Source: an uncultured Lachnospiraceae bacterium | GTDB taxonomy: Bacteria; Bacillota; Clostridia; Lachnospirales; Lachnospiraceae | DNA: 64,000 bases | Direction of reading: 5' to 3' | Assembly (NCBI GenBank): GCA_902796595.1 | Contig: CADBPM010000026.1 | Location: forward strand, 1 to 64,000 | In this document: positions 1 to 64,000 of the stretch, in pieces | Numbering within the stretch: the first letter of the stretch is position 1 | Layout of the letters: the number at the start of each line of letters is the position of its first letter | The notes under the pieces: model-generated | The model's database searches: none | The model's input: the letters and a program-made list of their open reading frames with translations, nothing else | Told to the model about the DNA's origin: nothing | Position numbers and translations under genes: made by a program

Positions 1-145
1 GCTTACTATAAATAAAACTGCAACATTCCATCATCAACCTTATTTTTTGCCATTTACAATTATAATACTATCTCATGAGACGCTAAAAAAACTATCATCT
101 ATAAACTTCAGACGGATGTAGATACTCTTTTTCTATTTTGTACGC

Positions 146-181
146 AAAACCCCCTATGTCATTACTGACATAGGGGGTTTT
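146..181 (-). terminator. Terminator of the decarboxylase operon
   Basis: A perfect 16-bp inverted repeat (146-161 and 166-181) with a TTAC loop and a C5/G5 core ends 22 bases past the stop codon of the alpha-subunit gene. The repeat ends in four T on either strand, so it could work in both directions. Positions 1-145 show no gene I can support. Confidence 0.85.
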
Positions 182-203
182 GGTCTGTCAACCAAGTATT
201 TAA

Positions 204-1640
204 TTAAACAGGGTATGCCTTATTTTCCTTGTCGGCTGCGTTTACATCAACGCCTGTCTTCTGTGCTTTTCTGTAAGCAAAGAAGTCAGTAGCAACCTGT
301 GGGAAAAGAGCATAATCAAGAACATCCTCCGGAGTAGGATTTTCAACAAGCTCTGCAGTCTTCTTTCTGAAATCGTCCATCTGAGGAGCAATGTGATCAG
401 CAGGACGGTCAGTCATCTGAGTTTCACCCGGCTTAAGAACCTTCTTAACTACTTCAGGGTCCATAGGCTTTACAGTAACACCAAATTCACCGGCAACAAG
501 CTTATGAGATTCCTTAGGAACCATCTTGTATCTCTCACCCATTATAACATTCATAACGGCCTGAGTACCAACGATCTGTGATGAAGGTGTAACAAGTGGT
601 GGTTCACCGAAGTCCTTACGAACTCTTGGAACTTCCTCGAGAACTTCTGTAAGCTTGTCATCCTTGCCAGCCTGATGAAGCTGACTGATAAGGTTTGAAA
701 GCATACCACCAGGAACCTGATACTTAAGAGTATTGACATTAACACCAAGAACTTTGGTAGACATAAGTCCGCTCTTGATGCACTCTTCACGATAAGGTGT
801 AAAGTAATCAGAGATTTCGATAACCTTATCCATATCAAGACCTGTATCAAAAGGAGTTCCCTGAAGAGCCTTGACCATAACATCCGTTGAAGGCTGTGAT
901 GTACCAAGTGCAAGTGGAGTAGATGCGGTATCAATTATATCTGCACCAGCCTCGATACACTTAAGGTATGTCATTGAGCCCATACCTGATGTATAGTGAG
1001 TATGGATCTCAATAGGAAGCTTTGTTCCTCTCTTAAGAGCCTTGACAAGGTCATAGCCCGCCTGTGGAAGAAGAAGACCTGCCATATCCTTGATACAAAG
1101 AGAGTCAGCTCCAAGCTCTTCAACATCGTGAGCAAGCTTCTCCCAGTACTCAAGAGTATAGGCATCACCTAATGTGTAACAGAGAGCAATCTGTGCATGA
1201 GCATTAGGGTTCTCCTGCTTACATGCCTTAACAGCATTTGCAGCAGTTTTAAGATTTCTTATATCGTTAAGGCAGTCGAAGATACGGATGATATCAATAC
1301 CATTTCCGATAGATCTCTTAACAAATTCCTCAACAACATCATCTGCATAATGGTTGTAACCAAGGATATTCTGACCACGGAAAAGCATCTGAAGCTTGGA
1401 ATTTGGAAGTCCCTTTCTAAGCTTTCTGAGTCTTTCCCAAGGATCTTCCTTAAGGAAACGAAGGCAGGCATCAAATGTAGCACCGCCCCAGCACTCTATT
1501 GCATGATATCCGACCTTATCCATCTTATCGAGGATAGGGAGCATTTCTTCAATAGGCATTCTGGTCGCAATAAGAGACTGATGTGCGTCACGAAGGACTG
1601 TCTCTGTAATGCCGACCTTTTTAGTAACCTGATCTGACAT
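204..1640 (-). CDS. oadA: Oxaloacetate decarboxylase alpha / transcarboxylase 5S-type carboxyltransferase subunit
   Basis: 478 aa, soluble TIM-barrel carboxyltransferase that moves CO2 between oxaloacetate/pyruvate and biotin. Active-site motifs are visible: RDAHQS (metal-ligand Asp18), the carbamylated-Lys motif CIKDMAG (Lys184), HTHYTSG (His213 and His215) and VPGGMLSN. It stops before any biotinyl domain, so it needs the separate carrier at 2901-3272. This is the architecture of the transcarboxylase 5S subunit and of pyruvate carboxylase subunit B. It is the last gene of the operon, 40 bp after oadB. AGGAGATAT lies just upstream of the ATG. Family assignment is secure; whether it works as decarboxylase or transcarboxylase is inference. 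Confidence 0.93.
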   Translation of the reverse strand: MSDQVTKKVGITETVLRDAHQSLIATRMPIEEMLPILDKMDKVGYHAIECWGGATFDACLRFLKEDPWERLRKLRKGLPNSKLQMLFRGQNILGYNHYADDVVEEFVKRSIGNGIDIIRIFDCLNDIRNLKTAANAVKACKQENPNAHAQIALCYTLGDAYTLEYWEKLAHDVEELGADSLCIKDMAGLLLPQAGYDLVKALKRGTKLPIEIHTHYTSGMGSMTYLKCIEAGADIIDTASTPLALGTSQPSTDVMVKALQGTPFDTGLDMDKVIEISDYFTPYREECIKSGLMSTKVLGVNVNTLKYQVPGGMLSNLISQLHQAGKDDKLTEVLEEVPRVRKDFGEPPLVTPSSQIVGTQAVMNVIMGERYKMVPKESHKLVAGEFGVTVKPMDPEVVKKVLKPGETQMTDRPADHIAPQMDDFRKKTAELVENPTPEDVLDYALFPQVATDFFAYRKAQKTGVDVNAADKENKAYPV

Positions 1641-1680
1641 ATTCTATATCTCCTTAATTAACTTATCATAACGGGTATAA

Positions 1681-2808
1681 TCATTTAACTCCAAATATAG
1701 CCATAAATACACCCGCCGCAACTGCAGTACCGATAACACCGGCAACGTTTGGTCCCATCGCATGCATGAGGAGGAAGTTAGTAGGATCAGTTTCAGCTCC
1801 GACCTTCTGAGATACACGGGCAGCCATTGGAACTGCAGAAACACCGGCAGAACCGATAAGCGGATTTATCTTACCATGAGTAAGATGGCATAAAAGCTTA
1901 CCAAAAAGAACACCTGTTGCAGTAGCAATAGCAAATGCTATAAGACCAAGAGCAACGATCTTAAGTGTTGTTACCTTAAGGAAAGCCTCTGCACTGGTAG
2001 TTGCTCCGACAGAAGTACCGAGAAGGATAACAACGATGTACATAAGTGCATTTGAAGCTGTTTCCTGAAGCTGCTTAACTACGCCTGACTCACGGAAAAG
2101 ATTACCAAGCATAAGCATACCAATAAGAGGTGCAGTTGTAGGAAGGATCAAAGTTACGACAATTGTAACTATAACAGGGAAGATAATCTTTTCAAGCTTA
2201 CTTACAGGACGAAGCTGCTGCATCTTGATAGAACGTTCTTTCTCTGTTGTTAAAAGCTTCATGATAGGTGGCTGTATGATAGGCACAAGTGACATATATG
2301 AATATGCCGCCACAGCTATAGGACCCATGTACTGACTCTGCTGCAGTTTACCTGCAAGGAAAATAGATGTAGGGCCATCGGCACCACCAATGATAGCGAT
2401 GGATGCTGCAGCCTTTCCGTTGAATCCAAGAAGGATTGCAAAGAAGTAAGCCGCAAATACACCAAACTGAGCAGCTGCACCCATGATAAAACTTATAGGG
2501 TTTGCAATGAGCGGACCAAAGTCTGTCATCGCACCAACACCTAAGAAGATAAGACAAGGTAAAATGGACAGCTCATCAAGTTTGTAGAAATAATAGAGAA
2601 GTCCGCCTTCCTTGATTATATCCGGATAGATATTTACAAGAAGCATACCAAAAGAAATCGGCACAAGTAAAAGAGGCTCATACCCTTTCTTTATGGCAAG
2701 GTAAAGAAACACAAGCGCAACAAAGATCATTATAACATTACCCGGTGTAAGGTAGGTAAATGCTGTCTGATCAGCAAGGTTGCGGAGTGTATTAAGTACA
2801 TATTCCAT
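1681..2808 (-). CDS. oadB: Na+-pumping decarboxylase beta subunit
   Basis: 375 aa polytopic membrane protein of the OadB/MmdB/GcdB family, which decarboxylates carboxybiotin and exports Na+. The family motifs [11 protein letters not shown] and [10 protein letters not shown] (Asp near residue 144, equivalent to the essential Asp of OadB) are present, with about nine hydrophobic segments. The reading frame stays open to a GTG at 2847. I chose the ATG at 2808 because CGGAGGT sits about 10 bases before it and the 2847 codon has no ribosome binding site. It lies 92 bp after the biotin carrier and before oadA. Confidence 0.93.
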
Positions 2809-2900
2809 TACTGGATATACCTCCGATTCCTGGAGCACTGCTTTCACAGCACTCTGATCTACAGGCTATCTTAATAGCAAGCCTGCTGTTACCATTTACA

Positions 2901-3272
2901 TCAGTTAAGAGTTGCAAGAAGACTTCCAGACTCAACCTGATCATTAACGGCAACATTAACAGAAGCAATAGTACCATCCTTAGGAGCAACGATATCATTT
3001 TCCATCTTCATTGCTTCAAGTACCATTATAACGTCACCAGACTTAACAGCCTGACCTGCACTTACCTTAACAGAAAGGATCTTGCCTGGCATTGGACTGT
3101 TTACCTTTGTGTTTCCCTGTGCGCCGGCTGGAGCTGCAGCAGGAGCTGCCTTAGGAGCTGCGGCAGCAGGAGCTGCCTTCTTAACAACTGGTGCAGCTGC
3201 TGCCTGTCCAGCACCCTCTTCTACAGTTACATCATAAGCAGTACCGTTAACTGTGATTGTATAATTCTTCAT
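2901..3272 (-). CDS. Biotin carboxyl carrier protein (1.3S / OadA C-terminal type)
   Basis: 123 aa. A short N-terminal segment is followed by an Ala/Pro-rich flexible linker (about residues 22-52) and a biotinyl domain with the EAMKM motif; Lys89 is the biotin attachment site. The protein shuttles carboxybiotin between the soluble carboxyltransferases and the membrane beta subunit. The frame opens further upstream, but GGAGATT fits the ATG at 3272 (MKNYT...) best. Its position between the OadG-like gene and oadB is typical of methylmalonyl-CoA decarboxylase operons. Confidence 0.92.
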   Translation of the reverse strand: MKNYTITVNGTAYDVTVEEGAGQAAAAPVVKKAAPAAAAPKAAPAAAPAGAQGNTKVNSPMPGKILSVKVSAGQAVKSGDVIMVLEAMKMENDIVAPKDGTIASVNVAVNDQVESGSLLATLN

Positions 3273-3312
3273 GATCATAATCTCCATTCACATTAAAATG
3301 TTTGATTTCTTT

Positions 3313-4065
3313 TTACTGGGCTCTCTTCCATCCAGAAACATTGTGTCTTCTTATTGAACGAACAACAAGTCCATCAGCGGAAACATTGTTTTCTTCCTCA
3401 TAAGCCCTTATTGCAGCCGCAATAACTGCAGCTATCTCACCATCGTCAGCTACCTCGCCGACAGGTTCAGCAACAGGCGCAGGAGCACTTACAGCAGGAG
3501 CACTTGCAATTGCCGGCTCTTCCTTGCTCTTCTTTTCAAATACGCTTGTAAGCCTTGGGATAAGACTTATGATAAAACTGATAAAGATAAGAACAATGAA
3601 AATGAAAGCCATTGCAAGGATGGTATTTATACCGGCAAGTTCAAGCTTTTCAGCCATTGTCTGATATCTTTCAGAACCAAAGCTTGTCATATTACCCTTC
3701 TTGTCAAAAACAAGAGTAATATATGCAATACCATTTTTACACTTGATAGTTTCTGTTACAGAAGCTGTCTCGCCGTCGTCAGTGATCTTACCATCTGTAA
3801 CCTTAACGAGATCTCCTACTTCTTCCTTTACTGTTTCAAATGATTCAACTGAAGATTTGATCTCTTCTGAGGTTGAAGCATCTTCTTTCAGTGCAGTAAA
3901 ATCAGGGATCATCCATAACTGCTGTACGAACTGTTCGCCTTGTGAAAGAAGCTGCTGTGGATCATACTTGAATGCAGTCTTCTTGCTTTCAGTACTGCCG
4001 CAGCCACCCAGGATCATCATGCAGGAGAAAACGGTAAGTAATAAAGCTAAAATCCGTTTTTTCAT
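3313..4065 (-). CDS. Lipoprotein domain fused to OadG-type gamma/delta subunit
   Basis: 250 aa. The N-terminus is a lipoprotein signal ending in ILGGC (Cys22). About 120 polar residues follow, of a kind like small DUF3887-type extracellular domains. Then come one transmembrane helix (about 146-170), an Ala/Pro-rich linker, and a C-terminal tail with the OadG/MmdD pattern (EIAAVIAAAIRAYEEE and a final RRHNVSGWKR). OadG normally anchors the carboxyltransferase to the beta subunit and begins with its membrane helix. Here an apparently extracellular domain is added in front. It sits 17 bp after the carboxyltransferase gene and 40 bp before the biotin carrier. The C-terminal assignment is good; the N-terminal domain's role is unknown. 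Confidence 0.82.
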   Translation of the reverse strand: MKKRILALLLTVFSCMMILGGCGSTESKKTAFKYDPQQLLSQGEQFVQQLWMIPDFTALKEDASTSEEIKSSVESFETVKEEVGDLVKVTDGKITDDGETASVTETIKCKNGIAYITLVFDKKGNMTSFGSERYQTMAEKLELAGINTILAMAFIFIVLIFISFIISLIPRLTSVFEKKSKEEPAIASAPAVSAPAPVAEPVGEVADDGEIAAVIAAAIRAYEEENNVSADGLVVRSIRRHNVSGWKRAQ

Positions 4066-4082
4066 TTTTTAAATCCTCTCTG

Positions 4083-5522
4083 TCAGATAGTGCCGTGCTT
4101 CTTTGAAGGGCGGCTTTCCCTCTTTGTATAAAGCATCTCAAAAGCGTAGATAAGCTGCTTTCTTGTAGATGAAGGTTCGATTATGCTGTCAACAAAACCA
4201 CGCTTTGCAGCAGATACAGGGCTGTTCTGAAGCTTAGCATACTCATCTGCCTTCTGGGCAACCTTTGCTGCATCTGTTTCATCTGAATAAATGATCTCAG
4301 CTGCAAGCTTACTGTCCATCATACCGATCTCGGTATCTGGCCATGCAAAGACAAGATCAGCTCCGATATGCTTAGAATTCATTGCAATATAAGCACTGCC
4401 ATAAGCCTTGCCTGTTACAACATTTACCTTAGGCACCGTAGCATCTGCAAAAGCTGCTGTAAGTGCTGCAACACTCTTTGCAATGGTCTTTTCTTCATTT
4501 ACATCTGCTGCAAAACCGCAGACATTTGTAAATGTAAGAAGAGGTATCGAATAGGCATCACAGAACTTAACAAAATCAGCAGCCTTTCTTGCACCGTCAG
4601 ATGTAAGAACAGTATTGAACTTCTCAACACACTTAAAATCATCATCGAGAAGCTCTGCGCGATTGCCGATAGCACCTACTACATAGCCATTGAGTCTGAT
4701 GAAGCCTGTGACCATTTCCTTTGCAAAATCACTCTTAAGTTCAAGGAACCAGCCATTATCTGAAATCTCACGAAGAGAAACAGCAGTATCCTTAAGACTT
4801 GTTCCAAGACTTGCAACTGTACGGTTGATATCATCTGTGCATTCATCTGCAAAACCAGAATCTTCATTGTTTACAGGAAGAATGCTAACAAGCTCACGTG
4901 CCTTTGCAAGAGCAGCGGCATCGTCATCAGCAACGATGTCAACATTGCCTGCTTCTGCCTGAAAAGCTGCTGTACGAGTATCAAGCTTTTCGGTGTAGTT
5001 GCTCTTAAGTGCATTAGGTGAATTAACAAAAAGCTTTGCAGCATCGCGAGTCATGATAGTAAAATCTGACATAGCTGCATTCACTGCAACACCGCCGCCG
5101 CAAGTACCGCAGACAACAGTAACAACTGGGATAACTCCGCTTGCAAGTGCCTGTCTTGCATAAACCTTGCCAAATGCATCAAGAGCATCTGTTGACTCTT
5201 CAAGTCTGAGACCTGCACAGTCTGTGATCGCAACAACCGGTGCTCCGACCTTTGTTGCAAGATCATAAATATTTACGATCTTTCTTGCATGCATCTCTCC
5301 GAGTGATCCACCAAGAGCATCCTTGTCCTGACTGTAAACATAAACAAGATTGCCATCGATCAGACCATATCCAGCGATAACACCATCACCAGGTACATCT
5401 TTTTCAGTAAGGTTGAAATCAGTATTTCTCTTTGTAACAAGAGCGCCGATCTCAACAAAACTATTTTCGTCGAGAAGTGACAGAATCCTGTCTCTCGCCG
5501 ACAGTAACGTCTGACTACCCAT
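4083..5522 (-). CDS. mmdA: Acyl-CoA carboxyltransferase (MmdA / PccB / transcarboxylase 12S type)
   Basis: 479 aa, two crotonase-like halves. It transfers CO2 between a malonyl-type CoA (probably methylmalonyl-CoA) and biotin. Visible family features are GDGVIAGYG, KDALGGSLGEMHARK, the oxyanion-type GTCGGG, AYGSAYIAM and a C-terminal SRPSKKHGTI tail. Lys/Arg-ended PSKKHG tails are typical of MmdA and PccB. Start at 5522 is supported by GGAGG seven bases upstream. It is the first gene of the operon, which also encodes a second, OadA-type carboxyltransferase. The acyl-CoA substrate cannot be read from the sequence; the symbol is provisional. Confidence 0.85.
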   Translation of the reverse strand: MGSQTLLSARDRILSLLDENSFVEIGALVTKRNTDFNLTEKDVPGDGVIAGYGLIDGNLVYVYSQDKDALGGSLGEMHARKIVNIYDLATKVGAPVVAITDCAGLRLEESTDALDAFGKVYARQALASGVIPVVTVVCGTCGGGVAVNAAMSDFTIMTRDAAKLFVNSPNALKSNYTEKLDTRTAAFQAEAGNVDIVADDDAAALAKARELVSILPVNNEDSGFADECTDDINRTVASLGTSLKDTAVSLREISDNGWFLELKSDFAKEMVTGFIRLNGYVVGAIGNRAELLDDDFKCVEKFNTVLTSDGARKAADFVKFCDAYSIPLLTFTNVCGFAADVNEEKTIAKSVAALTAAFADATVPKVNVVTGKAYGSAYIAMNSKHIGADLVFAWPDTEIGMMDSKLAAEIIYSDETDAAKVAQKADEYAKLQNSPVSAAKRGFVDSIIEPSSTRKQLIYAFEMLYTKRESRPSKKHGTI

Positions 5523-5581
5523 TCTGAAACCTCCATTATATGAGTTGTTTAATGGCGATACAAAAATTATTGCCACTTAAT

Positions 5582-5610
5582 AGTATATATGTTTTAGAAG
5601 CAAATCACAA
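5582..5610 (-). promoter_or_regulatory. Promoter of the decarboxylase operon
   Basis: TTGTGA (5605-5610), 17-base spacer, TATACT (5582-5587) on the minus strand, 60 bp before the carboxyltransferase start. Confidence 0.65.
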
Positions 5611-5633
5611 GTATAAATTCACAAAATGTATTT

Positions 5634-6263
5634 TTATGATTCAAAATCTTTTATTTGCAAATTTTCTGTTTCGTCTTTACTGATATATTTTTCTATATCA
5701 TCGAATGACATCTGCAATTCTTCTGCCGCCTCTTGTTTCATGGAGCTTTCTTCCTCTTTAGTTATAACAGGAAGGTCTGTAAGATCCTTTATGCCAAAGC
5801 ATCTTAAAAACTGTTCTGTTGTACCAAAGACGATAGGTCTTCCCGGTGCATTAAGTCTTCCCGCCTCCTCCACAAAGCCGTATTCAACAAGCTTGTTGAT
5901 CGCGTGATCGCTGTTCACACCTCTGATCGTCTCAACATCAGTTCTTGTGACCGGCTGCTTATAGGCAACTATTGATAATGTTTCCAAAAGCGAATCGGTA
6001 AGCTCCTGTCTTTTAGGCACATGTGTTATCTTTATAAGAGTGTCGTACATTTCTCTCTTTGTACACATTTGAAATGACCCGTCAAGCTCTATTATTTTTA
6101 TACCATGACCTTCTTTCTCATATTCATCCATCAAAAGTGTCACAGCCTTTTTTACTGTTTCAACGTCACATCCGCACGCTGCGGCTATATCTTCCACCGG
6201 CACCGCTCTTCCCATAGTAAAAAGAATCGCTTCGATCTTTGCCATTAATTCCTTCAGTTCCAA
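5634..6263 (-). CDS. scpB: Segregation and condensation protein B
   Basis: 209 aa. ScpB is a winged-helix kleisin partner that works with SMC and ScpA in chromosome compaction. The N-terminus (ELKELMAKIEAILF) and the central SIVAYKQPVTR and GRPIVFGTTEQFL segments are typical. I place the start at a TTG (6263) one base after the scpA stop, preceded by GGGAGAT. An ATG at 6245 is the alternative. The acidic C-terminal tail is of variable type. Cotranscribed with scpA. Confidence 0.9.
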   Translation of the reverse strand: MELKELMAKIEAILFTMGRAVPVEDIAAACGCDVETVKKAVTLLMDEYEKEGHGIKIIELDGSFQMCTKREMYDTLIKITHVPKRQELTDSLLETLSIVAYKQPVTRTDVETIRGVNSDHAINKLVEYGFVEEAGRLNAPGRPIVFGTTEQFLRCFGIKDLTDLPVITKEEESSMKQEAAEELQMSFDDIEKYISKDETENLQIKDFES

Positions 6264-6264
6264 A

Positions 6265-7056
6265 TTACATATCTCCCATCTGTTCAAGCTCTTCTGCTGA
6301 AAGTTTGAGTTCAGCAACAAAATGTACTGTTATATCATCCGAGGCACCGTTCTGCACAACCTGCAAAGAACCAAGCTTCATAAGTTCAAGCAGCGCCAGA
6401 AAATTAACTATCACATGAAGCTTGTCCGGCTGCTCCATAAGAAATTCGGAAAAGCTGAATTCTCCCCTCTCCTTTGCATAACTGGTTAATGTCGGCAAAC
6501 ACTGCACAAGGCTTACAGGTTCCCTTTGGATCTTTCCAAAACTGCTTCTTACAGGGTCGATCTTATCATTCTGCTTTTTGATCACAAAATTGTAAATCTG
6601 GTGAAGCTTTGCCAGAGTAAGCCCTGCTGTCATTGCCTCAATATCCGGTTCTTCCTTATATTTTGCAACTTCCGCAGGGATCTGCGGTTCTCTGAAAACT
6701 GCATGAGCCGCATCCTTTTCATTTCTCTTAAGTAGTTTAGCGGAATATTTAAACATCTTATATTCAAGAAGCCTCTCAACAAGCTCCGCTCTCGGGTCAA
6801 TCTCCTCTCCCGTCTCTTCGTCTTTTTCTTTAGGCAAAAGCATCCTCGACTTTATATTCACAAGGGTAGAAGCCATTACAAGAAACGCACTTTCGCTGTC
6901 AAGATCCGGTATCTCCATACTGTTGATCACTTCTATGTACTGGTCAGTTATGGTTGAAATGGGGATGTCATATATATTTATCTTGTTTTTTTCAATAAGA
7001 TGAAGAAGAAGATCCATAGGACCTTCAAAAGCTTCAACTTTAACAGGTATTTCCAT
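6265..7056 (-). CDS. scpA: Segregation and condensation protein A (kleisin)
   Basis: 263 aa kleisin that bridges the SMC heads. The N-terminal FEGPMDLLLHLIEKNKINIY segment is diagnostic. The C-terminal winged helix (FLALLELMKLGSLQVVQ) is also present. First gene of the scpAB pair, with a weak AGGA ribosome binding site and its own promoter just downstream of the aroF terminator. Confidence 0.93.
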   Translation of the reverse strand: MEIPVKVEAFEGPMDLLLHLIEKNKINIYDIPISTITDQYIEVINSMEIPDLDSESAFLVMASTLVNIKSRMLLPKEKDEETGEEIDPRAELVERLLEYKMFKYSAKLLKRNEKDAAHAVFREPQIPAEVAKYKEEPDIEAMTAGLTLAKLHQIYNFVIKKQNDKIDPVRSSFGKIQREPVSLVQCLPTLTSYAKERGEFSFSEFLMEQPDKLHVIVNFLALLELMKLGSLQVVQNGASDDITVHFVAELKLSAEELEQMGDM

Positions 7057-7104
7057 ATTTAACTATTCCTATCATCTGATCATCTAAAACGCACTCACCA
7101 AACC

Positions 7105-7133
7105 ATTTTACCCCAGAAAAACCTTTTTTTCAA
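7105..7133 (-). promoter_or_regulatory. Promoter of scpAB
   Basis: TTGAAA (7128-7133), 17-base spacer, TAAAAT (7105-7110), minus strand, 48 bp before the scpA start. Confidence 0.6.
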
Positions 7134-7137
7134 CGAA

Positions 7138-7173
7138 AAAAGGCTACAACACTTTAAAAGTATTGTAGCCTTT
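7138..7173 (-). terminator. Terminator of the DAHP synthase gene
   Basis: A 14-bp stem with one G-U pair (AAAGGCTACAA arm) and a run of T on the minus strand, 27 bp after the aroF stop. Confidence 0.88.
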
Positions 7174-7199
7174 GAAACACATCATATAAAACCTTGGTT

Positions 7200-8228
7200 T
7201 TAGCAATGCTCCGCGATATAGTAAAGCAGTTCTTCTGTATCCTGCCAGCCAAGACACGGATCTGTAATAGACTGTCCGTATATATGCTCGCCTATTTTAT
7301 GGCTGCCTTCTATCAGATAGCTTTCTGTCATAATGCCCTTTACAACATCATGAATTGCAGGTGATACATTCCTGCTGTGAAGGACTTCTTTTATTATCCT
7401 AATCTGCTCCTTAAACTTCTTGCCTGAATTAGCATGATTGCTGTCAATTATAGCCGAATGATTAACCAGTTCGTGCCCGTCGTACAGCTCCATAAGAAGC
7501 TCTATATCTTCATAGTGATAGTTCGGTATATACTGACCATGCTTACTTACGGAACCCCTCAATACAGCATGTGCAAGGGGATTGCCGTCCGTCTTCACTT
7601 CCATATCCCTGTACATAAATGTATGCTTGTGCTGAGCCGCCTGAATCGAATTAAGCATTACATCAAGATATCCGCCGGTCGGATTTTTCATGCCGACAGG
7701 TATATCAAGACCGCTGCATACAAGCCTGTGCTGCTGATTTTCCACACTTCTTGCCCCAATGGCAACATAAGAAAGGATATCTGCCACATAAGGCCAGTTT
7801 TCCGGATAAAGCATTTCATCCGCGGCAAAAAGACCTGTTGACTCTATGCTGTGAAGGTGCATCTTTCTCATGGCTATAAGCCCCTCTGAAAGATCAGGTG
7901 CCTTCTCAGGATCTGGCTGATGAAGGATTCCCTTGTATCCGTCTCCTGTCGTTCTCGGCTTGTTGGTATAGATTCTTGGAACAACAAGAACCTTATCCTT
8001 TATCTTTTCCTGAATCTTTGCAAGCTTTTCAATGTACTCCACAACCGCATCTTCTCTATCTGCAGAGCAAGGTCCTATGATCATAAGAAACCTATCATCT
8101 TTTCCGATAAATATGTTTCTTATCTCTTCATCTCTCTTTTTCTTCTTTTCAATGTATTCAGATTTAAGCGGAAGCTTATCCAAAAGTTCCTCCGGTGTCA
8201 TCACCGGTTTTATGATATGTAAACTCAT
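7200..8228 (-). CDS. aroF: 3-deoxy-7-phosphoheptulonate (DAHP) synthase, class I
   Basis: 342 aa. Condenses phosphoenolpyruvate with erythrose-4-phosphate, the first shikimate-pathway step. Class I AroF/G/H motifs are present: IGPCSADRED, VPRIYTNKPRTTGDGYKG, GARSVENQQHR, KNPTGG, RGSVSKHG and DSNHANSGK. The start at 8228 has GAGGGGG five bases upstream; the frame extends 29 codons further without support. Monocistronic between a terminator and a hairpin-rich leader. The symbol is given for family; feedback specificity cannot be told. Confidence 0.92.
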   Translation of the reverse strand: MSLHIIKPVMTPEELLDKLPLKSEYIEKKKKRDEEIRNIFIGKDDRFLMIIGPCSADREDAVVEYIEKLAKIQEKIKDKVLVVPRIYTNKPRTTGDGYKGILHQPDPEKAPDLSEGLIAMRKMHLHSIESTGLFAADEMLYPENWPYVADILSYVAIGARSVENQQHRLVCSGLDIPVGMKNPTGGYLDVMLNSIQAAQHKHTFMYRDMEVKTDGNPLAHAVLRGSVSKHGQYIPNYHYEDIELLMELYDGHELVNHSAIIDSNHANSGKKFKEQIRIIKEVLHSRNVSPAIHDVVKGIMTESYLIEGSHKIGEHIYGQSITDPCLGWQDTEELLYYIAEHC

Positions 8229-8385
8229 CCATCCCCCTCTTGCCAGACTCCTTAACTCTGGCTTCTCTGATAATAATTTTATAATAAGCGAAGAAAATAA
8301 TTGTGGATAGAGCAAGCTCTATCCAGCATTAATTCTCGGCGACGTTTATCGCAAACGAAATTGCTTATTTCGTTTACGATATCTA
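8229..8385. other. Hairpin-rich leader region upstream of aroF
   Basis: Two inverted repeats precede the dispersed element at 8386. One is a perfect 9-bp palindrome GGATAGAGC/GCTCTATCC (8305-8324). The other is a 14-bp stem with one mismatch, TATCGCAAACGAAA/TTTCGTTTACGATA (8347-8381). A GCCAGA/TCTGGC hairpin lies just before the aroF ribosome binding site. No convincing promoter was found, although A/T-rich -10-like strings occur around 8275-8290. Confidence 0.5.
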
Positions 8386-8460
8386 TGTAACATCTGCTTT
8401 GCCTGATGCCACACTCTGCCGGTCAACACGAGAGCGTTTATCATGACCGGCTAGTCCTTA
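8386..8460 (+). repeat. Dispersed two-hairpin element, family 1, copy A
   Basis: First stem TGTAACAT (8386) with imperfect partner near 8406-8413. Second stem GCCGGTCA (8418-8425) / TGACCGGC (8444-8451) encloses a CGAGAGCG core, then CTAGTCCTT. Related copies lie at 15016-15092 and 32226-32301. Confidence 0.75.
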
Positions 8461-8540
8461 GCTTATCCTATTTTCCTTTTTCTTTCAATCCTTCTTCTAT
8501 TCCTTCTGGCACTACCTGATATTTTCTTCTATCATAGCAG

Positions 8541-8578
8541 TCAGGTTGAAATGAACCGCCGCAAGCATTTCAACCTGA
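8541..8578 (-). terminator. Hairpin at the 3' end of the radical SAM gene
   Basis: Perfect 13-bp inverted repeat TCAGGTTGAAATG (8541-8553) / CATTTCAACCTGA (8566-8578) that includes the stop codon of the upstream minus-strand gene. It lacks a clear T-run, so termination is only likely. Confidence 0.5.
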
Positions 8579-9439
8579 CAGCACTTTGTTTAATATATTG
8601 AGTACTTTCTTTTTATCTGCACTCCAAAGAGGCGCGACCAGAAGCTTTTTAGGTCCATCGCCGGTAAGTCTGTGCACCACGCAGGTATCAGGTATAAGTG
8701 CTGTCAGCCTTTTTAGCAGTCCTGCATATTCATCCAGAGTCATAACAGGCACCCTGCCGGCTTCATAGTCCTTTTCAAGGTCGGTTCCTTTTAACACATG
8801 CAAAAGCTGAAGCTTTATCCCGTCTGCTCCGGAAGCCACCACATATTTTACGGTTTCTTCCATGTCTTCATAAGACTCTCCGGGAAGCCCCAGTATAACA
8901 TGCACAACAACTTCGATATTGCGGTCTTTCAGCTCCCTCACTGCCTTATCGTATACACTCAAAGGATATCCGCGTCTTATATACTCTGCCGTTTTTTCAT
9001 GCATCGTCTGGAGCCCAAGCTCAACGAAAACTGGCTTTTTACTGTTAAGCTTAGTTAAAAGTTCCAAAATCTCCTCACCAAGACAATCCGGTCTAGTTCC
9101 TATTGATAATGCGACTATATCATCCGGCTCAATTGCCTCATTGAAAACTCTTTCAAGGTAACGGACAGGCGCATAAGTATTGGTAAAGCTTTGGAAATAC
9201 GCAATGTATCTGCCGTCTTTTATTTTGGCAGATACCCTCTCCTTTGCGCGGGCAATCTGCTCCTTGACAGGAAGTTCAGGGCTTTCCGAAAAATCGCCGG
9301 ACCCTCCCGCCGAGCAGAAAATACAACCTTTATTTCCAAGTGTTCCATCCCTGTTCGGGCATGTTTTTACAGCAGAAAGCGACAGTTTATAAACCTTACA
9401 GCCAAATCTCTCTCTTAAATATTCATTAAGCCTCTTCAT
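8570..9439 (-). CDS. TIGR01212-family radical SAM protein (YhcC-like)
   Basis: 289 aa from the ATG at 9439. The Elp3-like radical SAM core has three cluster cysteines in CPNRDGTLGNKGCIFC (C-x11-C-x2-C), the spacing of the YhcC/TIGR01212 group. SAM-domain strands follow (SIGTRPDC, VELGLQT, VHVILGLPGE). The reaction catalysed by this family is not established; a role in tRNA or sulfur chemistry has been suggested. The first 21 codons of the longer frame overlap the kinase gene upstream and lack family similarity. The preferred start overlaps that gene by 14 bases with only a weak GAAGAAAG site. Confidence 0.82.
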   Translation of the reverse strand: MKRLNEYLRERFGCKVYKLSLSAVKTCPNRDGTLGNKGCIFCSAGGSGDFSESPELPVKEQIARAKERVSAKIKDGRYIAYFQSFTNTYAPVRYLERVFNEAIEPDDIVALSIGTRPDCLGEEILELLTKLNSKKPVFVELGLQTMHEKTAEYIRRGYPLSVYDKAVRELKDRNIEVVVHVILGLPGESYEDMEETVKYVVASGADGIKLQLLHVLKGTDLEKDYEAGRVPVMTLDEYAGLLKRLTALIPDTCVVHRLTGDGPKKLLVAPLWSADKKKVLNILNKVLSG

Positions 9440-10415
9440 ATATGGCACTTTCTTCTGGACAGTTCTTCTTAAAGTCCTCTTCGCACTTAAGGTAAGCTTC
9501 ATTCAAGCCAAACTCATCCGGCAAAAATCTTGGACAGACATTATCTTTGGTTGAAATAACTGATGCCGCAAGTCTTGAACCTATATTAAGGGCTTCATCG
9601 AGATTCTTGCCGTAGGTGAGTCCCAAAGTAACACCTGCAAAGAATGAATCACCGGCGCCTGTTGTATCCACTACATTTACCCTCTTGGCAGGTACATAAC
9701 CACTTTTTCCGTCAACAGTCGCATATACAGCCCCAAGGCTTCCAAGTGTAACTATCATACAAGGAATTTTGGCTCTCTTAACATTCTCACATAAAATTTT
9801 TTCCATCTCCTCATGAGTTGCATCGCAATAATCATCAGAGAAAAATATTCCGGCTTCTGCCTGATTGCAGATAAAGCAGGCGCAACGTTTTATATAATCT
9901 CTTCTTTCAACCGCAATAGACATATTTGAAACAACGGCGTAGATATCTTTATTATATTTTTCTGCAAGTTCAAAAACCTTATGAAGGATCTCGCGGTCTA
10001 CATCTATTTCAATCGCAATACTGTCAGCATTTTTAAATATCTCATCGCCATGTTCTTCAAGAGTTTTCGCTATTCCGGAAATATCCGGTCTCTTGCTTAT
10101 TGAAGCCGCAACATCCCCATCATTATCAAAAATAGCAAGCCACGTTCCAAGCCCATCTTTTTCTTTTGTAATAAAACGTGTATCAATCTTATGATTGCGA
10201 AGTTTCGATAAAACATCTTCCGAAATACCGCTTTCATCAACAACGCTGACAAAAGTAGGTCTCATTTCAACATTTGCGATATCTTCTGCTATATTTCTGC
10301 TGACGCCGCCATGTATCTGAATAACTCTGCCGACATTCCTGCCACCGGAAATATAGGCTCCTGCCGGGAACCCCTTTATATCAACAAAAATCGCACCGAT
10401 AACAACTATACCCAT
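9426..10415 (-). CDS. PfkB-family carbohydrate/nucleoside kinase
   Basis: 329 aa ribokinase-fold kinase. The N-terminal GGVSRNIAEDIANV signature resembles pseudouridine kinases (PsuK/YeiC) more than ribokinases. The C-terminal DTTGAGDSFFAG carries the catalytic Asp and anion hole. Substrate is not certain; no pseudouridine-5'-phosphate glycosidase gene is next to it. AGGTAGGAA precedes the ATG. It is followed by, and overlaps, the radical SAM gene, so the two are cotranscribed. Confidence 0.85.
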   Translation of the reverse strand: MGIVVIGAIFVDIKGFPAGAYISGGRNVGRVIQIHGGVSRNIAEDIANVEMRPTFVSVVDESGISEDVLSKLRNHKIDTRFITKEKDGLGTWLAIFDNDGDVAASISKRPDISGIAKTLEEHGDEIFKNADSIAIEIDVDREILHKVFELAEKYNKDIYAVVSNMSIAVERRDYIKRCACFICNQAEAGIFFSDDYCDATHEEMEKILCENVKRAKIPCMIVTLGSLGAVYATVDGKSGYVPAKRVNVVDTTGAGDSFFAGVTLGLTYGKNLDEALNIGSRLAASVISTKDNVCPRFLPDEFGLNEAYLKCEEDFKKNCPEESAIYEEA

Positions 10416-10458
10416 TTCCTACCTCGCTTATAGTCATACTAAAAAACAGTTTTACTTG

Positions 10459-10487
10459 ATTATAGCATGTTGTCCATAGGATGTCTT
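10459..10487 (-). promoter_or_regulatory. Promoter of the PfkB kinase gene
   Basis: AAGACA (10482-10487), 17-base spacer, TATAAT (10459-10464), minus strand; it predicts a 5' leader of about 37 bases. Confidence 0.55.
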
Positions 10488-10682
10488 GTTATAAATTATT
10501 AAGAATTGAAACATTACGAATTTATCACTTGCACCCCAAACATCATCGTCAGATGATCATTCATGTTCAGGTTAACCTTGTCTATTGAAACAAATTGTAT
10601 TATCGCTTTAGCAATATTACCTGACACCCGGCTATGTCCGAAGGATATTTTCAAATATCCTGAACTTCTTTCTTTTTTAATC

Positions 10683-10711
10683 TTGACAACTCATCCTAAA
10701 GCAGTTATAAT
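10683..10711 (+). promoter_or_regulatory. Full-consensus sigma-A promoter P1
   Basis: TTGACA (10683-10688), exactly 17 bases, TATAAT (10706-10711) on the plus strand. There is no protein gene for about 420 bp downstream. The predicted start is near 10718. Confidence 0.8.
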
Positions 10712-10837
10712 ATAGAATTGCTGTGCAGAACAGGTATTTTGTTTGTGTGAAGTGCACCCTTTTATTCACAAAAAGTGAAACTTTATACTTTATACTACAA
10801 CCTTAAAAAATAATTTTTGAAAAGTTCAAAAAAGTTG

Positions 10838-10866
10838 TTGACAAGTTCTGCATTTTGGTGTATTAT
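10838..10866 (+). promoter_or_regulatory. Strong sigma-A promoter P2
   Basis: TTGACA (10838-10843), 17 bases, TATTAT (10861-10866), plus strand. It reads into three successive hairpins and a terminator ending near 11019. Confidence 0.8.
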
Positions 10867-10872
10867 GTATTT

Positions 10873-11018
10873 AGAAAGTAAATATTACTTTTCATTAACA
10901 CATTTAATTTAGCTGACGAGAAACTTTTTCATAAATTCATGATAGAATCCCCCTTCTATCATGTCTCTCCTCTCTTTTTTAACCAGAAGAAGCATCGCAT
11001 GATGCTTCTTCTCTTTTT
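10873..11018 (+). ncRNA. Candidate small RNA of about 145 nt, unidentified family
   Basis: The predicted P2 transcript has a GAAAGTAA/TTACTTTTC hairpin (10874-10893). A perfect 10-bp stem CATGATAGAA/TTCTATCATG follows (10938-10963, C-rich loop), and then the terminator at 10985-11019. There is no open reading frame with a ribosome binding site. upp has its own promoter beyond the terminator, so this looks like a separate RNA rather than a leader. Transcription from P1 would add about 155 nt at the 5' end. I do not recognise 6S, tmRNA, SRP or RNase P hallmarks. Confidence 0.55.
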
Positions 11019-11019
11019 T
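10985..11019 (+). terminator. Terminator of the candidate small RNA
   Basis: Perfect 12-bp stem AGAAGAAGCATC/GATGCTTCTTCT with loop GCAT, followed by CTTTTTTA on the plus strand. Confidence 0.85.
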
Positions 11020-11043
11020 ATTTACTTATCATCCGATTATCCC

Positions 11044-11072
11044 TTGTCAAATCATTTTTACCTCATTATAAT
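11044..11072 (+). promoter_or_regulatory. Promoter of upp
   Basis: TTGTCA (11044-11049), 17 bases, TATAAT (11067-11072); leader of about 50 nt to the upp ATG at 11130. Confidence 0.78.
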
Positions 11073-11129
11073 AGTTAAGGAAAAACGTGAGAATTTACTC
11101 ACAGGCTTATAGTTTTATCGGAGGAAAAA

Positions 11130-11759
11130 ATGGCTAAAACCACAATTATGGATCACCCTCTTATTCAGCATAAGATAGGTATCCTCAGAAAGACCGACAC
11201 TACAACAAAAGAATTCAGAGATCTTGTATCAGAAATTGCTATGCTCATCACATACGAAGCAACAAGAGATCTCCCTCTTAGCGATATCGAAATAGATACC
11301 CCACTTGAACATACAACAGTTAAGGAGATTGCAGGAAAGAAGCTCTGCGTAGTTCCTATCCTTCGTGCCGGACTTCAGATGGCAGAAGGCGTACTTCGCA
11401 TGGTACCAAATGCCAAGGAAGGCTTCATCGGTATGTATCGTGACGAAACCACACTTGTTCCTGTAGAATATTTCTGCAAGCTTCCTAAGGATGCCGACGA
11501 AAGAGATATTTTCCTTGTTGACCCTATGCTTGCTACAGGCGGTTCTGCTATTGCAGCCATCAACCAGCTTAAAAAGCGCGGCATAGAAAAGATCAGATTC
11601 CTTTGCCTTATTGCAGCTCCAGAGGGACTCAAGGCTCTTACAGAAGCACATCCGGATGTTGATGTTTATGTAGGTGGACTTGACCGCGAGCTCAACAAAG
11701 ACGGCTACATCCTTCCTGGTCTTGGTGATGCCGGCGATAGGATTTACGGTACTAAATAA
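11130..11759 (+). CDS. upp: Uracil phosphoribosyltransferase
   Basis: 209 aa pyrimidine-salvage enzyme (uracil + PRPP to UMP). The PRPP loop [10 protein letters not shown] and the uracil-binding C-terminal GLGDAGDR motif are intact. CGGAGGA lies six bases before the ATG. It is the only plus-strand protein gene of the window and is monocistronic, with its own promoter and a bidirectional terminator shared with galM. No regulatory leader such as a PyrR site is obvious in its short 5' UTR. Confidence 0.96.
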
Positions 11760-11760
11760 G

Positions 11761-11796
11761 AAAAAGCGGATGAACTTTGTTCATCCGCCTTTTTTA
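11761..11796. terminator. Bidirectional terminator between upp and galM
   Basis: Perfect 10-bp stem GCGGATGAAC (11766-11775) / GTTCATCCGC (11779-11788), with A-run before and T-run after, so it can serve both converging genes. Confidence 0.9.
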
Positions 11797-11808
11797 TTCA
11801 TTACTCTA

Positions 11809-12858
11809 TCACTCTAATCCAAATTTATAAATAGTGGTTGTCTCATACTCCTTGCCGGCAGGAAGAAGCGATGACTGGAAAGCAGGAATATTTATAGAAT
11901 TAGGGAACAGCTGTGTTTCAAAGCAGACGCCGTCCTGCTTATTGTAAACAGCGCCATTTCTTCCCTTTACTCCATTAAGGAAATTACCACTGTAAAGCTG
12001 TATTCCCGGAAGATCTGTAAATACTTCCATCTTTATGCCGCTCTTGTCGCCGATACATTCTGCACAATAATCTACTTCTCCCTTTTTACCATGCAGAACA
12101 AAATTCTGATCATATCCCATCTGATATTTAATAGGCTCAAAATCAGCATTTATATCCTGTCTGAGTGGCTTTAATTCATTAAAATCAAACGGTGTTCCTG
12201 CAACAGGAAGAATCTCTCCTGTTGGAACAAGTTCTGCGCCTGCAGCCGTATAAGAATCAGCAAGGATCTTAACTTTATGATCTAAGATAGTTCCACCGCC
12301 ATTTAAATTAAAATAACTGTGATTTGTAAGATTTACAACTGTATCCTTATTTGAAGCCGCAAAATACTCTATTATAACTTCATTATTTTCTGTAAGTGAA
12401 TAAGTTACTGTAATATCACAGTTACCAGGGAAGCCCTGCTCCATATCAGGAAAGAGTCTTGAGAACTCAACGGAAGCCATATCCACATCTTCCATTGTCT
12501 CCGCCTCATACATCATTTTATTGGAACGGGTATTTCCTGAATGAAGATTGTTCTCACCATCATTCTTTTCAAGGTTATAAGTTTCCCCGTTAATGCTAAA
12601 CTTTGCCCCTGCTATTCTATTTGCATTTCTGCCGACAAAAGCTCCAAAGCTTTCTGTGTCATTTTCATAACCGCTCAGATTGTCGTAGCCAAGAACAACA
12701 TTTACAGGCTTACCATTTTTATCAGGAACAATGATCGACTCGATAATTGCACCATAGTCTGAAAGTACAAGAGTCATACCGTTCTTATTCTTTATGGTGT
12801 ACAGATGAGCCTGTACACCATCCTTTGTTTTGCCATACTCAGAAGTAACAACTTTCAC
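11809..12858 (-). CDS. galM: Aldose 1-epimerase (galactose mutarotase)
   Basis: 349 aa. Interconverts alpha and beta anomers of galactose and related sugars. Catalytic landmarks are present: the His of HSGNTRSNK, the His of NLTNHSYFNLNG and the Glu of CFETQLFPNS. I start at the GTG at 12858, four bases after the aspS stop, because GGAGG in the last aspS codons is correctly placed. An in-frame ATG at 12876 overlaps aspS and has no such site. Cotranscribed with aspS without metabolic kinship. Confidence 0.9.
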   Translation of the reverse strand: MKVVTSEYGKTKDGVQAHLYTIKNKNGMTLVLSDYGAIIESIIVPDKNGKPVNVVLGYDNLSGYENDTESFGAFVGRNANRIAGAKFSINGETYNLEKNDGENNLHSGNTRSNKMMYEAETMEDVDMASVEFSRLFPDMEQGFPGNCDITVTYSLTENNEVIIEYFAASNKDTVVNLTNHSYFNLNGGGTILDHKVKILADSYTAAGAELVPTGEILPVAGTPFDFNELKPLRQDINADFEPIKYQMGYDQNFVLHGKKGEVDYCAECIGDKSGIKMEVFTDLPGIQLYSGNFLNGVKGRNGAVYNKQDGVCFETQLFPNSINIPAFQSSLLPAGKEYETTTIYKFGLE

Positions 12859-12862
12859 TTTT

Positions 12863-14662
12863 TTACTCCTCCTCATCCTTTACAACTGCAATATGCAGGT
12901 CTTTAAGCTGCTGCTCATCAAATACAGGAGCAGGCGCATCCATCATAGGATCTGAACCGTCCTTAATCTTAGGGAAGGCAATTACATCACGGATAGAATC
13001 AGAGCCTACCATCCACATTGCAAGTCTGTCAAGACCATAAGCAAGTCCTGCATGCGGCGGAACTCCATACTTGAATGCCTTCATAAGGAAACCAAACTGT
13101 TCATCTGCTCTCTCAGGCGTAAATCCTAATTTCTCAAGCATCTTTTTCTGAACATCCCCCTGATGGATACGAACAGATCCACCACCAAGTTCAGTACCAT
13201 TAAGAACAATATCATAAGCCTTGGCTCTTACAGCACCCTGATCAGTATCTACAAGAGGAAGGTCCTCTTCCATAGGCATTGTAAACGGATGATGCATAGC
13301 CTGGTATCTGCCTAATTCATCTGACCATTCAAACATAGGGAATTCTGTAACCCAAAGGAACTTCCATGATTTGCGGTCGATAAGGTCAAGATCGGCACCA
13401 AGCTTAAGTCTAAGACTTCCAAGTGCATCCCATACAACCTGCTTCTTTGTATCCGAAACAAATACAAGAAGATCTCCCGGCTCACCATTCATGGCTGAAA
13501 CAAGGTTCTCAAGCTCATCTTCTGTCATGAATTTTGCAAACGAAGACTTATATGTACCATCTTCATTTACAGCAAGATAAGCAAGTCCTTTTGCTCCATA
13601 TTCCTTTACAAGTTCAGTGTATTTATCAATATGCTTACGAGGCATGCCAGCCTGTCCCTTGACATTAAGTCCCTTGATAACTCCGCCTTCTTTTGCACAG
13701 TTAGCAAAAACTCCAAAACCACAATCCTTTACTGTTTCAGTGACATCCTGAAGGAGCATGTCAAAACGCATATCAGGCTTATCTGAACCATAAGAATTCA
13801 TGGCATCGATCCATTTCATTCTCTTGATAGGAAGTTCGATATCCACATTGCAGACTTCCTTAAAAAGATACTTAAGAAGTCTTTCATTAACTTCCATTAC
13901 ATCATCCTGATCAACGAACGAAAGCTCCATGTCTACCTGGGTAAATTCCGGCTGACGGTCTGCTCTTAAGTCCTCATCACGATAGCATCTTGCAATCTGG
14001 AAATATCTGTCAAAGCCAGATACCATAAGAAGCTGCTTTAAAAGCTGAGGTGACTGAGGAAGTGCATAAAAGGCACCCGGATGTATACGTGAAGGAACAA
14101 GATAGTCACGCGCCCCCTCAGGAGTAGACTTTATAAGAGTCGGTGTTTCGATCTCAAGGAACCCGTTTTCACTCATAAAATTGCGGATAAGATGAGTGAT
14201 CTTAGCTCTTGTCATTATCTTCTTTGCAAGCTCAGGACGACGAAGATCCAGATATCTGTACTGAAGTCTTATATCCTCTTTTGTCTTGATCCCGTCCTCG
14301 ATAGGGAATGGAGGAACGTCTGATTCAGCAAGTATACGAAGGCTTTTTGCAGATATTTCAATAGAACCGGTCTTCATTTCCTTGTTTGCATCCTTGCCTC
14401 TGCCGCGAACGACACCAGTAACCGCAATAACAAACTCAGAACGAAGTTTGCCTGCCTTTTCAAAAACCTCTGATCCGCACTCACTTTCTTCAAAAATTAT
14501 CTGAAGCAGACCTGAGCGGTCACGAAGATCAGTAAAAACAAGACCTCCCTTGTTTCTTGATTTCTGAACCCAGCCCATCATGGTAACTTCTTTGCCAATA
14601 TAAGACTCATCAAGTTCAGTACATCTGCATGTTCTGTGCAGACCCTGCATTGATTCTGACAT
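12863..14662 (-). CDS. aspS: Aspartyl-tRNA synthetase, bacterial type
   Basis: 599 aa class II synthetase: N-terminal OB anticodon-binding fold (about 1-110), catalytic core with motif 2 (IARCYRDEDLRADRQPEFTQ), the bacterial GAD insertion in the middle, and motif 3 near the end (GLAYGLDRLAMW). Length fits the family. TGAGGA precedes the ATG. Whether it is discriminating or also charges tRNA-Asn cannot be settled here. It lies in the hisS-aspS segment typical of Firmicutes. Confidence 0.96.
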   Translation of the reverse strand: MSESMQGLHRTCRCTELDESYIGKEVTMMGWVQKSRNKGGLVFTDLRDRSGLLQIIFEESECGSEVFEKAGKLRSEFVIAVTGVVRGRGKDANKEMKTGSIEISAKSLRILAESDVPPFPIEDGIKTKEDIRLQYRYLDLRRPELAKKIMTRAKITHLIRNFMSENGFLEIETPTLIKSTPEGARDYLVPSRIHPGAFYALPQSPQLLKQLLMVSGFDRYFQIARCYRDEDLRADRQPEFTQVDMELSFVDQDDVMEVNERLLKYLFKEVCNVDIELPIKRMKWIDAMNSYGSDKPDMRFDMLLQDVTETVKDCGFGVFANCAKEGGVIKGLNVKGQAGMPRKHIDKYTELVKEYGAKGLAYLAVNEDGTYKSSFAKFMTEDELENLVSAMNGEPGDLLVFVSDTKKQVVWDALGSLRLKLGADLDLIDRKSWKFLWVTEFPMFEWSDELGRYQAMHHPFTMPMEEDLPLVDTDQGAVRAKAYDIVLNGTELGGGSVRIHQGDVQKKMLEKLGFTPERADEQFGFLMKAFKYGVPPHAGLAYGLDRLAMWMVGSDSIRDVIAFPKIKDGSDPMMDAPAPVFDEQQLKDLHIAVVKDEEE

Positions 14663-14732
14663 TTTAAAAAATCCTCATTTCTTTTTGTTTCTATTATTCC
14701 TTATGACATATACATTTAACCACAAGCGCCCG

Positions 14733-14996
14733 CTAAACACCATGACGCATGGAAAAAATCTTATCATAAAGATATTGCATATTTGTTAAATTATAGGTCA
14801 TGCCATCAACAAAAACAATTTCCATCCTCTTCCTGCGATAAAGAAATACGCTCTTTATCTGAGGAAGCCATGCAAGAAAAAGCTGACAGTCTGTGCTCCT
14901 TTCAGGCATGAGAGCAACTAAAAACTCATCAGGGGTTATATTACTGAACACCTGTCTTTCGGAGTCCCAGACCATAATACTTCCGTCTCTCTCCAT
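14733..14996 (-). CDS. Small protein of unknown function between hisS and aspS
   Basis: 87 aa from the ATG at 14996, which is preceded by GGAAGGGGAAACT; the frame has another ATG at 15011 with poorer support. No signal peptide or membrane segment. The middle is hydrophobic/aromatic (FLAWLPQIKSVFLYRRKR), the end is FSMRHGV. I do not recognise a family. The good ribosome binding site and position in the hisS-aspS operon argue that it is expressed. Confidence 0.6.
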   Translation of the reverse strand: MERDGSIMVWDSERQVFSNITPDEFLVALMPERSTDCQLFLAWLPQIKSVFLYRRKRMEIVFVDGMTYNLTNMQYLYDKIFSMRHGV

Positions 14997-15015
14997 AGTT
15001 TCCCCTTCCATTTAT

Positions 15016-15092
15016 TGCATCATCTGATAGAGCCAAATGATGCACTCTGCCGACCAACGCGAGAGCGATTGATCATTGTCGACAAATCCTTT
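15016..15092 (+). repeat. Dispersed two-hairpin element, family 1, copy B
   Basis: First stem TGCATCAT (15016-15023) / ATGATGCA (15037-15044), perfect. Second stem GCCGACCA (15049-15056) with imperfect partner TTGTCGAC (15076-15083) around a CGCGAGAGCG core. It lies between hisS and the small gene. Confidence 0.75.
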
Positions 15093-15121
15093 TAATATTT
15101 CCACCTATAGTTTAAATGAAA

Positions 15122-16369
15122 TCACTCAGCAAAAAAATCACATAACTTGTCAAGAGCGATATCTGTATCGCCATCGCCCTTCATGTCTTTAACATGAACC
15201 TGTCCCTGTTCTATCTCATTAGCACCGATAACAACCGAGTAATCAGCACCTATCTTGTTGGCATACTTCATCTGCGCCTTTACAGATCTCTCAAGATAGT
15301 CCGTTTCAACAATAACACCCTTTGACCTGAGCTCGCACACGATCTTATATGCCTTGGCTCTAGCTTCCTCTCCCATTACACCTACATAAAGCTTTGCATT
15401 AGGAATAGGCTTAAACGGCGCATTCTCTTCATCCATAAAGTTGATGAGTCTTTCAAGCCCCATGCCAAAACCTGCAGCAGGGATATCTTGCTTTCCGTCT
15501 ATTTCTTTAACTAGACCATCATAACGACCGCCGCCGCAAATAGTAAAGCCGTCTTTATTTACAAATTCAAATACAGTCTTTGTATAGTAGTCAAGACCTC
15601 TTACAATACCCGGATCAACCACAAAAGGAATATCAAGTTCCCTAAGCATTGATTGAAGTGTGTTAAAATGATTTTCACATTCTTCATCAAGGAAGTCAAG
15701 TATCTTTGGAGCTTCCTTGACTATAGCCTTGCAGCCTTCCTGCTTGCAGTCCAGCACCCTTAAAGGATTTTTTACCATACGGGTCCTGCAGTCCTCGCAA
15801 AGACAGTTCTCATGCTGCTTAAGATAAGCTAAAAGCGCATTGTTGTAATCTTCACGACATTTTCCGGCACCGATACTGTTAAGATGCAGCATAACATTCT
15901 TAAGGCCAAGTCTCCCCAGAAGTTCATGAACCAGAGTGATCAGTTCAACTTCAACCATAGGGCTGCCGCTTCCAAGGAATTCCACGCCAAACTGATGATG
16001 CTGTCTAAGTCTCCCGCTCTGAGGTTTTTCATAGCGGAATGCCGGTGTAACATAAAACATCTTTACAGGCTGAGGCTCTGCATATAAATTATTTTCAATA
16101 TATGCTCTTACTGCGCCTGCTGTGCCTTCCGGCTTAAGTGATATGCTTCTTTTTCCCTTATCAAGAAAAGTATACATTTCCTTCTGAACAACATCTGTAG
16201 TGTCTCCTACGCCTCGCTCAAAAAGATTAGTATGCTCAAAAACAGGTGTGATAACCTCATGAATATTGTAAGCCCTGCACAGATCGCGTGCTGTAGCCTC
16301 AATCTGTGTACGCTTCCACATGTTCTCGCCATACCAATCCTGTGTTCCCTTAGGTCTCTGTGTGATCAT
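15122..16369 (-). CDS. hisS: Histidyl-tRNA synthetase
   Basis: 415 aa class II synthetase. Motif 2 ([19 protein letters not shown]), the HisA region ([13 protein letters not shown]) and motif 3 ([11 protein letters not shown]) are clear. A Cys-rich insertion (CLCEDC and DCKQEGC) around residues 190-220 may bind zinc, as in many bacterial HisRS. AGGAG is eight bases before the ATG. It follows the HD-GYP gene by 40 bp in the rel operon. Confidence 0.96.
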
Positions 16370-16409
16370 TTTAATACTCCTAAATAACTACGCCAAAGTC
16401 TCCTGTCTG

Positions 16410-17135
16410 TTACCATAGATCCAGATTAAGTTCCGACCTCAAACGCTTCGTTCTCAAAAAATTTTTATTCTGCTCGTTAACAAGATCCCTGACATAAGCA
16501 AAATCTGGGCTGTTGACTGCTCTTTGCAAAGCAAGAAAACATCTCATGTCAAAATTTTTAACTTCGCTTATTAAAAGCTGCATAGCTTCTTCACATGAAT
16601 AAGCTCCTCTGTATGGTCTGTCAGATATAAGAGCCGAAAATACATCGCATACCCTTAATATCCTCGCACCAAACGGGATATTTAACCCTTTAAGATTATC
16701 CGGATATCCGGAACCATCATAATTTTCATGATGATGTAATACTGACTCTGTAATAATATCATCATAATTGTTTTTTTTCAATATTTCAAACCCCAGTTTG
16801 GAATGCATACGGATATATTTAACTTCTTCTATTCTTAAAGTCCCGCTTTCCCTGCCATAAAGAAAGTCTGAAATCATAAGTTTTCCTATATCATGCAGAA
16901 AACCCGCAATGCTCATTCTATAAGCATATTCAGGTGAAGCATTCAGATTTTTTGCCACCATAGTGGCAAGCTTGCTCACCACTATACCATGAGCAACCGA
17001 ATCCGACAGATCTCTGGTAAGCAGATCTACAAGCCCCGGATTTTCTTCCATATACCGAATAACTTCGTTCTTTACCTCCTCCTCTTCAATAGCATCTATA
17101 GATTCATAAAGAACTTCATTTTGTGGTGTTTTCAC
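16410..17135 (-). CDS. HD-GYP domain protein, probable c-di-GMP phosphodiesterase
   Basis: 241 aa, soluble, one domain. The HD (LHDIGK) and HHHENYDGSGYP motifs, an earlier conserved His in VAHGIVVSKLA and the later SDRPYR segment match catalytically competent HD-GYP proteins that hydrolyse cyclic di-GMP. No sensory domain precedes it. Its ATG overlaps the hemZ stop by four bases, so it is translationally coupled to the rel-MBL-hemZ genes. The C-terminal 40 residues are basic and of unknown role. Confidence 0.85.
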   Translation of the reverse strand: MKTPQNEVLYESIDAIEEEEVKNEVIRYMEENPGLVDLLTRDLSDSVAHGIVVSKLATMVAKNLNASPEYAYRMSIAGFLHDIGKLMISDFLYGRESGTLRIEEVKYIRMHSKLGFEILKKNNYDDIITESVLHHHENYDGSGYPDNLKGLNIPFGARILRVCDVFSALISDRPYRGAYSCEEAMQLLISEVKNFDMRCFLALQRAVNSPDFAYVRDLVNEQNKNFLRTKRLRSELNLDLW

Positions 17136-18679
17136 AACATATCTCCGAATTCATTCAAAAACTGTTTCTTGCGTTCTATCATTTCATCAATACGTTCAAT
17201 GTAATCCATTACAAACTTTACATTTTCTGTACGTTCTATCCGCTTGCCATCCTTAAATACAAATTTACAGGATGAACCTGCACCAAGCCCTATCACTGGA
17301 TGCTTTTCCTCCATCATAAGGATGTTATATAGCCCCTCTTTGCCCGGTCTTGCATAACCGGTATTCTCAAGATTTTCAGCAATATTTTTCTGCCTGTAAA
17401 GATAATACGGCTCGTAACCATGGCTTATGGCATAGTCATAAGTAAGTTCCTGCATCTTTAAAGTATCCGTAGGAAGCATACCCTGCAGTTCATTCAGGTG
17501 CAGCTTTAACCTCGCCGCCCTTTTTATTGCAAGAGCGTGCACAGTAAGATCATCCGGATCAAGCTTTTCTATTTCAGAAAGTGTATATTTTGTATCCTCT
17601 GCATTTTCACCCGGAAGTCCTATGATAAGGTCCATATTAATGTCATCCATGCCCTCATCTCTTGCCAGTGCAAATGCCTCTCTCACCTGGTCGGCAGTAT
17701 GCATTCTTCCAATGAACTTAAGCGTCCTGTCAACCATAGTCTGAGGGTTGATAGACATTCTTTTTACTCCTAACCTTTTCATCACCCTAAGCTTGTCGCG
17801 GGTAATGGAGTCAGGTCTTCCCGCTTCAACAGTAAATTCAAGAACCTTATCCATCGGAAGTTTTTCATTTAGATGGTCTATGAGTCTCTCAAGTGCCTCT
17901 GCTGAAAGCGCTGTCGGAGTGCCGCCGCCGATATATACAGTCGTAAGCTTTTTTTGGGGCATTGCGGTTGAAATATAATCAATCTCCTTAAACAATGCCC
18001 TAAGATATTCATCAACTTTCTTTTTGTACGTACCGATAGGATACGACGTAAAAGAGCAGTAAAGACAGGTAGTCGGACAAAAAGGTATGCCTATATAGAT
18101 ACTGTACCCGTTTTTATAATCGCAGGCGGCAAGAAGTTTGTTTTCTTTTTTTGCGATAGATAAAGATATATCTGTCTTTTTATCCGAGCAAAGATATTCT
18201 TCCTTATAAAACCTTCGTATATCTTCTTCCAGAACCCCTTCTTCTATTGCATCACATGCTATTTTAGTCGGTCTGATACCGGTTAAGCTCCCCCATGGAA
18301 GCTCCTCTCCTGTATAACCTTTCAGGGTGCGATACAATACTCTTTTTAAAATATTTTTGTACTGCCGCTTCCATACCAGATATTCTTCGGATCTTTCATT
18401 ATCCGTATCCGGCTTAACAAGCTTACATTCTTCACTTTCGTAAGAGAGCCTACCACGTTCATCTCTTATCCATGCCTTAACAAGGTCATCTGTATGTAAA
18501 ACAGCCAAGATCCTATAGGAAGGCAATTCAACTTTACTGTCTAAAACCGACTCAGATACCTTTTCAGGTTCCGCAAACGGCATTGTTACATTTTTTATCT
18601 CTTCACGCGGAAAAAACGCTCTGGTTAGGGGCGTGATATCATGTTCAAATGTATCATTTCCGAGTCTTACTTCTATCAT
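17132..18679 (-). CDS. hemZ: Coproporphyrinogen dehydrogenase HemZ (radical SAM)
   Basis: 515 aa, oxygen-independent coproporphyrinogen oxidase-like radical SAM enzyme of the HemZ group. The [4Fe-4S] motif is CPTTCLYCSF (C-x3-C-x2-C), with a following YIGGGTPTALS glycine-rich stretch. The roughly 160-residue N-terminal extension is typical of Clostridial HemZ. Actual coproporphyrinogen activity has not been shown for all members. It overlaps the genes on both sides by four bases. Confidence 0.9.
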   Translation of the reverse strand: MIEVRLGNDTFEHDITPLTRAFFPREEIKNVTMPFAEPEKVSESVLDSKVELPSYRILAVLHTDDLVKAWIRDERGRLSYESEECKLVKPDTDNERSEEYLVWKRQYKNILKRVLYRTLKGYTGEELPWGSLTGIRPTKIACDAIEEGVLEEDIRRFYKEEYLCSDKKTDISLSIAKKENKLLAACDYKNGYSIYIGIPFCPTTCLYCSFTSYPIGTYKKKVDEYLRALFKEIDYISTAMPQKKLTTVYIGGGTPTALSAEALERLIDHLNEKLPMDKVLEFTVEAGRPDSITRDKLRVMKRLGVKRMSINPQTMVDRTLKFIGRMHTADQVREAFALARDEGMDDINMDLIIGLPGENAEDTKYTLSEIEKLDPDDLTVHALAIKRAARLKLHLNELQGMLPTDTLKMQELTYDYAISHGYEPYYLYRQKNIAENLENTGYARPGKEGLYNILMMEEKHPVIGLGAGSSCKFVFKDGKRIERTENVKFVMDYIERIDEMIERKKQFLNEFGDML

Positions 18680-19347
18680 TTAAACCAGGGATTCCTTTCA
18701 ATTTCCATTCCAATAAAAGTGTATTCTCCATGTCCGGGCAACACAAGAGTATCCTCCGGAAGCTTTTTAAATACATTGTTGATCGTATCATTTAAAACTT
18801 CCTCATTGCCTGTAAAAAGATCACATCTTCCAACACTATTCTTAAATACAGTATCACCCGCAAGAATCAAGCCACTTATATCCTTAAAGCCATCATTTAT
18901 GCATCTGTAGCCCTCAGCATAAAAATCAATATAATAACTTACACTTCCGGCAGTATGTCCCGGAGTATTCTTAGCTAAGAGGCTAAGCCCTGCAAATGAA
19001 AGCTCAACGCCTCCGTCAATATAAACATCCGGAACAAGTATCCTCTTCTGACCAGACATAAAGCTCGATGCATTGTGCTCGAGATCGGAAAAGAGCTTCT
19101 TGTCTCCGGCCGGTGCATAAACATTTACCTTAAAATGACTTCTAAGCTCATTCGCCGCACTAAAATGATCATAATGGCCATGAGTTATAAGTATTGCAGA
19201 AGGAAGAAGTCCTTCTCCTTCAATTTTTGAAATTATCCTTTCCGGCTCTGCTGCCGGATCGATTATAAGTACATGTCTGTCATAAATCAGATAATATACG
19301 TTGGTTGAAACATCACCAAGCACATCATGTTCTATTTTAATATCCAT
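18676..19347 (-). CDS. MBL-fold metallohydrolase (glyoxalase II-like)
   Basis: 223 aa. The zinc-binding THGHYDH motif, PGHTAGS, the bridging Asp in LAGDTVFKNSVGR and the last His in LPGHGEYT are all present, as in single-domain hydroxyacylglutathione-hydrolase-like proteins. Substrate unknown. The start codon shares one base with the rel stop (TGATG), so it is coupled to Rel. Such hydrolases commonly follow rel in Firmicutes. Confidence 0.88.
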   Translation of the reverse strand: MDIKIEHDVLGDVSTNVYYLIYDRHVLIIDPAAEPERIISKIEGEGLLPSAILITHGHYDHFSAANELRSHFKVNVYAPAGDKKLFSDLEHNASSFMSGQKRILVPDVYIDGGVELSFAGLSLLAKNTPGHTAGSVSYYIDFYAEGYRCINDGFKDISGLILAGDTVFKNSVGRCDLFTGNEEVLNDTINNVFKKLPEDTLVLPGHGEYTFIGMEIERNPWFK

Positions 19348-21719
19348 CAGCCTGTAGTCCTCTCAATATCAATAACGCCCTCGATAGAACGAAGTTTTGT
19401 AGCAATATCACCAAGCTGTCCCTTATCCTTTATCTCAAAGGTAACATCGACAGTGGCAATACCCTGCTTGCTGGAACGGGCATTTATAGAATTCATAGTG
19501 ATCTCCATTTCTGTGAAGATCTTTGATACATCAACAACAAGACCGTTTCTGTTATTTGCAAAAAGTTTGATCTCTGCTGTATAAAATTTATTAGCTTCCT
19601 TAAGCGCATCCGGAGACCATTCAGCCTCAATAAGCCTTTTTCTGTCATCAGAAGGAAGGTTCATCACATTTATGCAGTCAGTACGATGAATTGAAATTCC
19701 CCTGCCTCTTGTAACGAAGCCTACGATTTCATCACCAGGAACCGGAGAACAGCATTTTGAAAAATGAACTGCCACATCGTGAACTCCCTTGACGACGATA
19801 CCGCCTCTTGAATGATTTTTCTTTGTATGGTCGGCATTTATATCTTCTCCGCTATGAGCTGCAAGAATTTCATCATCAGTAACATTAAGAAAATCTCTCT
19901 TCTTCTTTTCTTCTACAAGTTTATTGACTATCTGTCCTTCCTTGAGTCCGCCATGACCGATAGCAGCACAGATAGAATCCCAGTCTCTGAACCCATATTT
20001 TGAAAGACATGCATTCACATACTCAGACTTCATGATATCCGAGATAACTATTGAATGTGCCTTGCAGTATGCAGCTATGAGGTCCTTGCCGCGCTGTATA
20101 TTGTCTTCCTTAAGTTCAGACTTGAACCACTGATTTATCTTGCTCTTCGCCTGAGTAGATTTTACGATCTTCAGCCAGTCACGGCTTGGTCCCTTTGAAT
20201 TCTGCGAAGTCAGGATTTCAACGCGGTCACCATTCTGGATAATGTAATCAATATTTACAAGCTTGCCATTTACCCTTGCGCCTACCATTTTATTTCCAAC
20301 TGCGGAATGAATGCTGTAGGCAAAATCTATCGATGTGGAGCCTGCAGGCAGATTTTTGACATCGCCATTAGGCGTAAAGCAATAAACGCTGTCAGAAAAA
20401 AGGTCCAAATCTGACTTTATGACATTGAGGAACTCTTTATTATCATGCATATCCTTCTGCCATTCAAGGATCTGGCGAAGCCATGCATACTTTGCGTCCT
20501 CACTTGCCTTTGTATTGATACCATTCTGATTTTCTTTATATTTCCAATGGGCAGCAATACCATATTCAGCGGTCCTATGCATATCATAGGTTCTTATCTG
20601 AATTTCAAAAGGCTGACCCTTAGGACCTATAAGAGTTGTATGCAAGGACTGGTACATATTGCTCTTAGGCATGGCAATATAATCCTTAAAACGCCCCGGG
20701 ATAGGCTTATACATTTCGTGTATAACACCTAAAGCAGCATAACAGTCCTTAACAGATTCTACTATTATACGGACTGCAAAAAGGTCATATATCTGGTCAA
20801 GCGTCTTATTCTGATTGACCATCTTCTTATAAATACTGAAATAATGCTTTACTCTGCCGCCTATAGTTGCATCTATGCCGGCTTCCTTTACGTGCGCCCC
20901 GATTTCCTTCTCAATATCCTCGATGAAATTTTCTCTCTCGATAGCCTTTAAAGTTATCTGTTCATCAAGCATCTTGTATACATCAGGCTTAAGATACTTA
21001 AGTGAAAGGTCATCAAGTTCCACCTTGATCTTACTGATGCCAAGTCTTTGAGCTAAAGGTGAATAGATATCCATCGTTTCTCTGGATTTTTCAATCTGCT
21101 TCTCCGGAGACTGAAAATCCATTGTACGCATATTGTGAAGTCTGTCCGCAAGCTTAATAAGGATAACTCTGATATCCTTTGCCATAGCAAGGAACATCTT
21201 TCTTAAGTTTTCCGCCTGAACATCAACTTTATCCGCAGAATACTTTAACTGAGTAAGCTTTGTAACTCCGTCTACAAGAAGTGCAACTTCTTCTCCAAAC
21301 TCCTCCGCAACCTGTTCTCTTGTATATGTTGTATCTTCGACAACGTCATGCAAAAGCCCCGCTGCGATCGTTTCCTTATCAAGTTCAAGTTCTGCAAGGA
21401 TAATGGCAACGCAGATAGGATGACAGATGTATGGCTCTCCAGATTTGCGTAACTGCCCCTCATGTGCCTTATCTGCAAGCTTATACGCATTTTCAATAAG
21501 GGAGATATCCGCAGAAGGATGGTAAGCCATAATAGTATCTATAAGTTTTTTATAAAGTATATCCGGTGGAGTAAACTCCTTAAAAGTATCAAGAGGTCTC
21601 TCTGACGCCTCAAGCTTTCGCTTAAGTGCCTCATTAGACGACATATAGCTTGAAAGTCTGCTTTTAACCTTCTCTATACGCTCCCCTGTACCTTCAATGT
21701 TTACTTTATTCTCATCCAT
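19347..21719 (-). CDS. rel: Bifunctional (p)ppGpp synthetase/hydrolase
   Basis: 790 aa long RelA/SpoT homologue. In order: an HD hydrolase domain with intact LLHDVVEDTTY, a synthetase domain with GRFKDYIAMPKSNMYQSLHT, a TGS domain (FTPNGDVKNLPAGSTSIDFA), a Cys-containing segment (HFSKCCSPVPGDEIVGF) and a C-terminal ACT/RRM domain. Both catalytic sites appear intact, so it should make and degrade (p)ppGpp. AAGGAAG precedes the ATG. It heads an operon with MBL, hemZ, HD-GYP and hisS and has a long structured leader. Confidence 0.95.
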   Translation of the reverse strand: MDENKVNIEGTGERIEKVKSRLSSYMSSNEALKRKLEASERPLDTFKEFTPPDILYKKLIDTIMAYHPSADISLIENAYKLADKAHEGQLRKSGEPYICHPICVAIILAELELDKETIAAGLLHDVVEDTTYTREQVAEEFGEEVALLVDGVTKLTQLKYSADKVDVQAENLRKMFLAMAKDIRVILIKLADRLHNMRTMDFQSPEKQIEKSRETMDIYSPLAQRLGISKIKVELDDLSLKYLKPDVYKMLDEQITLKAIERENFIEDIEKEIGAHVKEAGIDATIGGRVKHYFSIYKKMVNQNKTLDQIYDLFAVRIIVESVKDCYAALGVIHEMYKPIPGRFKDYIAMPKSNMYQSLHTTLIGPKGQPFEIQIRTYDMHRTAEYGIAAHWKYKENQNGINTKASEDAKYAWLRQILEWQKDMHDNKEFLNVIKSDLDLFSDSVYCFTPNGDVKNLPAGSTSIDFAYSIHSAVGNKMVGARVNGKLVNIDYIIQNGDRVEILTSQNSKGPSRDWLKIVKSTQAKSKINQWFKSELKEDNIQRGKDLIAAYCKAHSIVISDIMKSEYVNACLSKYGFRDWDSICAAIGHGGLKEGQIVNKLVEEKKKRDFLNVTDDEILAAHSGEDINADHTKKNHSRGGIVVKGVHDVAVHFSKCCSPVPGDEIVGFVTRGRGISIHRTDCINVMNLPSDDRKRLIEAEWSPDALKEANKFYTAEIKLFANNRNGLVVDVSKIFTEMEITMNSINARSSKQGIATVDVTFEIKDKGQLGDIATKLRSIEGVIDIERTTG

Positions 21720-21887
21720 ATATGACCCGCTTCCTTATACTAAACACAATCAGTCCTGATTCATAATGGCAAATGAACTTTAACGCTCATTACCGTCTTC
21801 CTCACTTAAATATGTCATATTGCAAAGCAATACATTCTCTATCACCTTGCCCCATCTTAGCGCTTTCGCATCGCAAAAACACAATTT
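21720..21887 (-). promoter_or_regulatory. Long structured 5' leader of rel
   Basis: About 160 nt between the rel promoter and its ATG. It holds a TATTGC/GCAATA hairpin (near 21831-21845), a GCGCTTTCGCATCGC hairpin (21861-21875, family-3-like) and AATCAG/CTGATT just upstream of the gene. No upstream open reading frame with a ribosome binding site was seen. Confidence 0.45.
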
Positions 21888-21916
21888 ATGATAAATCTAA
21901 AAAGAATGAAAATCAA
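21888..21916 (-). promoter_or_regulatory. Promoter of the rel operon
   Basis: TTGATT (21911-21916), 17 bases, TATCAT (21888-21893), minus strand, immediately after the uppP stop codon. Confidence 0.55.
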
Positions 21917-21930
21917 GTCTTCATTAAATT

Positions 21931-22824
21931 TTAACGTAAGAATGAGTACGCAAGAACCACTGCTCCTAATACGATCCTGTACCACCCAAATATTTTAAAA
22001 TCATGCTTTCTGATATATCCCATTAAAAATCTGATAACAAAAAGTGAGACAATAAAAGCCGTAATAGTACCTGCAACAAGAATACCAGTCTCTATTCCTG
22101 TTATCGCAACACCGGACGCTATGAATTTCACAGCTTTAAGAAGACTTGCTCCAAACATGACCGGTACAGCAAGGAAAAAAGTAAACTCGGAAGCCGTTTT
22201 TCTTGAAAGTCCTATGATAAGGCCTCCGATTATCGTAGAGCCGCTCCTGCTGGTCCCCGGAAAAACTGCCGCAAGCACCTGAAAAAGTCCTATGATAAGC
22301 GCATCTACAAAAGAGATATCCGCTATTCTTTTAACTCTTGGTCTCTTATTCTTAGTGATCGTGCTCTCAACTATTATAAAAGCAACGCCCACAACTATCA
22401 GTGCGATCGCAACCGGAACCGGATGATAAAAAAGTTCATCTATCTTATCATCGAACACAATTCCAACAATTGCAGCAGGTATAACAGCCACGATTATTTT
22501 AACCCACATTATAAATGAACCCGGTTTCCATACTGATGGCTTATCGGGATATTCATCGCCGGCTATATCTCTGTCAAGCTTCTTTATTTCAGCTGATTTT
22601 CGTTGAAATGGCCAAAGCTTTCCCCAGAACAAAAGAACAACTGCCAATATCGCTCCAAGCTGTATGACAACCTCAAACATTTTCCAGAATTCATCTGATG
22701 CCTGAAGCGGCATGATATCTTCAAGTAAGATCATGTGCCCTGTTGAACTTACAGGGAGCCATTCTGTAACGCCCTCAACAACACCAAATATTATTGCCTT
22801 TATTATTTCAGTAAATACATGCAT
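21931..22824 (-). CDS. uppP: Undecaprenyl-diphosphatase
   Basis: 297 aa, multi-span membrane enzyme that recycles the undecaprenyl carrier for peptidoglycan synthesis. Both active-site motifs are intact: EGVTEWLPVSSTGHM near the N-terminus and FPGTSRSGST in the middle. Start is uncertain: an ATG at 22824 and a GTG at 22833 are both in frame and neither has a good ribosome binding site. A hydrophilic loop of about 40 residues after the second helix is slightly longer than usual. Confidence 0.93.
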   Translation of the reverse strand: MHVFTEIIKAIIFGVVEGVTEWLPVSSTGHMILLEDIMPLQASDEFWKMFEVVIQLGAILAVVLLFWGKLWPFQRKSAEIKKLDRDIAGDEYPDKPSVWKPGSFIMWVKIIVAVIPAAIVGIVFDDKIDELFYHPVPVAIALIVVGVAFIIVESTITKNKRPRVKRIADISFVDALIIGLFQVLAAVFPGTSRSGSTIIGGLIIGLSRKTASEFTFFLAVPVMFGASLLKAVKFIASGVAITGIETGILVAGTITAFIVSLFVIRFLMGYIRKHDFKIFGWYRIVLGAVVLAYSFLR

Positions 22825-22846
22825 ACGTAACACTCACACTTCGTTA

Positions 22847-22876
22847 AAAAATAAGAGCGTCAAAAATGACGCCCCT
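22847..22876 (-). terminator. Terminator of apt
   Basis: GAGCGTCA (22855-22862) / TGACGCCC (22867-22874) with TTATTTTTTA following on the minus strand. Confidence 0.75.
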
Positions 22877-22896
22877 AATAATAACTTCTCTAAAAA

Positions 22897-23421
22897 TTAC
22901 TTACCAGGATATCTGATAACAGAAGCCACATCGTACTTTGAAAGCTTTTCCCTGCCATTAAGGCCGTCAAGTTCCATAAGAAATACTATCTTAACAACTT
23001 CTCCCCCAAGACTTTCAACAAGTCTGCAGATTGCTTCCATTGTACCGCCTGTAGCGATAAGATCATCAACAATTACAACCTTGTCACCTGACTTTATGGC
23101 ATCCTTGTGTATCTCAAGAGTTGCCTTGCCATATTCAAGATCATAGTCAACTGAAACTGTTTCTGCAGGAAGCTTTCCTTTTTTTCTTACAGGAACAAAT
23201 GACTTGTGCATATTATATGCAATAGGCATACCAAAAATAAAACCTCTTGATTCAGGTCCTAAAACAACATCAAAATCAAGGTCAGCAAGAGCTGCTGACA
23301 TCTGATCAACTGCCATTCTAAGGCCGTCTTTGTCCTTAAGAATCGTTGTTATATCCCTGAACATAACTCCCTCTTCAGGGAAATTAGGTATAGTTCTTAC
23401 ATAATCTTCAAGTTTCTTCAT
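22897..23421 (-). CDS. apt: Adenine phosphoribosyltransferase
   Basis: 174 aa purine-salvage enzyme (adenine + PRPP to AMP). The PRPP motif VVIVDDLIATGGT and the N-terminal IPNFPEEGVMFRDITT segment are typical. GGAGTT precedes the ATG. Monocistronic by the terminator behind it. Two palindromes lie upstream (23448-23463 and 23480-23501). In many Firmicutes apt is next to rel and recJ; both are within a few kilobases here. Confidence 0.95.
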   Translation of the reverse strand: MKKLEDYVRTIPNFPEEGVMFRDITTILKDKDGLRMAVDQMSAALADLDFDVVLGPESRGFIFGMPIAYNMHKSFVPVRKKGKLPAETVSVDYDLEYGKATLEIHKDAIKSGDKVVIVDDLIATGGTMEAICRLVESLGGEVVKIVFLMELDGLNGREKLSKYDVASVIRYPGK

Positions 23422-23447
23422 CGTACTGTAACTCCGTCATATAAATT

Positions 23448-23463
23448 TACCGGATACCCGGTA
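23448..23463. other. Palindrome in the apt leader
   Basis: TACCGG (23448-23453) / CCGGTA (23458-23463) around ATAC, some 27 bp before the apt start; could be a hairpin or a protein site. Confidence 0.4.
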
Positions 23464-23479
23464 TTTAAAGCGCACTAAA

Positions 23480-23501
23480 CACTGCAGCACGCGCTGCAGT
23501 G
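23480..23501 (-). terminator. Hairpin after yjfB
   Basis: Perfect 9-bp stem CACTGCAGC/GCTGCAGTG with ACGC loop, 13 bp after the yjfB stop. The T-run is short, so it may be a weak terminator. Confidence 0.5.
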
Positions 23502-23514
23502 CCAAAAATAAAAA

Positions 23515-23706
23515 TCAAACTCTTACATCGATATTCTCGCCAAGTCCAGGATTAACAGACTGCTCCATCATCTTTGTCATGGTAGCGCTTTCCGACTTTG
23601 TTGTATCGAGAATATTTGAAAGAACTGCTGTCTGGACATCGGACTGATTACGAACAGCCGCAAGTCCTGTAGCTATGGAAGGAATGGCATTGATACTAAA
23701 ATCCAT
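23515..23706 (-). CDS. YjfB-type putative motility protein
   Basis: 63 aa. The sequence matches the small YjfB_motility family: N-terminal MDF.., a helical middle and the conserved end TKMMEQSVNPGLGENIDVRV. In Bacillus the family belongs to the motility regulon, but its molecular job is unknown. A strong AAAGGAGGTG site lies five bases before the ATG. It stands alone between apt and the aminotransferase, with its own promoter. Confidence 0.85.
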   Translation of the reverse strand: MDFSINAIPSIATGLAAVRNQSDVQTAVLSNILDTTKSESATMTKMMEQSVNPGLGENIDVRV

Positions 23707-23744
23707 TGTACACCTCCTTTTAAAAAGACTTATTAGTCATTATT

Positions 23745-23773
23745 ATTCTACCACACTGCGGCGGATATAGCAA
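23745..23773 (-). promoter_or_regulatory. Promoter of yjfB
   Basis: TTGCTA (23768-23773), 17 bases, TAGAAT (23745-23750). An overlapping flagellar-sigma-like alternative, TAAG-N14-GCCGCAGT, lies just upstream. Confidence 0.45.
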
Positions 23774-23777
23774 CATC

Positions 23778-25085
23778 TTAATAAAAGCATCTATGAATAA
23801 TTTCTATTATTACATCCTGCTCTGCTGCCGTCATTTTATTATCACTTGGCAGGCAAAGGCCTCTATTAAAAATATCAACTCCGACATCCAATATATTTCC
23901 CTCGTCAATATAGGCATTTGTCCTTGCTCTCCCATCACCTTTTTCAGTAATAAACGCATTATTTCTATAAATAGGTTGGCAATGCATTGGTTTCCATATT
24001 GGTCTTCCTTCCGCCTTAAACGTTGCTATTGCTTCGAGAATTTCAGCAGGGCAGGACTTTCCCGCCACATCCTTATAAAGCTCCTCTTTTTCTCCCCTCA
24101 CCATAGGCTCAACCGCATCTTTATCAATTATAAGACATGAGAGCCAGAAGTTTGGTTCACTCTTCTCCTCGTCAAAAGGATTCATTTTAACAGGAAGATC
24201 ACTTAAGCCACTCCTGTAACGCTCATATATCGCCTTTTTAGCCGCAATATGCTCGTCAAGATGAGGGAACTGCCCTCTAATCACTCCTGCTATAACATTG
24301 CTCATCCTGTAATTATATCCGATTTCCTCATGCTGGTACCAGTTTGCCGCCTCGCGGGACTGTGTGGACCACTTGCGCACCTTATCAGCATCTTCTCTTG
24401 AATCTGTAAGAAACATGCCGCCGCTGCTTCCAGTTATGATCTTATTCCCGTTGAAACTGATAGCTGCATAATCCCCAAAAGTACCCGTCTGTCGCATCTT
24501 TCCGGTCTCTTTATCAAGGTAGGTCGAGCCTAAGGATTCCGCAGCATCCTCTACAATAACTGCTCCATATTCATCGCATACAGCTCTGATCTCATCTATT
24601 TTTCCAGGAGTCCCATAAAGATGGGCAATTACAACCAGTTTAACATCCGAATATATTTCAAAGGCCTTTCTAAGCGCCTTAGGATCCATATTCCATGTAT
24701 CTCTTTCCGTATCTATAAAAACAGCCTCTCCATCTTCATAGGCAACAGGGTTGACCGTAGCGTCAAATGTCATATCCGAGCAGAAAACCTTGTGTCCTCT
24801 GAGTGTACCTTCATCAGGTTTTGCCCTTCCATAAAGCCTCTCCCCTGCAAGCTTTACTGCAAGGTGAAGGGCAGCTGTTCCTGCGGACAGAGCAACCGCA
24901 TATTTACATCCAACGTAATCCGCAGCATATTTTTCAACTTCATTGATATTGGCTCCGACCGTACTCATCCAGTTTGTGTCAAAAGCTTCTTTCATATAAG
25001 TCATTTCTTCCCCATGCATAGTCGGAGAAGAAAGCCATACCTTATTTTTAAATACTTCTATACCCTTAAACTTGTCTCTGTTCAT
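23778..25085 (-). CDS. DegT/DnrJ/EryC1/StrS-family sugar aminotransferase
   Basis: 435 aa PLP enzyme. The PLP-binding Asp/Glu region (VIVEDAAESLGS) and the Schiff-base Lys in SFNGNKIITGSSGG match nucleotide-sugar aminotransferases such as EpsN/PglE, which make amino sugars for surface polysaccharide or glycoprotein glycans. Somewhat longer than the usual 370-400 aa because of insertions near residues 85-100 and 330-375. No other sugar-nucleotide gene is adjacent, so the product is unclear. It starts four bases after the recJ stop, with AGGTGA as ribosome binding site. Confidence 0.87.
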   Translation of the reverse strand: MNRDKFKGIEVFKNKVWLSSPTMHGEEMTYMKEAFDTNWMSTVGANINEVEKYAADYVGCKYAVALSAGTAALHLAVKLAGERLYGRAKPDEGTLRGHKVFCSDMTFDATVNPVAYEDGEAVFIDTERDTWNMDPKALRKAFEIYSDVKLVVIAHLYGTPGKIDEIRAVCDEYGAVIVEDAAESLGSTYLDKETGKMRQTGTFGDYAAISFNGNKIITGSSGGMFLTDSREDADKVRKWSTQSREAANWYQHEEIGYNYRMSNVIAGVIRGQFPHLDEHIAAKKAIYERYRSGLSDLPVKMNPFDEEKSEPNFWLSCLIIDKDAVEPMVRGEKEELYKDVAGKSCPAEILEAIATFKAEGRPIWKPMHCQPIYRNNAFITEKGDGRARTNAYIDEGNILDVGVDIFNRGLCLPSDNKMTAAEQDVIIEIIHRCFY

Positions 25086-25089
25086 TGTA

Positions 25090-26895
25090 TCACCTGAAAT
25101 TTTTAATGATCATCTGTACTGTTACATTGCCGTTATACTCATTTATCCCCGGCGAGTACACGATATCCATTTTAAAATCGTCTCCACACATATAGCCATT
25201 TGCAGCAGCCATTTTCTCAACCACATCCCTGCCCTTGCTTTGTGAAAGCTCTTCTATAAAATAATCAGCATTTCCAAAGTACATCACAGTAAAAAGGCTC
25301 CCTGAATCTCCGTCTGTTGCCTGCATCTTAACCGCATTTCTGTTTTTGCCAAGAACTCTCATGCTTTTTACAACCACATCTTTTCTTGCAAAAAGCGGGC
25401 TGTCATTGCCTGTTCCAAATGGTTCAAGAATATCAAATTCATGTATCTGCTCAACTGTCGCATACGCAAATGGCAGAACCATATCAAAATGAATCTTCGG
25501 CATCAGATCTTTATCAGTTAGCTTTGTATTTTTATTAAGTCTTTCTCTTAAAGCCGCAAGATTTCTTAGCTGTTCTTCTTCACTATCACCTTTTATCGAC
25601 AGGCCGGCAGCCATAGGGTGTCCTCCAAACTTTGCAAAAAGCTCACTGCATTTTGAAAGCTCTTCAAACATATTATATTCTTCTATTGACCTTCCAGACC
25701 CCTTTATGCCGCTTTCGGCATTCGTAAGGACCACAGTCGGCTTATGGTACTTTTCCTTTATTTTTCCCGCAACTATACCAACTATACTTTCATGGCAGTC
25801 CGGAATATATATTATAAGAACCTTATCAGAAAGGTAGTCTTTGCTTCCTGCAATTTCATCAGCTTTCTTCATTCCCTCTTCCGTAAGGCTCTTTCTTTCA
25901 TCGTTCAGATTTCTTAATTCTTCCGCAAGACTCCAACCTTTCCCCCTGTCTTCGCACGTAAAAAGCTCCATCGCCTTCAAGGCCGATTCAAGCCTTCCAC
26001 AGGCATTTATGCTTGGTCCTATTACAAATCCGCAATGATATACAGAAATATCTCTTACAGTACCACTTTCTTCATCTATCAGTCCGCAAGCAGCAAGCAA
26101 TTCACGCAGACCAATATTTTCACTGTTCTTTATATAAGAAAGACCATCCTTTACAAGCGTTCTGTTCTCGCCTGTAAGCTCCATTACGTCACAGACGGTA
26201 GCAAGAGCCGCAAAAGCAAGATATTTCTTCTTAATCTCCTCTTCATCACCCTTTTTAATAACATTCAGGTAAAAATGTCTTATAAGCTGATACGCAATAC
26301 CCGCTCCACAAAGCCCCTTATAAGGATATTCGCAGTCTGCCTGCTTTGGATCTGTAACCGCATCGGCAGGCGGAAGTACCTTTGCAATAGGAATATCATG
26401 GTGGTCTGTAATGACCACAGTCATCCCCAGCTTTTTTGCATGCTCAACCTGTTCCAATGCCGCAATACCATTATCACATGTAAGGATGGTGTCCACACCA
26501 TCCTCGTGTGCCTTATCTATAAGACGTTCATTTATACCATACCCATCCTTTATCCTGTCCGGAATATCATAGGAAACAAAAGCTCCAGCGTACTTCAGCC
26601 CGTCATAAAGTATATATGTCGAGCAGACCCCGTCCACATCATAGTCCCCGATTATTCTTATCTTCTTTCCTTCATTTATCTTTGTTGAAATGATCCGGCA
26701 CCCCTTATCAATGTCCTTCATAAGTCCCGGATAGGAAAGCTTCCTTTTATCCGCATAAATGAAATCATCAATATCCTCTATTTTCGACAGATGCCTGTTT
26801 ACAAGCAATCTTGCTGTTATAGGACTTATGTTGAAATGTCTTGCTATGCCGTCAAAATCTCCCTTTATAGCTTTAATAAACCACTGCTCCTGCAA
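25090..26895 (-). CDS. recJ: Single-stranded-DNA-specific exonuclease RecJ
   Basis: 601 aa DHH-family 5'-3' exonuclease for recombination and mismatch repair. Motif I (GDYDVDGVCS) and motif III (TDHHDI) are intact, with the DHHA1 glycine-rich GGHPMAAGLS and a C-terminal OB-like part. Length is close to the E. coli protein and shorter than the 780-residue Bacillus form. The start appears to be TTG, with GGGAG seven bases upstream. Cotranscribed with the aminotransferase that follows. Confidence 0.93.
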   Translation of the reverse strand: MQEQWFIKAIKGDFDGIARHFNISPITARLLVNRHLSKIEDIDDFIYADKRKLSYPGLMKDIDKGCRIISTKINEGKKIRIIGDYDVDGVCSTYILYDGLKYAGAFVSYDIPDRIKDGYGINERLIDKAHEDGVDTILTCDNGIAALEQVEHAKKLGMTVVITDHHDIPIAKVLPPADAVTDPKQADCEYPYKGLCGAGIAYQLIRHFYLNVIKKGDEEEIKKKYLAFAALATVCDVMELTGENRTLVKDGLSYIKNSENIGLRELLAACGLIDEESGTVRDISVYHCGFVIGPSINACGRLESALKAMELFTCEDRGKGWSLAEELRNLNDERKSLTEEGMKKADEIAGSKDYLSDKVLIIYIPDCHESIVGIVAGKIKEKYHKPTVVLTNAESGIKGSGRSIEEYNMFEELSKCSELFAKFGGHPMAAGLSIKGDSEEEQLRNLAALRERLNKNTKLTDKDLMPKIHFDMVLPFAYATVEQIHEFDILEPFGTGNDSPLFARKDVVVKSMRVLGKNRNAVKMQATDGDSGSLFTVMYFGNADYFIEELSQSKGRDVVEKMAAANGYMCGDDFKMDIVYSPGINEYNGNVTVQMIIKNFR

Positions 26896-27019
26896 AATGA
26901 TACTCCCGTCTGACTTTAAATTATCATAATTTTTAAACGACCATCCCTGTCATTATAAATTTTAAGCCCCCATAAGTCAAACAATAATCAGACCCCAACA
27001 TCTTTATCTGCAAAAGAAA

Positions 27020-27047
27020 AGGCTCACCACGTATAAGTAGTGAACCT
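27020..27047 (-). terminator. Terminator of ilvNC
   Basis: 11-bp stem with two G-U pairs (27020-27030 / 27037-27047) followed by TTTTCTTTTG on the minus strand, 17 bp after the ilvC stop. Confidence 0.8.
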
Positions 27048-27064
27048 CTTAAAAGTCTGAATCA

Positions 27065-28183
<1,119 letters not shown>

Positions 28184-28214
28184 TTATTTAAGCCTGCACA
28201 AAAATTCATTGAAA

Positions 28215-28721
28215 TCACTCTGAAAGGCTTTCAGAAAGACTTCCCGCTCCTCTTTCAAGCCCTGTCACACCGGTTCTTACAAGCTCGATCACCTTATCTT
28301 CCCCTAAAAGTGATATAAATGCCTCTATCTTGCTCTGAGTTCCGGTAAGTTCAACAGTAAGTGATTCTTTGGATACGTCAACTATCTTTGCTCTGAAGAT
28401 ATCAGCAGTTGATATCACTGTCTGTCTGTCAAGCGGTCCTGCCGAAACTTTAACAAGTATAAGTTCTCTTGTAACCGAATTATCCGACCCAAGGACTCTT
28501 ACCTCCTTAACATCAACCTGCTTGCGAAGCTGCTTTTCAATCTGATCAAGAACATCATCATCTCCATTTGAGACAATTGTCATTCTTGAATATGCAGAAT
28601 CCTCTGTCTCACTTACAGTAAGACTGTCGATGTTGAAGCCTCTTCTTGAAAAAAGTCCTGCAACCCTGCTCAGCACACCTGATGTATTATCAACTAAAAC
28701 TGAAAAAACTGCCTTCTTCAT
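28215..28721 (-). CDS. ilvN: Acetolactate synthase small (regulatory) subunit
   Basis: 168 aa, two ACT-type domains; binds valine and controls the catalytic subunit. The N-terminal FSVLVDNTSGVLSRVAGLFSR segment is diagnostic. GGAGGGAG precedes the ATG. The catalytic ilvB gene, usually directly upstream, is not here, so the enzyme is split between loci. It has its own promoter, and its leader of about 35 nt is too short for a T-box or peptide attenuator. Confidence 0.94.
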   Translation of the reverse strand: MKKAVFSVLVDNTSGVLSRVAGLFSRRGFNIDSLTVSETEDSAYSRMTIVSNGDDDVLDQIEKQLRKQVDVKEVRVLGSDNSVTRELILVKVSAGPLDRQTVISTADIFRAKIVDVSKESLTVELTGTQSKIEAFISLLGEDKVIELVRTGVTGLERGAGSLSESLSE

Positions 28722-28756
28722 GAGCTCTCCCTCCAGTTCTCAACGAATTTAAAATA

Positions 28757-28785
28757 AGTTTAATCATCTGTTCATCTAAAGTCAA
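28757..28785 (-). promoter_or_regulatory. Promoter of ilvNC
   Basis: TTGACT (28780-28785), 17 bases, TAAACT (28757-28762), minus strand. Confidence 0.6.
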
Positions 28786-28826
28786 GCATATTAATTGCTT
28801 TTAATCATTCCTGATTGTTATATGCT

Positions 28827-29048
28827 TTATTCACTAAACTCTAATAAAGCATAGAATCCTCTTGGTTTTTCCTCCATTTTAACGACTTTTCCCTGTCTAC
28901 TTTTCAAAGCCTCTGAAAATGGGATATTACCGCTCATTCCATAAGCATGCTCGATCGTATAGTAAAGAAAATTATCCATTTTGGTCTCTGTTACGCCTAA
29001 CACATCCCCTTCCTTCATAAGCCCGCTTCTTTCAACCTTAAATTCCAT
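28827..29048 (-). CDS. Small protein of unknown function upstream of ilvN
   Basis: 73 aa from the ATG at 29048, chosen for the AAGGTGA site six bases upstream and a GGAGG further out. Soluble and basic/acidic mixed, with a DNFLYYTIEHAYGMSG centre. I do not recognise a family. The last codons form half of an inverted repeat (ATGCTTTATT/AATAAAGCAT, near 28830-28852) that may act as its terminator. Confidence 0.55.
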   Translation of the reverse strand: MEFKVERSGLMKEGDVLGVTETKMDNFLYYTIEHAYGMSGNIPFSEALKSRQGKVVKMEEKPRGFYALLEFSE

Positions 29049-29070
29049 CTGTCTCACCTTTGTGCCTCCT

Positions 29071-29104
29071 AAAGAAAACCCCAGATCTCTCTGAGGTTTT
29101 CTTT
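29071..29104 (-). terminator. Terminator after the transglutaminase gene
   Basis: AAGAAAACC / GGTTTTCTT inverted repeat with extended pairing, T-rich on the minus strand, directly before the ribosome binding site of the small gene at 28827-29048. It could also act as an attenuator of that gene. Confidence 0.6.
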
Positions 29105-29150
29105 TCATCCTGTCATAATGATAGCAGGTTCTGCTTTACCGACATCTTAG

Positions 29151-29966
29151 TTAATATGTATATACAATTTCGCTATAGTCTTTTTCCTTCTTATAAACAG
29201 TATATCTTCTGTTTGCAGAGTACATCTGAAGATCGTACGTTACATCCACTATCTTCCACTCTGCAATATAAACGCTGTTCCATGCATGATATCCATTTAC
29301 ATTCGAAGTATAACCTGTTATGACTTTAGTCGGAATCCCCACACTTCTAAGCATGGACGCCATTAAAATAGAAATGTCATAGCAGATACCTTTTCTTTTT
29401 GAATAAATTATATCTATGTCGGGAATATAAGACAAACTTTTTGAAAGACTGTCAAGAATACTTAGTTTATCGAAATCATATTGATAATTTTTAACAATAT
29501 AATTATATATAGCATCAAACTTTTCCTTGTCAGTTTTCTTTCCTTTAGTTAAAGACTCCGCCTTTTTTATGGCTTTGTTGGTCTTTTCCCAATCCAATAT
29601 AATATTACTCGAAAGATATGAATCATGCTCGGAAAAATCTGTATTGATAGAAACTGTCTGAAATACTGAATATCTGGTTCCGGAAATATTCTTTGCAAGA
29701 ACAATCTTATAAGTTCCATCCCCCTGACAAAGTGGAACATCAACACTCACGCTGCCTTTTGATATGTCGTACTGGTACATCTTTCCACCAGACTGCTGAA
29801 CTAAAAGCTTAACTCTTGCATCATATCTGTTATTGAATTTAAAATGAATAGTTCCGTCTCCGTTGTCCGTTATCGAAGCTCCAGCTGCATTGGCCCTTTC
29901 TGGAATAATAATGAAGATAGCCAATGCAAAAAACAGCATAACAAAAAACCTTGAAATTCTGTTCAT
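29151..29966 (-). CDS. Secreted transglutaminase-like protein
   Basis: 271 aa from the ATG at 29966 (GGGGAG seven bases upstream). Signal peptide with cleavage probably after RANA. A beta-rich segment follows (about 30-120), then a transglutaminase core. The catalytic triad is visible: Cys in KRKGICYDIS, His in NGYHAWNSVYI and Asp in KIVDVTYD. It acts outside the cell, perhaps as a protease or cross-linking enzyme on wall or surface proteins; the substrate is unknown. A dispersed repeat and a candidate structured RNA lie in the 5' region. Confidence 0.85.
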   Translation of the reverse strand: MNRISRFFVMLFFALAIFIIIPERANAAGASITDNGDGTIHFKFNNRYDARVKLLVQQSGGKMYQYDISKGSVSVDVPLCQGDGTYKIVLAKNISGTRYSVFQTVSINTDFSEHDSYLSSNIILDWEKTNKAIKKAESLTKGKKTDKEKFDAIYNYIVKNYQYDFDKLSILDSLSKSLSYIPDIDIIYSKRKGICYDISILMASMLRSVGIPTKVITGYTSNVNGYHAWNSVYIAEWKIVDVTYDLQMYSANRRYTVYKKEKDYSEIVYTY

Positions 29967-29993
29967 CAGCATTCTCCCCGGAAGAACCCTAAT

Positions 29994-30047
29994 CACCTTG
30001 TGTGATGAGCGATGGCTACATCTTATCACTTCGTGATAAGACATATG
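29994..30047 (-). repeat. Dispersed two-hairpin element, family 2, single copy
   Basis: Plus-strand view: an ATCAC/GTGAT hairpin, the linker GAGCGATGGCTACATC, then TTATCAC/GTGATAA with a TTC loop. The linker is the same as in the tandem copies at 63493-63669, but both stems differ in a paired way. Confidence 0.75.
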
Positions 30048-30071
30048 CCCAAAACGCCGTATGCCTTTCAT

Positions 30072-30250
30072 TTTGACTCCTAGCAAACGCCAGGTGGGTC
30101 TCCGCAGATCAGCCTCTGTCTACCAATATAAGAGGCACCTTGTGGTACATTATGGTGTGACATACACAGATAAATAATAGGAGTCCCGTTTAAAGTCATG
30201 TAGGCTCAAAATAATAAAGGCTCGCACGTCCCAGGCTATAATCAGTCAAA
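30072..30250 (-). ncRNA. Candidate structured RNA of about 180 nt, family not identified
   Basis: Its ends pair: TTTGACT (30250-30244) with AGTCAAA (30078-30072), then TAGC with GCTA. An inner helix GGGACTCC (30187-30180) / GGAGACCC (30103-30096) has one A-A mismatch. GCCTC (30136-30132) pairs with GAGGC (30116-30112). Two AGCCT strings can pair with the AGGCT loop as a pseudoknot. GACTCC can pair instead with GGAGTC (30080-30075), an alternative fold. A promoter places the 5' end exactly at the closing stem. 6S, raiA-type RNA or a new cis-regulator of the transglutaminase gene are possible. No long reading frame covers it. Confidence 0.6.
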
Positions 30251-30256
30251 TACAAT

Positions 30257-30285
30257 AATATCGGTATCGAAAGTACTGCTGTCAG
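30257..30285 (-). promoter_or_regulatory. Promoter of the candidate structured RNA
   Basis: CTGACA (30280-30285), 17 bases, GATATT (30257-30262), with TATTAT overlapping; predicted start near 30250. Confidence 0.5.
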
Positions 30286-30512
30286 TTTTCATCCCCGCTA
30301 TCATGATGCCAATGTTAAAAATATCTCACTGACCTAATAGTACATAGCATATTAGCTATACTGATGTTTCTGATAACTTATGCAGGTCATAAATTCTCAG
30401 ATCATTGCGCAAGCGCATAATCTGGACTTTTGCCCTTTGTATCTTATAATCATATTATACAGTATTATCAAAAAATTTCAAGGTTAAAATGTTATAATTG
30501 CTCAAAAAATAC
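30286..30512. other. Spacer after fhs with one strong hairpin
   Basis: CAGATCATTGCGC (30398-30410) / GCGCATAATCTG (30413-30424) forms a 12-bp stem with one bulge, about 90 bp after the fhs stop. It has no T-run. I see nothing else in this stretch apart from A/T-rich sequence. Confidence 0.45.
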
Positions 30513-32183
30513 TTAAAAAAGCCCTGTTATATTGCCATTTTCGTCCACATCTATATCAAAAGCTGCAGGTGACTTAGGAAGCCCCGGCATAGTCATTATA
30601 TTTCCGGTAAGAACAACCACAAAACCTGCTCCTGCAGACACATAAACCTCTCTTATATTCACAGTGAAGCCTTCTGGTCTTCCAAGCTTCTTCGAATCGT
30701 CTGAAAGCGAATACTGAGTCTTTGCCATGCAGACAGGAAGATTTCCAAATCCAAGTTCCTCTATCTTCGCAATTGCCTTATTTGCAGCAGGGGCATAGGT
30801 CACATCTCCTGCTCCGTAAATTTCAGTACAGATTTTTGAAATTTTATCCTTGATAGAAAGCTCATCTTCATAAAGAGGTTTAAAATTACTTTCTTTCTCT
30901 TCTATTGTCTTTATTATCCTGTTTGCAAGCGGAATGCCGCCTTCACCACCTTTTTCCCATACCTCGGCAAGTTCAAAATCGCATCCCTTTTCCTCACAGA
31001 AATTCTTTACAAAGTCAAGCTCTGCCTTAGTATCTGTTATAAACTTATTAAGAGTAACAACAACAGGCACACCAAATTTCTGAAGATTTTCTATATGCTT
31101 TTCAAGATTTACAATTCCCTTCTTTAAGGCATCAGGATTTTCTTCCTTAAGATCACTCTTAGCCACGCCGCCATTATACTTGATAGCCCTCACAGTTGAA
31201 ACAAGTACAACACACGCAGGTGTAAGTCCTGCTTTACGGCACTTTATATCAAAGAATTTCTCTGCACCAAGGTCTGCACCAAAACCTGCCTCGGTTATCA
31301 CATAATCTGCAAGTTTGAGGGCTGTCTTTGTAGCTTTTACAGAATTGCAGCCATGTGCAATATTTGCAAAAGGCCCGCCATGAACTATGGCAGGAGTATG
31401 TTCAAGCGTCTGGATGAGGTTCGGTTTTATCGCATCTTTAAGAAGTGCCGCCATTGCTCCGACTGCCTTAAGGTCTGCCGCAGTTACAGGTTTTCCTTCA
31501 AAATTGTAGGCTACTATGATCTCTCCGAGTCTCTTTTTAAGATCTGCCATATTCCCTGCAAGACAAAGAACAGCCATGATCTCAGATGCAACAGTTATCA
31601 CAAAGTGATCCTCCCTCACAACTCCGTCGCCAGGTCCTCCAAGTCCTACAACTACGTTTCTTAAAACTCTGTCGTTCATATCCTCGCAGCGTTTCCAAAC
31701 AATATTATTAGTATCTATACCAAGTGAATTTCCCTGTTTAATATGATTATCAAGCATTGCTGCAAGAAGATTGTTGGCAGAAGTGATAGCATGGAAATCA
31801 CCTGTGAAATGAAGATTAAGATCATCCATAGGTACGACCTGCGACATGCCACCGCCTGCTGCCCCACCCTTTATACCAAAGCAAGGTCCAAGACTTGGTT
31901 CTCTCAAAGCTATGCAGGACTTCTTTCCAAGTCTTCCAAAAGCTTCGCCAAGTCCAACAGTTACAGTAGTCTTTCCTTCACCGGCAGGCGTTGGATTTAC
32001 TGCTGTTACAAGGATAAGCTTGCCGTCTTCTCTGTCTTTTATTCTGTTCCAGAGTTCATTTGAAAGCTTAGCCTTATATTTACCATAGAATTCAAGTTCA
32101 TCAGCTTCAATTCCAAGTCTCTCTGCCACATTTCCGATAGGTTCCATTTCGCAGCTTCTTGCAATCTCGATATCAGATTTCAT
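30513..32183 (-). CDS. fhs: Formate--tetrahydrofolate ligase
   Basis: 556 aa, ATP-dependent synthesis of 10-formyl-THF for one-carbon metabolism. P-loop TPAGEGKTT and the following [20 protein letters not shown] are typical. Length is normal. AGGGGGT is six bases before the ATG. Monocistronic. No other Wood-Ljungdahl gene is adjacent, so it probably serves purine and general C1 supply rather than acetogenesis. Confidence 0.96.
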
Positions 32184-32225
32184 AATACCCCCTGATCAAA
32201 TGGATAAAAAATTTGTTATATAGTA

Positions 32226-32301
32226 CAAGGACTAGCCGACCATGATAAACGCTCTCGCGTTGGTCGGTAGAATGTAACATCCGGCTCTACCAAATGTTAC
32301 A
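32226..32301 (-). repeat. Dispersed two-hairpin element, family 1, copy C
   Basis: Minus-strand orientation. First stem TGTAACAT/ATGTTACA (32294-32301 / 32273-32280), then CGACCA...TGGTCGGC (32261-32268 / 32235-32242) around ACGCGAGAGCGT, then CTAGTCCTT. Lies between comEC and fhs. Confidence 0.78.
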
Positions 32302-32351
32302 ATATGCTATTACCATTTTAACACATAAAAAGCACTGTGTCCTTAATCAGA

Positions 32352-34775
32352 TCATCGATTTTTACTAATATGATTAAGAAGTGCGATATTTCCTTTATTT
32401 TTCCTGATTTCCACATAACCTTCCTTATCTGTGCGCTCGATCATAGCGCCTCTTTTTCCAAGCTTTTCGATAGTTTCTTCATGCGGATGACCATACCTGT
32501 TGTTTTTGCCACAGCTTATAAGGGCAAGTTTCGGTGAAATAGCATCTAAAAATTGGTCACTTGATGAAAAACGGCTTCCATGATGCCCGACCTTTAGAAC
32601 AAGCACTCTTTCGGGATTCATCTTAGAAATAACATCACTCTCTGCTTTTTCGCCTGCATCGCCGGTAAACAGCATGGAAAAACCACTCATGTCAAGCCGC
32701 ATGATAAGCGATGCATCGTTCTCATTGTCAACTTTTGTATCTCTCATCGGGTAAAGCACACTGAATCTGAACTTCTTATCCTTTACCGCGTCCCCCGCTT
32801 TAAGAAAGTAAAGCGGAATTTTTCTTTCATTGCACAAAGTAACAAGACATCTAAGGCTATCGTTTACGCCTTCACCTGTAAGCCCCTTTTTAATTATTTC
32901 AACCTGACTTGCATATACATTGGAAATAAATATATTTTTCACCCTTATCGCAGGCTCCTGCAAGGTTTCAATAACACCATTCACATGATCTTCATCCATG
33001 TGCGAAACAAAAACGGCATCTATCGTTGAAATGCCCTGACTCTTTAAAAAAGGAACAAGAATATTGGTCCCCACATTCTTTTTAGAGGTACTTCCGCAAT
33101 CCGATATATATACGTTACCCAAACTATTCTGCATAACAAAAGCATCCCCCTGACCGATATCAAGCATTGAGATTTTAAAGACATGGCTTCTGTATGAAAG
33201 TATTAAAATTCCAGTTATCACGATCAAAAAGCAATACTTCTTTTTCAGCCTGATATAATTATTAAAGGGTGGCCTTTTTTCGTCCCCGTGAAACGATATC
33301 CACATACAGTTCAGTTTGTCTGTTCTCTTGTTCACTGAAACAATATAAATCACAAGCACTATCAGGAAATAATATATTCCTGTTTGCAGCAGAGAAGGCT
33401 TTCCTGCTATAATCTTATTAAATGGGATACTTTTGCCGATAAGGCAAAGAATATTAAAAAAAGCAAGAATATAATGAGTGCTCCCAAGGATAAATGCAGC
33501 AGACGGGATAAAGAAAAGCGAAAGCATTCCGCCTGCAAATGCAGTTATGACAAGCAAAGACATCAAAGGTATAACGATCATATTTAAAAGAAAGCCGGAT
33601 AAGGATATTTCATAAAATGTATATAAAAGCACCGGCAGTGATACAAGACTTATGCTTATAGAAACCATGAGTGATTCCATAGCAAGTCCGATCGCATGGT
33701 CTTTGATGTAAGAAAACATGCCTTTAAATCCACGCATGTACTTTTTTCTGCTTTTATCTTTCTCAAAACCAGTGATATACTTCACACATGGATATACATA
33801 TCCTATTCCTATAACAGAGAGAAATGAAAGTTGAAAGCTTGTCTGAAAAAGCAGGAGCGGGTTTTGTATAAGTATCAGCACCGCTGCAATAAACATTGCA
33901 CTTTTCATATCATAGCTTTTCTTTATCATTCCAGCCCATAGACTGATCACCATCATAATGACCGCCCTTGTGGTAGATACCTGAAAGCCGGTAAAAAAGC
34001 CATATATAAAGAAGAAAATTATAGTAAGACCTAAGGCGTGATTATATGGCATTTTAAGCTTTTTAAGAGTTTTCAGCACTGCCGCCCCCAGAAGAGAGAT
34101 ATGTAAGCCGGATATTGCCAAAAGATGCGCAATAGAATTATTCATATAAAGTGTTCTTACTTCTTCGGACAGTCCCATCTTGTCTCCAAGAACCATTGCG
34201 CTTACTGTTCCTGCATCAGATTCGCCAAGAATACTGACATAATTATTTTTTATTTTTTCGCGGATATCATATAACGAGGTTTGAAATAAAGAAATGATGC
34301 CATCTGTAAAAGAATTTGGAAGAAAAGTTATTTTATCTGCCCTTAAGATTCCTGAAAAACCAAGATTTCTGTAATAAGTTCTGCTGTCAAACTGTCCGGG
34401 ATTCGTAACAATTTCAAAATCATTTAAAGTTCCACTTGCCGCTATTTTCTTTCCCGGAATGATATTTTCATCCAAGTGGTCACAGTCAATAAAAACCTTT
34501 TTAAAGCCCCCACTTAAAAGGCTTCTTTTTTTCTCTGGCAAAGCCAGATCGTGTGCTGTCACTCTGACTTCAACTCTTACTTTACTTCTTTTGTACTTAT
34601 CATCTTTAAACCGCCTTATATTTGTCACCCAGCCATTGATAGTACATACTTTTCCGGAAGGAGGAGGACTTAGCACTCCAAGTCCACCAATCCTTGCCAG
34701 AAAAAGTATCGTAAAAATCACAATAAGGCATGCAGCAATCGACGGTCTTTTTTTAATCTGCTGCCACAAGATCAA
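32352..34775 (-). CDS. comEC: ComEC/Rec2 DNA uptake channel
   Basis: 807 aa. N-terminal membrane anchor and OB-like part, a competence domain with about ten membrane segments (around residues 190-480, including IAHLLAISGLHISLLG), and a C-terminal metallo-beta-lactamase domain with SHMDEDHVNG and GHHGSRFSSS. It transports single-stranded DNA during transformation. Full length, no frameshift. Start TTG at 34775 overlaps the GerMN gene by 23 bases, with AAAGGA close by; a second TTG two codons later is an alternative. Last gene of the comEA operon. Confidence 0.93.
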   Translation of the reverse strand: MILWQQIKKRPSIAACLIVIFTILFLARIGGLGVLSPPPSGKVCTINGWVTNIRRFKDDKYKRSKVRVEVRVTAHDLALPEKKRSLLSGGFKKVFIDCDHLDENIIPGKKIAASGTLNDFEIVTNPGQFDSRTYYRNLGFSGILRADKITFLPNSFTDGIISLFQTSLYDIREKIKNNYVSILGESDAGTVSAMVLGDKMGLSEEVRTLYMNNSIAHLLAISGLHISLLGAAVLKTLKKLKMPYNHALGLTIIFFFIYGFFTGFQVSTTRAVIMMVISLWAGMIKKSYDMKSAMFIAAVLILIQNPLLLFQTSFQLSFLSVIGIGYVYPCVKYITGFEKDKSRKKYMRGFKGMFSYIKDHAIGLAMESLMVSISISLVSLPVLLYTFYEISLSGFLLNMIVIPLMSLLVITAFAGGMLSLFFIPSAAFILGSTHYILAFFNILCLIGKSIPFNKIIAGKPSLLQTGIYYFLIVLVIYIVSVNKRTDKLNCMWISFHGDEKRPPFNNYIRLKKKYCFLIVITGILILSYRSHVFKISMLDIGQGDAFVMQNSLGNVYISDCGSTSKKNVGTNILVPFLKSQGISTIDAVFVSHMDEDHVNGVIETLQEPAIRVKNIFISNVYASQVEIIKKGLTGEGVNDSLRCLVTLCNERKIPLYFLKAGDAVKDKKFRFSVLYPMRDTKVDNENDASLIMRLDMSGFSMLFTGDAGEKAESDVISKMNPERVLVLKVGHHGSRFSSSDQFLDAISPKLALISCGKNNRYGHPHEETIEKLGKRGAMIERTDKEGYVEIRKNKGNIALLNHISKNR

Positions 34776-35718
34776 GATTCCTTTCTAACGGAGAAGAAAG
34801 CTTTATCTTCTCCCTGTATCTATCTATCGTCTTTCCGTCTACCAATATCTGAACCTTAGATACGCCCTTCAATTCTACCAGTGAATTTACAATAGAGTAA
34901 ATTATTATCTCAGGTGAAACACCCTCAACCCCATTTAGAAATTCTGAAGAAAGATTGACTCTGCATATTCCGTCTTTCAAAGATACATTGTTTAAATAAG
35001 TACCCTCCGGTATTACATTTGCAAGCTTTTCTTCTGGAAGAGGTCCACTAAGCAGCTGTATCATCACAAGTTCTTCAAGTGATATCGTTCCGTCAAAAAC
35101 AATATTATGTCTTGACTGCCTTAACTTCTTTCCTGAAGCATCGGCATAATACAAAGTAACCTGTACATCCTGATAGTAAGTCGTCTCTCCGCCGGTATTA
35201 TCTATAAAATCGTCGCCGTTCATCCTTCCCACCGGGTCACTGCCATCTATAACAAGGCTCTGTCCCTCAACTGTGAAAACAACGTATTGTATTTCCTTTA
35301 CCTGACAAAGAGTCTTTACAATCCCCGCTCTTCTTAAAACTTCTGTGATCGCAACATTCTTATAATAAGTCGACGAAAAATCTATTGTGATCTCATTATC
35401 ATCAAGCTTCACAGAATTTATCATATCCTTATTGAGAATACATTTCTGCAGCGTAAGTTCAGGCGGATCAGAATACATTTTACGGATAAGTTCCTCTGCA
35501 ACTTCCAAAGGTTCGGTATGCTCCGGAGTGTAAGGTCTTTTTTCAAGTCCGGTTCCATCTATATTAAGATAATAAATATTGAGATTACCTGAATTGACGG
35601 CAACCTCAGGTGCTTTATCAGAAACTTTCGTTTTAGTGCCGCATCCGCTTCCTGTAAATGCCAAAGCTATTATCAAAAGAAAGGCAGCATATTTTTTAAA
35701 GTTTCGAATTATGTGCAA
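34753..35718 (-). CDS. GerMN-domain lipoprotein
   Basis: 321 aa. Lipoprotein signal ending TGSGC, then two GerMN (sporulation/germination) repeats at roughly residues 45-160 and 180-300. I place the start at a TTG (35718) because GGAGG is eight bases upstream; a GTG at 35730 would overlap that site. It overlaps the histidine kinase by 23 bases and comEC by 23 bases. In Actinobacteria the GerMN lipoprotein LpqB is coupled to the MtrAB two-component system, and the same order of parts is seen here. Confidence 0.82.
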   Translation of the reverse strand: MHIIRNFKKYAAFLLIIALAFTGSGCGTKTKVSDKAPEVAVNSGNLNIYYLNIDGTGLEKRPYTPEHTEPLEVAEELIRKMYSDPPELTLQKCILNKDMINSVKLDDNEITIDFSSTYYKNVAITEVLRRAGIVKTLCQVKEIQYVVFTVEGQSLVIDGSDPVGRMNGDDFIDNTGGETTYYQDVQVTLYYADASGKKLRQSRHNIVFDGTISLEELVMIQLLSGPLPEEKLANVIPEGTYLNNVSLKDGICRVNLSSEFLNGVEGVSPEIIIYSIVNSLVELKGVSKVQILVDGKTIDRYREKIKLSSPLERNLDLVAAD

Positions 35719-37186
35719 GCTTGAATCCACCTCCTTTTTTCTCTGTCTTTGGTTTTGCCGGTGGTATATAATTTAACGGTATCCTTACTGTAAAGGTGGT
35801 TCCTTCATTTTCTTTTGAAAATACTCTTATCTGACCATGATGTGAATTTATGATCTTCTTGGTTATAGAAAGCCCCAATCCCGTACCACCGGTACCGCGG
35901 CTTCTTGCCTTATCGACTCTGTAAAATCTCTCAAAAATCCTGTCGCTTGAATCATCAGGTATTCCAATACCGCAGTCTGCGACCTTCACAAACATAAATT
36001 TATGGTCTGCATTAAGACTTACTCTTACCCATCCATCTGTTATATTATATTTTATCGCATTTTCAATAAGATTTGTAAGAGCAAGTGACAGCTTGACCTC
36101 GTCAACCTCTGCAGTGACCGGTCTGAATCTTTCAAAATAAAGCTCTATGTTATTTTTATCTGCAAGCGGCTTAACTCTCTTAAGTATACTCTGAAGCATT
36201 TCACTCATATCAACGCTTGTGATATTTAAAGTTGCATTTTTTCTGTCAAGCTTGACTAAAGACAAGAGGTCATTTATTATCTTATTCTCTCGCTCAATCT
36301 CAGTATCTATATCCGTCATGAAATCCTTATACATTTCAAGTGATGCATCAGGATTTCCTATAAGCGAATCTGCAAGCACTTTCATAGAGGTCATTGGAGT
36401 CTTTAATTCATGAGAAACATTTGAAACAAACTCCTGCCTGCTGTCCTCCATTTTTCTGACTCTGCCGAGCATCTTGTTGAAACTTATAGTGATACCCTTC
36501 AATTCGGTATATCCTCTTACCGACAGAGCATCATCTGTATCACCTTCATACACATGGTCGATCGACTCAGACAGCTTCCTTAACGGAGAAGAAATCTTTC
36601 TTGCATAAATAAGGGCATAAAACAGGGTAAAAATAAAGATCATCGTCGCAATAAAGTATATGGAATCTGCTATCTCTGAATATACGATTCCTATATCTCC
36701 AAGCGAAAAGCTGAAAACCATCATACCAAGGATCTTGTTTTCATCAAAATCTTTTATAGGGATAGTCATTTCAACATAATCTCTGGCTCTGTTTCTGTAC
36801 ACTGTATCGTTACCGTACATGCTCTTTACAGCTTCTGCTGAAATAAGTGTCTTGCCCTCTTCAAGACCAAAAGTATCATATACAACCTTTAGTCTCGGAT
36901 CAACAACAACTATCCTTCCCGAATAGCTGTTTGCAAAAACCGAAATATCATCCTTCAATTCCTTTACAGAATCACTGTTTACGCTTCCAAGACCGATAAA
37001 GTCCTGAACAATAGTAGAACTGTAATTCTGCAAGACATAGATCCTCTGTTTGTATGCACTTCTATCATACACCATCAGTACAAGAGACGAAAAAATGATC
37101 ATAGGGATCATGGCAGCCAGAAAAACTGCCATAAATCCTCTGAATTTAAGACTTTTAAAGAATGAAGGTATTTTTTCAAGCTTCAA
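35696..37186 (-). CDS. Sensor histidine kinase
   Basis: 496 aa. First membrane helix about residues 18-40, an extracellular domain of about 130 residues, second helix about 175-195, HAMP, HisKA with phospho-acceptor His259 in VSNVSHELKTPMTS, and a HATPase with ADCGIGIP and GTGLGLSI. No cytoplasmic PAS domain. The start is a TTG that overlaps the regulator gene by 11 bases. Partner of the regulator upstream. Its signal is unknown. Confidence 0.9.
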   Translation of the reverse strand: MKLEKIPSFFKSLKFRGFMAVFLAAMIPMIIFSSLVLMVYDRSAYKQRIYVLQNYSSTIVQDFIGLGSVNSDSVKELKDDISVFANSYSGRIVVVDPRLKVVYDTFGLEEGKTLISAEAVKSMYGNDTVYRNRARDYVEMTIPIKDFDENKILGMMVFSFSLGDIGIVYSEIADSIYFIATMIFIFTLFYALIYARKISSPLRKLSESIDHVYEGDTDDALSVRGYTELKGITISFNKMLGRVRKMEDSRQEFVSNVSHELKTPMTSMKVLADSLIGNPDASLEMYKDFMTDIDTEIERENKIINDLLSLVKLDRKNATLNITSVDMSEMLQSILKRVKPLADKNNIELYFERFRPVTAEVDEVKLSLALTNLIENAIKYNITDGWVRVSLNADHKFMFVKVADCGIGIPDDSSDRIFERFYRVDKARSRGTGGTGLGLSITKKIINSHHGQIRVFSKENEGTTFTVRIPLNYIPPAKPKTEKKGGGFKLAHNSKL

Positions 37187-37865
37187 AGTAGTATCCTACT
37201 CCCCATTTAGTATGTATATATTTAGGATCACCAGGATTTTCTTCAATCTTTTCACGAAGTCTCCTGATATGCACATCAACAGTTCTTACATCTCCGGGAT
37301 AATCAAAGCCCCATATAGTTGAAAGAAGCTTTTCTCTCGAATAAACCTTGTTAGGGTTGCGGATAAGAAGTTCAAGTACATCAAATTCCTTTGCCGTAAG
37401 ATTTATTTCCCTTTCCTTTATAAAAACTCTTCTGCTGTCGTACTCTATCTTGAGGTCGCCATACTCTATGCCATTCTTCTTTCCTTCTTCAACATGAGCG
37501 CCGCGCCCCCTTCTTAAGATTGCTTTTATTCTTGCCTTAACTTCAAGGATATTAAAGGGCTTGGTAATATAATCATCGGCACCGTATTCAAGTCCCATGA
37601 TCTTGTCCATATCCTCACCCTTGGCTGTAAGCATTATGATAGGCACATCAGAAAATTCTCTGATCCTCTGACACACCTCCAGTCCGTTAAGTTTAGGAAG
37701 CATGAGATCCAGAAGAATGATATCATACTTTTCTCTTTTTGCCTTTTCAAGTGCCTCTTCGCCGTCATATGCGGCATCAACTTCCATATCATCCTGAATG
37801 AGGCTGTACTTTATGCCTTTCACAATAAGCTGCTCGTCATCCACGACCAAAACTTTCCTTGCCAT
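37176..37865 (-). CDS. OmpR/PhoB-family response regulator
   Basis: 229 aa. Receiver domain with VVDDE, phospho-acceptor Asp53 in DIILLDLMLP and Lys in YITKPF. A winged-helix DNA-binding domain follows (NLTAKEFDVLELL, VDVHIRRLREKIE, TKWGVGYYF). The end of the protein is WalR-like. It lies nine bases after comEA and overlaps the kinase gene, so it is transcribed with competence genes. Confidence 0.92.
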   Translation of the reverse strand: MARKVLVVDDEQLIVKGIKYSLIQDDMEVDAAYDGEEALEKAKREKYDIILLDLMLPKLNGLEVCQRIREFSDVPIIMLTAKGEDMDKIMGLEYGADDYITKPFNILEVKARIKAILRRGRGAHVEEGKKNGIEYGDLKIEYDSRRVFIKEREINLTAKEFDVLELLIRNPNKVYSREKLLSTIWGFDYPGDVRTVDVHIRRLREKIEENPGDPKYIHTKWGVGYYFEA

Positions 37866-37874
37866 TTTTCTCCT

Positions 37875-38531
37875 TTACGTTGTTATCCTGTCTTTTATCT
37901 TATTAAACAGCCCCTCCTTTATGCCCTTAATAAGCATAATATCCTCAGGCTTGCTAAAATATCCGCTTTGAGTTCTATAGTCAATTATAAGCTGCGCCTT
38001 AGAAGGTCCTATACCGGGAATAGACTGGAGTTCCTCGCTGTCTGCCGTATTGATATTTATAAGGCCGGATCCTGTACCAGTATTTCCTGTGATCATATTC
38101 TGGTTTTCGCTTTTATCATTATGATCAGCAATCATCTGTCCTTCTTCTATGGAAGGTACATAGAGCTTCATACCGTCAAAAACCTGCTCTGCAAGATTTA
38201 TTGCGTGAGAATCTGCCCCCGCAAGCATCCCTCCGGCTGCTTTGATGGCAGATGCCACTCTTGCACCAGAATATAATCTATATACGCCTTCTCTTTTTAC
38301 CATTCCACAAACATATACGCAGTATATTTCTCTCTCCGATCCATTTTCACCTGCGGTCTGACTTTTTATTTCAGAAGAAACAGACGAAACATCAGATTTT
38401 TCTTCAATCAACGCAGATGTGCCCTGCGAATCGATATACTGTACTTTGTTGCTTTCATGGCTTATTAAAAAACACACGCCGGCGATACCAACGAACAGCA
38501 GGATTGCAATACGCTGCAAATCCTTCTTCAT
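37875..38531 (-). CDS. comEA: ComEA-like DNA receptor
   Basis: 218 aa. One N-terminal membrane helix (about 6-24), a polar stretch, an SLBB domain (about 65-120, VYVCGMVKREGVYRL), a linker, and a helix-hairpin-helix pair at the end (ININTADSEELQSIPGIGPSKAQ). It binds DNA outside the membrane for transformation. GGAGGT is five bases before the ATG at 38531. First gene of the operon that ends with comEC. Confidence 0.9.
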   Translation of the reverse strand: MKKDLQRIAILLFVGIAGVCFLISHESNKVQYIDSQGTSALIEEKSDVSSVSSEIKSQTAGENGSEREIYCVYVCGMVKREGVYRLYSGARVASAIKAAGGMLAGADSHAINLAEQVFDGMKLYVPSIEEGQMIADHNDKSENQNMITGNTGTGSGLININTADSEELQSIPGIGPSKAQLIIDYRTQSGYFSKPEDIMLIKGIKEGLFNKIKDRITT

Positions 38532-38597
38532 GATACCTCCAAACACAAAAATCAGGCAGGAGCAGACTTATACAGCTGCGCCCCACCCCTTGATACC

Positions 38598-38614
38598 TGT
38601 GACGAAAAACGTCA
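38598..38614. other. Hairpin in the comEA leader
   Basis: Perfect GTGACG/CGTCAC palindrome with a five-A loop, about 70 bp before comEA; downstream of the promoter, so it is transcribed. Confidence 0.5.
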
Positions 38615-38644
38615 CCTATGTACATAAAACAAATAATCTCTACT

Positions 38645-38673
38645 ATAATAATCTATAAAAGAGAATAAAACAA
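38645..38673 (-). promoter_or_regulatory. Promoter of the comEA operon
   Basis: TTGTTT (38668-38673), 17 bases, TATTAT (38645-38650), minus strand; leader of about 105 nt. Confidence 0.5.
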
Positions 38674-38727
38674 GTAGAAATCTAAAAAATATCAGCTTAA
38701 ATATTCATAAGACTGATTTTATTTCTA

Positions 38728-39903
38728 TCATTCGCTTCTAAGTGCATCTATCGGATTGAGCCCTGCTGCCTTTCTTGCCGGTGCATAGCCAAAGATAAGA
38801 CCGATTCCGGCGGAAATAAGAAAAGAAATAAGGATTGATGACAGCGTAGGCACAGCATTTATATTAAGTGCAGTACCTACATTTATACTCATCACACTTC
38901 CTATGATAATTCCTATGATACCGCCGATAGCACTTAAAGTAGCCGCTTCTATCATAAACTGAGAAAGAATATTGCTTCTTCTTGCGCCAAGACTCTTTCT
39001 TATACCAATTTCTCTGGTTCTTTCTGTAACCGACACAAGCATGATATTCATAATCCCAATACCGGCAACCACAAGCGAAACTCCCGCAATTCCTCCGAGA
39101 ACTATACCAAACATGTTCATCATCTTATCTATCATTGAAAGAAGCTGCTTCATGGTTATGATAGTATATACATCAGAATCACCTGTTTTACTGTATATAA
39201 AATCATCTAAGACTGTTTTTGCCCTTGTAACTGTATCAGACTCTTTTGCTAAAAGTGTGTACTGCATCGGCTCAGGCTGATATGTCATTCTTAGGGCTTT
39301 AGTATACGGTATATAGATCACATCATCTTCCGATGCTTCCTCACTGTCCCCTTCTTCTTTCTTGACTCCGACAACAGTAAAGTTTTCACCGTTGATCTTA
39401 ATCTTATCCCCGATAACATTGTCCTTACTAAATAGCTTATTTCTTACGTATGTGCCTATGACCGCCACATTTCCATGACTGTCAATATCTGCATAGTCAA
39501 GAAACCTGCCACTTTCAAGTTCAATCTCTTTTATCTTATCATATTCTTCTGAAACACCTGATAACTGGTGCATTTCAAGACGTTTATCTTTTGCATTTAT
39601 ATTAAATGCTCCGGTCACATTTGGCGAAAGAGCAGAATAAAGCTCAGGATATTTCTTTGCAAAAGAATAAAGTTCCTCATCCTTAACTATTCTTGAATTC
39701 CTGCCGTTAAAAGTCAGAGTGATATTATTGGCTCCAAGATTAGAAAACTGGTCAAGAACATATCCCGTAATGCCACTGGACAGCCCCATGATAAGTATAA
39801 CCGCTCCTACACCCACTATCATCCCAAGCATTGTAAGAAGTGACCGCATCTTATTGGCAGCTATACTCTTTATAGCTAACCTGAACGACATAAATATGTT
39901 CAT
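38728..39903 (-). CDS. MacB-type ABC transporter permease
   Basis: 391 aa, FtsX-like permease: a membrane helix at the N-terminus (MRSLLTMLGMIVGVGAVI), a large extracellular MacB-PCD domain of about 220 residues and three C-terminal helices. It works with the ATPase and adaptor encoded just upstream. Type VII (MacB-like) exporters in Gram-positives move peptides or antimicrobials or signal to the cell envelope. It lies two bases after the ATPase gene. Confidence 0.9.
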   Translation of the reverse strand: MNIFMSFRLAIKSIAANKMRSLLTMLGMIVGVGAVILIMGLSSGITGYVLDQFSNLGANNITLTFNGRNSRIVKDEELYSFAKKYPELYSALSPNVTGAFNINAKDKRLEMHQLSGVSEEYDKIKEIELESGRFLDYADIDSHGNVAVIGTYVRNKLFSKDNVIGDKIKINGENFTVVGVKKEEGDSEEASEDDVIYIPYTKALRMTYQPEPMQYTLLAKESDTVTRAKTVLDDFIYSKTGDSDVYTIITMKQLLSMIDKMMNMFGIVLGGIAGVSLVVAGIGIMNIMLVSVTERTREIGIRKSLGARRSNILSQFMIEAATLSAIGGIIGIIIGSVMSINVGTALNINAVPTLSSILISFLISAGIGLIFGYAPARKAAGLNPIDALRSE

Positions 39904-39905
39904 TG

Positions 39906-40652
39906 CTAATCCTCCTTAAGAGTTTTGGTAAATTCTTCGTAATCATCCGGCTTGCCATCGTAAATGATCTTTCCGTCAAGAAGTCTTATTATCCTGTTTG
40001 CCTCCATTGCGATCGAATTATCGTGCGTAATAAGAACAACTGTATTTCCGGCATCATTTATTTCTTTGAAATATCCAAGGACCTCTCTGCCTGTCCTTGA
40101 ATCCAGCGCACCGGTCGGCTCATCTGCTAAAATAAGTGAAGGGTTGCCAGCAAGTGCTCTTGCAATGGATATTCTCTGTTGCTGACCTCCCGAAAGCTGA
40201 TTAGGTAAAAAATCAGCCTTATCAGCTATCTCAACCCTTTCCATTGCAGCAAGTGCCCTTTCTCTCCTCTCTTTAAAAGACTTCCCTGCATAAAGAAGTG
40301 GAAGCTCAACATTTTCCAAAGCAGAGAGCTTTGGCAGAAGATTATACTGTTGAAAAATAAAGCCAATCCTTCTGTTTCTTATGTCTGCAAGTTCATCATC
40401 ATCCATCTGCCCTACATTTTCACCACCTAAAAGATATGTCCCGCTTGTCGGCACATCCAAGGCTCCTATTATATTCATGGCAGTAGACTTGCCGCTGCCG
40501 GATTTTCCTACGATTGCCACAAATTCACCATCATCAATAGTAAAATTAAGGTGATCGTTTGCCTTCACAGTGTCACCGGCTGTCTCATAATACTTACAGA
40601 TGTCTTTAAATTCGATGAGGTGAGTAATTTCCTGCAAATTACCTCTTTCCAT
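39906..40652 (-). CDS. ABC transporter ATP-binding protein (MacB/LolD type)
   Basis: 248 aa. Walker A GKSGSGKS, Q-loop FQQYNLLP, signature LSGGQQQR, Walker B LILADEP and switch His in ITHDN are all present. GGAGGTAA precedes the ATG. It energises the permease that follows and is five bases after the adaptor gene. Confidence 0.93.
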   Translation of the reverse strand: MERGNLQEITHLIEFKDICKYYETAGDTVKANDHLNFTIDDGEFVAIVGKSGSGKSTAMNIIGALDVPTSGTYLLGGENVGQMDDDELADIRNRRIGFIFQQYNLLPKLSALENVELPLLYAGKSFKERRERALAAMERVEIADKADFLPNQLSGGQQQRISIARALAGNPSLILADEPTGALDSRTGREVLGYFKEINDAGNTVVLITHDNSIAMEANRIIRLLDGKIIYDGKPDDYEEFTKTLKED

Positions 40653-40657
40653 TACTT

Positions 40658-41668
40658 TTACCTCCCTGTACTGCCGGAATTGTTATTCATCCCCTGACGC
40701 ATCATCTGCATAAGTTCATTCTGCATCGTTCTTGCCGGAACAAAAATCTTATCTCCTTCATCAAGGCCCTTCTTTATTTCAACCTGCGTGTTAGTTGTAA
40801 TCCCTGTCTCTACCTCTACTGCATTAAAGCCATCAGGAATACCGTCTTCATCCTTATCTGTTGAAATGTATGGCTCCGAGCCCGAAAGCTCAGTTGAACT
40901 TCTCTTCACATAGACTACATCGCCTCTCATAAGAGCTTCACTTGGTATAACAAGTACATCGTCCTTTGATTTGGTAAGTACCTCTCCCGTAACATTCATT
41001 GCCGGAAGCAGTCCCTTACAACTGTCAAGCTTCACAGTAACAGGATATTCCGTTACTCCGCCATTTGTAACCCCGGCAAGACTGATTTCAGTGATCTCTC
41101 CCTTATATGACTTGTCAGGAACAGCATCAGCCTTTACAGTTACATTCTGCCCTTTTTTAATGCTCTTTATATCAAGCTCATCTATATTCATCTGAAAAAA
41201 CATAGAGGACATATCATATATAACGGCCAAAGTACCGGATGCACCGCCTGCAGCAACGCTGTCCCCTTTTTTAAATGTCTTTGTAATGATCGTTCCCTTT
41301 ACAGGAGATTCTATCTTATAATTTTTCTTCTTATCTTTCTTGTCACTGTCCTCTGTAGGCTCTATTTCATAAAGAACCTCATTTTTCTTTACTTCATCAC
41401 CAACTTTAAAATCAGCTTTTACTATCCTTCCTTCAACTTCAGAAGGTGCAACTATATTGTAGGAATTCTTAGGCTGCAAAGTTCCTGTTCCTGAAAGTCT
41501 TTCCTCTATATCATCTTCACGAACCTCTGCCAGAGTAAACGCCTGCCCACCCTTTTCCGGTGTCACTGAAGAGTGAAGCTTATCAAGAGCAAACATATAT
41601 GCGCATACCAAAAGGGCTATAACAAGAACTGCAATTATAATATTCCTTACTGTCTTCTTTGCTTTCAT
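40658..41668 (-). CDS. HlyD/MacA-like membrane fusion protein of the ABC exporter
   Basis: 336 aa. N-terminal membrane helix, a biotinyl-lipoyl-like hairpin (IVKADFKVGDEVKKN and ESPVKGTIITKTFKKG), beta-barrel and membrane-proximal parts. The insert DKDEDGIPDG around residue 275 has the D-x-D-x-D-G-x-x-D pattern of calcium-binding thrombospondin type 3 / dockerin loops. First gene of the three-gene exporter operon. Acts outside the membrane next to the permease. Confidence 0.87.
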   Translation of the reverse strand: MKAKKTVRNIIIAVLVIALLVCAYMFALDKLHSSVTPEKGGQAFTLAEVREDDIEERLSGTGTLQPKNSYNIVAPSEVEGRIVKADFKVGDEVKKNEVLYEIEPTEDSDKKDKKKNYKIESPVKGTIITKTFKKGDSVAAGGASGTLAVIYDMSSMFFQMNIDELDIKSIKKGQNVTVKADAVPDKSYKGEITEISLAGVTNGGVTEYPVTVKLDSCKGLLPAMNVTGEVLTKSKDDVLVIPSEALMRGDVVYVKRSSTELSGSEPYISTDKDEDGIPDGFNAVEVETGITTNTQVEIKKGLDEGDKIFVPARTMQNELMQMMRQGMNNNSGSTGR

Positions 41669-41714
41669 AAATACCTCTTTCTAAAATAAAATCTCATTCA
41701 GAAAACACATCTTT

Positions 41715-41753
41715 AAAAAAACAGCCGCAGAAAAATCTGCGGCTGTTTTTTTT
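41715..41753 (-). terminator. Terminator after the small gene at 41777
   Basis: Long stem AAAAACAGCCGCAGA / TCTGCGGCTGTTTTT with an A-rich loop and T-run; could work in both directions. Confidence 0.88.
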
Positions 41754-41776
41754 ATTTATAACTTCCACTTTACCCA

Positions 41777-42154
41777 TCACATCAATTCATTAATGATATT
41801 CTTCATATCAGTGTTTGAATATTTACCTTCATTACTGTAAAGTGAACCTGACTTGTCTGACTTCTTAGCCTTAAGCTTTTCCTCTGCCTTTTTTACATCA
41901 TCGTCGCCAACCTGCTCTTTTGCCATTTCATAAGCAGTCTTTGCAATTTTGTTCTTTTTTTCACTCTTTGTTGACTTATCAGAGCTTTCAGAATTATCAC
42001 TTTTAACCTTGTCAAAGTATGAATTCATAAGTTTTTTATAAGAACCGGACTTTATAAGTCCATAATCAACAAGATTATTGGTTAAGCCACCTGAAGAACT
42101 GCTTGCGGAGCCAAAAAGCCATGACATATCACTATTATTTACATTAATATTCAT
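41777..42154 (-). CDS. Small Ser/Lys-rich protein behind a flagellar-type promoter
   Basis: 125 aa. No signal peptide or membrane segment. The N-terminus is Asn/Ser/Gly-rich (MSWLFGSASSSSGG), then LVDYGLIKSGSYKKLMNSYF, a Lys/Ser/Asp-rich low-complexity middle and an end NTDMKNIINELM. I do not recognise a characterised family. GGAGGG precedes the ATG. The upstream TAAA-N14-GCCGATAA site suggests that it belongs to the motility regulon, perhaps as an export-apparatus-linked or filament-associated protein; this is inference. Confidence 0.7.
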   Translation of the reverse strand: MNINVNNSDMSWLFGSASSSSGGLTNNLVDYGLIKSGSYKKLMNSYFDKVKSDNSESSDKSTKSEKKNKIAKTAYEMAKEQVGDDDVKKAEEKLKAKKSDKSGSLYSNEGKYSNTDMKNIINELM

Positions 42155-42186
42155 AAATCGGCCCTCCTTTGCCTTCTATAGTGTAT

Positions 42187-42212
42187 TTATCGGCATTTAT
42201 CACAAAAATTTA
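42187..42212 (-). promoter_or_regulatory. Sigma-28 (SigD/FliA) type promoter
   Basis: TAAA (42209-42212), 14-base spacer, full-consensus GCCGATAA (42187-42194) on the minus strand, about 33 bp before the gene's ATG. Confidence 0.72.
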
Positions 42213-42222
42213 ACCTTTAAAA

Positions 42223-42762
42223 CTAAAAAGGATACTTCTTTATGAATCTTGTTTCAAAAACCTTTTGGAACACACTATAACAATAATCAGCAAGATACCA
42301 GAACACCTGACCAATTCCCCAGATAAAAAACTGCATCTTAAGGCTTGTCTTTCCGACAATCAAAAGAGATGGCATAAAGATAACGACTGGAACAAACATC
42401 AGCTGAAATATAAGCCACCTTGAAACTAAGTACATTATCCTCACTTTCCTTATACTTCTTGTCTTATCTTTTGAAATGAACATCCAGACCGCTTCACGCC
42501 CAAGAATATAAATTTCAGCAAAAATGAAAGTGAATATTTCAACCTTATCTCCCGCAAGGAAAAATCCCAATACAGAGGATGCAGCAAAATACCCTGCTGC
42601 CATCTTCATTTCGCACAGTCTTATAACAGCTCCTATAAGAAAACCACCTATTATGTAAAAGAACAATGAATTCCAGTTTATCAGAGTCGCAAGTAACACA
42701 AAAACCATTGCCAGAGCAAGAGTAACTCCTGCTATCGCTAATTTCTTTGTTTTTACATGCAT
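42223..42762 (-). CDS. Integral membrane protein of unknown function (DUF5685/J-domain module)
   Basis: 179 aa with about five hydrophobic helices and positively charged loops. The ATG at 42762 lies within the last codons of the J-domain gene (10-base overlap) with GGAGGAG upstream; the frame extends eight codons further. I know no function. Coupling to the J-domain protein and to DUF5685 suggests that the three work together, possibly in a membrane-bound assembly. Confidence 0.7.
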
Positions 42763-43373
42763 GGACACAGGTCTCCTCCCATACACTCACATATAGAATC
42801 TGCACACCAAAGCTTGCAGCAGGCATCAAGGAGTTCATCACCGGAATTTCTACGGCCGCCGCTATAGTAGACATTCCCTGTTCTGTAGCGTTCCTTTTGC
42901 CATGTAAGCTGATTTACAAGATTTCTGTAATCCATATTGTCCGGTTCCATATTTACAGCTACATTCGCATGTTCAACTGCAAGCGATGAATTTCCGATTC
43001 CCTCATTTGCTATCGCGCTGTAATAGTACCATCTTGAATTTCTGTTGGAAATTCCTGCTAAAACTCTTAGAGCATCGCTGTAGCGTCTTGATGAAAGACA
43101 ATTTAAAACAGTCTGCATATCAGGTGCATCACTGGAATTTCCTCGATATGTGCCGCTATATCTGCTTGAATGTCCTGAATAAGACCTGTCAGTCATTATC
43201 TCATTGTAAGCCTGCTGAACTGCCTTAAATTTCTCCTCAGCAAGATCTGCAAGCGGATTATTCACGTATGAATCAGGATGATATTTTCTTGAAAGCTCCC
43301 TGTATGCTCTCTTAACATCATCATCAGATGCATTAGGTGACACTCCAAGCACGTCATAAGGATTCTCGGTCAT
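42753..43373 (-). CDS. J-domain protein with Cys-rich tail
   Basis: 206 aa. An N-terminal J domain (about 1-65) has the essential HPD in RKYHPDSY, so it should stimulate a DnaK. A Ser/Tyr-rich linker follows, then a helical TPR-like stretch (about 85-160) and a tail with seven cysteines ([22 protein letters not shown] region, residues about 185-206). It lacks the G/F and zinc domains of DnaJ. The Cys tail may bind metal or a membrane. It lies between DUF5685 and the membrane protein. Confidence 0.82.
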
Positions 43374-43407
43374 CTTACTCTTCCTCTCTTCTCTCCCAAC
43401 AAACTTA

Positions 43408-44226
43408 CTATATTTCTTTTTTCATCTGCCTCAAATGACTCCAGACTCCACTGTAGATGATGTTGCGTAATATTTCAACATCTTTTTCAAGTGGAAGCTT
43501 CTCAAATGCTTCGCTGCATTTTGCCATAGAAAGCATGAGCATATCTTCAACCTTTTCATCAAAGGAAGTCTCTTTTGATGCCTGCTTAAACGGATTATAG
43601 TCACCATTTTTAAAATCCTTTTCAAGATCCTCATAGGCATCCATAAGATAAATAAATTTCCCCAGATAAAAACCTACATTCCTTAGATCTTCCTTGAAAT
43701 AATCGTCCTTACATACAAATACTTCGCCAAAAAGCCTGCCAAAACTGCCTGCTATGGTTTCTGCATCCTGAAGATCAGCCTTTTCATATTTTTCAATGAT
43801 CCTTAGCTCATTCTCGATAGCAGTCCACTGGCGGGGATATTTAACATATACTTTCCTGCATTTTTCCCTGAACACAGTATAAGCCACCTTTGCTGTGATC
43901 TTGCCGTCATCCATCCAGTCATCTTTGAAATGCTTCATAGCTAAAAGCATATTCATATCAGCTGCATATTCCATATATGGACTGATGACAAAAGGAATCT
44001 TCTTCAAAGGTTTTACTACGCATGCCTTTTTCTCTAATTTTAGTTCCGGCTCATAGAGACTTGTAAGTAACATAGCAAGGAATGTAAGGTCATAGGAAAG
44101 CGAAGCCTGTCCGACAGGTCCGAATTTTCTAAGCAATGTATGGCAAAGTCCACAGTAAAAAGCTCTGAATTCATAATATTCTTTTACCTTTAACTCTGCC
44201 TTGTCTATATTGATATACCCAAACAT
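43408..44226 (-). CDS. DUF5685 family protein
   Basis: 272 aa. The opening [21 protein letters not shown] and FYCGLCHTL are typical of DUF5685. Mostly helical; Cys in YCGLC could bind metal. Helix-rich proteins of this kind resemble isoprenoid-synthase-like folds, but I see no firm DDxxD pair beyond [11 protein letters not shown]. Function unknown. AGGTAAA precedes the ATG. First gene of the three-gene module; a TATAAT string at 44261-44266 may be its -10. Confidence 0.8.
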
Positions 44227-44326
44227 ATTATTAGTTTACCTGTAATCCTTCAACAAATCAATTATAAAAGTATAAATAAAGTTATAAAACGATGTCGAGT
44301 CAAAGGTCTCCCCTGACCTGTGACCC

Positions 44327-44360
44327 AAAAAGGACCACAGTATACGCTGTGGTCCTTTTT
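44327..44360 (-). terminator. Terminator of mecA-serS
   Basis: AAAAAGGACCACAG / CTGTGGTCCTTTTT perfect stem around TATACG, 17 bp after the serS stop. Confidence 0.92.
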
Positions 44361-44376
44361 AGTAGCTCAATGCATA

Positions 44377-45657
44377 TCAAGGCTTTATTATATCCTTGCC
44401 GCCCATATATGGTCTTAATACTTCCGGAATATTAACGCTTCCATCTTCATTAAGGTTATTCTCAAGGAATGCGATAAGCATACGAGGAGGTGCAACAACT
44501 GTATTATTGAGAGTATTGGCAAAGTATGAACCATTCTCACCCTTGATTCTTATACCAAGACGTCTTGCCTGAGCATCACCAAGGTTTGAACATGAACCGA
44601 CTTCAAAATACTTCTTCTGACGAGGGCTCCATGCCTCTACATCAAGACTCTTAACCTTGAGATCTGCAAGATCTCCTGAACAGCAATTAAGAGTACGAAC
44701 AGGAATATCCATAGATCTGAAAAGATCCACAGTATTCTGCCAAAGCTTATCATACCACATATTTGCCTCTTCCGGCTTGCAAACAACTATCATTTCCTGC
44801 TTTTCAAACTGATGGATACGATAAACTCCTCTTTCCTCTATACCATGAGCACCCTTTTCCTTACGGAAACATGGTGAATAGCTTGTTAATGTCTGAGGAA
44901 GATCAGCTTCAGGAATGGTCTGTCCCTGAAAACGACCTATCATGGAATGTTCACTTGTACCAATAAGGTAAAGATCCTCACCTTCGATCTTGTACATCAT
45001 GGAGTCCATTTCATCAAAACTCATAACTCCATCAACAACAGAATGTCTGATCATAAATGGAGGAATACAATATGTAAATCCTCTGTTTATCATAAAATCT
45101 CTTGCATAGGCAAGAACTGCAGAATGAAGTCTTGCAATATCGCCAATAAGGTAATAGAAACCATTTCCAGCAACTCTTCTTGCAGCATCAAGATCGATTC
45201 CATGAAGTTTTTCCATTATATCAACATGATAAGGAATTTCAAAATCAGGCACTACAGGTTCGCCAAACTTTTCTATTTCAACATTATGGCTGTCATCCGG
45301 ACCAATTGGAACTGAAGGGTCAATGATGTTAGGAATGGTCATCATGATCTCTTTTATCTTTGCAGAAAGTTCTGTCTGTGTCTTTTCTACTTCAGCAAGA
45401 TCAGCTGTGGCAGCTGTAACTTCAGCCTTTACCTTTTCTGCTTCTTCTTTCTTACCCTGAGCCATAAGAGCGCCGATCTGCTTGCTTGCCTTATTCTTCT
45501 TTGCTCTAAGCTCATCCCCCTTTGCCTGAGCAGCACGATTATCTGCATCAAGCTTAATAACCTCGTCTACAAGAGGAAGCTTCTTATCCTGAAACTTCTT
45601 CTTTATATTTTCCTTGACAAGGTCAGGATTTTCCCTGACAAATTTCAAATCTAACAT
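44377..45657 (-). CDS. serS: Seryl-tRNA synthetase
   Basis: 426 aa class II synthetase with the N-terminal coiled-coil arm (about 30-105), motif 2 around SPCFRKEKGAHGIEERGVYR and motif 3 near the end. Several signature positions (TSEH, KSLDVEAW, YRIHQFEKQEM) look more like archaeal-type or second-copy SerRS than the common bacterial form. It lies 18 bp after mecA; GGGAG precedes the ATG. It could be the only SerRS or a second one; this window does not tell. Confidence 0.93.
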   Translation of the reverse strand: MLDLKFVRENPDLVKENIKKKFQDKKLPLVDEVIKLDADNRAAQAKGDELRAKKNKASKQIGALMAQGKKEEAEKVKAEVTAATADLAEVEKTQTELSAKIKEIMMTIPNIIDPSVPIGPDDSHNVEIEKFGEPVVPDFEIPYHVDIMEKLHGIDLDAARRVAGNGFYYLIGDIARLHSAVLAYARDFMINRGFTYCIPPFMIRHSVVDGVMSFDEMDSMMYKIEGEDLYLIGTSEHSMIGRFQGQTIPEADLPQTLTSYSPCFRKEKGAHGIEERGVYRIHQFEKQEMIVVCKPEEANMWYDKLWQNTVDLFRSMDIPVRTLNCCSGDLADLKVKSLDVEAWSPRQKKYFEVGSCSNLGDAQARRLGIRIKGENGSYFANTLNNTVVAPPRMLIAFLENNLNEDGSVNIPEVLRPYMGGKDIIKP

Positions 45658-45675
45658 TTCACTGTCTCCCGTTGA

Positions 45676-46371
45676 TTATTTATCTATCTTTTTAAGAGCG
45701 GTAATGGCTTTTTCTTTGATTATCACCTCACCATGCTCCTTAAGAACAGCACCATCGTACCTGTATTCCTCTATACTTGTACAAAATTCCGATGCAAGAG
45801 ATACAACTCTGTCAAAAGACTCACTTGCCATCCTGCCCTGATGAACAGCAAGAGCAAACTTTCCATCTTCAAGCCTGTACAGCTCGCTTATGATAGGACG
45901 CCCATATTTAACTCTAGATGCATACTCGATCGCATCATCAATATCTGTAAATTTGATCACAACCTCGTCCCAGTATTCAAAATCGTCACTATCCGCATCC
46001 AAAGAGAAGTTATCAGGATCCGCACCAAACCTGTCCATAAGATCTTTTAATTCACTGTCATCTGTTGAACCGATACTTGACAGCAGATCAGATATTCCCT
46101 TTACAAGCTTACCCCTGAAATCATCCTCCGGAGTCTCTGTTATTGTAAGACAAAGATCATGATCCGGCATTTCCATTACCTTCAATGAGATCATGCCATG
46201 TGTACTCTGAAAACCGATCTCTTCTTCTGCTTTCTGCATAAGCGTACGTATAAAATGCGTAGCAGCGCTGCTCTGAGTAACAAAATCCTGTAATTTGATA
46301 TTGTACTTCTCAAGATCTTCAGTCGATAATATGCAACGAAGCGAATCATTATTTACTCTGTATAATTTCAT
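45676..46371 (-). CDS. mecA: Adaptor protein MecA
   Basis: 231 aa. N-terminal substrate-binding part (MKLYRVNNDSLRCILSTEDL, then the LQDFVTQSSAATHFIRTLMQKA segment), an acidic linker, and a C-terminal ClpC-binding domain. MecA delivers substrates such as the competence factor ComK to ClpCP in Bacillus; in Clostridia its targets are unknown. AGAGGAA precedes the ATG. Cotranscribed with serS and divided from lon by its own promoter. Confidence 0.88.
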   Translation of the reverse strand: MKLYRVNNDSLRCILSTEDLEKYNIKLQDFVTQSSAATHFIRTLMQKAEEEIGFQSTHGMISLKVMEMPDHDLCLTITETPEDDFRGKLVKGISDLLSSIGSTDDSELKDLMDRFGADPDNFSLDADSDDFEYWDEVVIKFTDIDDAIEYASRVKYGRPIISELYRLEDGKFALAVHQGRMASESFDRVVSLASEFCTSIEEYRYDGAVLKEHGEVIIKEKAITALKKIDK

Positions 46372-46454
46372 CCATTTCCTCTTTTACTAGAGTGCCCCGC
46401 ATAACAGGTACTCCATATAGCAGCATCTTTTACGTTTCTTAGGTATACTTCTAT

Positions 46455-46483
46455 ACTATGCCACAAATTTTGTTATTTTTCAA
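46455..46483 (-). promoter_or_regulatory. Promoter of mecA-serS
   Basis: TTGAAA (46478-46483), 17 bases, CATAGT (46455-46460), minus strand. Confidence 0.5.
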
Positions 46484-46488
46484 GTATT

Positions 46489-46524
46489 GAGTAAATGTGT
46501 GGCAATGTTTCCCGCAATTTACTC
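46489..46524. other. Hairpin between lon and mecA
   Basis: GAGTAAAT/ATTTACTC plus inner TGTGG/CCGCA, about 13 bp with one bulge. No T-run; probably marks the end of the lon transcript or protects its 3' end. Confidence 0.5.
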
Positions 46525-46548
46525 GTCTAAAGAGATAAAAAAAGTCGG

Positions 46549-49002
46549 TTATTTTATAAGACCTGCTTCTCTTCTTGCTGAAACGGCAGGTATAGTTGCT
46601 TTTTCTTCTTTTTCAACATCCGCTTCTTTCTTTTTCTCTTCTTTAAAGAAATCCCTGTCACACTTAGGAATCCTTATTCCAAGAGCCTCATGGATAACTT
46701 CGTCTACTGTATCAACAGTGATTATTTCAAGATTGTTTTTCGTGTCTTCAGGAACATCTATAAGGTCCTCTTTATTGGAAAGCGGTATAAGAACCTTCTT
46801 TATGCCGGCTCTTTCTGCAGCCATAAGCTTTTCAGGGAGTCCTCCTATAGGAAGGACCTGTCCTCTTAAAGAAATCTCTCCTGTCATGGCAAGTTCCGGT
46901 GATGCACTGATTCCTGTTACAAGTGAAGTAAGCGCCGTAACAAGGGTTACGCCTGCACTCGGTCCATCCTTCGGCACTGACCCGCTCGGCACATGTATAT
47001 GAATATCCTTATCAGAAAAATCAATGTTCTTATCAGAAAACATACTCTTCACAAGAGAAAGTGCGATTGTCGCCGATTCCTTCATAACATCGCCAAGCTG
47101 TCCGGTTATAACAAGGTGTCCGGTGCCACGCATTGCAGTTGTTTCTATAAAAAGAATCTCTCCGCCCACAGAAGTCCATGCAAGTCCTGTAACCACACCC
47201 GGAATTTTCTTCTTAAGTGCCTTATCGTGAAGTGCAGTCTTGGTGCCGAGCATATCCGGAAGGTCACTGACTTTTATCGTCACCTTCTTCTTATCCTCTG
47301 AAAGAAGTTTTACAGCTGATTCTCTCATAAGTCTGTCAAGCCTCTTCTTAAGTCCTCTTACACCTGCCTCCATAGTATAATTTGCGATAACATTCTTTAT
47401 AACAGCATCAGAGATTGAAATTTCTTTTTTTGCAAGTCCCGATTCTTTTATAGCCTTATTAAGAAGATGTTCCTTCGCAATATGGAATTTATCATCTGCC
47501 GTATATCCCGGAAGCTCTATAACTTCCATTCTGTCAAGAAGCGGTCCCGGTATAGTTTCAAGGCTGTTTGCCGTACATATAAATACTACATTCGAAAGGT
47601 CAAAAGGCACATTCATGTAGTGATCTGTAAAGGTATCATTCTGCTCCGGGTCAAGAACTTCAAGAAGTGCGCTTGAAGGATCTCCGTCAAAGCCGCTTCT
47701 TCCAAGTTTATCTATCTCATCAAGCACCATTACAGGATTGTTGACACCACTCTTTTTAATAGCGTCCATTATCCTGCCAGGTATTGCTCCGATATAAGTT
47801 CTTCTATGTCCTCTTATCTCGGCCTCATCCCTGATCCCGCCAAGTGCTATTCTTATATATTTTCTTCCGAGTGCCTCGGCTATACTCTTTCCGAGGCTTG
47901 TTTTACCTGTGCCGGGCGCTCCGACAAAGAGAATTATAGAGCCAAGCTTTTCAGTATCCGCATCATTTTTTCTGCCTGTCTCAGTATTCTTTTTACGGCT
48001 CTTCATTATCATTACTGCTATATACTGAAGGATCCTTTCCTTCGCCTTCTTAAGCCCGTAATGATCCCTGTCAAGAATTTTCTTTGCTTCTTCAAGTGTA
48101 ACCGAAGGCGCCTCTTTCTTCTTCCAGTCGAGACTTGTCATGAAATCAAGATACTCATAATTGGTACCATATTCATGGTCGTCCTCGCCACCCTGTTTGA
48201 AATGTCTGAATACCCTTTCAACCTCTTTTTTTGCCTCAGGTGAAAATCCTGCCTCTTCTATCCTTTTGGCAAACATTTCAACATCGCTTACACTGTCAGG
48301 ATTCATTTCATCAAGCTCAGACTGGAGCAGCGTGATCTCACGTCTTATAAGATTTTCTCTATACTGGTTTCCCTGCTCCTCCTGTATCTTCTTGCTTATT
48401 CCGGCCTGAATATCCACAACTTCCTTATATTTGAACATTGCCTTTATTATAAGGTTGTTTCTCTCTCTGAGGGAGCTGGTGGCAAGCATTGCATATCTCT
48501 CTTCCACAGTAAGATCTGCGTAAGGTCCAATGATACTCATTATTTCATTAACATTATCAAGCTTTTCAGAAAAAGTCATTGCCCAGCTACCCCATTGAAA
48601 ATGCTGAGCTATATCCGCAAGGGTCTTTAGTACAATGTTAAATGTTGCTTTGGTTTCCGCTGCACTCATATCCTCGTTATCTTCAACAATAACATAGTCT
48701 GCCTCTATCTTATCCTTGGTAATAACAAGCCCTACACTCTTTATCTTTTTTCCGGTTCTTACCGCTATTCCATAGGATTCATCTGATTCACGAATATTCT
48801 TTATAACCCCTAAAAGACCATATTCGTAAAAATCATCTACCTCAAGCTGCTGTCTGTCTTCTGTTTTTTTAAGGGGAAGGATTATTACCTCTTCCCCTTC
48901 TTTAAAAGACTCTCTTTCATCATCATTAAGTAAATCAGGTTCAAGATTATACTGAACATCAGGTAATATTATCGTATTATATACAGGTATAACTCTCATC
49001 AT
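46549..49002 (-). CDS. lon: ATP-dependent protease Lon
   Basis: 817 aa. N-terminal LON substrate domain (about 1-205), central AAA+ module with Walker A GAPGTGKT, Walker B VMVLDEIDK, and C-terminal Ser-Lys protease with the nucleophile in PKDGPSAGVT and catalytic Lys later. A lysine/glutamate-rich tail of about 40 residues follows. Degrades damaged and regulatory proteins. The start at 49002 has AGGAGG eight bases upstream; a GTG at 49011 is in frame. Transcribed from a promoter whose start site is covered by a CIRCE box. Confidence 0.95.
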   Translation of the reverse strand: MMRVIPVYNTIILPDVQYNLEPDLLNDDERESFKEGEEVIILPLKKTEDRQQLEVDDFYEYGLLGVIKNIRESDESYGIAVRTGKKIKSVGLVITKDKIEADYVIVEDNEDMSAAETKATFNIVLKTLADIAQHFQWGSWAMTFSEKLDNVNEIMSIIGPYADLTVEERYAMLATSSLRERNNLIIKAMFKYKEVVDIQAGISKKIQEEQGNQYRENLIRREITLLQSELDEMNPDSVSDVEMFAKRIEEAGFSPEAKKEVERVFRHFKQGGEDDHEYGTNYEYLDFMTSLDWKKKEAPSVTLEEAKKILDRDHYGLKKAKERILQYIAVMIMKSRKKNTETGRKNDADTEKLGSIILFVGAPGTGKTSLGKSIAEALGRKYIRIALGGIRDEAEIRGHRRTYIGAIPGRIMDAIKKSGVNNPVMVLDEIDKLGRSGFDGDPSSALLEVLDPEQNDTFTDHYMNVPFDLSNVVFICTANSLETIPGPLLDRMEVIELPGYTADDKFHIAKEHLLNKAIKESGLAKKEISISDAVIKNVIANYTMEAGVRGLKKRLDRLMRESAVKLLSEDKKKVTIKVSDLPDMLGTKTALHDKALKKKIPGVVTGLAWTSVGGEILFIETTAMRGTGHLVITGQLGDVMKESATIALSLVKSMFSDKNIDFSDKDIHIHVPSGSVPKDGPSAGVTLVTALTSLVTGISASPELAMTGEISLRGQVLPIGGLPEKLMAAERAGIKKVLIPLSNKEDLIDVPEDTKNNLEIITVDTVDEVIHEALGIRIPKCDRDFFKEEKKKEADVEKEEKATIPAVSARREAGLIK

Positions 49003-49017
49003 ACTCTCCACCTCCTA

Positions 49018-49044
49018 GTAGCACTCGTTAAGTGCGACTGCTAA
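49018..49044 (-). promoter_or_regulatory. CIRCE element (HrcA operator) of lon
   Basis: TTAGCAGTC - nine bases - GAGTGCTAC on the minus strand, matching CIRCE (TTAGCACTC-N9-GAGTGCTAA) at 16 of 18 positions with the exact spacer. It covers the predicted lon transcription start. Confidence 0.88.
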
Positions 49045-49048
49045 TAAC

Positions 49049-49076
49049 ATGATAACACCTTTTTCTTTATTGTCAA
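49049..49076 (-). promoter_or_regulatory. Promoter of lon
   Basis: TTGACA (49071-49076), 16 bases, TATCAT (49049-49054), minus strand, ending five bases before the CIRCE box. Confidence 0.75.
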
Positions 49077-49201
49077 GGATATTGCGATAATATGCAACAT
49101 ACATCATCTTAAAAAAGCATTAAAAAAAGACTATCCAGCCATGTTTTACCACTTTCACGATGGCAGGCTGTGTATTACCTGACTTTGTCCGATAATACAA
49201 C

Positions 49202-49231
49202 AAAAGAAGCAATCCTCAGACTGCTTCTTTT
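49202..49231 (-). terminator. Terminator of the YczE-like gene
   Basis: AAAAGAAGCA / TGCTTCTTTT perfect 10-bp stem with T-rich end on the minus strand, 15 bp after the stop. Confidence 0.82.
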
Positions 49232-49245
49232 ATATTGTGTAACAA

Positions 49246-49896
49246 TCAATTTTCAGGTAATACAAATTTCTTCATTGCTCTTCCTACAATTGAAATTGCA
49301 GGTCCAAGAGCCAGCGCTATGCAGATTGTGCCAATTGAAGGTCTGGTTCCTGCAAGAAACCCTATAAATATAGCCGAAAAATCACAGATCATACGCATCA
49401 GGAAAAATGGTACATTTTTTACTGAATGTCCGACCTGAAAACAAAAAAGGTCATACGGAGACAGACCACAATCTGAATTCATATAGATAGCTGCTGCTAT
49501 GGCAAATACAAAAAGTGCGATTGCAAAAACAATTGCTCTTGATGGAAAATCTATAAACACTTCACGAGGGATGGTTTTGTCCCATATATAGCAGAAAAAA
49601 TCTGATATATACCCTATACCGACCATATTATAGATAGTTCCCGGACCTATAAGCTTTTTATTCCAAAACCACCCTATCACAAGAATCAAAAGGTTTAAAA
49701 AAAGCTGCCATGTGCCAAACAGAATTTTCATTCTGCCGCTGAGGGTAAGATTCATAAATGTGTATGGATCTGTTCCAAGATTTGCTTCACGCAGGAATGA
49801 AAGGCTGAAACCCATTATTGAAACGCCAATGAACATTAACAGCATCTTTCTGCCTAAAAGACGGTCATTCCTGTACTTATCGATCAATTCTCTCAT
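49246..49896 (-). CDS. YczE/YyaS/YitT-family membrane protein
   Basis: 216 aa with five or six membrane helices. The N-terminal GFSLSFLREANLGTDPYTF and SDCGLSPYDLF repeats are characteristic of the YczE/YitT-like family, in which the two halves share a G-(T/S)-x-P-x-D loop. Function not established; transporter-like. AGAAGGA lies 12 bases before the ATG. Monocistronic between two terminators. Confidence 0.8.
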   Translation of the reverse strand: MRELIDKYRNDRLLGRKMLLMFIGVSIMGFSLSFLREANLGTDPYTFMNLTLSGRMKILFGTWQLFLNLLILVIGWFWNKKLIGPGTIYNMVGIGYISDFFCYIWDKTIPREVFIDFPSRAIVFAIALFVFAIAAAIYMNSDCGLSPYDLFCFQVGHSVKNVPFFLMRMICDFSAIFIGFLAGTRPSIGTICIALALGPAISIVGRAMKKFVLPEN

Positions 49897-49945
49897 GTTC
49901 TGTGTCTTCCTTCTAAGTTATCGGATCACTTTATAAAAAGCAAAA

Positions 49946-49970
49946 GTGCCTCAGGCATAACCTGAGGCAC
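49946..49970 (-). terminator. Terminator of purC
   Basis: Perfect GTGCCTCAGG / CCTGAGGCAC stem with CATAA loop followed by TTTTGCTTTTT on the minus strand. Confidence 0.9.
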
Positions 49971-50008
49971 GCACCAATTTAGTATTATACAGTAAAACAG
50001 CTTATAAA

Positions 50009-50887
50009 TCAATCAAAATCTCTGCCTGTGAGAAGTTTAAAAGCTTCTTTATACTTCTTAATTGTTTTTTCGATAACATCATCCGGAAGAAGGTAATCAC
50101 TGTCCGGATTTGCCTTAAGCCAGTCTCTTACAAACTGCTTATCATAGGATGGCTGACTCTTTCCAACTTCATATCCACTAAGAGGCCAGAATCTTGAACT
50201 GTCAGGAGTAAGCATCTCGTCGCCAAGAACGATCTCACCATTTTCATCAAGTCCAAACTCAAACTTGGTGTCGGCAATGATTATACCTCTTTCATAAGCA
50301 TAATCAGCACACTTCTTATAAAGTGCAATGGTATATTCCTTAAGCTTTCTGCCATACTCCTCTCCCTTGCCAGGGAATTCCTTCTCAAGAACTTCAAGGC
50401 TCTTTTCATAAGAAATATTTTCATCATGAAGACCAAGCTCAGCCTTTGTACTCGGAGTGTAGATCGGTTCAGGAAGCTTTTCACATTCTGAAAGCCCCTC
50501 CGGAAGCTTAATACCACATACAGTGCCGTTTTCCTTATAGTTCTCCCAGCCGCTGCCGGTTATATATCCACGAACGATGCATTCAAGCGGAAGCATCTTA
50601 AGTTTCTTAACCTTCATTGAATTGCCTGTAAATTCAGGCTTTCTGAAGAACTCAGGCATATCTGCCGTATCACATGAAATCATGTGGTTCTTTAATATAT
50701 CACCCGTAAATTCAAACCAGAATTTAGACATCTGAGTAAGAATAGCGCCCTTGTCAGTTACCTTATTTTTAAGGATGTGATCAAAAGCAGATATCCTGTC
50801 AGTTGCTACCATGATAAGGCTATCGCCTGCATCATAAACTTCACGTACCTTGCCTTCTTTGAATGGTGTGTAAACTTTTTCAGACAT
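50009..50887 (-). CDS. purC: SAICAR synthetase (phosphoribosylaminoimidazole-succinocarboxamide synthase)
   Basis: 292 aa. Purine pathway step that joins aspartate to CAIR. The family motifs GKVREVYDAGD, ATDRISAFDHIL and IADTKFEFGLDE are present; length fits the long (about 290 aa) form. AAGGAGC is seven bases before the ATG. Monocistronic with its own promoter and terminator, apart from other pur genes. No PurR box or purine riboswitch is seen in the short leader. Confidence 0.95.
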   Translation of the reverse strand: MSEKVYTPFKEGKVREVYDAGDSLIMVATDRISAFDHILKNKVTDKGAILTQMSKFWFEFTGDILKNHMISCDTADMPEFFRKPEFTGNSMKVKKLKMLPLECIVRGYITGSGWENYKENGTVCGIKLPEGLSECEKLPEPIYTPSTKAELGLHDENISYEKSLEVLEKEFPGKGEEYGRKLKEYTIALYKKCADYAYERGIIIADTKFEFGLDENGEIVLGDEMLTPDSSRFWPLSGYEVGKSQPSYDKQFVRDWLKANPDSDYLLPDDVIEKTIKKYKEAFKLLTGRDFD

Positions 50888-50937
50888 TGTTATGCTCCTT
50901 CTTGAAACAACTGCATATTATCTTGTTTCCGCAATCA

Positions 50938-50966
50938 ATGATAGACCCAAAAATTCCTCCAGTCAA
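50938..50966 (-). promoter_or_regulatory. Promoter of purC
   Basis: TTGACT (50961-50966), 17 bases, TATCAT (50938-50943), minus strand; leader of about 45 nt. Confidence 0.65.
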
Positions 50967-51062
50967 TAAGTTCACAGCCTTTGCGGTATATCATACTTTC
51001 TAATATTATTTAAAAGCAGGATGGGTTTTATTTACAGAATTCAGGTTGAAATGCGCCTGCTC

Positions 51063-51103
51063 AAAAAAAGAGATATACAATCTCCTGAAAGACTGTATAT
51101 CTC
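51063..51103 (-). terminator. Terminator of the fucose-isomerase-family gene
   Basis: GAGATATACA (51070-51079) / TGTATATCTC (51094-51103) with seven T following on the minus strand; lies beyond the repeat at 51128-51192. Confidence 0.88.
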
Positions 51104-51127
51104 CTTTATGGCACTTTTGCTACGTAA

Positions 51128-51192
51128 AAGCAGATTATTCTTTGCTGTATCCACTTCGTGGATACTTAGTTCCTTCGCTATGCGAAAGTACA
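51128..51192 (+). repeat. Dispersed two-hairpin element, family 3, copy A
   Basis: GTATCCAC/GTGGATAC hairpin (TTC loop), linker TTAGTTC, then CTTCGC/GCGAAAG hairpin. Sits between the isomerase stop and its terminator, so it is probably in the mRNA 3' end. Confidence 0.65.
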
Positions 51193-51196
51193 GTAA

Positions 51197-52675
51197 TTAG
51201 CAAAATGGATTTTCACTTGGGTAAAGCATTCCTGCAGGCTGATTGAAGCCTATATCCTCTACTCCAAGGAACTTGAAGAGGTCATACATCTTCTTGCCAT
51301 AATGACCAAATGCTACTGCACCGTGATGTGGGAAATTCTTCTCAATAAGTACATTGCGATAGAACCTGCCCATTTCAGGAATAGCAAATACACCAATGGA
51401 ACCAAAGCTCTTTGTTGCAACCGGAAGCACTTCACCCTCAGCAACATAAGCGCGAAGCTTATTGTCTGCTGTACTCTGAAGTCTGTAGAATGTGATATCT
51501 CCAGCCTTGATATCTCCCTCGATCGTTCCATCACACCAATCCTGTGGATGGGTTCTTGCCATGATTCTCTGATATGAAAGATGTGGATCATTTAAAAGGC
51601 TTGAGCAGGTATTTCCGCAATGGAAGCCCATAAATGTATCTGTATGCTTATAATCAAATTTGCCCTTAATACTCTCTTCATACATATCTGCAGGAACAGA
51701 ATTGTTGATATCAAGAAGAGTAACAGGGTTCTCTGAAAGGCAGGTTCCGATATATTCTGAAAGAGTTCCGTAAATATCAACTTCGCATGATACAGGAATT
51801 CCACGTCCTGTAAGACGGCTGTTTACATAGCAAGGAACAAAGTTAAACATATCCTGGAATGCAGGCCAGCACTTTGTTGTAAGTGTAACATACTTTCTGT
51901 ATCCCTTATGCTCCTCTACCCAATCTGTAAGAGTAAGCTCATACTGGGCAAGCTTGTTGAGCATCTCAGGAATCTTATCAGGATGTCCGAGTTCCTTTGC
52001 CATATCAGCAGCAACTTCAGCGATTCTCTTATCGCCTTCATGCTTCTTATATGCTTCAAAAAGGTCAAGCTCTGACTCCTCTTCTATTTCAACTCCAAGA
52101 TTGTAAAGCTGCTTTATAGGTGCATTACATGCAAGGAAGTTCTGTGGGCGAGGTCCAAAGCTTATTACCTTTAAGTTGTGAAGTCCGATATAGGTTCTTG
52201 CAACAGGTATAAACTCATGGATCATATCTGCACATTCTTCAGCTGTGCCGACAGGATATGATGGGATATATGCATTAACATTGCGGAGCGCAAGGTTATA
52301 GCTTGCATTAAGCATACCGCAGTATGCATCTCCACGTCCATCCATAAGGTCCTTCTGGCTTTCCTCAGCAGCAGCGCAGAACATAACAGGCCCGTCAAAA
52401 TGCTTTGCAAGAAGTGTCTCTGAAATTTCAGGACCAAAGTTTCCAAGATATACACAAAGAGCATTACACTCGTTTTTCTTAAGGTCCTCGAGAGCTTCTA
52501 CCATCTGAGTTTCGCTCTCAACTATGCATACAGGACATTCATGAATATCAGATGCAGCGTACTTTTTACCATAAGCTTCTACAAGAGCTTTTCTTCTGTT
52601 TGTTGCAAGATCTGCTGGAAAGCAGTCTCTTGAAACAGCAACGATTCCGAGTTTAACAACAGGAATATTAAACAT
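51197..52675 (-). CDS. L-fucose/L-arabinose isomerase family protein
   Basis: 492 aa from the ATG at 52675 (GGAGAAAGG upstream). Fucose-isomerase-like fold: N-terminal Rossmann-type domains and a C-terminal metal site region; Glu/Asp/His candidates lie in SCEVDIYGTLSEYIG, LLDINNSV and GFHCGNTCSS. This matches the uncharacterised isomerase-like group rather than FucI itself. A sugar isomerase is likely but the sugar is unknown, and no fucose or arabinose genes are adjacent. Monocistronic. Confidence 0.82.
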   Translation of the reverse strand: MFNIPVVKLGIVAVSRDCFPADLATNRRKALVEAYGKKYAASDIHECPVCIVESETQMVEALEDLKKNECNALCVYLGNFGPEISETLLAKHFDGPVMFCAAAEESQKDLMDGRGDAYCGMLNASYNLALRNVNAYIPSYPVGTAEECADMIHEFIPVARTYIGLHNLKVISFGPRPQNFLACNAPIKQLYNLGVEIEEESELDLFEAYKKHEGDKRIAEVAADMAKELGHPDKIPEMLNKLAQYELTLTDWVEEHKGYRKYVTLTTKCWPAFQDMFNFVPCYVNSRLTGRGIPVSCEVDIYGTLSEYIGTCLSENPVTLLDINNSVPADMYEESIKGKFDYKHTDTFMGFHCGNTCSSLLNDPHLSYQRIMARTHPQDWCDGTIEGDIKAGDITFYRLQSTADNKLRAYVAEGEVLPVATKSFGSIGVFAIPEMGRFYRNVLIEKNFPHHGAVAFGHYGKKMYDLFKFLGVEDIGFNQPAGMLYPSENPFC

Positions 52676-52745
52676 TACCTTTCTCCAATCCCCGACAAAC
52701 GGTACAAATATATTTTCTAAAGTCATCTTTAGAATTCCTTTAGAT

Positions 52746-52774
52746 ATTATATCATCCCGTATACTAAAAGTCAT
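52746..52774 (-). promoter_or_regulatory. Promoter of the isomerase-family gene
   Basis: ATGACT (52769-52774), 17 bases, TATAAT (52746-52751), minus strand; leader of about 65 nt. Confidence 0.55.
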
Positions 52775-52823
52775 CCTTCATTTTTTGCTCTGTTTTCTGC
52801 ATTTTTTGCACACGTATGTCGTA

Positions 52824-55800
52824 TCACTCTTCTTTACTCCCACCATGCCTTGCCGCCACAACCTCGGCAAATTCATCAAGTGTCATAAGGATCGTGCGTG
52901 GCTTTGTTCCGTCCTCCTCAGAGACAACTCCGGATTCAGCAAGCTGATCCATTATCCTTGCCGCTCTGTTAAAGCCGATGCGATATGCTCTCTGAAGCAA
53001 TCCTATTGAAGCTTTTTTCTTTTCTATTATAAATTTACCTGCTTCATCAAAATATTCATCAAACCCATCATCCGGACCATTATTGGTTTCTTTGGCAGCC
53101 GTCTCTTTGTCCTCTGCGTCAGAGCTTTGTGCTGCAAGCTCAACTTCCGCCTCCACATTACCCTCTTCCGCAGGAGAATTGTGCTCTCTTATAAAATCTA
53201 CCACTGCCCCGACTTCGCTGTCCGAAATAAAGGCACCCTGCACTCTGATAGGCTTAGGAAGACTCGCAGGGGCAAAAAGCATATCGCCCTTACCAAGAAG
53301 CTTTTCTGCACCTGCCCCATCAAGGATAGTTCTCGAATCTACGTTACTTGAAACCTGAAATGCGATCCTTGATGGAACATTTGCCTTTATAAGACCGGTT
53401 ATAACATTTACAGAAGGTCTCTGTGTAGCAATAACAAGGTGTATTCCCGCTGCTCTGGCAAGCTGTGCAAGCCGGCAGATAGATTCCTCCACTTCCTTGC
53501 CCGAAACCATCATAAGGTCTGCAAGCTCGTCAACGATTATAACTATCTGAGGCATCCAGTTTACTGAATCCTCGCCAACCCTCTTATTATAACTCTTTAT
53601 ATCTCTTACATGCTGGTCCGCAAATTCCTTGTATCTCCTGTTCATTTCTGATACAGCCCATGCAAGAGCTCCCGAAGCCTTTTTAGGGTCTGTGACAACA
53701 GGCAAGAGCAGGTGTGGGATTCCATTGTAAACAGAAAGTTCAACAACCTTCGGATCGATCATTATAAATCTGACCTCATCCGGCCTTGCCTTATACAAAA
53801 TACTCATGATAAGCGTATTTATACATACAGATTTACCCGAACCTGTAGCACCCGCAATAAGAAGGTGCGGCATCTTTGCAATATCCGTTATAGTAACCTG
53901 TCCCGCTATATCCTTCCCGACGCCAAAGGCAACCTTGGACTTGCTTTCTTTAAACTTGCGGTCTTCAATAAGCTCTCTGAAATACACTATGGAGTTTTCC
54001 TTGTTCGGAACCTCTATACCAACTGCTGCCTTGCCGGGGATCGGAGCCTCTATACGAATATCAGCAGCGGCAAGATTAAGCTTTATATCATCTGCAAGTG
54101 CTGTTATCTTGCTTACCTTTACTCCCTGTTCTGGGTGAAGTTCGTATCTTGTAACAGCAGGACCGCAGGACGCATCCGTAACCTTAACACTGACACCAAA
54201 TGACTTAAGTGTCTCTTCAAGTTTTCTTGCTGTTGCAGCAAGCTCGTTAATATCAGCTTCTCTGCTTGCCTCCGGTTTTTTAAGAAGGTCATAGGTTGGA
54301 AATGTATACGGCAGTATCTTTCTTTTTTCTTCCTGCTTCTCTTCGTCCTTCTTATCCGCAGGAGCTACCTGTTTTGCCTGACTCTGTGAGACGCTCTTAT
54401 TTCCGGCAGTTTCAGCACTCTCCTCCTTCTTTGCTGCATTTTCGATCCTTCTGTCACTAAGTTCTCCATGCGTCATTCCTTCTCTTGTAAATGAGTGCGG
54501 TACAGTATGACCTTCTATCGTATTTGCTTCAAGAATAGCAAGCTTACGTCTTTCCTCGTCTGTAAGCTCCTCTTCTTCCTCTTCTTCCTCATTTTCAAAA
54601 GAACCTTCAGTAGCCTCTTCAAAAGGACCTTCAAAAGAATCTTCTTCTCTTAATTCTTCGCCGTCTTCATCTTCTCCCTCTTCTTCTTTAATGAAGACCT
54701 CTTCTTTCTCCTCGCTGCTATCCTCTTCACTATGAGTATCTTCATCAGAGACTTCATGCAGAGTAAAAGTGCGAGAAGGCAAAGTATCATCCTCAATATA
54801 AGTGGAAGATTTTTCAGGAGCGATCTCCTCTTCTCCCTGCGAAATCTCCTCTTCCTTGCCTTCTGTATCTTCTTTTCTTCCTTCGTAAACTTCATAAGAA
54901 GGTTCGCTAACATACTTAGTTCTTTCACCGAAAGCTGTGTTATCTTCCTCATTGAAGTTCTCCCTGCCTTCTTCATTTTTTTGCTGTATCTCTGCAACGG
55001 CTTTGCTCTCTTCGTACTGCTTTGAGCCAAACTTTTTGTCTAATGCCCTCTTTATAAAGTCAAAAGACTCACTGTCAATCTTTTCTGCCTCAGTCTCACA
55101 CTTAGGAAAAACCGGTGGAAGAACTGCCTTTGTTCTGGCTTTCTGTATCTCAACCATATCTGGAGAAGAGCTGCCGACGGTCTGTACAAGCTTTATTTCC
55201 TGCAGACCTGCATTTTTATTTAGTAAAACCTGCTTTTCTTTTTCAAGCTCCAGTAATTCTTTTTTTCTTGCTTCCTCTACTTTCCTCACTTCTTCAACAC
55301 GTCGCTGTTCTTCCCTTACGATTCTCTGTTCTCTTTCAATCCTCCTTCTCTCAGCTTTTTCATCCGCCCTCTGGCGTGAAATCTCAATATGGCGTTCCGC
55401 TGATTGCCTGATAACAGACTCCGCTTCACTGGCTCTTCTTCTAAGAGCGTTTGTTATAAGCTTATTTGTTATCAATATCAAGAGGATCAAAAAAGTTGCA
55501 AGCAGGACCACCCATGCACCGGCAAGTGCCAAAGATGAAGCAAGTACCTTTGCGGCAGCACCTCCTAAAAGACCTCCTCCATTTTTTGCTTTGGCGCATA
55601 CACCAAAAATATCGGCGTATTCAATTTCTGCTGATTTTCCATAAGTTATCAACTGCAGGAATGCGTTGAAATTTATAAATAAGGCAAAACTTGCCCATAT
55701 TTTTCTTACTACAGACGGACTCTTTCTGTTTGCTATGTAAAATAAAGTTCCGAACTCCAAAAGAAGTGGAAACAGATACGCTCCACCTCCAAACATACCA

Positions 55801-56039
55801 AAGGAGACCTTGTTTAAGAGTTTCCCAACAGGTCCTGCCGCTCCAAAAAGTGAAAAAACAAGCAGGACTGAAAGAACCGTTACAAGTACAAACATAATCT
55901 CATAACGGTTCTCTCTTATAACACTCTCCGGTATTCCGGTGCCGTTTGGCTTACCGGTTTTTCCTTTTGAAGAAATATTTTTCTTTCTTTTTTTTGTTTC
56001 TTTTTCGCTTTGTTTTGTTTTTTTAGCTGATGTGGCCAT
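52824..56039 (-). CDS. ftsK: DNA translocase FtsK/SpoIIIE
   Basis: 1071 aa, longer than the usual 750-900. A basic N-terminus is followed by four membrane helices (about 45-205), a basic coiled-coil-like stretch (about 210-290) and a very acidic linker (about 345-520, with runs of Glu). The motor domain has Walker A GATGSGKS and Walker [13 protein letters not shown]; a C-terminal winged helix (gamma domain) reads [14 protein letters not shown]. It pumps chromosomal DNA through the division septum. AAGGAA is seven bases before the ATG. Only the linker is unusual. Confidence 0.94.
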
Positions 56040-56055
56040 CTTAATTCCTTAATAT

Positions 56056-56490
56056 TCAGTCTTTCTTTATATCTGGTGTCTCTGTAAGCATACTGGTACA
56101 GTGAGGACATCTTGTAGCCTTGATAGATATCTCGCTCTGGCAATATGGGCACACCTTTGTTGTAGGTGCCTGCGGAGTATCATCCTTCTTAGTACCGATA
56201 TCTTTCAATTTATTTATTGCCTTCAACATTACAAAAATGATCAGCGCCATTATGATAAAGTTGATAATGGCAGTTATAAATGCGCCGTATCTGATCTCTG
56301 ATCCATTTATATTAAGTACAAATGTAGAAAAATCTGCCTGCCCGAATATACCAAGCAATGGTGAGATCACATCACCGGTAAGTGATGCGACAATAGCCTG
56401 AAAAGCGCCGCCGATTATAACACCGACAGCCATGTCCATTACATTGCCTTTCAAGGCAAATTTACGAAATTCATCAAAAAATTTTTTCAT
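56056..56490 (-). CDS. mscL: Large-conductance mechanosensitive channel
   Basis: 144 aa. Helix 1 ([22 protein letters not shown]) and helix 2 are typical; opens under membrane tension to release osmolytes. The C-terminus carries a zinc-ribbon-like CPYC...CPHC pair ([18 protein letters not shown]), a known variant in Firmicutes. AAGGAGGAG is six bases before the ATG. Follows rlmH by 27 bp, precedes ftsK. Confidence 0.94.
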
Positions 56491-56517
56491 TTTCTCCTCC
56501 TTTTTGCTTCAATTTCG

Positions 56518-57009
56518 CTACTTATGGTACGGCTCTCCCTGTCTTATCTTGAAAGCACGGTAGAGCTGTTCAAGAAAGATAAGTCGCATCAGCTGGTGAG
56601 GAAATGTGAATTTACTGAATGAAAGCTTCATATCAGAAGCATTTAAAACTTCGTCGGAAATGCCAAGTGACCCTCCGATTATAAATATGATATGACTCTT
56701 TCCCTGAAGCATCAGTTCAGACAAATGTTTGGAAAACCCCACACTATCGTACTCTTTCCCCTTTATCGCTAAAGAACAAACGTATGTGTCATTTCCCTTG
56801 TTTTTATTAAGGTATTCCATCATACGTCTGCCCTCTGTGATCTTTATTTGTTCATTTTCTGCCTGTGAAGCGTTTTCAGGAGTTTTTTCATCCTGAACTG
56901 CTTCTATATCAAGAGTACAGTACCTTGAAAGTCTCTTGCTGTACTCTGCGATACCATCATTAAGGTATCTTTCTTTAATTTTTCCTGCGCATAAAATCGT
57001 TATCTTCAT
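56518..57009 (-). CDS. rlmH: 23S rRNA (pseudouridine1915-N3)-methyltransferase RlmH
   Basis: 163 aa SPOUT-class enzyme that methylates pseudouridine 1915 in helix 69 of 23S rRNA. The knot motif IIFIIGGSLGI and the C-terminal FPHQLMRLIFLEQLYRA and EPYHK are diagnostic. It has no clear ribosome binding site: a family 3 repeat ends about five bases before the ATG. Confidence 0.95.
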   Translation of the reverse strand: MKITILCAGKIKERYLNDGIAEYSKRLSRYCTLDIEAVQDEKTPENASQAENEQIKITEGRRMMEYLNKNKGNDTYVCSLAIKGKEYDSVGFSKHLSELMLQGKSHIIFIIGGSLGISDEVLNASDMKLSFSKFTFPHQLMRLIFLEQLYRAFKIRQGEPYHK

Positions 57010-57062
57010 ATAATGTGCTTTTGCGAAGCGAAAGTGCTAAGTATCAGCTTTACTGATACAGA
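57010..57062 (-). repeat. Dispersed two-hairpin element, family 3, copy B
   Basis: Minus-strand view: GTATCAG/CTGATAC hairpin, linker TTAGCA, then CTTTCGC/GCAAAAG hairpin, ending just before the rlmH start codon. Confidence 0.65.
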
Positions 57063-57087
57063 ATGTATTGCAGAGCAGTACGACATT

Positions 57088-58275
57088 TTACCAAAACTCC
57101 ACTGCGTTTACTTCGTCTTTTGTGTAATCCATACTTCCGATAAGGTGTCCACCTTCAAAATAAGTTCTCGGAACTCTCTTTGACAGATTGCAGACAAATT
57201 CATAATTAAAACTTCCTGCAAGCCCCGCAAGTTCCTCTACACTTATCTTGTTTTCCCCGTCATTTCCAACAAGGATGACTTTATCACCTTCCTTTACATC
57301 CGGAATATCCGTTACATCTACCATCGTCTGATCCATGCATACCCTTCCAAGTATCGGGGCAAAATGACCATGTATAAGGACTTTTCCTTTTCCCGAAAGT
57401 GCTCTTGGATATCCGTCCGCGTACCCAACAGGGATCGTGGCAACTCTTGTTTCCTTGTCTGTTACATAAGTTGAGCCGTAACTGATACCTGTTCCCGCAG
57501 GTACAGTCTTTACAAAAGTAACATGGCTCTTTAAGCGAAGTGCCGGTGTAAGTCTGATCTTTTCCTTGTCGACCTCTTCACTTGGATACATACCATAAGT
57601 TGTGATTCCGGAGCGCACCATATCAAAATTGGACTCCGGAAGATCTATGATTCCTGCCGAGTTGCTTGCATGATGAACAGGTATATGAACTCCCGCATTT
57701 TCAACCATATCAACAAAATCGTTGTATCTTCTTATCTGTCTCTTGACAGAAGCCTTGTCCGCTTCATCTGCACAGGCATAGTGAGTAAATATTCCTTCTA
57801 TTTTAATATTAGGAAGAGCATTGATCTTTTTGATCGTTTCAATGCTTTCAGGATCATCTCTAAAGCCGATGCGTCCCATACCTGTATCAACCGCAATATG
57901 GATCTTTGCCTTTTTATTCTGTCTGCCTGCCTCTTCCGACAGTGCCATTGCCGATTCAAGTGTAAATGTAGTCTGAGAGATATCATATTTTACTATCTCA
58001 TCAAAATATTCAGGAAAAGTAGGTCCTAAAACGAGGATCATCTGCTTTATTCCCGAATTACGAAGGTTAACAGCCTCACTTACAGCTGCAACACCAAAAC
58101 CATCCACCATGGAATCGAGTGCATGTGCGATTGGTATAGCCCCATGCCCGTATCCATCAGCCTTTATTATAGCCATAACCTTGGTACCCGGCTTTATAAC
58201 TCTTTTAACCTCGCTTATATTGCTTCTTATAGCATCAAGGTCAACTTCAGCCTGTACTCTTGTATATTTTTTCAT
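57088..58275 (-). CDS. alr: Alanine racemase
   Basis: 395 aa fold-type III PLP enzyme making D-alanine for peptidoglycan. PLP-binding Lys in AIIKADGYGHG and catalytic Tyr in GISYGSTY are present. GAAGGTAA precedes the ATG. It lies 163 bp after nnr, possibly with its own promoter; none is clear. Confidence 0.96.
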   Translation of the reverse strand: MKKYTRVQAEVDLDAIRSNISEVKRVIKPGTKVMAIIKADGYGHGAIPIAHALDSMVDGFGVAAVSEAVNLRNSGIKQMILVLGPTFPEYFDEIVKYDISQTTFTLESAMALSEEAGRQNKKAKIHIAVDTGMGRIGFRDDPESIETIKKINALPNIKIEGIFTHYACADEADKASVKRQIRRYNDFVDMVENAGVHIPVHHASNSAGIIDLPESNFDMVRSGITTYGMYPSEEVDKEKIRLTPALRLKSHVTFVKTVPAGTGISYGSTYVTDKETRVATIPVGYADGYPRALSGKGKVLIHGHFAPILGRVCMDQTMVDVTDIPDVKEGDKVILVGNDGENKISVEELAGLAGSFNYEFVCNLSKRVPRTYFEGGHLIGSMDYTKDEVNAVEFW

Positions 58276-58438
58276 GATCTTATTACCTTCATAATTAAAA
58301 ATCCTGTCTGACAGTGTCCAAGATCACCGCGCGATACATGCTGGCAAGGTCAACCATATTTACTCAGACTAATACCACGCACAACATACACACGATCCGA
58401 ACTGTCGACACTTTTATCATTATAAACATTTTTGTAGA

Positions 58439-60001
58439 TTATTTCAACACATAAGAAATAGCATCTGCAACGTCGCGGGCAAGGACACTGTTTTTCCCAA
58501 TTCTTTCCTCTGCTGCCTCGCCGGCAAGCCCGTGAATATATGCGCCTTTTGCCGCCGCCATATACAGTTCTTCCCCCATTGCCGCAAGCCCTGCGATGAT
58601 CCCTGTAAGCACATCACCGGAACCACCCTTTGCAAGGGCACTTGTCCCTGAATCTATCACTGTGGTTGAAATGAAATCGTCGTCAGGCATTCTTCTGCCG
58701 CTCACAACGCTCCTTGCATCCTTTAGGACAAGAACACCGCCGTTTTCCCCGACAAATTTTCTTGAAATGCCAATAATATCAGCCTTGCACTCATTTACCG
58801 TACAGCCGGATAACCTCTCCATTTCCTTTAAGTGCGGCGTAAATATAAAATTATCCCTGACAGACGCACCACTTTTTCTAAACTGGCTTAAGGCATCAGC
58901 ATCTATTATAAGAGGCACTTCCGTCGTTTCAGTAACTTCTTTTATTATAGAAAGACTCCTTTTGCTTATACCCATACCAGGACCAACCACTACCACACTC
59001 GCCCATTCCAAAGCTTTCTTTAAATCTGCTCTCATTTTATCAGACATTACTTCATCAGGACTTTCGCAAAAGGTTGAAATGAGTGCTTCGGGCAAAAGTG
59101 CGGCAAGTATGCTTCTGTTTTTTTCGGAAGTAAAGAACCTCACAAGACCTGCTCCCGTCCTGTAGGCAGCAAGCCCCGACAGGAAAGCCGCTCCATGCAT
59201 TTCTTCACTTCCCGCTATTATAAGAACCTTTCCAAAATCGCCTTTATTGGAATACTCTTTTCTTTCCGGAACAATATTTTCCATATCCTTCTTTCTGTCA
59301 AAGGCATGAATATGGCTGTCAAACATAACAGATGCAGTCGGATCAAACCCTATATCCACTACAACCTTCTCTCCGGCATATTCTGTTCCCGGAAAAAGTA
59401 CAATTCCCGGCTTATCAAAGCCCATGGTAACAGTAAGACTTGCCTTGATCGCAGTACCCATTATCTTTCCGGTATCTGCATTTATACCACTCGGCAGATC
59501 ACAGGAAACTTTAAAAGCCTCGCAGGCATTGACTGCATTTATGAGCTTGGCATAGCCCCCTTCTATATTTCTTGCAAGTCCCACCCCAAAAAGAGCATCA
59601 ACGATAAAAGAATATTCCTGTAAATTAAAAGACTCTATCAGTTCCTTATCGAGCATTTCAACTGGAAACACCCTGACATCAGAAAACAAATTTTCAAGGA
59701 TATGCACCTGCGCATCCATTGATTTAGAAAAACCATGTTTCCCTTCGAAAACAAGCACTGTAACGGTGAATCCTCTTTCCATAAGGATTCTGCCGCACGC
59801 CGCTCCGTCGCCGCCATTGTTCCCGCTTCCGCAAAGAATGACAGCATCTTTTGACAGATTGTATCTTTCAGCCCTTTTGCATATCTCATCCGCCATTGCA
59901 AGCGCTGCACGCTCCATGAGGACAAGACTAGGTATCCCAGTCTCATTCACAGTAAATTCATCTATCTGCTTTGAAATATCACTTCCTGCTAAAAGTCTCA
60001 T
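58439..60001 (-). CDS. nnr: Bifunctional NAD(P)H-hydrate epimerase / ADP-dependent dehydratase
   Basis: 520 aa. N-terminal YjeF_N epimerase (about 1-215, CGSGNNGGDGAACGR) fused to a C-terminal ribokinase-like dehydratase (about 240-518, TPHLKEMERLSG and SALAKGGSGDVLTGIIAG). Repairs damaged NADH/NADPH hydrates. Its ATG overlaps the acpS stop by four bases. Confidence 0.95.
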   Translation of the reverse strand: MRLLAGSDISKQIDEFTVNETGIPSLVLMERAALAMADEICKRAERYNLSKDAVILCGSGNNGGDGAACGRILMERGFTVTVLVFEGKHGFSKSMDAQVHILENLFSDVRVFPVEMLDKELIESFNLQEYSFIVDALFGVGLARNIEGGYAKLINAVNACEAFKVSCDLPSGINADTGKIMGTAIKASLTVTMGFDKPGIVLFPGTEYAGEKVVVDIGFDPTASVMFDSHIHAFDRKKDMENIVPERKEYSNKGDFGKVLIIAGSEEMHGAAFLSGLAAYRTGAGLVRFFTSEKNRSILAALLPEALISTFCESPDEVMSDKMRADLKKALEWASVVVVGPGMGISKRSLSIIKEVTETTEVPLIIDADALSQFRKSGASVRDNFIFTPHLKEMERLSGCTVNECKADIIGISRKFVGENGGVLVLKDARSVVSGRRMPDDDFISTTVIDSGTSALAKGGSGDVLTGIIAGLAAMGEELYMAAAKGAYIHGLAGEAAEERIGKNSVLARDVADAISYVLK

Positions 60002-60372
60002 TTATCTATCTCCTTTGCTTCTGCCACTGCCACTGCTGAAACAAGCGTCTTTGTGTCGGAAATTGAAACAAAGATCTTTCCTATTCCAAGACTTTCTGCC
60101 AGTTTATCCGCCTTACCATATAGATTCACATAAGGCTTTCCTTTTTCGTCACGCAGCACTTCAACTTCGTTCGGAGAACATCCTGCAAAACCGGTGCCAA
60201 AGCACTTGACTACAGCTTCTTTTACGCACCAGTTTCCCGCGGCAGCAGACTTATGCTTTTCTATAAGCTCTCTTTCCTTTTCTGTAAATGTATTCACAAA
60301 AAAGGCATGCCTTTCGCACGCCTTTTCTATACGTTCTGGTTCAATTATATCGTTTCCAACACCTATGATCAT
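59998..60372 (-). CDS. acpS: Holo-[acyl-carrier-protein] synthase
   Basis: 124 aa. Transfers phosphopantetheine to ACP for fatty-acid synthesis. Motifs GVGNDIIEPERI and WCVKEAVVKCFG (metal-binding Glu and CoA-binding Lys) are intact. Four-base overlaps on both sides couple it to rex and nnr, the common Clostridial order. Confidence 0.95.
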   Translation of the reverse strand: MIIGVGNDIIEPERIEKACERHAFFVNTFTEKERELIEKHKSAAAGNWCVKEAVVKCFGTGFAGCSPNEVEVLRDEKGKPYVNLYGKADKLAESLGIGKIFVSISDTKTLVSAVAVAEAKEIDK

Positions 60373-61016
60373 CTTTTTCTTCTCGCATTGCGTTTCTCTT
60401 TGAGCTCATAAGAAAGTCTCATAAGAGTATCAGACAAATGAATATTCTCAACAATTGTATCAGATGAAAGCCTCAGATCCACAGGAGCAAAATTCCATAT
60501 CGCTTCAATCCCCCATTTTACAAGGTTTGCCGCCATAGGAACTGCTGCCTCCTTCGGAAGAGTCAGCGCCGCAATATCAACCTTTTCTTTTTTTATATAA
60601 TCACCAAGGTCCGCACTGCTAAGAACTTCCACGCCATTTATAATAAGGCCTATCTTTTCCGGATCAATATCAAATATCTGCTTAACTATAAAACCACGTC
60701 GCTCAAAATCAGAATACCCTGACAGGGCTCTTCCAAGATTTCCTGCTCCTATTATTATAAGATTATACTTTCTATCAAGTCCGATTATATTCCCGATCTC
60801 GTTGTAGAGCGTCTCTACATTGTAACCATACCCTTGCTGGCCAAAACCGCCGAAATTGTTAAGATCCTGGCGGATCTGCGAGGCGGTCACATGCATCTTC
60901 TGTGAAAGTTCTTTTGAAGAAATCCTTTCAGTACCTTCTGCAAGAAGATCACCCAGGTATCTGTAATACCGAGGCAATCTACTTATCACTGCCCTTGATA
61001 TTTCTTTCTTTTCCAC
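60369..61016 (-). CDS. rex: Redox-sensing transcriptional repressor Rex
   Basis: 215 aa. N-terminal winged helix (VTASQIRQDLNNFGGFGQQGYGY) and a Rossmann domain that senses the NADH/NAD+ ratio (LIIIGAGNLGRAL). Rex represses fermentation and NADH-oxidation genes. It starts with GTG, GGGGG seven bases upstream. First gene of rex-acpS-nnr(-alr). The Rex-like site over its own promoter suggests autoregulation. Confidence 0.95.
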   Translation of the reverse strand: MEKKEISRAVISRLPRYYRYLGDLLAEGTERISSKELSQKMHVTASQIRQDLNNFGGFGQQGYGYNVETLYNEIGNIIGLDRKYNLIIIGAGNLGRALSGYSDFERRGFIVKQIFDIDPEKIGLIINGVEVLSSADLGDYIKKEKVDIAALTLPKEAAVPMAANLVKWGIEAIWNFAPVDLRLSSDTIVENIHLSDTLMRLSYELKEKRNARRKR

Positions 61017-61051
61017 CCGAATGCCCCCAATTTGCTTTTTACTTTCTTTCC

Positions 61052-61080
61052 ATTATAAAATATTGTTATAAATTTGTCAA
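61052..61080 (-). promoter_or_regulatory. Full-consensus promoter of the rex operon
   Basis: TTGACA (61075-61080), 17 bases, TATAAT (61052-61057), minus strand. The -35 box touches the stop codon of the glycosyltransferase gene at 61081. Confidence 0.82.
61063..61080. promoter_or_regulatory. Rex operator-like site
   Basis: The 18-base imperfect palindrome TTGTTATAAATTTGTCAA matches TTGTTAA-N4-TTAACAA at 11 of 14 fixed positions and overlaps the -35 box and spacer of the rex promoter. Confidence 0.6.
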
Positions 61081-62022
61081 TTATACCACGAGCAAGGTAT
61101 CATAGTGCCTTGACAAAAGGTATTCGTGCGCCTTTATCCACGCTTTTCTCTCTTCTTTTGTCATATCGATTCCCTTTCCCCTTGTAAACGATTCCAGATG
61201 ATAAAGTTTCACATCTTTTCTAACCATGTTGAAATATCCTGCTTCAAGTAATTTAAGACAAAGGTCTACATCATTGTAATGGTTCGGAAGCTCCTCATCA
61301 AATCCCCCGACCAACTGGAAGACTTCCTTTCTTACCATAAGACAGGCACCTGTCACCTCCGGAGCCTGATAAAGTTTAGGAAGATAGTCTATACTCTCTT
61401 CACTTTCCTCATAATGAAGATGCATTGGGAAAAATCCCCCAGAAAGCCCTGCATGCTGTATGGCATTATTTTCAAAAAGCAACAGACTGCCCACTGCCCC
61501 GCTCTTTTCCTCCAATACCGTTTTTGCAAGCGGTTCAAGGAAATTGTCACTGATAACCTTCATGTCATCATTTAAAAATAAAAGAAGATCTCCAGTAGCT
61601 TGCTTGCTGCCCTCATTGCACATTTTTGAAAAATTGAATTTCTCCTTATTATAAAGGTAGGAAGCCTCTTCTCTCTTTGCGATTTCTTCATAAATGCGTC
61701 TGTTCTCATTCGAACTTCCATTATCCACAACGATTATCTCAGGATGCAAACTCCCTTCTTTTTCTCTGACAGATTTAAGAAGGTCTGACAAAAGCTTGGG
61801 GTTATCCTTACTTGGAATGATTATTGAAACAAGCCGCCCTTTGGCATTCATGTCACACTTCTCATCATTTCTAACTAAATCGTCTATTTCCCTAAGCTCT
61901 GGAGTTTTGGCAGCAATATACTTTCTTTCCTGTAATCTGAACCAAAGATACTCGAGATCGAATCTAAACTCCTCAAAGCTCATATATTTTGCAATTCTCT
62001 TTATCCTGTTTAAAAATGACAT
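61081..62022 (-). CDS. GT2-family glycosyltransferase (rhamnosyltransferase-like)
   Basis: 313 aa. GT-A fold with VSIIIPSKDNPKLL, the nucleotide Asp in IIVVDNGSSNEN, the DxD-type LFLNDDMKVI, and the acceptor region GGFDEELPNHYNDVDLCLKL. About 70 N-terminal residues precede the catalytic domain. It ends (HYDTLLVV) somewhat earlier than relatives that continue with a DPYYNPN-like tail, so a slight C-terminal shortening is possible. GGGAAGT precedes the ATG. Follows another GT2 gene by 26 bp. Confidence 0.85.
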   Translation of the reverse strand: MSFLNRIKRIAKYMSFEEFRFDLEYLWFRLQERKYIAAKTPELREIDDLVRNDEKCDMNAKGRLVSIIIPSKDNPKLLSDLLKSVREKEGSLHPEIIVVDNGSSNENRRIYEEIAKREEASYLYNKEKFNFSKMCNEGSKQATGDLLLFLNDDMKVISDNFLEPLAKTVLEEKSGAVGSLLLFENNAIQHAGLSGGFFPMHLHYEESEESIDYLPKLYQAPEVTGACLMVRKEVFQLVGGFDEELPNHYNDVDLCLKLLEAGYFNMVRKDVKLYHLESFTRGKGIDMTKEERKAWIKAHEYLLSRHYDTLLVV

Positions 62023-62048
62023 TTTATACTTCCCATGTAGCTATGACA

Positions 62049-63467
62049 CTATTTCCTTAAAACTCTGCAATCATTTCTGACTACATTATAGTAACCCTTT
62101 TTACAAGCATGGAGACAAGCATCGCGAAGAGAAAACTTTCCTTCCTGCAAGCTTCCAACCACTTCCTTAAGAACTTTACCCCTGACAGCATACATTTCCT
62201 TATTTACAGATAGTACATTAAAAGGCATATTGATAAGGCTCGCCAAAGGAAGATTTCCGCCGTCGATCACATTTCCACTCTCATCAAAACCCGACAAAAT
62301 ACGTTCTCCGTCTTTCTCCTTTACTGCAAGCCCCACAAAGCCTGCATGAGAAAGTGCGGCGTGACCCAACAGTTTTTCTACATCCACTGCCTCCGGCAAT
62401 TCTATAAGATCAGTTCTTGCAACAAGGACAAGTTTGTCCGAAATATCGTATTCTTCAAGTTTCCTGTAAAGAACATTCACATCTTCAATTTCATAAGAGC
62501 TCATTTCAACCCAAGTTACCTTAAAATGCACTTGCTCTTCGTTAATAGGTTCTGTAGTTACAAGGATAACTTCTGCATTTTGAGGCACACACCAGTCCAC
62601 CCTCGTCTGGTAACAGTCAGACAGATAAGTTAGCTCTGCCTTACGCCCCTGCCTTTTAACTGCCTCTTCTTTTGCTCTTTTTGCAGCTGTGTATGCATAC
62701 ATTTTGGATGTCGGATTGGAACTTGTAGAGTTCTTTCCATTACGCCAATGATAGCAGACATACGGCACATGACCAACCTTATCTATTTTTTCAATAAATC
62801 TGAGTGTCAGGTCATAGTCCTGCGAACCGTTAAAATCAGACCTAAGACCCCCAAGTTCCTTTACGATACTTGCCCTGTACATGGACAGATGCGAAGTGTA
62901 CATGATCGACATAAAAGTGTCCGGCGACCAGTCAGGTTTAAATAATGGATAGAAAAAACTCTTTCCTTCATGGTCTGTATTGTCGCTGTCGGTATAGATA
63001 AAATCATATCCATATTTTACCTGTACAGCCACCATTGCGCTCACAGCTCCCGGTTCAATGAAATCATCGCAATCCATAAAAGCTATAAATTCACCTGAAG
63101 AAAGTGCTATGGCATCATTAGTTGTTTCTGCTATATGCTTGTTTTCCTTATGATAAGCAACCTTAACTCTTGGGTTTCCTTCGTAGGATTTCAACGTATC
63201 CGTAGTTTCCTTCATTGTAGAAGCATCATCTACAAGCACAAGCTCAACATTGTGATAATCCTGATTTAAAACAGACTCTATGCAATCCGTAAGGATCTTC
63301 TTCTCTGTATTATAAACAGGCACAACAAAAGATACCCTATAAGGCTCGTCTTTATTTTCTCCAACAGGAGGCAGGTAATGCGCCCTTTTTCTTCCGTATG
63401 TATATGCAGACTTCATCCTGCTAAGCTTTGCTCTCAGTATATTTTTAACAGCTATGATCGCACTCAT
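62049..63467 (-). CDS. GT2-family glycosyltransferase with C-terminal extension
   Basis: 472 aa. N-terminal GT-A domain (about 40-270) with VSFVVPVYNTEKK, LVLVDDAST, the DxD region FMDCDDFIEPGA, and QDYDLTLRFIEK. A second domain of about 200 residues (DNCYQ-like start near 285) with no family I recognise follows. AAAAGGAAT precedes the ATG. Probably builds surface polysaccharide. Directly downstream of tandem family 2 repeats that supply a TATAAT box. Confidence 0.85.
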   Translation of the reverse strand: MSAIIAVKNILRAKLSRMKSAYTYGRKRAHYLPPVGENKDEPYRVSFVVPVYNTEKKILTDCIESVLNQDYHNVELVLVDDASTMKETTDTLKSYEGNPRVKVAYHKENKHIAETTNDAIALSSGEFIAFMDCDDFIEPGAVSAMVAVQVKYGYDFIYTDSDNTDHEGKSFFYPLFKPDWSPDTFMSIMYTSHLSMYRASIVKELGGLRSDFNGSQDYDLTLRFIEKIDKVGHVPYVCYHWRNGKNSTSSNPTSKMYAYTAAKRAKEEAVKRQGRKAELTYLSDCYQTRVDWCVPQNAEVILVTTEPINEEQVHFKVTWVEMSSYEIEDVNVLYRKLEEYDISDKLVLVARTDLIELPEAVDVEKLLGHAALSHAGFVGLAVKEKDGERILSGFDESGNVIDGGNLPLASLINMPFNVLSVNKEMYAVRGKVLKEVVGSLQEGKFSLRDACLHACKKGYYNVVRNDCRVLRK

Positions 63468-63492
63468 TATTCCTTTTGCTCCACTCTATTCA

Positions 63493-63669
63493 GACAGATT
63501 ATAGAACCATTCGCTCATGAAAATCGCCTATCGGCGATGAGCGATGGCTGCATCTTATTGCTTTGCAATAAGACAGATTATGGAACCATTCGCTCATGAA
63601 AATCGCCTATCGGCGATGAGCGATGGCTACATCTTATTGCTTCGCAATAAGACAGATTATGGAACCATT
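63493..63669 (-). repeat. Tandem 79-bp repeats, family 2 element
   Basis: Two complete 79-bp units (63493-63571, 63572-63650) and the first 19 bases of a third. Each unit has a nested TCGCTCAT...ATGAGCGA / ATCGCC...GGCGAT hairpin and a TTATTGC...GCAATAA hairpin. The units are nearly identical. Confidence 0.9.
63498..63503 (-). promoter_or_regulatory. -10 box of the GT2 operon inside the repeat
   Basis: TATAAT on the minus strand, 31 bp before the ATG at 63467. The same position in the other units reads CATAAT. No good -35 box is visible. Confidence 0.35.
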
Positions 63670-63732
63670 TTATCACATATACCTTAAAAGGTCTATCGCA
63701 TACTGTGCTTTTGCTTCGCAATAAGACAAACT
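63670..63732. other. Spacer with repeat fragment
   Basis: Contains TGTGCTTTTGCTTCGCAATAAGACA (63704-63727), which combines a family 3 arm with the end of family 2. Nothing else seen. Confidence 0.4.
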
Positions 63733-63772
63733 AAAAAAGTTGAAATGACTTTCATATCATTTCAACCTTTTT
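63733..63772 (-). terminator. Terminator of the partial gene at the right edge
   Basis: GTTGAAATGA (63739-63748) / TCATTTCAAC (63757-63766) with TTTTTT following on the minus strand, seven bases after the stop. Confidence 0.88.
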
Positions 63773-63779
63773 AAACTAA

Positions 63780-64000
63780 TTATTTTCTTTTTTCAGGGTC
63801 TTCATCACGGAATTGAATCCTCTGTCCATCGTTATTTCTGAGTCTGTTACATTCATAAGAAAGACTTGTAAAAGTCTTATCTCCTGACTTCTTATACGCC
63901 TCTACGTAAATATAATATGTCTTATGAGTATTGAACTTCTTACCCTCAAACTTCTTCAACACTACACTTGTACTATTTTCACCTTTAAGAGTCTTGACGC
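63780..64000 (-). CDS. C-terminal end of a secreted or surface protein (partial, runs off the window)
   Basis: At least 72 codons, open to the right edge; the start is outside the window. The stretch KTYYIYVEAYKKSGDK has the beta-strand pattern of fibronectin type III or similar Ig-like domains often found in exported Clostridial proteins. The tail is charged (DEDPEKRK). Neither function nor full length can be told. Confidence 0.6.
   Translation of the reverse strand, partial: VKTLKGENSTSVVLKKFEGKKFNTHKTYYIYVEAYKKSGDKTFTSLSYECNRLRNNDGQRIQFRDEDPEKRK

Follow-up and report, generated by a model that had tools for sequence, protein, structure and literature searches.

Small two-hairpin elements in the genome of an uncultured Lachnospiraceae bacterium are probably copies of a non-autonomous REP- or MIRU-like mobile repeat of 75-85 bp that is spreading in genomes of this family, and whose fold is needed for its multiplication. 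The two types of element share one general design, in which a 5' tag is followed by a hairpin with a bulge, a linker of 4-5 nt, another hairpin and, at the end, a short tail of A/T. Other members of the family carry this design in different spellings, which is indicative of a small mobile repeat of a kind not yet described, wherein shape rather than letters is preserved.

The fact that a shape is kept while its letters are free, in genomes that lack the usual REP transposase, raises the question of which enzyme reads the shape. In addition, dozens of copies abut ribosome-binding sites or terminators, and these are ready-made sites for testing how bacteria tolerate or use inserts. Such elements could pass for regulatory RNAs in gut metagenomes, and they probably break assemblies, since some copies are located at contig ends.

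Elements in the window and in the genome

The first-pass annotation had located three elements at positions 8386-8460, 15016-15092 and 32226-32301 of the window (the whole stretch of 64,000 nucleotides that was analysed). All three (copies A, B and C) are present there, in intergenic regions and in both orientations (Table 1). A search for the core motif with up to three mismatches gives 3 matches where 0.39 are expected, and thus the three window copies are not due to chance. A fourth copy (D), which the annotation had missed, adjoins a terminator hairpin, and two elements of a second type lie in a tandem array at 63492-63669 (period 79, 96% matches).

Table 1. Elements and hairpins located in the window. 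R2 and R3 are covariance models described in the text.
Feature	Coordinates	Strand	Evidence
Copy A, alpha type	8382..8461	-	R2 match, 73.7 bits, E 6e-16 in window
Copy B, alpha type	15012..15093	-	R2 match, 79.4 bits
Copy C, alpha type	32225..32305	+	R2 match, 83.6 bits
Hairpin H1 of copy C	32235..32268	+	Folding; pairs counted in alignment
Hairpin H2 of copy C, TGTAACAT...ATGTTACA	32273..32301	+	Folding; pairs counted
Copy D, alpha type	49124..49203	+	R2 match, 68.7 bits, E 1e-14
Second-type element, tandem copy 1, 79-bp unit	63500..63576	+	R3 match, E 2.6e-6; fold
Second-type element, tandem copy 2	63579..63655	+	R3 match, E 1e-7

The unit of the first type, which we call alpha, is ~80-82 nt in length and is composed of an AAKGACTAG tag, a hairpin (H1) carrying a one-sided CAUGNNNA bulge, an AGAG linker, a 13-bp hairpin (H2) and a CAAUAA tail (CAATAA in DNA). 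It reads on the minus strand in copies A and B and on the plus strand in copy C. When these three copies are aligned, invariant blocks are evident outside of the stems. H1 of copy C is formed by an outer stem GCCGACC/GGTCGGT, a 5' bulge ATGAT(A), an inner stem AACGC/GCGTT and a TCTC loop. Solo H2 or solo H1 hairpins are found in loci L080, L103, L072 and L117, indicating that the two hairpins sometimes occur apart.

We also considered that the unit might be a small coding sequence, because AAGGA followed by ATG resembles a ribosome-binding site and start codon. This candidate was ruled out by frame-changing indels and because the second type does not retain the ATG. Of the 63 alpha copies, 46 keep the ATG at its third base, and ATT or ATA is frequent in the second type.

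The genes that flank the window copies have functions unrelated to each other. Copy A is flanked by the genes for an aroFGH-type DAHP synthase and MnmL/YtqA. Copy B is located downstream of hisS, is followed by a short ORF ahead of aspS, and ends 5 nt ahead of a Shine-Dalgarno sequence and ATG. Copy C occupies the gap between the formate-THF ligase and ComEC genes and is opposite in direction to both. At 8293-8380 on the plus strand lies the beginning of a further repeated unit, GAAAATAATTGYGGATAGAG...TCTCGGCGACGTTTAT...TTTCGTTTACGATA, and this unit also directly adjoins alpha elements in loci L073, L077, L104 and L094. A 6S RNA (RF00013, 50.9 bits) is encoded at 30043-30240 on the minus strand, and a weak fragment of a second-type element is located right beside it at 29980-30045.

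When copy C alone is used as a blastn query, there are matches at 37 places in the genome. In a genome-wide covariance-model search, as the annotation had proposed, a model built from 23 copies (R1) matches the 2.35-Mb genome 68 times at E<1e-6 (about 70 copies), and one built from 63 copies (R2) finds a few more. Direct tandem alpha copies are found on three contigs (C86, C93 and C36). Several alpha copies are located at contig ends, and therefore two matches, on C18 and C16, may represent one physical copy. Pairwise identity among alpha copies has a median of 63%, with a nearest-neighbour value of 82%, and the best identity between dispersed copies is 95%, such that there are no near-identical recent ones. 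No carriage of alpha copies by phages or plasmids was found when we looked for it. The exact alpha pattern has no match among 84,980 species, a set from which the records of this genome were possibly left out.

In keeping with the statement of the annotation that it knew of no named family of this form, Rfam 15 gives no match at the elements, and a scan of 9 loci had nothing there even at a limit of E 1. A search of the literature available to us for such repeats in Lachnospiraceae likewise gave no report.

Covariation in the stems

The stem changes initially quoted for copies A, B and C are exact, and they are compensatory in both stem 1 and stem 2. One refinement applies to stem 1 of copy A, which includes A-C mismatches on the strand that had been read (plus), with the same positions forming G-U pairs on the opposite strand. 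Folding gives a better structure on the minus strand for copies A and B.

The proposal that there is selection for structure is supported by alignments of many more copies. When 23 copies are aligned by MAFFT without any fitting to the structure, 92% of cells are paired, and 15 of the 25 pairs exhibit changes on both sides. The covariation score of this alignment is 0.351, compared to 0.183 in shuffles, and none of 500 shuffles reaches it; when partners are slid, the score is at most 0.10. RNAalifold arrives unaided at a nearly identical structure. Furthermore, parsimony on a tree of 63 copies, whose alignment was fitted to the model, counts 60 double changes, whereas shuffling of the partners gives 6.7 on average and never more than 20.

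Wobble pairs bear on the kind of nucleic acid that folds. There are 83 G-U and 103 A-C cells in the alpha stems, and 28 and 27 in stems of the second type, whereas tRNA acceptor stems from the fetched loci, a small sample used for comparison, have 8 and 1. Because A-C mismatches are at least as frequent as G-U pairs, the covariation is not evidence for an RNA in particular, and the hint of the annotation that these stems might be sites of RNA processing receives no specific support. The covariation pattern is equally compatible with DNA hairpins or with decay of the inserted copies, and if that decay is neutral, it could account for the missing excess of G-U pairs. Assignment of a strand by wobble pairs was tried and set aside, as there is no bias between the strands.

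A second spelling and its distribution in the family

Further copies had been predicted, and they are found in this genome and, as other types, in its relatives. The second type has the design of alpha but is written in other letters (GGATAC-CCC...), and it is found in the same genome, where its units were recovered by a structure-only scan, and in a sister species (G004). Weak matches to the alpha model in G004 turned out to have the second-type spelling, namely GGATA(C)-CCCGGCC-AT(N)-inner stem-TTC-...-GGCCGGG-TCTAC-10-bp hairpin. A model built from ten second-type copies (R3), with no alpha copy included, still recovers alpha copies at E 1e-5 to 1e-2, which indicates that the two types share one architecture. 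Among these 10 copies, 20 of the 23 pairs have double changes, and an alignment of 54 distinct second-type copies from several genera, fitted to the model, includes 390 cells with double changes.

At E<1e-6, R3 finds ~21 copies in the genome under study and 18 in G004. Three other genomes of the same genus (G001-G003) have no R3 copies and no alpha copies in covariance-model searches, and a structure-descriptor scan of 200 kb from each of G002 and G003, in which no sequence model was used, turned up no convincing ones. R3 matches are present in 19 of 397 genomes of the family, and seven genomes outside this genus (G119, G205, G264, G221, G293, G359 and G363) carry from 5 to at least 12 copies each. 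Head-to-tail tandem pairs are found in G119, G205, G264, G293 and G363. Species and genera differ in the spelling of one common fold. In four G119 loci (L358, L372, L373 and L374), AAATCGTCC and (A)GACGATGCGG enclose the second-type elements and would pair with each other as an outer stem, making a composite repeat.

Insertion sites, mobility and alternative explanations

There are 18 alpha copies among the 63 that end within 6 nt of a Shine-Dalgarno sequence with a start codon, and 13 whose end is no more than 8 nt from a strong hairpin, in most cases a terminator; distances to genes are approximate because ORFs were called by a simple longest-ORF scheme, and the siting statistics were drawn from 60 loci. 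One or the other feature is located directly at the 3' end of 31 of the 63 copies (49%), a share that is 9% (maximum 24%) when positions are drawn at random from the gaps that hold the copies. The composition of the 3' flank is A-rich, followed by G at +3/+4, and it resembles the AAGGA start of the element itself, which would explain the tandem joins too.

The absence of elements in sister species, their scatter over unrelated sites and the tandem joins suggest spread. Three gene pairs that carry an element in the genome under study have orthologous pairs in G004 or G002 without one, as judged between species that are too diverged for base-by-base alignment of the gaps. We saw no transposition event, exact empty site or target duplication, the flanks having been compared for their composition. 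Most likely, a DNA hairpin or cruciform (or a single strand) would be recognised by a trans-acting enzyme, and this fold would be required for multiplication of the element. New copies would land at A-rich purine sites, either just ahead of a Shine-Dalgarno sequence or at the A/T tract of a terminator, where they would do little harm. Most copies in transcribed gaps would then become intercistronic or 3'-UTR hairpins of mRNAs, perhaps affecting stability or processing. We infer mobility, DNA-level recognition, target choice and any effect on mRNAs from the sequences. A more tentative proposal is that there might be a family-wide new class of mobile DNA in Lachnospiraceae, wherein an enzyme other than the Y1 transposases recognises two-hairpin units by their fold and not by their sequence, and directs them to terminators and to A-rich sites ahead of ribosome-binding sites.

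MIRU elements are ~80 bp in length, form head-to-tail tandem copies and are mobile by means of an unknown enzyme. The elements described here share with them this size and tandem arrangement, and also a location between the stop and start codons of neighbouring genes. Insertion of MIRU at start codons and intercistronic siting have been described (PMC12548453), and the same siting is observed for our intercistronic, head-to-tail units near start or stop codons. However, MIRU has a small ORF overlapping the stop and start of its neighbours, whereas the frames of these elements are broken and the second type does not retain the ATG; the elements also show strong two-hairpin covariation and occur in both orientations. 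ERIC, NEMIS, BOX and CGTC repeats are likewise palindromes that lie between genes, are transcribed and spread within a single lineage with no known transposase, and CGTC repeats lack a dedicated one (PMC3733652). Compared to ERIC, NEMIS and BOX, our elements have no terminal inverted repeats, another size and a two-hairpin layout, and the consensus does not include the CGTC tag, 8-9 bp stem and CCA-like tail of the CGTC repeats. The terminal inverted repeats of a DDE MITE are also absent, as the 5' end is AAKGACTAG and the reverse complement of the 3' end is TTATTG.

One alternative is that the elements are cis-acting RNAs, wherein a transcribed two-hairpin unit protects, processes or insulates mRNA segments within operons and before terminators. 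Copies lie flush with Shine-Dalgarno sites and terminators, covariation is strong, and between codirectional genes there are 29 sense and 13 antisense copies (p 0.02), a coding-strand bias that could reflect a role in the transcript. However, 13 codirectional cases are nevertheless antisense, G-U is not favoured over A-C as it is in the small sample of tRNA stems, no copy is conserved among the orthologous gene pairs compared, and the window copies are flanked by genes of unrelated function, which makes this explanation unlikely in our judgement. We give still less weight to the possibility that the compensatory changes result from a mutational process acting on any hairpin, rather than from selection of the fold. 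Template switching or hairpin repair during replication is a published process that can yield paired changes (PMC8794818), and the second type has few single-change intermediates (95.8% of cells are paired and 28 of 1170 are G-U). This process leaves unexplained the conserved tag, bulge, linker and tail, as well as the fixed order of the two hairpins and their dispersal to ~70 sites, and we regard template switching as a partial rival for the covariation.

The least probable alternative, and a very improbable one, is that the elements are a classical REP/REPIN system or a PATE of IS200/IS605 origin, moved by a Y1 HUH transposase through its reading of tagged, bulged hairpins. As in the REP/REPIN/BIME and RAYT (TnpA_REP) systems, there are many intergenic copies of hairpins with a short unpaired 5' tag and a bulge in the stem, the families are specific to species, and copies form tandem clusters and are sited near gene ends. 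The CTAG-tagged, bulged H1 recalls E. coli REPs, for which both the bulge and a GTAG tag are required (PMC8266576), and there are two Y1 transposases in the genome. However, both are of IS605 type and located beside TnpB, neither adjoins an element, and a cognate RAYT/Y1 gene, usually flanked by repeats, was not found. There is also no Y1 match in five carriers (G119, G205, G221, G264 and G293, of which G264 is 83% complete and the other four 98-100%), which argues against mobilisation by RAYT or IS605 and largely refutes such an origin. The unpaired 5' GTAG (or GT[AG]G) tag of the REP GTAG class is lacking, as the CTAG of alpha is part of AAKGACTAG and the second type carries GGATAC or GGAGAA. 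REPINs are inverted doublets, whereas each element has two dissimilar hairpins whose order is fixed, in a head-to-tail arrangement. It is in Proteobacteria that interspersed palindromic repeats have been studied well; the host here belongs to the Firmicutes, which are unlisted in a survey that places GTAG and CGTC repeats outside this group (PMC3733652). Since neither tag nor enzyme agrees, we do not file the elements as REPs despite their REP-like form. At one IS605-type TnpA/TnpB locus of the genome (L031, on contig C50 of G000), TnpA is preceded by a short extra ORF located between positions 994 and 1198.

Follow-up and report, generated by a model that had tools for sequence, protein, structure and literature searches.

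The window, which is the whole stretch of 64,000 nucleotides analysed here, carries on its reverse strand an RNA gene at 30043–30240 (-), preceded by fhs (PF01268) and, further upstream, by comEC. On its other side lies a secreted transglutaminase-like gene (29151–29966 (-); PF01841, E = 1.3e-20), whose start codon, picked by reading the sequence, is the ATG at 29966 that follows GGGGAG, 77 nt downstream of the RNA. Directly 3' of the RNA there is a dispersed 43-bp repeat (30004–30046 (-)), which holds a 9-bp perfect hairpin, TCTTATCAC-GAA-GTGATAAGA, at 30021–30041. The repeat recurs elsewhere in the genome, and two of the other copies lie close to each other in the last part of the window (63536–63578 and 63615–63657).

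When the window is scanned with all Rfam families, the sole match above cut-off in the 64 kb is that of the 6S RNA family (RF00013), which cmscan aligns to the RNA gene from end to end (model positions 1–187 of 187) with 50.9 bits, the gathering score being 46.4. The RNA shares with the family model the closing stem, the P2 helix, the open central bubble, the apical arm, and the sequences of the bubble, and differs from it in a longer apical part (198 nt compared to 187 model positions) and otherwise in nothing of weight. This enlarged apical part is perhaps the reason why the score exceeds the threshold by just 4.5 bits. Several homologues in related genomes reach about 80–88 bits, with a maximum of 87.9. 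An RF00013 search finds the match in single copy in the genome of the window, and matches in 57 of the 61 genomes covered (this one and 60 relatives), above cut-off in 54 of them. Three of the relatives (G041, G056, and G028) hold two 6S RNAs each, which in G056 stand in tandem, about 50 nt apart. The locus also gives weak hits to snoZ13, SBRMV1 UPD, and the hairpin ribozyme, which score far below their cut-offs and were set aside as chance. Another contig of the same genome bears an S10-Clostridia ribosomal protein leader (RF03136, L130:2645–2742).

6S RNA is a well-known regulator that blocks RNA polymerase, mimicking an open promoter. The RNA of the window is almost certainly the single-copy 6S RNA of this Lachnospiraceae bacterium, that is, a long hairpin that would bind and restrain the sigma-A RNA polymerase and be released from it through the synthesis of a pRNA. 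An earlier, sequence-only reading of the locus had recognized a structured RNA on this strand, which free energy and covariation bear out, but had taken it to be undescribed, with the proviso that a clear Rfam hit would make it a known one; the RF00013 match above the gathering score is such a hit. The limits then proposed, 30072–30285, leave out some 30 nt from the 3' strand of the closing stem and take in some 45 nt upstream of the element, which spans 30043–30240.

The fold is supported both by the RNA itself and by its relatives. The predicted free energy of the window RNA is -62.1 kcal/mol, compared to -50.5 in shuffled sequences (z = -2.74), and its single-sequence MFE structure, computed without the family model, already agrees with the family fold in its closing stem, P2, bubble, and 3'-bubble hairpin. 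An alignment of 37 6S homologues (L002 was excluded, as its orientation was left unsettled by the motif test) was folded with RNAalifold, resulting in a closing stem, a second helix, P2, an apical arm, and an open central bubble whose 3' strand forms a hairpin; this canonical 6S fold is present in 96.7% of the cells of the alignment. Changes on both sides of a pair are found in 22 of the 44 pairs, amounting to 158 cells, a level reached by none of 500 shuffles, and none of six slid controls comes near the observed compensatory change. Conserved pairing, the absence of which had been named beforehand as grounds for rejecting the RNA, is thus present.

In the window, the closing stem (helix 1) is formed by a 5' strand at 30223–30235 (-) and a 3' strand, CGGC...UUUUGGG, at 30048–30059 (-), with 99.5% of cells paired and four pairs changed on both sides. 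P2, the helix adjoining the central bubble, pairs UUUUGA at 30206–30211 (-) with UCAAAA at 30071–30076 (-), and 98.6% of its cells are paired. The hairpin in the 3' strand of the bubble (helix 9; CCUGGC...GCUAGG, 30079–30094 (-)) is complete in 36 of the 37 homologues, with 98.2% of cells paired and three pairs changed on both sides. The paired ends and the inner helix recognized in the sequence-only reading are confirmed. A probable AGCCT/AGGCT pseudoknot, also proposed there, was rejected, as it is complete in only one of the 37 homologues, the sequence of the window itself.

The central bubble is nearly invariant among the 37 homologues, with GA(A/G)CCUACA on its 5' side and CCCACC on its 3' side. 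Within it, C41 and A42 are invariant, and C41, found in 37 of 37, corresponds to 30200 (-) in the window. This cytosine is predicted to template the first pRNA nucleotide; a pRNA started there would read GUAGGCUCAAAAUAA, beginning with GUAGGCUC. The pRNA of Bacillus subtilis is GUUCGGUCAAAACUA (PMC12005410), with which the predicted one agrees at 10 of 15 positions, both starting with G. The start of the B. subtilis 6S-1 pRNA at nt 40 (PMC8876501) likewise resembles the one predicted here at C41, and 6S-1 (bsrA) shares with the RNA of the window the preformed hairpin in the 3' strand of the bubble.

By virtue of the family to which it belongs, polymerase binding, pRNA synthesis, release, and a growth-phase role are expected of this RNA. 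Most likely, it forms a long hairpin whose open central bubble imitates a melted promoter, and it would bind the RNA polymerase holding the housekeeping sigma-A, restraining it under nutrient scarcity. Upon the return of nucleotides, the polymerase would template a short pRNA on the bubble, starting from C41, and P2 would thereby be opened. The freed 3' strand of P2 could then pair with GACUCCUA, so that the bubble would collapse and the polymerase would be released.

The helix on which this last step depends consists of eight perfect base pairs between GACUCCUA (5' arm, 30185–30178 (-)) and UAGGAGUC (3' arm, 30082–30075 (-)), the latter overlapping the 3' strand of P2. It corresponds to the competing GACTCC/GGAGTC helix that had been noticed from the sequence, and its duplex energy in the window is -13.4 kcal/mol, compared to -8.9 for P2 by the same measure. 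Complementarity between the two arms is well conserved; all eight pairs can be formed in 15 of the 37 homologues, and the mean duplex energy across the 37 is -8.2 kcal/mol, compared to -4.8 with shuffled arms. Covariation, in contrast, is absent in this set, where 87.2% pairing is observed and 87.1% is obtained when partners are shuffled between species. In B. subtilis 6S-1, the opening of P2 by the pRNA frees its 3' strand for pairing to distal nucleotides of the 5' bubble, forming the central bubble collapse helix (PMC8876501), the position of which is matched by the alternative helix of the window. The two differ in the 5' arm, which in 6S-1 lies wholly in the 5' bubble, whereas GACUCCUA lies at the base of the apical stem and partly within it. 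Moreover, both arms are also held by other pairings, the 3' arm being used by P2 and by the hairpin of the 3' bubble strand as well. Given this competition for both arms, the position of the 5' arm, and the lack of covariation, a role of this helix in a release by collapse of the central bubble is no more than plausible. The earlier suggestion that the alternative helices fit a switch holds insofar as 6S RNAs refold during their pRNA-driven release (PMC8876501), but not in the sense of a ligand-responsive switch acting in cis.

The genes surrounding the RNA vary among its relatives. The order fhs-6S-transglutaminase is common only to the window and its sister locus L113, while L114 shows comEC-6S-transglutaminase, and L112 shows folC-6S, with no transglutaminase beside the 6S RNA (the neighbours in L112–L114 were named from their translations, without a family search). 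Folate genes stand beside 6S RNA several times within the genus, with folC in G001 (L112) and fhs in both G000, the genome of the window, and G004. In Escherichia coli, the 6S RNA gene ssrS is followed by ygfA. The adjacency of 6S RNA and a folate gene, which recalls this E. coli pair, is probably due to chance, and fhs as a general neighbour of 6S RNA is ruled out by the fhs loci of other Lachnospiraceae, where 0 of 34 have a 6S RNA of Rfam level nearby.

The 3' side of the gene bears on how far its transcript extends. As had been noted from the sequence, there is no T-run at the 3' end, and none of the T-run terminator type is found from there up to the start of the transglutaminase gene. 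Both RNAs might thus derive from one primary transcript, with the 6S RNA also forming the 5' portion of an extended transcript that runs into the transglutaminase, comparable to ssrS-ygfA of E. coli. Such an arrangement would be compatible with the identification as 6S RNA and would add to it. It is also suggested by the sister locus L113, where the ATG of the transglutaminase gene is no more than about 30 nt away from the end of the 6S RNA, with no visible promoter. However, the same picture would result from processing at the 3' end or from a terminator of atypical form, and the hairpin of the 43-bp repeat (30021–30041) sits exactly in this interval. On balance, read-through is a real possibility towards which we do not lean.

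The missing terminator in the 77 nt before the transglutaminase start, the two mutually exclusive helices, and the presence of a transglutaminase gene after the 6S RNA also in L113 and L114 could be read in another way, namely as a riboswitch-like leader acting in cis on the transglutaminase mRNA and switching between the alternative helices. This is highly improbable, since the RNA is conserved over families of the order even where other genes lie downstream (as in L112, where no transglutaminase is adjacent) and its pattern of conservation is that of 6S RNA. In addition, L014 has a promoter-like sequence of its own, TTGCAT-TATATT, between the 6S RNA and the transglutaminase gene, and riboswitch families are absent both from the matches above cut-off in the 64 kb and from the weak ones at the locus. 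A raiA-type or wholly new structured RNA, to which merely the general look of a long paired intergenic RNA would point, can be dismissed almost entirely, as it is refuted by the full-length RF00013 match (with nothing else above cut-off), by the 6S scores of up to 87.9 bits among the relatives, and by the covariation on the 6S structure, and as the raiA model gives no match at the locus at E values up to 10. Among the three identities offered by the sequence-only reading, the one named first, 6S RNA, is therefore the one borne out by Rfam, while neither of the other two, a raiA-type RNA and a riboswitch, is represented by a family at its gathering score.

On the 5' side, the sequence CTGACA-17-GATATT at 30285–30257 (-), which had been regarded as a promoter pointing at the closing stem, does exist as a string, but it is a weak candidate that agrees with the consensus at 9 of 12 positions, and shuffled sequences yield 3.2 such sites per region. 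A better site, TTGAAA-16-TATAAT (11 of 12 positions), lies at 30481–30454 (-), about 215 nt upstream of the 6S RNA, and is probably its ancestral promoter. It resembles the TTGAAW-16/17-TATAAT promoters that stand no more than about 30 nt from the 6S RNA in the same-genus loci L113, L014, and L017.

The sequence between the TTGAAA-16-TATAAT site and the 6S RNA (30247–30450 (-)) is, according to its repeat matches and its fold, a divergent copy of a Clostridiales-1-type (RF01699) repeat. Its 5' portion of about 73 nt recurs at further places in the genome with 75–95% identity, and one of these, L128 1506–1664, matches RF01699 above cut-off, with 76.7 bits. The copy beside the 6S RNA, on the other hand, resembles the L128 copy at its beginning but has diverged in its 3' half, reaching 19.2 bits for RF01699, far below the cut-off. 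In its fold, a closing stem runs up to the border of the 6S RNA, and the predicted 3' border of the copy is taken from this. Back in 2010, RF01699 was listed merely as a candidate structured RNA (PMC2864571). The genome scans find at least 43 matches to it in G003, 32 in G006, and 47 in G007, and none in the sister genome G004; these copy numbers are lower bounds, as the scan detected a single weak match in the genome of the window and missed the L128 copy. With 13–47 copies in several related genomes, the family has the look of a mobile or repetitive intergenic element, and not that of a single sRNA gene.

The simplest reading of these observations, drawn from few sequences, would be that a Clostridiales-1-type repeat entered between the promoter of the 6S RNA and its gene. 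Such an insertion might have had consequences for expression: the 6S RNA would now be made either by way of a longer precursor or from a promoter that the element brought along, which would tie its output to the processing of the repeat RNA. We consider this consequence rather unlikely, though a longer precursor would not be strange, as a distal promoter and the processing of a precursor are also features of ssrS in E. coli.

The 6S RNA of this locus is thus a real finding, but an already known and ordinary one, and the dispersed repeat between the likely original promoter and the gene is its sole unusual point. The locus hereby receives its correct name and drops off the lists of new riboswitch candidates. 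RF01699 provides a small lead, since this element, with tens of copies in several relatives, seems able to enter the transcription unit of a regulatory RNA.
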